25,173 nucleotides of DNA, taken from positions 1 through 25,173 of the IMG/VR virus record IMGVR_UViG_3300032240_000796. One strand, 5' to 3'. The notes under the pieces were generated by a model. The model searched no databases and was not told the origin of the DNA. It saw nothing but the letters and a program-made list of their open reading frames with translations. The stretch's first letter is position 1, and each line of letters opens with the position of its first letter. The translations under genes were made by a program, and so were the position numbers. Source of the DNA: a virus. Positions 1 to 25,173 of this stretch are shown here, in pieces.

Positions 1-2
1 CA

Positions 3-77
3 AAGTCAAAGGAAGTTTCCCTTGACGACGATGAAGATGTAATGTCTTACTTTAAGAAGATTGCTCAAGAAGAATAA
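3..77 (+). CDS. 3' end of an unidentified gene with acidic C-terminus (partial)
   Basis: The first plus-strand codons form an open frame from the window edge to TAA at 75-77. The visible 24 residues carry an acidic run (DDDED) followed by VMSYFKKIAQEE. The stop lies 19 bases before a strong terminator, so this is the last gene of a plus-strand transcript. An acidic tail ending in a short amphipathic segment recalls the C-terminal tails of T4 gp32-type single-stranded DNA-binding proteins, but that is only a guess from composition. Too little is visible to assign a function. Confidence 0.6.
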   Translation, partial: KSKEVSLDDDEDVMSYFKKIAQEE

Positions 78-96
78 TTGAGCAGTTAGTAAAAAG

Positions 97-122
97 AAAA
101 GCCACCCTTGCGGTGGCTTTTT
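97..122. terminator. Bidirectional Rho-independent terminator between converging operons
   Basis: GCCACC (101-106), loop CTTGC, GGTGGC (112-117) is a perfect six-pair GC-rich stem. It is extended by AAAA on the left and TTTTT on the right. The A tract 91-100 supplies the U tract when read on the minus strand. It lies between the plus-strand stop at 77 and the minus-strand stop at 128, so it can end both transcripts. Confidence 0.9.
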
Positions 123-127
123 GTCAT

Positions 128-2323
128 TTAATAGACACCCATTCGTGAACCATAATAACGATTCAAACTATTCTCTTCATTTCGAATTGGCGATCTCAAT
201 GGAGTAGTTTGTTGAGTAGTATTATTAATATTAGTTGGTGCGTTAACAACAGCAGTACCACCAGATTTCTTATTGTCCATATCATCACGTGCATTTGCAG
301 TTTCCGCAGAAGCACCGTAAACCTGATCACCCATGGCTGTTGTAGCTGGACCCATTGATGCAGCTTCTTTCGCTGCCTGATCCTTAGCAATTAGTCCACC
401 AATAGCAGAAGCATCACCACCTTTTGCGGCAATATCTTTTGCTTTCATGTAAGTAGATTTATCAACAGAAACTGGTTTACCAGTCGTTGGATCTGTTAAA
501 GTATATTCATCCTTACCAAACCAACCACCACTCTTACGTTGACCAAGGGATGAAGAATAATCTGAAGTAGTTTTACCTTCTTTATCTCTTGTTTCTTTAG
601 AACTATCAGCAACAAAACTTTCTGTTTGAGTTCCTTTACCAGCAATCATTCTACCCAACCATGATGAACCAAGTGCAGACTTTTCAACAGTTACACCTTT
701 ATTAAAAGTTCTACTACTTTCACCAGTGCTACTATCTTTACTTTCTAGATTTTCTTGAGTCCCAACCTTTTCCTCACCTCCAACAACACCAACTCCATTA
801 TAGCCAACTCCAACATTACGTTTAGCCAAATCCTGACCAATTTTTGTGCCACTGAACCAGTTACTGACACCATTACCAATTTCAGATGCTTTACCTGCAA
901 TTGCGGCACCAGCAGCAGATGCTTTATCACCTACCCAACCAGCACCAGATTTAATACCACCCCATGCAGATTCACCCATGGATTTCATTGAGTCCCAGAT
1001 TCCTGTAGTTTTAGCAGTAGATGGTGCCTGAGTAGGTGTAGCTACAATATTAGATACAGTTGGAGAAACTTCTGGAGCAGAGATTGCTGATTGAACTTCT
1101 GCAGGAACTTCTGACTTCATTAGATCATTACCACTTACACTCTTTTTCTTTTTAAGTGTAACACCATTTGCATCAACATATGTTTCTGCTTTAGTGGCAG
1201 ACGCAGTAGTTGGAACTGCTTCTGGAGTAGCTGCACCACCCTCAGTCTGTAATTTCATTCGTTTATTATATTCTTCTGCGTCAATTTTACCAGAAGCCAT
1301 GTCTTGCATATTCTTTTGTTCTGGTGATAGTTTAGCAGCTTCTTGTTCTTTGGTTTCACCAAAACCAAGTAAACTTTTAACACCCTGATATGCTTTTACA
1401 CCATATTTACCAGCAACTCCGCCAACGAAACCACCAGCCTTAGAACCAAGCCACATACCAGCAGCAGTTCCGAGTGGACCAAGTGCAGAACCAGCAATAC
1501 CACCAATGGCTGCACCAGCAGCAGTACCAGCAGTAGAACCAAGAGATTCTCCCTGAAGTACGTTACCTTCGCTACGAGTTAGTGCACCAGATTTAACATT
1601 CTCTTCAACTTCATTCGACTTATCAATATTGCCCATGACGTCATTGACTACGTTGAATCCAGCAAGACCAAGTCCAGCAATACCAGCTAATGGACCAGCA
1701 CGAGAAATCATTCCAAGACCACCACGTGCAGCACCAGCAATTTTACCACCGACACCTTTAATACCACCACCAACTAAATCTTTACCAGCACCGAGTAGAC
1801 TTGATATTCCACCCATAATTCCGCCACCACCAGCTGCACCCTCTTTAAAAGTAGCACCAAGTTTAGATAAACCTTCATCAGTGGCTTTCTTTAATCCAGA
1901 AATACCCTCAATCATTTTATTAAGCAATACATGCTGTTCTTTGTCAGCATCTGCTTTGGCTTTATCGGCTTCTTGTTGATTTTCTGTTTCTTCAGTACCA
2001 GCTATTAATGCTGCGCCAGCATTTTGAGGCATGCTACCAATAGAAGCAGTTAATGATTTCTCTAAAGTCTTAGAGATGTTTAACATTATATTTTTAATCT
2101 CAAGAAGAGTTTCCTGCATTTTACTTTCATGCTTCTCTTGAGATTTGGCAATTTCCTCTGTACGAACTAATTCTTTTTCACCCATTGCGTCAAGAGCAAC
2201 TATAACTTTTTGAATGTTTGCGTCTTCTTTAGCAAACTTCTCTTGGTTTGCTGCTGTTTTGTTTAGACGCTGCAATTGAATAACTGCTTCGTTAAAGGAA
2301 ACTACGTTGTTAGTATTAGCCAT
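128..2323 (-). CDS. Tail tape-measure-like protein (gp29-type position)
   Basis: This 731-residue protein probably sets tail length and lies inside the tail tube. Residues about 15-95 are charged and heptad-like, suggesting a coiled coil. Residues about 163-228 and 255-320 are rich in Gly, Ala and large hydrophobics in glycine-zipper style, as in the membrane-active stretches of many tape measures. The rest is Ser/Thr/Gly/Lys-rich, and the C-terminus is Asn-rich and ends RYYGSRMGVY. It follows gp26 and its -1 frame extension directly; the ATG overlaps the end of that frame (CAGTATGGCTAA), so translation is probably coupled. T4 gp29 is 590 residues, so this one is longer. The assignment rests on composition and on position after the gp26 chaperone; a different hub or virion protein remains possible. 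Confidence 0.7.
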   Translation of the reverse strand: MANTNNVVSFNEAVIQLQRLNKTAANQEKFAKEDANIQKVIVALDAMGEKELVRTEEIAKSQEKHESKMQETLLEIKNIMLNISKTLEKSLTASIGSMPQNAGAALIAGTEETENQQEADKAKADADKEQHVLLNKMIEGISGLKKATDEGLSKLGATFKEGAAGGGGIMGGISSLLGAGKDLVGGGIKGVGGKIAGAARGGLGMISRAGPLAGIAGLGLAGFNVVNDVMGNIDKSNEVEENVKSGALTRSEGNVLQGESLGSTAGTAAGAAIGGIAGSALGPLGTAAGMWLGSKAGGFVGGVAGKYGVKAYQGVKSLLGFGETKEQEAAKLSPEQKNMQDMASGKIDAEEYNKRMKLQTEGGAATPEAVPTTASATKAETYVDANGVTLKKKKSVSGNDLMKSEVPAEVQSAISAPEVSPTVSNIVATPTQAPSTAKTTGIWDSMKSMGESAWGGIKSGAGWVGDKASAAGAAIAGKASEIGNGVSNWFSGTKIGQDLAKRNVGVGYNGVGVVGGEEKVGTQENLESKDSSTGESSRTFNKGVTVEKSALGSSWLGRMIAGKGTQTESFVADSSKETRDKEGKTTSDYSSSLGQRKSGGWFGKDEYTLTDPTTGKPVSVDKSTYMKAKDIAAKGGDASAIGGLIAKDQAAKEAASMGPATTAMGDQVYGASAETANARDDMDNKKSGGTAVVNAPTNINNTTQQTTPLRSPIRNEENSLNRYYGSRMGVY

Positions 2324-2504
2324 ACTGTTTGCTCTCTAATCTTTGTTTTTCTGCTTCTAAGTGTTGTAATAGCATTCCAATATAAACTTCTCTTTCGAAC
2401 GGGATCATATTTTCTAATTCCGTCAGGCTGTATTTGTGGTACTGCATCATCGCGAAATTCGTTTTATAATAGTTAGCCAAGCTATCATGACAAAGCAGTA
2501 CTAG
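2316..2504 (-). CDS. -1 frame extension of gp26 (frameshift product, 62 codons)
   Basis: In the -1 frame relative to gp26 the codons from CTA (2504-2502) to GGC (2321-2319) are open, ending at TAA 2318-2316. A shift just before the gp26 stop adds 62 residues, giving a fusion of 298. The segment is protein-like: it includes LANYYKTNFAMM, HKYSLTELENMIPFERE and a helical, charged end. About 20 of the residues lie upstream of the only good in-frame ATG pair (2450-2445), and no Shine-Dalgarno precedes that pair. A frameshift therefore explains the open frame better than a separate gene. The short-plus-extended chaperone pair ahead of a tape measure mirrors lambda G/GT. The position also recalls T4 gene 51 (hub assembly catalyst), but homology cannot be shown here. 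Confidence 0.75.
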   Translation of the reverse strand, partial: LVLLCHDSLANYYKTNFAMMQYHKYSLTELENMIPFEREVYIGMLLQHLEAEKQRLESKQYG

Positions 2505-3211
2505 AAAAAATTTTGGACGCCCTCCAACATTGTTCTATTATGTCCACCACATGCTGGGCAATCAAACTCAACTAGATGCTGAAACTTAGGCATCGTAGCA
2601 AAGAAAGATTCCAGTTTATCGAATTGTTCTTTGGTAAGGTTCTCAACGAACTCTCTTAGTTCTGCTTTAGTCTGTTCTTTAGCATGGAACAATTCTGTAT
2701 CAGTATAGATCGTTTCGATACAATCGATAATGATATCAATTACGTTATCTGCATCGTCAAACCCTTTATCGATCTTCTTAAGAATATCAAGAGTTGGATA
2801 CTTCATGATCACACCAACATTATCAAACAGACCGATCTTATTAGTATGGTCTTTATTCTTAGTAACTTCTAATTGGGATACATCAAGTCTAAGAGTATAT
2901 TTGTTTTTCTCATTAGTGCAGTGACCGCATGTAAACACTAGGTCAGAATACTCACCAACAGACTTCGCTCGAATTTGAGAGAAGATATATTCAAGATCAA
3001 ATATTGCCAGATTATTAACTTCAATCTTATCAGAAACACATGATTGAATAACCTGCTTCAAAGTACTAACCATTACATCTAGGTCTTCACTTTGTTGAGC
3101 CAGCATTAATGCCTTTTCATCTTTGACCAAAAATGGTCGATACTTAATTTCTTTGCCAGTTGAAGGAATCTTCAACGAATACACTGGCGTGTTTTGTAAT
3201 GGTAAACCCAT
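2501..3211 (-). CDS. gp26: Baseplate hub assembly protein gp26-like (T4_baseplate family)
   Basis: This 236-residue protein resembles the T4 gp26 family, which acts in baseplate hub assembly; T4 gp26 is 208 residues. The N-terminus (PVYSLKIPSTGKEIKYRPFLVKDEK) and the long helical middle fit the family. Two CxxC pairs, C95-H-C98 and C218-A-C221, could bind one zinc between the halves of the protein. The start is supported by AGGAG eight bases upstream, within the last codons of gp16, which stops three bases before this ATG. The stop TAG sits directly on a slippery sequence, so a fraction of ribosomes is expected to make a 298-residue form. By analogy with lambda G/GT the two forms may load and chaperone the tape measure encoded next. 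Confidence 0.88.
   Translation of the reverse strand: MGLPLQNTPVYSLKIPSTGKEIKYRPFLVKDEKALMLAQQSEDLDVMVSTLKQVIQSCVSDKIEVNNLAIFDLEYIFSQIRAKSVGEYSDLVFTCGHCTNEKNKYTLRLDVSQLEVTKNKDHTNKIGLFDNVGVIMKYPTLDILKKIDKGFDDADNVIDIIIDCIETIYTDTELFHAKEQTKAELREFVENLTKEQFDKLESFFATMPKFQHLVEFDCPACGGHNRTMLEGVQNFF
2504..2525 (-). promoter_or_regulatory. Candidate programmed -1 frameshift signal at the gp26 stop
   Basis: Read on the minus strand, the end of gp26 is CAA AAT TTT TTC TAG. It contains two overlapping X XXY YYZ heptamers: A AAT TTT (2513-2507) and T TTT TTC (2510-2504). A GGAGG at 2525-2521 lies seven bases before the slippery run, close to where Shine-Dalgarno-like stimulators sit in known bacterial -1 sites such as dnaX. 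Only a weak 4-bp hairpin (TAGC TTG GCTA, about 2485-2475) is seen downstream. Confidence 0.75.
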
Positions 3212-3214
3212 AAT

Positions 3215-3637
3215 TTACTTCTCCTTATTCATATTCTGTATCATTTTCGCTAACTCACTAGTACTACCAACAAAGATAGCATTATTCGTCACCTTAGTAT
3301 CTTTATTCTTAGGTGCATCCAATTTGGCTTTTTGTTGATGTAAGTCCATGAGTTGTTGGTTTACATCAGCCAGTTGTTTCATAAGATTACCCACAACTTC
3401 AAAGGCACGTGGATGTTCAGATTGTTTAGCAACTTCCAGAGCATGCATTAATGCATTCTGTCCAGTTGTTAATAATTCACGAAGGTTGTTACGAGTTATA
3501 TCGTAATCATTGTCAATCTTAGTTTCCGACGTTTCAATTATTTCGCCAGTTGCTGCATCAACTATTTCACCTTCAACAGAAGTCTTTGTTATAACTGGTG
3601 TATCAAAGACTTCAGATAATCTATCATCAATTTTCAT
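3215..3637 (-). CDS. gp16: Terminase small subunit gp16
   Basis: This 140-residue protein matches the gp16 DNA-packaging regulator of T4-like phages (164 in T4), which forms rings, recognises DNA and stimulates the gp17 motor. Diagnostic stretches are DYDITRNNLRELLTTGQNAL, AKQSEHPRAFEVVGNLMKQL and, near the C-terminus, NNAIFVGSTSELAKMIQNM. Residues about 50-105 form the long helical coiled-coil core. The N-terminal DIRLSEVFDT-like segment is acidic. It starts two bases after the holin-like gene stops and ends three bases before gp26, so it is expressed with tail genes rather than next to gp17, which is not in the window. Confidence 0.9.
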   Translation of the reverse strand: MKIDDRLSEVFDTPVITKTSVEGEIVDAATGEIIETSETKIDNDYDITRNNLRELLTTGQNALMHALEVAKQSEHPRAFEVVGNLMKQLADVNQQLMDLHQQKAKLDAPKNKDTKVTNNAIFVGSTSELAKMIQNMNKEK

Positions 3638-3639
3638 AT

Positions 3640-4134
3640 TTATCCGTCGTTACGAGTATTTCTCGCTGGTGGGTCATTAGGATCTAAACCAAATCCTCCA
3701 CCGAATCCAGCTGGTGCTGCAGCGATTGTTGGTTTTGGCGCACTAAAGGCTGGAGTTGGAGTAGGGGCTGGACTAGATGGGAAACCGAATCCTCCTGCTG
3801 GCGTAGGGCTAGGTGTTGGAGGGATGCTTGGTGATAAGTTTGCTCCGCCATTATTTGCTCCTGCTAGTTTTTCTTGTGTGCGACCCATTGCAGCGATACC
3901 AAGAACAGCACCCATGGCTACGTGGAATAAACCAGCACCTTGTAGTGTTAATGGTTGCCATTGTGTTTGAACTGCACCATGACTCAATGATTGTAAAAGA
4001 CTCCACATTACTGGAGCGAGTACGAAGTCAAAACAACAAACTCCCATATACATCCAACCCATCATTGGACGCCATTTGGAATTCATCCAGTCTTCTTTCT
4101 TTTGTTCACTTGTACTTAAATTTTGTTCTGACAT
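3640..4134 (-). CDS. Holin-like small membrane protein
   Basis: This 164-residue protein probably forms lesions in the inner membrane at lysis. The N-terminus is polar (to about residue 20), followed by WRPMMGWMYMGVCCFDFVLA and a second hydrophobic segment at about 65-84 (GAGLFHVAMGAVLGIAAMGR). The KWRPMMGW entry and the pair of membrane segments resemble the three-TM holin family of gene transfer agents and aquatic phages. The C-terminal third (95-160) is very rich in Pro, Gly and Ala and is presumably a flexible cytoplasmic tail. The start at 4134 is chosen because AAGGAA lies about seven bases upstream; an upstream in-frame ATG at 4191 would overlap the gp54-like gene and lacks this signal. 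No endolysin is visible beside it. Confidence 0.72.
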   Translation of the reverse strand: MSEQNLSTSEQKKEDWMNSKWRPMMGWMYMGVCCFDFVLAPVMWSLLQSLSHGAVQTQWQPLTLQGAGLFHVAMGAVLGIAAMGRTQEKLAGANNGGANLSPSIPPTPSPTPAGGFGFPSSPAPTPTPAFSAPKPTIAAAPAGFGGGFGLDPNDPPARNTRNDG

Positions 4135-4159
4135 TTTGGTTTCCTTATTATAGTTTTTA

Positions 4160-4834
4160 TTACCAACCACGACCCCATGCTGATACATCACCTAGTGGGT
4201 TGCCATTTTCAAGAACTTCTGGGAAGTTTGTAACAGTCGTATCAACTTCTGCTCGTTCAGCAAAAATATCAATTGGAAGAGAAGCATTAGTTCTAGAAGC
4301 TGGTTCTTGTCTAGAAATAACTTCAGATCTCCAGTATTTGTAATTCATAGTCACACTTAACTTCATTATATCTTTTTGATCATATCCCATTTGAACTGGG
4401 GTAACTGTTTTTGGATAAACCTCATAAAGTGTAACTATATACTTAACATCATCGTTTAAATCTTCAACTTTAATCTTCATTGTATCTGCCACATAGTTTT
4501 CGTAGTAGTTGAAGTTTCTTGTATTACCTCTTTGGATACTATTAATCCATTGATCAAAGATTCCTTTAACAACCATCTCACCATCTACATAAAAACTAAA
4601 TTGAACTGGATCATAGTTCAACTCATAAGGCATCTCACGGATCTCACCAAAAGTTCTAATCTGTGCAGTATTAAGATTCAATCCAGGAAGTTGAACTGAT
4701 TCGCAGAGCAATAACATCTTACGATATTCATTGTCCCCATACGTTGTGGCTGGCAATACCATTTCAACAGAATAACGATTTGATCTCGCTAATCCGTTTC
4801 TGCCAATTTGTGTTACGAAATCTGATATGTTCAT
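4160..4834 (-). CDS. gp54: Baseplate tail-tube initiator gp54-like (tail-tube fold)
   Basis: This 224-residue protein has the layout of T4 gp19/gp54 tube proteins. It opens with an N-terminal helix and a NRYSVEMVLP strand. MLLLCESVQLPGLNL follows, then EMPYELNYDPVQFSFYVDGE and a C-terminal YEVYPKTVTPVQMGYDQKDIMKLSVTMNYKYW. In T4, gp54 sits on gp48 and starts polymerisation of the gp19 tube. T4 gp54 is 320 residues, so this is a short version; it could instead be an additional gp19-like tube protein. It overlaps the upstream 200-aa gene by four bases (ATGA), a sign of coupled translation. Its likely partner gp48 is encoded across the divergent promoter on the other strand. Confidence 0.75.
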   Translation of the reverse strand: MNISDFVTQIGRNGLARSNRYSVEMVLPATTYGDNEYRKMLLLCESVQLPGLNLNTAQIRTFGEIREMPYELNYDPVQFSFYVDGEMVVKGIFDQWINSIQRGNTRNFNYYENYVADTMKIKVEDLNDDVKYIVTLYEVYPKTVTPVQMGYDQKDIMKLSVTMNYKYWRSEVISRQEPASRTNASLPIDIFAERAEVDTTVTNFPEVLENGNPLGDVSAWGRGW

Positions 4835-5433
4835 ATGCTAGCCTGAGAGTCTTTCCATACTTTTTCTTTGGGTGCTTTAACAAAGCGTTCAACTGGAAGT
4901 AACATTGCTGTTGCCCAATCATTGACATCAACTTTCTTAAAAGCAGTCTTTACATGTGGTAAAAGATAATGCTTAACACATGGCTGAGCCATACTAAATT
5001 TGGAAACATTTGCAATCAAAGACCATGAGTATTTTAATCTAGTAGTACCATCCATTTTATCATTATTCTTAAACTGCATCAGACGATCTAGTAAACGAAT
5101 ACGCAGAGGATAAGGTAGATAGTGCATATTTAACCCCATGAAACCACCAGGAGCAGTTGCGTAGGGAAATACTAAAGGAAACCTATCATAGTATGGTAGA
5201 TCCGCCTTTGTTTTTGGATCGTAAACATACATGTAGAGATTCCCAGGAATAATACGTGCTTTTAGAGAAGAATTATCTTCTCTCATTAGTCGCTGTGGAG
5301 TTATCCCTTGCTTACTAAGAAGCAATACCTGTTGAGTATACCATGCACGAGACTTTTTAGCAGCAGTTTTGAGGTCGTATTTATTACGCTCAAACGTATC
5401 ATGCATCGATGGATTTTTAGTTGTTGTAGCCAT
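4831..5433 (-). CDS. Conserved T4-like phage protein next to gp4 (possible gp2-like DNA-end protector)
   Basis: This 200-residue protein is basic and soluble, with no membrane segment. Its central block reads PGNLYMYVYDPKTKADLPYY then DRFPLVFPY and LNMHYLPYPLRIRLLDRL, a pattern I associate with conserved virion or assembly proteins of T4-like phages. In T4 the gene beside gp4 is gp2, which protects packaged DNA ends; position suggests that role, but I cannot confirm homology (T4 gp2 is 274 residues). No Shine-Dalgarno precedes the ATG. Instead CTAAATAA ends four bases before it, so a leaderless transcript is possible. The stop overlaps the gp54-like start. Confidence 0.85.
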   Translation of the reverse strand: MATTTKNPSMHDTFERNKYDLKTAAKKSRAWYTQQVLLLSKQGITPQRLMREDNSSLKARIIPGNLYMYVYDPKTKADLPYYDRFPLVFPYATAPGGFMGLNMHYLPYPLRIRLLDRLMQFKNNDKMDGTTRLKYSWSLIANVSKFSMAQPCVKHYLLPHVKTAFKKVDVNDWATAMLLPVERFVKAPKEKVWKDSQASI

Positions 5434-5437
5434 TCAA

Positions 5438-5445
5438 TTATTTAG
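5438..5445 (-). promoter_or_regulatory. Late-promoter-like CTAAATAA abutting a start codon
   Basis: The minus strand reads ACCTAAATAATTGAATGG. If CCTAAATA is aligned with the T4 late element TATAAATA at -13 to -6, the predicted +1 falls on the A of the ATG at 5433. The gene has no visible Shine-Dalgarno. Confidence 0.45.
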
Positions 5446-5446
5446 G

Positions 5447-5884
5447 TCATTTAATACCAAGTTCATGCTCGGTAATGATCTTAAATTCCCAGCCACGATC
5501 TTTGGCATATTCTGTGGCAGCCTTCCATTTAGCCTGATTCTTAATAAAGGTCATGGATTCGTTTAGATAACGCTGAGTCTGACGACCTGGATATACTGGA
5601 GGAAGGGTTTGAGCAGCTGGTTTAACTTCTACGAGATAGGTTCTTAGAAGCCCATCTTTGTTTTTAATTTGAATTTGAAAGTCCACGAAATAACGATGGA
5701 TTTTATCATCAGTAGGACAACGATATGGAACTACTGTTTCCTCAGATTTCCATTTTACGACTGATGGATTCTTGTCACACCATGAGGCGAACTTTGTTTC
5801 CCAGGAACTACGCATAATTATACACGTAGGATCGCCTGAGTATTTTTCTGGAAAGGCAGGAATAAATCGTCTTTTATGGAACAT
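5447..5884 (-). CDS. gp4: Head completion protein gp4 (nuclease fold)
   Basis: This 145-residue protein matches T4 gp4 (150 residues), which is needed to finish filled heads before tail joining. The N-terminus (RRFIPAFPEKYSGDPTCIIM) and SSWETKFASWCDKNPSVVKW are characteristic. D68 in YFVDFQIQI and E86-x-K88 in YLVEVKP give the PD-(D/E)xK nuclease pattern also seen in TnsA-like and T7 endonuclease-like proteins. It is the first gene of the minus-strand operon. A CTAAATAA late-promoter-like motif ends 29 bases upstream of the ATG. Confidence 0.9.
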   Translation of the reverse strand: MFHKRRFIPAFPEKYSGDPTCIIMRSSWETKFASWCDKNPSVVKWKSEETVVPYRCPTDDKIHRYFVDFQIQIKNKDGLLRTYLVEVKPAAQTLPPVYPGRQTQRYLNESMTFIKNQAKWKAATEYAKDRGWEFKIITEHELGIK

Positions 5885-5913
5885 AAATACTATAGGAAAT
5901 AAATAACCACCTT

Positions 5914-5921
5914 TTATTTAG
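5914..5921 (-). promoter_or_regulatory. Late-promoter-like motif for the minus-strand operon
   Basis: The minus strand reads TCTAAATAAAAGG. TAAATA matches six of eight positions of the T4 late element TATAAATA. Predicted start of transcription is near 5909, giving a leader of about 25 bases before gp4. Confidence 0.6.
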
Positions 5922-5936
5922 ACCACTACTCGTAAC

Positions 5937-5944
5937 CTAAATAA
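5937..5944 (+). promoter_or_regulatory. Late-promoter-like motif for the plus-strand operon
   Basis: The plus strand reads ACCTAAATAATAAG. It lies back to back with the minus-strand copy, 15 bases apart, in the only divergent gap of the window (5885-5971). Predicted start near 5949, leaving about 23 bases before the gp48 ATG. Confidence 0.6.
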
Positions 5945-5971
5945 TAAGATACGCCACTTATAGAGACCGCA

Positions 5972-7126
5972 ATGGCAGAAAAAACTCAAATAATTCAAGA
6001 TTCAAACCAAAAGCAACTAAGTCCAGCACGTGGAGGAAGTAGATTAACTGCAGATGGTAATACAGCTCAGAATTATGGTGTAGCTACCAATTATCAAAAA
6101 GGTAAATACAGCATCGATCAAACATCTTATCCAAACGATCTGTATAGCAATCAGGGTGTCTATGGTGGAAACTATGTTATATTCTATATTAACGTAGCCG
6201 ATGATTCTAAACTTCTTGCTGAAAAAGCAGTTACTGCAATCGAAGGTGATATTCCCCCAAGACTTCGTGGAGACCTTATTGGTCAGAATTTAAATAAAGT
6301 TGAAGGTGCAGCTGCACAAGGAACTGCTGGTGCAGTAGGTGCAGTAGGATTACAGGGTGCTGGTGCATTATTAACTGGTAAAGGTTCTTGGAAAGATACT
6401 GGTGGCGCAGCATTAGTTGGTGGTGGTGTTGGTCTTGCTCAGGGTGGTACTGTTGCGGCAGCATCTGGTGGTATGGCTCGTCAACAGAAACGCATTTCAA
6501 CAGCTATCGCTTTACATGTACCAAACCAATTAAACATTCGCTACTCAATGGATTGGCAAACTGAAGATACGTTTGCATTTCAAGCAGCAGCCATGGCAAA
6601 TCGTGAAGTTGCCAAAGCAGTTACCACTGGTGGTGCTAAATCTAATATGCTTGGAACTGCTGGTTCAATTCTAACAAACATAGCACTTTCTGCTCCAGGT
6701 GGTGGTGCTCTTTCTGCTGCATCTGGTCTTGCGGCAAATCCAAAGAAAGAACAGGTTTTCAAGAACGTAAATTTTCGTGAGTTTACGTTTGACTATACAT
6801 TCTCTCCTCGTAGTCCAGAAGAAGCTGCTAATGTAAGAAAGATTATTCATAATTTTAAATTACATATGCACCCAGAATATAAAGATTTGAATAACTTCGT
6901 ATTCATCTATCCATCAGAATTTGATATTTACTATTATCAGGGTGGACAAGAAAACTTAAATCTACATCGTCACACATCATGCGTATTAAAAGATATGTCA
7001 GTTAATTATACACCTAATGGTGCGTTTAATACATTTGGCGATGGTATGCCAACTCAGATTAACGTGCAATTATCATTCTTAGAATTGGCAATCTTGACAA
7101 AAGCACAAATTCAGGACAAATTCTAA
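5972..7126 (+). CDS. gp48: Baseplate tail-tube cap gp48
   Basis: This 384-residue protein resembles T4 gp48 (364 residues), which caps the hub and connects it to the tail tube. Support comes from the tube-like strands near LNIRYSMDWQ and NVNFREFTFDYTFSPRSPEE, and from the C-terminal block TQINVQLSFLELAILTKAQIQ, typical of the family. Between about residues 100 and 180 is a Gly/Ala-rich hydrophobic insert (after GDIPPRLRGDLIGQNLN), and a second Gly/Ala-rich stretch lies at about 225-260. These could contact the tape measure or be flexible. It is the first gene of the plus operon; only a weak GAG precedes the ATG. Its stop overlaps the gp53 start as TAATG. Confidence 0.85.
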   Translation: MAEKTQIIQDSNQKQLSPARGGSRLTADGNTAQNYGVATNYQKGKYSIDQTSYPNDLYSNQGVYGGNYVIFYINVADDSKLLAEKAVTAIEGDIPPRLRGDLIGQNLNKVEGAAAQGTAGAVGAVGLQGAGALLTGKGSWKDTGGAALVGGGVGLAQGGTVAAASGGMARQQKRISTAIALHVPNQLNIRYSMDWQTEDTFAFQAAAMANREVAKAVTTGGAKSNMLGTAGSILTNIALSAPGGGALSAASGLAANPKKEQVFKNVNFREFTFDYTFSPRSPEEAANVRKIIHNFKLHMHPEYKDLNNFVFIYPSEFDIYYYQGGQENLNLHRHTSCVLKDMSVNYTPNGAFNTFGDGMPTQINVQLSFLELAILTKAQIQDKF

Positions 7127-7629
7127 TGGCTTATTTTGATAAATTACCAGAGATGTTTTACAACTTCCCAGTTGGGGATACTGAGAAAGTATTCGTTGTT
7201 CGTGACATTACTGCCAACGTAAGAATACTAAAACGAGTTCTCGATAACGTAACACTCTTTGACGAGTATGATATTGTAGATGGTGAAACACCAGAGATCG
7301 TTTCTGAAAAAATTTATAATACTCCAGATTTTCATTGGGCTATAATGATAGCCAATCAGCGTTTTGATTACCTAAATGACTGGCCAATGACCTATGATAG
7401 ATTACAACAATATTGCATAGACAAATATGGTGAAGGTGAGATCTATCATATCCACCACTATGAAGATGAGAATGGTTATGTTGTTAATGACGACTATCCT
7501 TTGGCAACTCCGATAGATAATATTACGTATGAAGAAGGTATCAATGAATCTAAGCGTAGAATTAAAATAGTATCAAAGTCTATTATTCAACAGATGGTGA
7601 ATGAATTTTCTAAATTAATGAACCCATAA
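7126..7629 (+). CDS. gp53: Baseplate wedge protein gp53
   Basis: This 167-residue protein matches T4 gp53 (196 residues), which joins neighbouring wedges around the hub. Family features are the opening YFDKLPEMFYNFPVGDTEKV, VVRDITANVRI, and the middle FHWAIMIANQRFDYLNDWPM, where residues change from a wedge-binding to a LysM-like part. The C-terminus is a basic helix (NESKRRIKIVSKSIIQQMV). It starts in the TAATG junction with gp48, so translation is likely coupled, and is followed after one base by gp27. In T4, gp53 also lies next to gp5, so the order is conserved apart from inserted gp27. Confidence 0.88.
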   Translation: MAYFDKLPEMFYNFPVGDTEKVFVVRDITANVRILKRVLDNVTLFDEYDIVDGETPEIVSEKIYNTPDFHWAIMIANQRFDYLNDWPMTYDRLQQYCIDKYGEGEIYHIHHYEDENGYVVNDDYPLATPIDNITYEEGINESKRRIKIVSKSIIQQMVNEFSKLMNP

Positions 7630-7630
7630 A

Positions 7631-8959
7631 ATGGCAGAAGATCAACGTGCAAGTTCAGATCAGTTAAGATACGCTGGTGACATTAACGTCGCGAAGGTAG
7701 AGATTACTTCTTTAATTACAGATAAGAAGTTTAACGTATCAAATCAACTGATTACAATTCAAATCTTTGAAGATATGTTTTCACCATTCATATCTGGTTC
7801 GCTTATCTTCAAAGAATCATTAGATTTCGCAAGTAACTTCCCCTTTGTTGGTGAAGAAGTTATTGACTTAAAATTATTCACACCAACTCTGGATAAATCA
7901 AAACCAAAGAGTGGCGTTATTGAAGGTAGATTTTATATCTACAAGATGGCAGATCGTGAACAAATCGCAGAAAGAAATAATGTGTATCAATTACACTTTA
8001 TTTCAATTGATGCAATTACCGATATCAATACAAAGATTTCCAAAGGATATGACGGTAAGATTTCTGATATTGCACAAACTTTATTCAAAGGTGAGGATGA
8101 ATTATCAAGCGATAAAGAAGTTCTTATTGAAGAAACAAGTAATAAGTTAAAGTATGTTTCAAACTTCTGGTCACCAGTTCGTAATTTGAATTACATTGTT
8201 CAGAATGCACAGAATCAAAATAAATCACCGACTTATGTTTTCTTTGAAAGTCGTTTTGGTTATAACTTTGTATCACTCGATACATTAAACGCACAACAAC
8301 CTTTACAATACTTTATTAATAATAATTCTCAGGATAGTATTAGTCCCGATGGTGGTTCAAAGCGTAATTTTGAAAACGACTATCGAAGAATTACTGAATT
8401 AAATATTCCAATCTCTCATGATTACATGGATAGAGTTATCCATGGTGCCTATGGTTCAACCATGCTGTTCATGGACTTAGCCAAGAAAGAATATTATAAT
8501 CTTAAACACTCTTTCTTAAAAGATTGGGGTAAAGAAGGTTCTGAAACTCGTTTGAATAAATACCCAGTAACTTCTAATAAAGTATATACAACTTATCGTG
8601 CCTCAATGTATAATGATGTTATTGAAAATACTTTATTTACTGATTACGAAGAAGTTTCAAATGTTCGTTCAAGACAGAAACGCATTTCTCGTTTGAAACA
8701 GGCAGAAGCGTATAAGATTAATATTGTTGTTTGTGGTAGAACTGATTACACAGTTGGTCAAAAGGTAAACGTAAAGAGTTTCAAAAATGAACCAATTAAA
8801 GGTAGTGATAATGATGAAGATATTTTGGATAATATTATTAGTGGTAACTATTTGATCGCCACAATTAACCATGTAATTGACAGAGAAAAGCATGAGTGCC
8901 ATATGCAATTGATTAAAGATTCGTTGACGATAAATTTAGATAAAGGTGCGACCACATGA
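7631..8959 (+). CDS. gp27: Baseplate central hub gp27-like
   Basis: This 442-residue protein is a gp27/gpD-type hub, the trimeric torus that holds the gp5 spike and receives the tail tube (T4 gp27 is 391). Evidence is the N-terminal strand pattern DINVAKVEITSLITDKKF and IFEDMFSPFISGSLIFKES, the middle LKYVSNFWSPVRNLNYIVQN with PTYVFFESRFGYNFVSLDTL, and the C-terminal barrel VVCGRTDYTVGQKVNVKS plus DNIISGNYLIATINHVIDRE. This is the usual order of hub domains. The gene overlaps gp5 by four bases (ATGA), consistent with equal production of the two interacting trimers. In T4, gp27 is encoded far from gp5; here they are adjacent. Confidence 0.85.
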   Translation: MAEDQRASSDQLRYAGDINVAKVEITSLITDKKFNVSNQLITIQIFEDMFSPFISGSLIFKESLDFASNFPFVGEEVIDLKLFTPTLDKSKPKSGVIEGRFYIYKMADREQIAERNNVYQLHFISIDAITDINTKISKGYDGKISDIAQTLFKGEDELSSDKEVLIEETSNKLKYVSNFWSPVRNLNYIVQNAQNQNKSPTYVFFESRFGYNFVSLDTLNAQQPLQYFINNNSQDSISPDGGSKRNFENDYRRITELNIPISHDYMDRVIHGAYGSTMLFMDLAKKEYYNLKHSFLKDWGKEGSETRLNKYPVTSNKVYTTYRASMYNDVIENTLFTDYEEVSNVRSRQKRISRLKQAEAYKINIVVCGRTDYTVGQKVNVKSFKNEPIKGSDNDEDILDNIISGNYLIATINHVIDREKHECHMQLIKDSLTINLDKGATT

Positions 8960-11900
8960 TAAACAAATTTTATACTGGTTGCGTTGAGAGTCGTGATGAT
9001 CCATTAAAACTTGGTCGATGCCAAGTACGTATCGTTGGTCTTCACACTGAAGACAAAACTAGATTGCCTACTAAAGATCTTCCATGGGCATTTCCTGTAG
9101 CACCAATAACATCTGCTAATATTTCTGGAATTGGTACAACTCCAATTGGTCCAGTAGAGGGAACATGGGTTCTAATCATGTTCATGGATCCAGATGAACA
9201 ACTTCCTATTATGATGGGAACACTTGGTGGTGTTGCTCAGTTAGAAAATTCTACTGATGATCCAGGTAGAATTAAAGTTCAGAGCACCGACCCAGATGGA
9301 TCTAAAAATCCAACTCCAGGTGAAACTATTAGTGGAACAACTGGAACTGTAGATAAACTTAAAGATGGTAAAATAATTGATAATAAAGATGAGATTGTTG
9401 GTCCACTTGCTAATTTAATTGCTAAAGGTGAGTCTGGTGCTGCTGCCTATGATGCATTTAATCGTGGAAGTAATGCACCAAAGGGTAGTGGTTCAATTGG
9501 TGGAGAGAAATTAACTCTCACTGATATGAAAATTAAAGATATTATGGAGAAGCAAGCACTTCCTCCAGGAAGTCCAGATAAATTATTCGCAGTTGGTAAG
9601 TATCAATGTATTCCAGTTACATTAAAGGCAGCATGTCAGGCACTTAATATTGACACTGAGCAGAAATTTACTGGCAAGACTCAAGATATTATTTGTCAAG
9701 AATACCTCGTTGCACGTAAACGACCAAAGTTAGTTGCTTATTATAAAAACCCAAATAAGAATGATGAAACATTCTTAAAAGATGCTGGTCAAACTCTTGC
9801 TGCAGAATTTGCTTCAATTGAGGATCCATATTATCCAGGTTATCCATATGGTGGTCCAAATGGAACATATTACAAAGCTGGAAATAGAGTTCATACTAAA
9901 TGGGATACAATTAAACCAACTCTAATCAAAGAGTGGGAGTTCCGCAACAATCCAAAACAACCTTCTCCAACTACAGCAATTGCTGCTGGTGATAAAGTTG
10001 AAAAGGGTTCTGATTATACTGGCGTTAGAAAATATTTACCAGCGGATGATTCAACTGCAACTGCTGCAGAAACATCATCTGGTGCTGGGAATGTTCCAAA
10101 TGATCTTCCAAATCCAGATGTTGGTGGATTTAATATTCCTGGTGCTGGAGATCTAGGTGGTCTTGCTGGTGCAGTTGGTGCTGGAGACCTTCAAGCACTT
10201 GCGAATGTTGGTGATATAAACAATCTTGGATTGGGCGATCTTAATAAACTAGGTGACCTTAAAGGTGCAATTAGTGAACTTGGTATTTCTGGTCTTGGTA
10301 ATTTAGATGCATCATTATTATCTGGAATTACCGCAATTCAATCTCAATTTGCTGACTTAACAAAATCATTGAATTTAGATGCAGATATTACTAAAGTTTT
10401 AAGTAGTGTTGGCGGAAATGTAAATAGCGTATTGACTCAGTTCGGTGGTTCATTAAATGAGATTACTCAAAATCTTGGTATTGATAATCCAACTGGTTCA
10501 ATTAGTGGCTTAGCTGCAAATCTTGGGTTACCATTATCCGCATTGAACTCTGGCGGTTTAATTAAAGAATTAGAAAAAATTGCTGGCTCAGATGTTGGAC
10601 AAGCCAAAGCATTAATGGTTAAATTACAGGGCGAGCCTACAAAACCTCAACCAGTTCCTCTTGGTGAAAAACGACCAGATGGAACTATTAGTAATGGTAC
10701 TGATGTAGATCCAAATAAAGGATTCCAAGATCCTAATGGTAAATATCCAAAGTATAAAAATGAACAGGATACTAATCGTCTTGCTTATGGTAATAATCTA
10801 GGTAGAACTATTGTTATTGAAAAAGAAGCAGCAAGAAAAACAGATGTTAGAATTGCCAATGGTGGAACATGGGATCAATCCCCAGTTCCTTATAATGCCG
10901 TATATCCATATAATAAAGTTACTCAGACTGAGTCTGGTCATATTATGGAATGGGATGATACACCAGAAGCAGAACGTATTAATATTCACCACAAATCTGG
11001 TACATTCACTGAGACAGATGCTAATGGTACTCAGGTAAATCGTATTGTTGGTGATGGTTTTGAGATTATGGAACGTAACGGATTTGTTTACGTTAAAGGT
11101 GCATATAATGTAACTGTTGATGGTGCATTTAATCTTAGAACTGATAACGTATTTAACTTAGAAGTTTCTGGTGCAGCAAATATTAATATCTACAATAACG
11201 CTACAGTAAATGTAAGTGGTAATGCAGATATGGCTGTTGGCGGAACATTTAATCTAAGAGCAAATAAAATTAATATGCAATCTGAAGGTCAATTTAATAT
11301 TAAAGCCAAAACTGGTTTAAATTTAATGGCTGGCTCGGATATGAACGTATTTAGTGAACACAGTATTATAACACAGGCTGATGGTAATATTAGTTCAAAG
11401 GCAAAAGGTTCTGTATTTGTTGAAAGTACTGCAGATACAAATATCAAAGCAACTGGTTTGATTAATATGCAGAGTGATGATAAAACTAATATTAAATCTG
11501 GAGATGCTCTTAACATTGATGGTGCTGGTAATCTAAATTTAAAATCTGGTGCAATGGCATCACTGAGTGGTGATAGTTCTATTGATATTAATGCTGGTGG
11601 TTCTGTAGCAATTGATGGTTCTTCTGTTCAGCTGAATGATGGTGCTTCTAGCCCAGCTGGTGAAGCTGGTGAATCTAAAGAAGCCAAAGTAGCGAAACAT
11701 GCTGGGCAGGCAGATATTGAGTTGCCAATTGAGACACGTGGAACTTCTGGTGTTTCTCAATTACCTCCATTGCCATTAAATACACGCAAGTCTGAAGTTT
11801 CTTTTGAAACACAAGAACCTACTGGTGATCTGAATGCTTATCGTTCACAGCGTGTTAAAAATAATGAATTATCTAAATCTGAAGTTCAAAGTAATACATT

Positions 11901-12558
11901 CACTAAAACTGAACCAGAAAAACCAAAAGGAACTTCATCTGCTACTGGTGTTTCTTCTGATGTAAGCGCAATTCTTAATATGTCACCAGATGCATTTAAT
12001 GCTGGTATGAGATTATCAAAGAACTTTACACTTGGCGATTTAACTAAAGGTGGAACACGTATACCTCGTAGGTCTTATCAAACTCCATCTAAACGAGGTG
12101 GACCATTAGATAGATCATTTGCACCTCAAGATATTGTTGCTAACTTAAAACGACTGTGTGATAATGTTCTTGAACCAATCGCTGAAAAATATGGCAGAGA
12201 TTCTTTTATTATAACTTCCGCATTCCGTAGACCATCAACTGGACCAACAGATCCAGGTGATTTAGGACTAAAGAATAAAGATGGTAGTTATGAAGTAGAA
12301 TGGGGTGATCATGTGGCTGGTTGTGCCTGCGATATTTCGTTTAAAGATGGTAAAGCAGCGACTCACCAACGTGCTGGTGAAATTAGTAAACTGTTAAAAT
12401 CTTGGAATCAGATTATTATGGAATATGATAATGGCGGAAAATCTTTCTGGATTCACTGTGCATATAAAGCACAGGGTAACGCTGGACATACTTTCTCAAT
12501 GAATAGCCATGTTGTAGTACCAGGAACATTCCCCAATGGCGGATTTGTATTGGTATAA
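8956..12558 (+). CDS. gp5: Baseplate spike gp5 with lysozyme-like and M15 peptidase domains
   Basis: This 1200-residue protein is the membrane-piercing spike; T4 gp5 is 575. Residues 1-95 are the OB-fold (FYTGCVESRDDPLKLGRCQV). Residues about 150-330 form a lysozyme-like domain: KGESG with candidate catalytic E159, AYDAFNRG, LTLTDMKIKDIM and FAVGKYQCIP; it is not the GH24 type of T4. Residues 330-560 are low-complexity and rich in Gly, Leu, Asp and Asn. Residues about 655-895 are the beta-helix needle with repeated short strands (VSG, VDG, INMQS). After a Ser/Thr/Lys linker, residues 1020-1200 form an M15-type zinc peptidase: H1119-x2-G-x-A-x-D1126, and H1167 in FWIHCAY. It would degrade peptidoglycan glycan and peptide during infection. 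It overlaps gp27 and joins the next gene as TAATG. Confidence 0.88.
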   Translation: MINKFYTGCVESRDDPLKLGRCQVRIVGLHTEDKTRLPTKDLPWAFPVAPITSANISGIGTTPIGPVEGTWVLIMFMDPDEQLPIMMGTLGGVAQLENSTDDPGRIKVQSTDPDGSKNPTPGETISGTTGTVDKLKDGKIIDNKDEIVGPLANLIAKGESGAAAYDAFNRGSNAPKGSGSIGGEKLTLTDMKIKDIMEKQALPPGSPDKLFAVGKYQCIPVTLKAACQALNIDTEQKFTGKTQDIICQEYLVARKRPKLVAYYKNPNKNDETFLKDAGQTLAAEFASIEDPYYPGYPYGGPNGTYYKAGNRVHTKWDTIKPTLIKEWEFRNNPKQPSPTTAIAAGDKVEKGSDYTGVRKYLPADDSTATAAETSSGAGNVPNDLPNPDVGGFNIPGAGDLGGLAGAVGAGDLQALANVGDINNLGLGDLNKLGDLKGAISELGISGLGNLDASLLSGITAIQSQFADLTKSLNLDADITKVLSSVGGNVNSVLTQFGGSLNEITQNLGIDNPTGSISGLAANLGLPLSALNSGGLIKELEKIAGSDVGQAKALMVKLQGEPTKPQPVPLGEKRPDGTISNGTDVDPNKGFQDPNGKYPKYKNEQDTNRLAYGNNLGRTIVIEKEAARKTDVRIANGGTWDQSPVPYNAVYPYNKVTQTESGHIMEWDDTPEAERINIHHKSGTFTETDANGTQVNRIVGDGFEIMERNGFVYVKGAYNVTVDGAFNLRTDNVFNLEVSGAANINIYNNATVNVSGNADMAVGGTFNLRANKINMQSEGQFNIKAKTGLNLMAGSDMNVFSEHSIITQADGNISSKAKGSVFVESTADTNIKATGLINMQSDDKTNIKSGDALNIDGAGNLNLKSGAMASLSGDSSIDINAGGSVAIDGSSVQLNDGASSPAGEAGESKEAKVAKHAGQADIELPIETRGTSGVSQLPPLPLNTRKSEVSFETQEPTGDLNAYRSQRVKNNELSKSEVQSNTFTKTEPEKPKGTSSATGVSSDVSAILNMSPDAFNAGMRLSKNFTLGDLTKGGTRIPRRSYQTPSKRGGPLDRSFAPQDIVANLKRLCDNVLEPIAEKYGRDSFIITSAFRRPSTGPTDPGDLGLKNKDGSYEVEWGDHVAGCACDISFKDGKAATHQRAGEISKLLKSWNQIIMEYDNGGKSFWIHCAYKAQGNAGHTFSMNSHVVVPGTFPNGGFVLV

Positions 12559-13142
12559 TGGCTATCAAGATTACACAATCAAATACAAGTGGGTTTGGCA
12601 CCGTAGCTGGGGATGAACTTAACTTTCTTATTGATGGTGAAACTGGCACAGTACCAGATACATATTTACCTACTGTTTATGAAGCAATACCGTTTTCAAT
12701 TGATTTATATTTTCAAGGTAAATACCCAAGTGTGGAGGATCCATTAGTTTTTACTTATGCAGATGCTACTAATAATTCATCTACTTATGATTGGGCTTCT
12801 CTTGGTTTGACTTATACTAAACTTACTGCGAGTATTTGTAGAATATCTGGCTCTCACCAGAATCCATTTCCTGATCAGTTTTATAGATTTGTTCTACCAG
12901 ATTTAAGTTTAGCAGTTCTACCAGGAAATACAACAACAGAATTTTATTCTATAGAGAAGTATCAAATGCCTTCTCCTGTTAGTGTTATGAAATCAATGAC
13001 CATTAGTGTAACAGTACCACCAGATCCAATTTTAGGTACTGGTGGTGGCGTCCAAAGTGTTACCATGGACCAATGGGTTCACTGGTCTTACGCTAGTGCT
13101 GTTGCAGCTATTGCTTCTGCTCGAGCAAGAGGAATTAAATAA
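12558..13142 (+). CDS. Unknown beta-rich protein between gp5 and PAAR
   Basis: This 194-residue protein is not recognised. It is rich in Thr, Ser, Pro and aromatic residues with alternating hydrophobics, suggesting beta-sandwich structure, and has neither a signal peptide nor membrane segments. Its C-terminus becomes helical and basic (YASAVAAIASARARGIK). It is locked by TAATG junctions to gp5 before it and the PAAR gene after it, so it is made in step with both spike components. The position suggests a spike accessory, for example an adaptor between needle and tip or a chaperone, but this is inference only. Confidence 0.85.
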   Translation: MAIKITQSNTSGFGTVAGDELNFLIDGETGTVPDTYLPTVYEAIPFSIDLYFQGKYPSVEDPLVFTYADATNNSSTYDWASLGLTYTKLTASICRISGSHQNPFPDQFYRFVLPDLSLAVLPGNTTTEFYSIEKYQMPSPVSVMKSMTISVTVPPDPILGTGGGVQSVTMDQWVHWSYASAVAAIASARARGIK

Positions 13143-13447
13143 TGGCTTCAGTTGCAAGAACTGGCGATAGCGTACTTTCTCCAGATGGAACTGGATATAA
13201 ATGTCGTATGCCAATGCAAACTTCTTGTGGTCAGGCTAATACTAAGAATGTTACGGCAAATGGTATTTTAATTGTAGTAAATGGTAATTTGGTATCCCCT
13301 CACCCTAAATCTGGATGTATTCCAGATACCTCTACACTTTCTTCTAGTTCCACTGTGACAATAGGTGGGTTACCTTTAGGAAGAATTGGAGATTCTTATG
13401 GAGATAACGTAATTACTCAGGGATCTCCCAATGTTTTTGCAGGATAA
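13142..13447 (+). CDS. gp5.4: PAAR-repeat spike tip (gp5.4-like)
   Basis: This 101-residue protein has the length and pattern of PAAR tip proteins (T4 gp5.4 is 97). It shows RTGDSVLSPDG at the N-terminus, NGILIVVNGNLVSPHPKSGC in the middle, and TVTIGGLPLGRIGDSYGD with a final GSPNVFAG. H54 and C59, with C21 or C29, are candidate ligands for the metal that stabilises the tip. PAAR trimers sit on the free end of gp5/VgrG needles as a sharp cone. It starts at TAATG with the unknown 194-aa gene and ends 15 bases before gp25. Confidence 0.9.
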   Translation: MASVARTGDSVLSPDGTGYKCRMPMQTSCGQANTKNVTANGILIVVNGNLVSPHPKSGCIPDTSTLSSSSTVTIGGLPLGRIGDSYGDNVITQGSPNVFAG

Positions 13448-13450
13448 CTA

Positions 13451-13458
13451 CTAAATAA
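13451..13458 (+). promoter_or_regulatory. Late-promoter-like CTAAATAA abutting the gp25 start
   Basis: The sequence is ACTAAATAAGTATATGG. With ACTAAATA at -13 to -6, as in T4 late promoters, +1 falls on the A of the ATG at 13463. No Shine-Dalgarno lies within normal distance; the nearest AGGA is about 18 bases upstream in the PAAR stop region. Spacing to the ATG is identical to the 5438-5445 copy. Confidence 0.45.
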
Positions 13459-13462
13459 GTAT

Positions 13463-13855
13463 ATGGCACGAAATACTAGAACTTTCACAGATTTAGACCT
13501 TAATTTCCTCGCTCATCCAGTTACAAAAGATGTAACGACTAAGACAGATGAGCAGGCAATTAAAGCATCCGTACGTAATTTGATTCTAACATCAAACTAC
13601 GAAAAACCATTTCATCCAGAGATCGGTTCTCCGATAAAATCTCTATTATTTGAACCAGCAAGTCCTATCCTGCCAGTTCTTATTGAAAAAGCAATTCATC
13701 AAACTATTGACAACTATGAGCCACGTGTTCAGTTATCAAAAGTAACTGCTAATTTAAGTGCAGATAATAACTCAATTTACGTAACAATAGAATTCGTTAT
13801 AGTCAACACCAGTGTACCACTGATCGTTGATTTAATCCTTTATAGAACGAGATAA
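13463..13855 (+). CDS. gp25: Baseplate wedge protein gp25
   Basis: This 130-residue protein matches gp25 (132 in T4), the conserved lysozyme-like-fold wedge protein that forms the wedge core with gp6 and helps start the sheath; it has no enzyme activity. Diagnostic are the opening FTDLDLNFLAHPVTKDV, AIKASVRNLILTSNYEKPFH, GSPIKSLLFEP, and the EPR motif at 86-88 (NYEPRVQL) shared with type VI secretion TssE. It lies between the PAAR tip and gp6, as in many T4-like and T6SS-like clusters. Initiation probably depends on coupling or a leaderless transcript, since no Shine-Dalgarno is seen. Confidence 0.93.
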   Translation: MARNTRTFTDLDLNFLAHPVTKDVTTKTDEQAIKASVRNLILTSNYEKPFHPEIGSPIKSLLFEPASPILPVLIEKAIHQTIDNYEPRVQLSKVTANLSADNNSIYVTIEFVIVNTSVPLIVDLILYRTR

Positions 13856-13858
13856 CAC

Positions 13859-15709
13859 ATGGCCATCGACAGCAAAAGAATTCAGGTCAGCGAATTAGAT
13901 TTTGACCAAATCAAAAATAACTTAAAGAACTTCATGAAAGGTCAGAGTCAATTTACTGACTATGATTTCGAAGGTTCTGGACTATCTGTTCTTTTAGATG
14001 TCCTTGCTTATAACACTCACTATAATGCTCTTTATACCAACTTGGCTGTAAATGAGATGTTTTTAGATTCAGCAAGTAAACGTGCCTCGGTAGTTTCTTT
14101 GGCTAAATCTCTTGGTTATACGCCAGCATCTGCCACTAGTGCTAAAGCGATTATTAATTTAGCTGTCAATAATCCTTCACAAACACCATCTACTTTAACC
14201 CTACCACAGTATAGTTCTTTCAATACTGTTATTAATGGGCAGAATTTTACATTCTATAATCCAGCTGAAGTTACTATTATTCCAAATGGGGGTTTGTATA
14301 CATTTACTAATTTGGAAATTATTCAGGGAACTCCACTGAGTTTCAAATACACTGTCAATAATGGTCAGCAATATATTATTCCAAATGCAAATGCTGACCT
14401 ATCTACATTGAAAGTTCGTGTTCAAGAATCATCAAACTCAGACGTATTTACTACCTTTACTGCAGCTACTTCTTTGGTAGATTTAGCCTCAGACAGTAAT
14501 GTTTATTTCACCAAAGAAATTGATGGTGGATTATACGAGATTATATTTGGTGACAATATTATTTCTTCTGGTTTAACTAATGGTAACGTAGTTCACTTTG
14601 ACTACTTTGTTACTCTTGGATCCGTGGCCAATGGTGCTAGATCTTTTGCTTATAATGGTGCAAACTTAATTGGTGGATCCCCAGTAATTACTACGCTTGC
14701 GGTTGCTTCTGGTGGTACTGAGGTAGAAACAATTGATAGTATTAAATATAATGCACCAAGAGTTTATGCTGCACAGAATCGTGCGGTAACTCCAGATGAC
14801 TACAAAGCATTAATCTATGCATCTTTCCCTTATGTTAAATCTGTATCGGTTTGGGGTGGTGAGGATAATAATCCTCCAGTTTATGGTAGAACATATATTT
14901 GTATTAAACCGAAAGATGTTAACAAATTAACTCTTCAACAAAAATCAGATATTACATCAACTGTTTTAACATCCCGTAGTGTAGTTTCAATTACACCAGT
15001 TATTGTTGATCCAGAATTTTTAAATATTGCTCTTGATGTAACAGTGTATTATAATGATAGAAAAACAACTAGAACAGCATCTCAAATTGCCACACTAGTA
15101 ACTGATACTATCTTTAGATATGATGATTCAAGATTACAGAGATTCGATGGAGTGTTCCGCTACTCTGAATTAAGTCGTTTAATTGATACAACTGAACCAG
15201 CTATTGTTAGTAACATTACTACAGTATTACTACGTAGAAAAGTTGCTCCACGTTATAATGTATCTGCTGAATACACATTGAATATGATTAACCCAATTTA
15301 TTCTGCTGGTGTTCCAGAGGGTGCTGTTTCATCTACTGGTTTTTATATTCTTGGAAGCGATCAAATTCATTTTCTAGAAGATGATGGTGTTGGTAATATT
15401 GTTCTTTATTATAATGTAACTTCAAATCTTTCAAACACTGGAAGTACAAAGTTTATTGTAAATCCTAAAATTGGTACAATTGATTATGCCAATGGTCTTC
15501 TTAATATTAAAAATTTAAATATTACTGCACTTGCTGATGTTGATTGGGAAATTACATTTAAACCACAATCATATGATGTGGTATCTGCATTTACTCAAAT
15601 TGCTGAAATCGCACGTGACCATTTAACAGTAACTGCTATTGCTGACAAAACATCCAATGGTGATTTACGTGGTGGTAAGAATTATACATTCACTTCTAGT
15701 AGAAACTAA
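13859..15709 (+). CDS. gp6: Baseplate wedge protein gp6
   Basis: This 616-residue protein matches T4 gp6 (660), the wedge protein whose dimers form the continuous inner ring of the baseplate; it belongs to the Baseplate_J/TssF-like group. The N-terminus (ELDFDQIKNNLKNFMKGQSQ, YDFEGSGLSVLLDVLAYNTH, MFLDSASKRASVVSLAKSLG) is highly typical. The middle contains NGNVVHFDYFVTLGS, and YNAPRVYAAQNRAVTPDDYK followed by FPYVKSVSVWGGED is the J-protein core. It begins three bases after gp25 and ends in a TAATG joint with the next gene. Confidence 0.92.
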   Translation: MAIDSKRIQVSELDFDQIKNNLKNFMKGQSQFTDYDFEGSGLSVLLDVLAYNTHYNALYTNLAVNEMFLDSASKRASVVSLAKSLGYTPASATSAKAIINLAVNNPSQTPSTLTLPQYSSFNTVINGQNFTFYNPAEVTIIPNGGLYTFTNLEIIQGTPLSFKYTVNNGQQYIIPNANADLSTLKVRVQESSNSDVFTTFTAATSLVDLASDSNVYFTKEIDGGLYEIIFGDNIISSGLTNGNVVHFDYFVTLGSVANGARSFAYNGANLIGGSPVITTLAVASGGTEVETIDSIKYNAPRVYAAQNRAVTPDDYKALIYASFPYVKSVSVWGGEDNNPPVYGRTYICIKPKDVNKLTLQQKSDITSTVLTSRSVVSITPVIVDPEFLNIALDVTVYYNDRKTTRTASQIATLVTDTIFRYDDSRLQRFDGVFRYSELSRLIDTTEPAIVSNITTVLLRRKVAPRYNVSAEYTLNMINPIYSAGVPEGAVSSTGFYILGSDQIHFLEDDGVGNIVLYYNVTSNLSNTGSTKFIVNPKIGTIDYANGLLNIKNLNITALADVDWEITFKPQSYDVVSAFTQIAEIARDHLTVTAIADKTSNGDLRGGKNYTFTSSRN

Positions 15710-18135
15710 TGATTAACAGACCTAAGGTATCTTCTCTACTACCGAATCAGGTTCCTGAATTCGTCAGGGAAGAATACACAACATTCATTGAGTTCTTAAA
15801 AGCATACTATGAATTTATTGATCAGAACTATGATACTCAATTTCCAAAGTTAAGAGATCTAGATACTACTCTTGATTCATTTATTGAACACTTCAAAAAT
15901 GAACTTGCAATAAATATCCCTTACTCAGTTATCAATGAGAGATTTTTACTAGAGAAAATCAAAGATCAGTATCTTGCAAAGGGTTCTGAGGCATCTTTTA
16001 AATTATTATTCAAACTTCTTTTTAATAAAGAAGTAGTTGTTGACTATCCATCGAAACAAATTCTACGTGCCTCTGATGGTAGATGGAATCAAGACGTTTC
16101 AGTATTTGCTTATGTAAATGCTGGAAACCCAGATGATGTTGTTGGTAAGATGGTTGATGTTGTTACTGCAACTAGAATCTTGCGTGTTCAGGTTGATAAA
16201 CGACAGTATGTTGAAATTGAAGTAGATAATATTGTTCAGATATCAGATCATGTATATGAATTCTTCATTGATCGTAGATTCTTTGGTCAAATTAGCGTAG
16301 GAGATAAACTACGATATTCAAATACATTTGAGGCAACAGTTCTACCAACCACTTCAACTATTACTATTCAACGAGGTGGTAAGCGTTTTAAACTTGGTGA
16401 ACTTTATAGTATTGTTAATGGTCAGGGTAAGGGTTCTATTGTAAAAGTATCAAGAGTAAATTCAACTACTGGTGCAATAGAATCATTGGAATTTGTTAAG
16501 TATGGTGTTGGATATACAACTGATTTTACTGCAACACTATTACCATATGGTGGTCTTTCTGCAAACTCAACTGCTGGTGCCACTGGTTTAGTTATTGCTG
16601 GTTCTGCTCCGAATACAACAATCAATTTTGGTGAAACTACAAACGGATTCTTTGAACAGGGTATTATCAATAAAACAGATTATAACGTATCTGGTTATTG
16701 GGATGGTACTTATGTTGGTGAAACTATTCGTGAATTCTTTGCGGATAACAAATATACAATTTTAGATCCAGATGAACCAGCAGTTATTAAGATTACTCTT
16801 AATTCTTTGGCAAAATATCCTGGATATTATACAACCAATGATGGTTTCTTAGATGATGCTATTTTTATTCAGGATAGTCGTTACTATCAGGCATTTGCCT
16901 ACGTTCTTAAAATTGATGAACGTCTAGATACATATCGCTCTGCAGTTAAAACATTACTTCACCCAGCTGGTATGGCACTGTTTGGTGAATTTGATGTACG
17001 AAATGAATTTGATACAGGTACTGATTTAGAATTTGCACTCAAGTATTTGTTTGTTTCTTTACAAGATGAAGTATCGATTAGTACAGATTTTGCAATTAAA
17101 TTATTTAGTAAGAATCTAGAAGATTCTATAGCTGAGTCAACAGACTCAAATATAATTGACGTAACTAAACCACTGTATGATCATAACTTAAATGATAACT
17201 CAACACCAGATGACAATACTGTTACACCATCAGAAGTTACATACGATTATGACTATGATGCATTAAGTCGTGATGGTATAAGTAGAATTGATTTTGGTAA
17301 ACGTGTAAATTTATCTTTATTATATGATGGAACTACACTCGATAATAATTCAGTGATTACATCTGAGGCTATTAGTTATTTTGATATTACAAAACGATTA
17401 GATGAGACTGTTACACCATCTGATACTGTTGGTGTAAATAGTGCAAGAACTGATCCGATATTTGACTTCTCTAAAGATCTTTCTGGTGGCCATTATATCC
17501 TTAATGGTGTAACAACTGATAGTGAAGCAGTCCTACCAATAGATGTTTATGCAAGTTTATTATCAAAACCACTTGGAACACAGTATTTGTATGATGGCAC
17601 AACTCCAGATGAAAATACAGTCTATCTAGAAACTACTGCAGATACAACTGCTCTGTTGTTTGGTAAACTTGTAAATTCATCTCTATTATATGATGGAGTT
17701 ACATTAGATAATAATACAGTTACACCTACTGAGTCTATTTCAGCAATAGATTTTGGTAAAGCATTAACTGAGACTCAAACATTAAGCGATACTACTGGTA
17801 CTGGTTCTACTAGAACTATGCCTTATGCTGATATTTCTAAGGCTCTTGAAACGCATTTATTATATAATAATGTAACGTCAGATACAAATTTAGTGACAAT
17901 GACGGATACTACTGGTACTGGTTCTTCACGAACTGTTCCTTATATTGTCCTAAATAAGTCTATTACTAACACTACTGTCAACTATGACGGTGATTTAGAC
18001 GATGAAACTGTTACTGTAACAGGAAGTGGTTATTTGTGGTTAAACCCATATACACCTCCTTATCCATTAACAAGTTCATATTTTTCAAACGATAGCGGAA
18101 ACTATGTTGAAGGTGAATCCGCTTTCACAGGATAA
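15709..18135 (+). CDS. gp7: Baseplate wedge gp7-like protein with repeated C-terminal segment
   Basis: This 808-residue protein sits where T4 encodes gp7 (1032 residues), the outer wedge protein. The N-terminus (QVPEFVREEYTTFIEFLKAY then YEFIDQNYDT) and the helical EKIKDQYLAKGSEASFKLLF with KLLFNKEVVV are typical of the corresponding protein of aquatic T4-like phages. Residues about 220-290 contain a Gly-rich strand unit (IQRGGKRFKLGELYSI, VKYGVGYTTDF) like those in gp8. From about residue 494 to 770 an imperfect repeat recurs: LLYDGTTLDNNSV (17317), YLYDGTTPDENTV (17584), LLYDGVTLDNNTV (17683), LLYNNVTSDTNLV (17856), VNYDGDLDDETV (17977), separated by ISKAL or IDFGK segments. The start is the TAATG joint with gp6. 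Confidence 0.72.
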   Translation: MINRPKVSSLLPNQVPEFVREEYTTFIEFLKAYYEFIDQNYDTQFPKLRDLDTTLDSFIEHFKNELAINIPYSVINERFLLEKIKDQYLAKGSEASFKLLFKLLFNKEVVVDYPSKQILRASDGRWNQDVSVFAYVNAGNPDDVVGKMVDVVTATRILRVQVDKRQYVEIEVDNIVQISDHVYEFFIDRRFFGQISVGDKLRYSNTFEATVLPTTSTITIQRGGKRFKLGELYSIVNGQGKGSIVKVSRVNSTTGAIESLEFVKYGVGYTTDFTATLLPYGGLSANSTAGATGLVIAGSAPNTTINFGETTNGFFEQGIINKTDYNVSGYWDGTYVGETIREFFADNKYTILDPDEPAVIKITLNSLAKYPGYYTTNDGFLDDAIFIQDSRYYQAFAYVLKIDERLDTYRSAVKTLLHPAGMALFGEFDVRNEFDTGTDLEFALKYLFVSLQDEVSISTDFAIKLFSKNLEDSIAESTDSNIIDVTKPLYDHNLNDNSTPDDNTVTPSEVTYDYDYDALSRDGISRIDFGKRVNLSLLYDGTTLDNNSVITSEAISYFDITKRLDETVTPSDTVGVNSARTDPIFDFSKDLSGGHYILNGVTTDSEAVLPIDVYASLLSKPLGTQYLYDGTTPDENTVYLETTADTTALLFGKLVNSSLLYDGVTLDNNTVTPTESISAIDFGKALTETQTLSDTTGTGSTRTMPYADISKALETHLLYNNVTSDTNLVTMTDTTGTGSSRTVPYIVLNKSITNTTVNYDGDLDDETVTVTGSGYLWLNPYTPPYPLTSSYFSNDSGNYVEGESAFTG
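17181..18023 (+). repeat. Imperfect tandem repeat in the gp7-like C-terminus
   Basis: Five to six degenerate units of variable spacing carry YDG-(T/V)-T-x-D-x-N-(S/T)-V, each followed by a Thr/Ser-rich strand and a (D/A)-x-(S/G)-K-x-(L/V) segment. DNA copies are diverged but similar (TTATATGATGGAACTACACT and TTATATGATGGAGTTACATT), so duplication followed by drift is likely. Confidence 0.75.
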
Positions 18136-18144
18136 TTACTACAA

Positions 18145-18150
18145 AAGGAG
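18145..18150 (+). promoter_or_regulatory. Strong Shine-Dalgarno AAGGAG
   Basis: AAGGAG lies six bases before the ATG at 18157, the best ribosome site on the plus strand of this window. Most neighbouring genes rely on TAATG or ATGA junctions instead, so this gene is likely translated at a high independent rate. Confidence 0.85.
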
Positions 18151-18156
18151 ATTCCT

Positions 18157-18606
18157 ATGAATTTACAAGAAAATTTAAAAGCAAGTGGTCAACTAACAAT
18201 TACTGTTTTCGATAGAGATGGTAAGTTAAAAGAAGCAAAAACAGTACCTAACTTAGTTGTTACTGTTGGTAAAAACTATATTGCTTCTCGTATGGTTGGA
18301 ACTTCTGCTACTGTTATGAGCCACATGGCTATCGGTACTGGTACTGGTACTCCAGCTGCTGGTGATACTGCTCTTGGAACTGAAGCTGGTTCTGGACGTG
18401 TTGCATTAACATCTTTCACTGCTTTAAATAACACTGTTACTGCAACTGCAACTTTTGCAGCTGGTCAGGGTACTGGTGCTATCACTGAAGCTGGTATTTT
18501 GAATAATAGTTCTGGCGGTACTATGCTTTGCCGCACTACTTTCCCAGTAGTTAACAAAGCAGCTGGTGACTCTATCGCGATCACTTGGGTTGTTACAGTA
18601 AGCTAA
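18157..18606 (+). CDS. Small Gly/Thr/Ala-rich virion protein, unknown role
   Basis: This 149-residue protein has an N-terminal LTITVFDRDGKLKEAKTVPN followed by LVVTVGKNYIASRMVGTSAT, SHMAIGTGTGTPAAGDTALG, an AGILNNSS segment and a final ITWVVTVS. This all-beta pattern is common in small phage structural proteins that decorate tails or form fibre bases, and the N-terminal and GTGT segments recall tail-collar or fibre-tip proteins. It lacks Cys-rich, membrane or signal features. It lies between gp7-like and gp8 genes, where T4 has no gene, and has a strong Shine-Dalgarno, which suggests a high copy number. A precise function cannot be given. Confidence 0.85.
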   Translation: MNLQENLKASGQLTITVFDRDGKLKEAKTVPNLVVTVGKNYIASRMVGTSATVMSHMAIGTGTGTPAAGDTALGTEAGSGRVALTSFTALNNTVTATATFAAGQGTGAITEAGILNNSSGGTMLCRTTFPVVNKAAGDSIAITWVVTVS

Positions 18607-18619
18607 TTCGGATAAAAAA

Positions 18620-21550
18620 ATGGCATCTTCTTCTTCATTAATGAAGACCACTCTGCATAATTCAATTGCAGATGGTTTGTATAACGAGGTTATATCAAGA
18701 TACACAAGATATTACTATTTCTTGGGTAGAACTCTTACATGGGAAGATGAAGTATCCCCACCATTTCCAACTGATAGTTATGCGTATGAATTAAATACTC
18801 GCAATGAAATTATTACGATGAAAGAAATTAAACCTACAGATATCGCTTATGTTGTTGTTCGCAATAACTGGATATCTGGTACAGTTTATGATCAATTCGA
18901 TGATCAATACTCAGATGAAGTTCAGGGTATTAATTTAGTTGCTGGTGGATTTAGTTATGGTTCCGCTCCGAATGTTTATGTAGGTTCTTATGGTGCAGTT
19001 ACATGGGCATCTGGAACTCCTTATGTTTATGGACAGTTAATTAAAACTGCTGATGGTTCACGTTGTTATGCCGTAACTAATACTGGTATTACTGGAACTA
19101 TTGAACCAACTTTTATTAGTGGTTCTGAATTAAACGGAACTGCTACTCTTCAATATATTAATCATAGCGATGGTAATGGTACTGGTGCAACTGCTGAAGC
19201 AACTGTTCTTGATGGACAGGTTATTGATATTGCATTAACACATCGTGGAACTGGTTATATTTCTCCCCCAACTGTCACCATTATTGGTGGCGGTGGCGGT
19301 GGAGCAGATGCTCATGGTGTAGTTACTATTGGTACAAATGGTGTTCAAAAATTAGAAAATGCTGTTCACTATGTTGTTACTGATGAGTATAACGTATACC
19401 AATGTTTAGATAATAATAATGGTGCATCATCAACAGTAAAACCAACAAGCACTACTGTGGAAGCAATTGAAACATCAGATGGTTATCTTTGGAAATTCTT
19501 ATACGCTATTCCAATTGCTTTAAGAAATAAATTCTTTACTGATCAGTACATGCCAGTTGTCACTGCGTTACGTGATCAGTTTTACTCTGCTGGCACATTA
19601 AAGACTGTTCGTATTAATCAGGCTGGCTCTGGATATACTTCTGCAACTATTACAGTTCAGGGTGATGGTTATGCTACTGGTGAAGAAATTGTTTTAACAA
19701 ACCATTCTGCAAATGCAGCTGGGTCTGGATATGTATTAGCAACTATTTCAATATCACCTCCTTTTGATGGTGTATCTACATGGTTGACTAATCAAACTGT
19801 TTTGGTTGGACAAAAATTATCATATCAAAATAACATCTATTCTGTTTCAGTTTCTGGCACGACAAATACTGTTGGACCAGTTCATCGTAATGGTAAAGTT
19901 GCGAATGGAACTTCAGTATTAGAATATATTGGCACAACAGCAACGGCAGAAGCAGTTATTGTTGACGGTGCGATAACTGATCTTATCGTTTACGGTATGA
20001 TGAAAAATATTCAGGTTCTTTCTGGTGGTTCTGGATATACTTCTCCACCAACTGTTAATTTTAGTGGTGGTAATGGTACTGGCGCAGCAGCTGTTGCTGT
20101 TTTACAAAATGGTTCAGTTACTCGAATAATTATTACTGATCCAGGATATGATTACACTGATATGCCAGATGTAACATTGGGTACTTTGTGGACACAAAAT
20201 ACTGTGGTAAATATTGGCGATCAGATTTACTACTCTAATCGTTTATACACAGTTTCTGGAGCAGGTACTACTAGTACTACTCCACCAGCACATCTTTCTG
20301 GTTCTGCTGCAAATGGAACATCAACATTAGATTATGCTGGTGTAACAGCAACTGTTGAGGGTTCTATTAAATATGGTGCTGGTTATTCTGCTTACCCAAC
20401 TATTACTGTTGCCAGTGAAACTGGTGAAGGTGCAGAGTTTTATTTTACTGGTCAGAAAACTGAAGCAACAATGCTTCCTATTATTGCGTCAGATACTCTG
20501 GGACAAGAATGGCAGGCAACAACTTCTTACGGAGTTGGTTTAAAAGTTTGGTATTCAAATAGACTATATACAGTTACTACTGCTGGAATTAGTGGTGTTG
20601 TTGAACCAACACATACAGCTGGTAGTCAAACCAATGGAACCGCAATATTTAAATTTGAGGGTTTATTTGGACAATTAATTGGTGTTCAGGTAGATGATCC
20701 AGGTATTGGATATACATACGCAAATTTAAACGTAACTGGTGACGGAGATGGCGCAGAAGTTACTGTTGATCTTTCTCCTGGAGACGTAAATACTCTACAG
20801 GCTAATATTGAATTATTGACAGTAGATGGAAGAATTATGAATTGCCCTATTATCTCTCAGGGGTATGGGTATGGTGCGGCAGTTATAACTATCACTGGTG
20901 ATGGTACTGGAGCAACTGCAGAGGCAGTTATTAGTAATGGTGCAATTACAAAGATTAATATGACCAACTATGGTTCTGGATATCGTTGGGCAACTATTAC
21001 AATTACTGGTTCAGGATTTGGTGCAAAGGCACGTGCAATTATTGGTCCATATGGTGGTTATGGTAAAGAAGCATTGAATGATTTATTTGGAAGAACTTTA
21101 ATGTTCTACAGTAATATTTCCCAAGATAAGAATCAGGGATTCAACGTAAATAATGACTATCGACAACTTGGTATTATTAAAACACCACGTCAGTTTGGAA
21201 ATACTTTTCCACTAACCTCAGTTCTTGCATCAGCATGCTGGGTTATTTCTGGTACTGCGAATACTACGTTGTTTCCAGTTGACTCAATAATTACACGCAC
21301 TTCTGATTCTATTAGATTTAGAATTGTTACAAATAATGGAAATGCATTACTCGTGCAAGCATTAGATAATGGATTGTTAAAAGCTGGAGAAGTTTTCTCC
21401 AATGATAATGGTGACTTATTTGTTGCCTCCGCAGTAACACCTCCATCAGTAGATAAATACTCTGGAGACTTGTTGTTTATTGATAATAAAGCAGCATTTA
21501 CTCCAACAGCTGATGAGACAGTTACTCTTAGAACTGTTCTAAAGTTCTAA
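18620..21550 (+). CDS. gp8: Baseplate wedge gp8 with large repeated insertions
   Basis: This 976-residue protein carries a gp8 core (T4 gp8 is 334) cut by long insertions. Core parts are YYYFLGRTLTWEDEVSPPFP with TDSYAYELNT at the N-terminus, NVYQCLDNNNG and TSDGYLWKFLYAIP at about 258-297, NNDYRQLGIIKTPRQFGN at 844-861 and the C-terminal GDLLFIDNKAAFTPTADETV. Two repeated elements fill the inserts. Type A (about 127-181, 386-438, 521-574, 629-681) runs W-x(3,5)-T/V-x3-G-x-x-(I/L)-x(4)-LYTV with PTH-x-x-G-x-x-NGT. Type B (about 184-220, 331-350, 466-510, 745-808) is GSGYTSPPTVNFSGGNGTGA-like. Start at the ATG with a weak GGA upstream (GGATAAAAAA). It probably adds outward-facing domains to the baseplate. 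Confidence 0.82.
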   Translation: MASSSSLMKTTLHNSIADGLYNEVISRYTRYYYFLGRTLTWEDEVSPPFPTDSYAYELNTRNEIITMKEIKPTDIAYVVVRNNWISGTVYDQFDDQYSDEVQGINLVAGGFSYGSAPNVYVGSYGAVTWASGTPYVYGQLIKTADGSRCYAVTNTGITGTIEPTFISGSELNGTATLQYINHSDGNGTGATAEATVLDGQVIDIALTHRGTGYISPPTVTIIGGGGGGADAHGVVTIGTNGVQKLENAVHYVVTDEYNVYQCLDNNNGASSTVKPTSTTVEAIETSDGYLWKFLYAIPIALRNKFFTDQYMPVVTALRDQFYSAGTLKTVRINQAGSGYTSATITVQGDGYATGEEIVLTNHSANAAGSGYVLATISISPPFDGVSTWLTNQTVLVGQKLSYQNNIYSVSVSGTTNTVGPVHRNGKVANGTSVLEYIGTTATAEAVIVDGAITDLIVYGMMKNIQVLSGGSGYTSPPTVNFSGGNGTGAAAVAVLQNGSVTRIIITDPGYDYTDMPDVTLGTLWTQNTVVNIGDQIYYSNRLYTVSGAGTTSTTPPAHLSGSAANGTSTLDYAGVTATVEGSIKYGAGYSAYPTITVASETGEGAEFYFTGQKTEATMLPIIASDTLGQEWQATTSYGVGLKVWYSNRLYTVTTAGISGVVEPTHTAGSQTNGTAIFKFEGLFGQLIGVQVDDPGIGYTYANLNVTGDGDGAEVTVDLSPGDVNTLQANIELLTVDGRIMNCPIISQGYGYGAAVITITGDGTGATAEAVISNGAITKINMTNYGSGYRWATITITGSGFGAKARAIIGPYGGYGKEALNDLFGRTLMFYSNISQDKNQGFNVNNDYRQLGIIKTPRQFGNTFPLTSVLASACWVISGTANTTLFPVDSIITRTSDSIRFRIVTNNGNALLVQALDNGLLKAGEVFSNDNGDLFVASAVTPPSVDKYSGDLLFIDNKAAFTPTADETVTLRTVLKF
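18998..20662 (+). repeat. Four diverged copies of a W-x-Y-x-G-LYTV module within gp8
   Basis: Copies at about 18998-19162, 19775-19933, 20180-20341 and 20504-20662 each encode about 53 residues: an initial Trp, a (Y/V)-x-x-G turn, LYTV or YSVS, a Pro-(T/A/V)-H or P-T-F and a final NGT-(A/S)-x-(L/F). The spacing and Trp/Tyr positions resemble small carbohydrate-binding modules of CBM5/12 type. A fifth copy lies in the next gene at about 22518-22704. Confidence 0.7.
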
Positions 21551-21556
21551 TAAATA
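21549..21556 (+). promoter_or_regulatory. Late-promoter-like AATAAATA before the DUF4815-type gene
   Basis: AATAAATA matches the T4 late element TATAAATA at seven of eight positions. It starts inside the gp8 stop and predicts transcription from about 21562, 29 bases before the ATG at 21591. The gap 21551-21590 also holds AGGA (21575-21578) and GAG (21581-21583), the likely ribosome site. Confidence 0.5.
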
Positions 21557-21590
21557 ATAAAAAGATTACCTTACAGGATAGAGTTCAATA

Positions 21591-24500
21591 ATGTTAGATT
21601 TTAATACCGAACCGTATAATGATGACTTTGATGAGAATAATAAATTCTATAGAATTTTATTCCGTCCGAGTTATGCTGTTCAGGCTAGAGAACTTACTCA
21701 GCTTCAAACAATTCTTCAGAACCAAGTTAAGCGTCATGGTGACCATGTATTTAAACAGGGTGCCATGGTCATTCCAGGACAAATCTCTTTAGATACAAAA
21801 TATAATTATGTAAAATTGGATCCATTTAACTCTGCTGGTGACGTAACAGAGACTTTCGTTAATAATTTAGAAGGAACTACTATTGTTGGTTCTTCTGGTG
21901 TTACTGCTCAGGTGTTAAAAGTTATAAATGCAGATCAAGCAGATCCAACTACAATTTATGTTCGTTATACAACTTCTGGTGATGACACCACAACAAGAAC
22001 TTTCTCTGATGCTGAAGTATTAACAACTTCAGATTCTACTTACACTGTAACTGCTGCAGCAACTGATTCAGTTGGTGTTGGCTCCGCTGCAAATATTCAG
22101 CGTGGTGTCTACTATGTAAGTGGTTATTTTGTTCTTTGTGAAGAACAGTCTATTATCCTAGACAAATATAGCAATACCCCTTCTTATCGTGTTGGTCTTA
22201 CTATTGTTGAGAGCAAACTTACTCCAGAAGATACTGGATATGAAATGCTTCTTGATAATGCACAGAACAGCTACAACTATGCTGCTCCAGGTGCTCATCG
22301 TTATTTTATTGATTTAATCCTTGCTAAAGTTGCTCCAGATTCAGAAGATGATGTAAACTTCATTGAACTTCTTTCTACATTTGAAGGACAGGTTAAACGT
22401 GAAGTTACAAAAACTGCCTACGCTGAAATTGAAAAAACATTGGCTCGTCGTACATATGATGAGTCTGGTAACTATACAGTTAAACCTTTTGCAATTGATG
22501 TTCGTGAACATCGTAATAATAATCGTGGTGAATGGGCAGAAAATACTGCTTACTTAATCGGTGATATTGTTTCAAATGGTGGAATTCTTTACGTAGCAAA
22601 AAATTCTTCAACATCAATAAACATTCCTCCAACACATACTAGCGGAACATCTTATGATGGTGCTTCTTCTACTGGTGTAAACTGGGAATATAACCAAAAG
22701 CCATTTTATAATCGTGGTATCTATCTACCAGAAGCTGGTGGTAATGATGCTAAACTTGCTATTGGTCTTGAGCCAGGCAAAGCATACGTACAGGGTTATG
22801 AGATTGAAAAGATTGCAACTGAATATGTTACCGTTGACAAAGCACGCGACTTCAATCAAACACATGATACGTATCTAACTACTCCACTTGGTAATTTTGT
22901 TTACGTAACAAATATTAACTCATTACCACCATTTGACTCTTCAAGTGGCATGCCATCTATTACTATCTACAACAGATTTACTTCTTCTGTTGGCGTAGCT
23001 CCAGCAAGTGCAACAGCAATTGGTACTGCACGTGTTCGTGGTATTGAATTTGATAGTGGAACTATTGGCTCTGCTGGAATTTACAAACTATACCTATTTG
23101 ATGTTACCATAAATACTGGTTATGAATTTAGTCGAGATGCTAAATCTTTCTACTACAGCCGTAGTGATACAAACTTAAACTTTACTGCTGATGTAAACGC
23201 AATTACTACTGATTTAGTTGGTTCGGGTACAACATATTCATCTTATCCAGCAACTCGTGGTGCTTCAACTACCATCTATGGTGTTGGAACTGCTTTCTCT
23301 GGTGGAACTACTACTAGCCCAGCACTTAAAGTTGGTGACTATATTTACGTTGGTTCAACAGCAAATCGTCGCAGAGTTGTCACAATTACAAATAATCAAC
23401 AGATTGTTGTTGATTCTTCAGTTACTGTTGATGGTGGAATTATTAGCCTTATTAAATCTAAGGTTCAAGAACCACAAAGCAATAAACTAATTTTCCCATT
23501 ACCGAACTATGCTATCAAATCAGTTCGTGATGAGAACTCCACTAAACAAATTATTTACTATGGAATGCAGTATATCAGTGGTACAACTGGTACTGGTTCT
23601 GGTGGTTATTGCACGCTAACTATTAATACTACTGCTGGTGTATTTGCAGACTCTACTGAAAACGATAACTACATTGTTGTTTGGTATGACGCTGGTTCTG
23701 GTGGTGTAATTGTAAACCCAACATCTATTAGTGCTGGTGGTTCTTCATCTATATCCTTTACTCTTCCAGATACTTACGCTTCTACTAACTTTGTTGTAAT
23801 GGCAACAATTAAGAAAGTCGGCTCTGATGGTGGTGAGAAAACAAAAACTCTTACAACGGTAACACAGAATTATACAACTCAAGCAGCTGCAACTAAAGCA
23901 ATTCTATCTCTCGGTAAAGCAGACGTATTAAGAATTAAATCCATCTACATGGATACTGGTTCTTTCACTTCACCAACTGGTAGCTATGATATTAGTATCT
24001 ACGATCGTTACGACTTCGATAATGGTCAACGTGATACTCACTACGATCTTGGTCGTTTGATTTTAAAACATTCATATTCTCCTCCATCTGCTCCAATATC
24101 AGTTGAGTTTGAATACTTCACACATTCATCTGGTGATTACTTTACAATCAATTCATACCCAGGAACTGTTAAATTAGTTGATATCCCTTCATACAATGGC
24201 GTATCACTACGTGACGTGTTAGATTTCCGTCCACGTATTGGTGATGCTGGTTCAACATTCTCTGGCTCTGGTTCTTCATTCTCAATGACACCAAAACGTG
24301 GTCAGGATATTACTGTTGATTATTCTTACTACCTATCTCGTAAAGATAAAATCGCTATCTCTTCTAGTGGTACATTCTTTGATATCAAAGGTGTTTCTGC
24401 ACTAGTTCCTGGCGAACCAATTGATCCATCAGTTGGTATGGTTCTGTATAAATTAACTCTTGAGCCATATACATTCGGAACTTCAAACGCAAATATTGTT

Positions 24501-25173
24501 ATTGATCAGGTTGATAACAAGCGTTACACAATGCGTGATATTGGTAAACTAGAAAAACGTATTGATAATCTAGAATACTATACATCTCTTTCTTTATTAG
24601 AGCAAGAAACAAAATCTCTTACTGTAACTGACTCAAATGGTTTAGATCGTTTCAAGAATGGTTTCATTGTTGATTCTTTCACTGGACATGATGTTGGTAA
24701 CGTACTATCTCCAGATTACCTATGTTCTGTTGATATGCAAAATGGTGAACTGCGCCCATTCTATGTAATGGATAACGTAAACCTAGTTGAGAATCTATCA
24801 AACGATAATGATCGTAATACTGCTGGTTATAAAGTTTACGGTGACGTAATTACTCTTCCAGTTGTTGACCATGTTCCTTTGGTAACCCAACAATATGCTT
24901 CTCGTCTAGAGAACATTAATCCATTCGCTATCTTTACGTTCTTGGGTGATATTAAACTTAACCCATCTTCTGATGACTGGTTTGAAACTAAGTATGCACC
25001 AGAAATCATTCGTAACGTAGAAGGTAGTTTTAACACTATCGCTGCCCTTGCAACACAGGCTGGTATTCTTGGTACTATCTGGAACGCATGGCAGGTAAAC
25101 TGGATTGGTCAACCAGTTCCAGTTGGTGGATCTTTAATTCAGTATACCACTGGTTCTAACTGGGCAAACCAAC
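21591..25173 (+). CDS. DUF4815-type baseplate or fibre-attachment protein (3' truncated by window)
   Basis: The frame is open from ATG 21591 to the window end (1194 codons seen). The N-terminus MLDFNTEPYNDDFDENNKFY then RPSYAVQARELTQLQTILQN and VKRHGDHVFKQGAMVIPGQI is the DUF4815-type opening seen in large virion proteins of aquatic T4-like phages. Next comes a long beta-rich body. AIDVREHRNNNRGEW leads into a module at about residues 310-372 (WAENTAYLIGDIVSNGGILY, IPPTHTSGTSYDG) similar to the type A repeats of gp8. Later parts include LRDVLDFRPRIGD-like and KRYTMRDIGKLEKRIDNLEY segments and RNTAGYKVYGDVITLP. It follows gp8, where T4 encodes gp9 and gp10, so it may act as the socket for tail fibres. 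Confidence 0.82.
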   Translation, partial: MLDFNTEPYNDDFDENNKFYRILFRPSYAVQARELTQLQTILQNQVKRHGDHVFKQGAMVIPGQISLDTKYNYVKLDPFNSAGDVTETFVNNLEGTTIVGSSGVTAQVLKVINADQADPTTIYVRYTTSGDDTTTRTFSDAEVLTTSDSTYTVTAAATDSVGVGSAANIQRGVYYVSGYFVLCEEQSIILDKYSNTPSYRVGLTIVESKLTPEDTGYEMLLDNAQNSYNYAAPGAHRYFIDLILAKVAPDSEDDVNFIELLSTFEGQVKREVTKTAYAEIEKTLARRTYDESGNYTVKPFAIDVREHRNNNRGEWAENTAYLIGDIVSNGGILYVAKNSSTSINIPPTHTSGTSYDGASSTGVNWEYNQKPFYNRGIYLPEAGGNDAKLAIGLEPGKAYVQGYEIEKIATEYVTVDKARDFNQTHDTYLTTPLGNFVYVTNINSLPPFDSSSGMPSITIYNRFTSSVGVAPASATAIGTARVRGIEFDSGTIGSAGIYKLYLFDVTINTGYEFSRDAKSFYYSRSDTNLNFTADVNAITTDLVGSGTTYSSYPATRGASTTIYGVGTAFSGGTTTSPALKVGDYIYVGSTANRRRVVTITNNQQIVVDSSVTVDGGIISLIKSKVQEPQSNKLIFPLPNYAIKSVRDENSTKQIIYYGMQYISGTTGTGSGGYCTLTINTTAGVFADSTENDNYIVVWYDAGSGGVIVNPTSISAGGSSSISFTLPDTYASTNFVVMATIKKVGSDGGEKTKTLTTVTQNYTTQAAATKAILSLGKADVLRIKSIYMDTGSFTSPTGSYDISIYDRYDFDNGQRDTHYDLGRLILKHSYSPPSAPISVEFEYFTHSSGDYFTINSYPGTVKLVDIPSYNGVSLRDVLDFRPRIGDAGSTFSGSGSSFSMTPKRGQDITVDYSYYLSRKDKIAISSSGTFFDIKGVSALVPGEPIDPSVGMVLYKLTLEPYTFGTSNANIVIDQVDNKRYTMRDIGKLEKRIDNLEYYTSLSLLEQETKSLTVTDSNGLDRFKNGFIVDSFTGHDVGNVLSPDYLCSVDMQNGELRPFYVMDNVNLVENLSNDNDRNTAGYKVYGDVITLPVVDHVPLVTQQYASRLENINPFAIFTFLGDIKLNPSSDDWFETKYAPEIIRNVEGSFNTIAALATQAGILGTIWNAWQVNWIGQPVPVGGSLIQYTTGSNWANQ

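Follow-up and report, generated by a model that had tools for sequence, protein, structure and literature searches.

A likely programmed -1 frameshift at the end of gp26 in an uncultivated T4-like phage

A programmed -1 frameshift very likely occurs at the 3' end of gp26 in the 25,173-base virus record IMGVR_UViG_3300032240_000796, which we call the window. The evidence for this is read from the sequence: the open frames, a conserved slip site, an extension that evolves under selection, homologues in T4 (gp26 and gp51) and the gene order. With high confidence, we interpret the locus as one in which a T4-like phage encodes its two tail assembly chaperones by means of the shift. A sequence-only reading of the same DNA had proposed a frameshift that joins gp26 to an extension in the position of gp51, in the manner of lambda G/GT, and its proposal is supported by conservation, by selection and by a match of the extension to phrog_634. 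Frameshifted chaperones in T4-like phages were already described in 2022, and the window is a further example. The present analysis adds one more uncultivated member, locates the slip site precisely and shows both frames without the heptamer in an Ackermannviridae branch.

Layout of the gp26 locus

The gp26 gene lies on the minus strand at positions 2501..3211 and encodes the short form of 236 residues (TAC-N), which falls within the gp26 family by its matches to PF12322 (E 3.3e-62) and phrog_150 (E 4.4e-63). Its 3' end reads GAG GGC GTC CAA AAT TTT TTC TAG on that strand. The slippery heptamer T TTT TTC occupies 2504..2510, the zero-frame stop TAG follows directly 3' at 2501..2503, and a GGAGG resembling a Shine-Dalgarno (SD) element stands at 2521..2525, 10 nt 5' of the heptamer. 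Read on from 2504, the -1 frame is open for 62 codons to a TAA at 2318-2316 (minus strand, 2316..2504), and this extension, the gp51 or TAC-C part, would bring the long form to 298 residues, with GVQNFF running directly into LVLLCHDSLA. The end of gp26 (AAT TTT TTC TAG) and the 62-codon frame closing with a TAA at 2316, both described in the sequence-only reading, were confirmed on the sequence. The same reading had placed GGAGG seven bases upstream: the element is there, seven being the distance to A AAT TTT and 10 nt the distance to T TTT TTC.

Within the extension, in-frame ATGs are found at 2450/2447 (extension codons 19/20), and neither is preceded by a clear SD, in agreement with the earlier claim that the internal ATG has no ribosome site. 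The next gene on the minus strand is a 731-aa ORF (128..2323); its first 8 nt, ATG included, are shared with the end of the extension (2316-2323). We call it the putative tape measure gene on the basis of position and size; no family matched it in the Pfam/PHROG profile comparison. In the relatives, the next long ORF mostly begins no more than about 14 nt to either side of the extension stop. Stop/start overlaps like this one are common in phage operons.

The neighbouring genes in the window are T4-like and encode the small terminase, tail tube, DNA end protector, head closure, tube cap and wedge proteins. The small terminase subunit gene (minus strand, 3215-3637; phrog_445, E 1.5e-38) lies directly 5' of gp26; KVP40, HTVC008M and Sinorhizobium phiN3 have the tail tube gene at that place.

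Conservation of the slip site and selection on the extension

Relatives of the locus were gathered from IMG/VR and GenBank, giving 173 distinct loci for comparison; neither a very diverse alignment nor the Atu_ph04 protein, used as queries, returned any loci. The sequence-only reading had asked whether the slip site and the -1 frame are conserved together, and the answer is strongly positive, as 165 of the 173 loci carry an in-frame T TTT TTC (124 loci), T TTT TTT (40) or T TTT TTG (1). In these 165 loci the heptamer lies 0-3 codons from the gp26 stop, and wherever the contig is long enough the -1 frame beyond it is open for about 55-66 codons. The carriers include KVP40, Ah1, S13, P-SSM2, Syn1 and Pelagibacter HTVC008M as well as Caulobacter Cr30, Sinorhizobium phiN3, Agrobacterium Atu_ph04 and Stenotrophomonas Mendera. 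An in-frame T TTT TTY is found at none of the 6,773 codon positions of the 17 other ORFs of the window. Because it is absent from those ORFs and kept in nearly all relatives, the slip site is more than a chance occurrence.

The first codon of the Phe pair is always TTT, against 69% of the Phe codons elsewhere in the same genes, and the codon 5' of the pair, mostly AGT, TCT, GAT or GCT in the 165 loci, always has T as its third base; outside the site these codons do vary within the gene. The relatives are linked by descent and not independent, so that such codon statistics overstate the evidence. Two heptamers had originally been put forward. T TTT TTC stands, and A AAT TTT was rejected as a shift site since it is not conserved, AAT preceding the Phe pair in 32 of the 165 loci.

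The upstream element also recurs. At the Glu of an LEG motif the codon is GAG in 98 of the 132 relatives that have Glu there, compared with 28% of Glu codons elsewhere (a contrast to which the shared descent of the relatives likewise lends too much weight), and this choice yields GAGG or GGAGG about 10 nt 5' of the heptamer. Downstream, RNAalifold found no stimulatory structure common to the relatives, and the corresponding region of the window is not more stable than its shuffles (z -0.33 and +0.69). When 160 relatives were folded one by one, the mean z was about -1.4 and, for a 50-nt stretch, 60 of them fell below -2; subgroups of the relatives may have hairpins.

The extension itself evolves as a protein. 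Across the relatives, pN/pS over extension codons 1-17 is 0.22 in the -1 frame versus 1.50 and 1.36 in the other frames, and over codons 18-45 it is 0.20, which bears out the earlier description of the extension as protein-like both before and after its ATG. These ratios indicate, at the level of sequence, that selection on the encoded protein already acts at the first codon of the extension.

The same values bear on the alternative of an independent small gene, gp51, begun at the internal ATG. An in-frame ATG pair does exist at the right place, and P-SSM2, Syn1, HTVC008M and other deposits annotate a separate 'baseplate hub assembly catalyst' CDS. A separate start nevertheless fits the data poorly, because the 17 codons 5' of the ATG are selected like the rest and because part of the family has I, V, L, H or T instead of Met at extension codon 20; the lack of a clear SD adds to this, and the invariant T TTT TTY would be left unexplained. 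We consider it very unlikely. That the extension might be a degenerate relic, or open merely by chance, has only its short length to recommend it; the phrog_634 match (E 5.4e-27), the protein-level selection and the presence of the extension in nearly all relatives refute this idea, to which we give practically no credence.

Long forms could also in principle come from transcriptional slippage on the T's instead of a shift by the ribosome, as each of the 165 heptamer loci has six or more T's in a row. The runs are short, though, for a process that in bacteria usually needs about nine T's, and 124 of the 165 sites end in TTC. The conserved codon phase of T TTT TTY and the SD-like element about 10 nt 5' fit ribosomal slippage. 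We regard a transcriptional origin as highly improbable.

Counted against the frameshift model are the remaining eight of the 173 loci, which keep both frames without a heptamer. All of them belong to the Ackermannviridae branch (Cba120 and relatives, and Vibrio phage D524, whose record names no family and which we placed there by the gp26-domain tree). The gp26 homologues of this branch, which end at about 3285-3301 in locus L103 and about 3050-3075 in L105 and are also represented in L203-L217, have the junction GAR ATT TTC ATT TAA with a conserved -1 extension beginning LIFEIDLLSYF and no X XXY YYZ heptamer; in D524 the junction is TCA CTT TTC AAG TAA TGG, with an overlapping ATG. The Ackermannviridae branch may use a different slip site, for example G ATT TTC, or re-initiation. 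The slip site of T7 gene 10, for comparison, is G GTT TTC.

The near-invariant T TTT TTY offers annotators a simple rule, and the long form is wrongly annotated in many deposited cyanophage genomes. Many such records (for example L093, L095 and L002) either leave the extension without a CDS or annotate a short gp51 that starts at an internal ATG, and no joined CDS of gp26 and extension was seen in the annotated regions of the deposited relatives examined.

Proposed mechanism and comparison with known systems

We infer as follows that ribosomes shift in vivo, how often they do so and what the products do as chaperones. Most ribosomes would stop at the TAG and release the 236-residue gp26 (TAC-N), while a minority, with their tRNAs on T TTT TTC, would slip back by one base and make the 298-residue TAC-NC, predicted to end in a gp51-type helical domain. 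The GGAGG 10 nt 5' of the site and the stop codon directly 3' of it possibly help slippage. If the two forms act as lambda gpG and gpGT do, the short one would coat the tape measure protein and the long one would bring in the tail tube subunit. Shifted ribosomes that finish the extension could also re-initiate at the putative tape measure ATG, coupling synthesis of the long-form chaperone and of the tape measure in a fixed ratio; we think this unlikely, and if it is true the frameshift also sets the output of the tape measure.

The lambda slip site in G/T is G GGA AAG, different from the T TTT TTC of the window. In its upstream element the locus resembles E. coli dnaX, in which an SD-like element likewise stands 10 nt 5' of the slip site, A AAA AAG. 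The dnaX signal also includes a downstream stem-loop, whereas the relatives of the window have no downstream structure in common. In organization, lambda gpG/gpGT, with a short form and a -1 frameshifted long form directly 5' of the tape measure (PMC5009743), resembles our locus, where the forms are predicted and the tape measure gene is putative.

Within the T4-like phages, tail assembly chaperone genes were reportedly identified by Vladimirov, Gautam and Davidson (Virology 2022). A passage of the Adele paper that cites Vladimirov et al. (2022) mentions poly-T slip sites in the TAC-N genes of T4-like phages, and a passage of the PRFect paper (PMC10885494) citing the same study states that in some T4-like phages the frameshift is replaced by two genes, one short and one longer and fused. 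Our locus shares with the chaperones of Vladimirov et al. (2022) the gene family, the place before the tape measure gene (putative in the window) and the predicted short and long forms, and we see no difference in kind. In their survey, Atkins et al. (2016; PMC5009743) describe the G-T shift as conserved 'except T4'.

Short and long versions in T4

Both T4 gp26 (208 aa) and T4 gp51 (249 aa) match PF12322 from end to end. Of the two, only T4 gp51 goes on through the extension: it matches phrog_150 over 13-280 of its 282 positions, and T4 gp26 matches only the part that corresponds to the short form. Residues 147-246 of T4 gp51 match phrog_634 (E 1.2e-23), the 'baseplate hub assembly catalyst' (gp51) family that the extension in the window also matches. 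By these sequence matches, T4 has two genes for homologous versions of one protein, gp26 being the short version and gp51 the long one. The sequence-only reading had held that T4 encodes 26 and 51 separately; the two genes are indeed there, on opposite strands, and they are not merely separate. Thus T4 has a short gene and a longer gene, and the window phage has one gene with a slip site. The frameshift is reportedly conserved in several T4-like groups, with T4 said to use genes 26 and 51, and our results support the published view of T4 as a phage with two genes in place of the frameshift of its relatives.

The AF2 model of the window gp26 has a pLDDT of 84.9, and the model of a T4-type gp51 (pLDDT 84.4) shows the same order of elements as the gp26 model and four more C-terminal helices. 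In the PDB, the gp26 model comes closest to the tail assembly chaperone of HK97 (2OB9), a weak match at a Foldseek E of 0.51; superposition on 2OB9 gives Z 7.9, below Z 8, with 84 residues aligned at 4.3 Å. The modelled fold is suggestive of a likeness to the HK97 tail assembly chaperone and is not proof of it.

In an unrooted tree of the gp26 domain, T4-type gp26 and gp51 group together, apart from all frameshift genes (99/97); despite their labels, the rows gp26_L230 and gp26_L232 contain copies of gp51. This grouping is compatible with a duplication in the T4 lineage. In the Pseudotevenvirus Enterobacter phage EC-F2 (L102, 3501-4792), the long gp51-type and short gp26-type genes adjoin on the same strand, unlike in T4.
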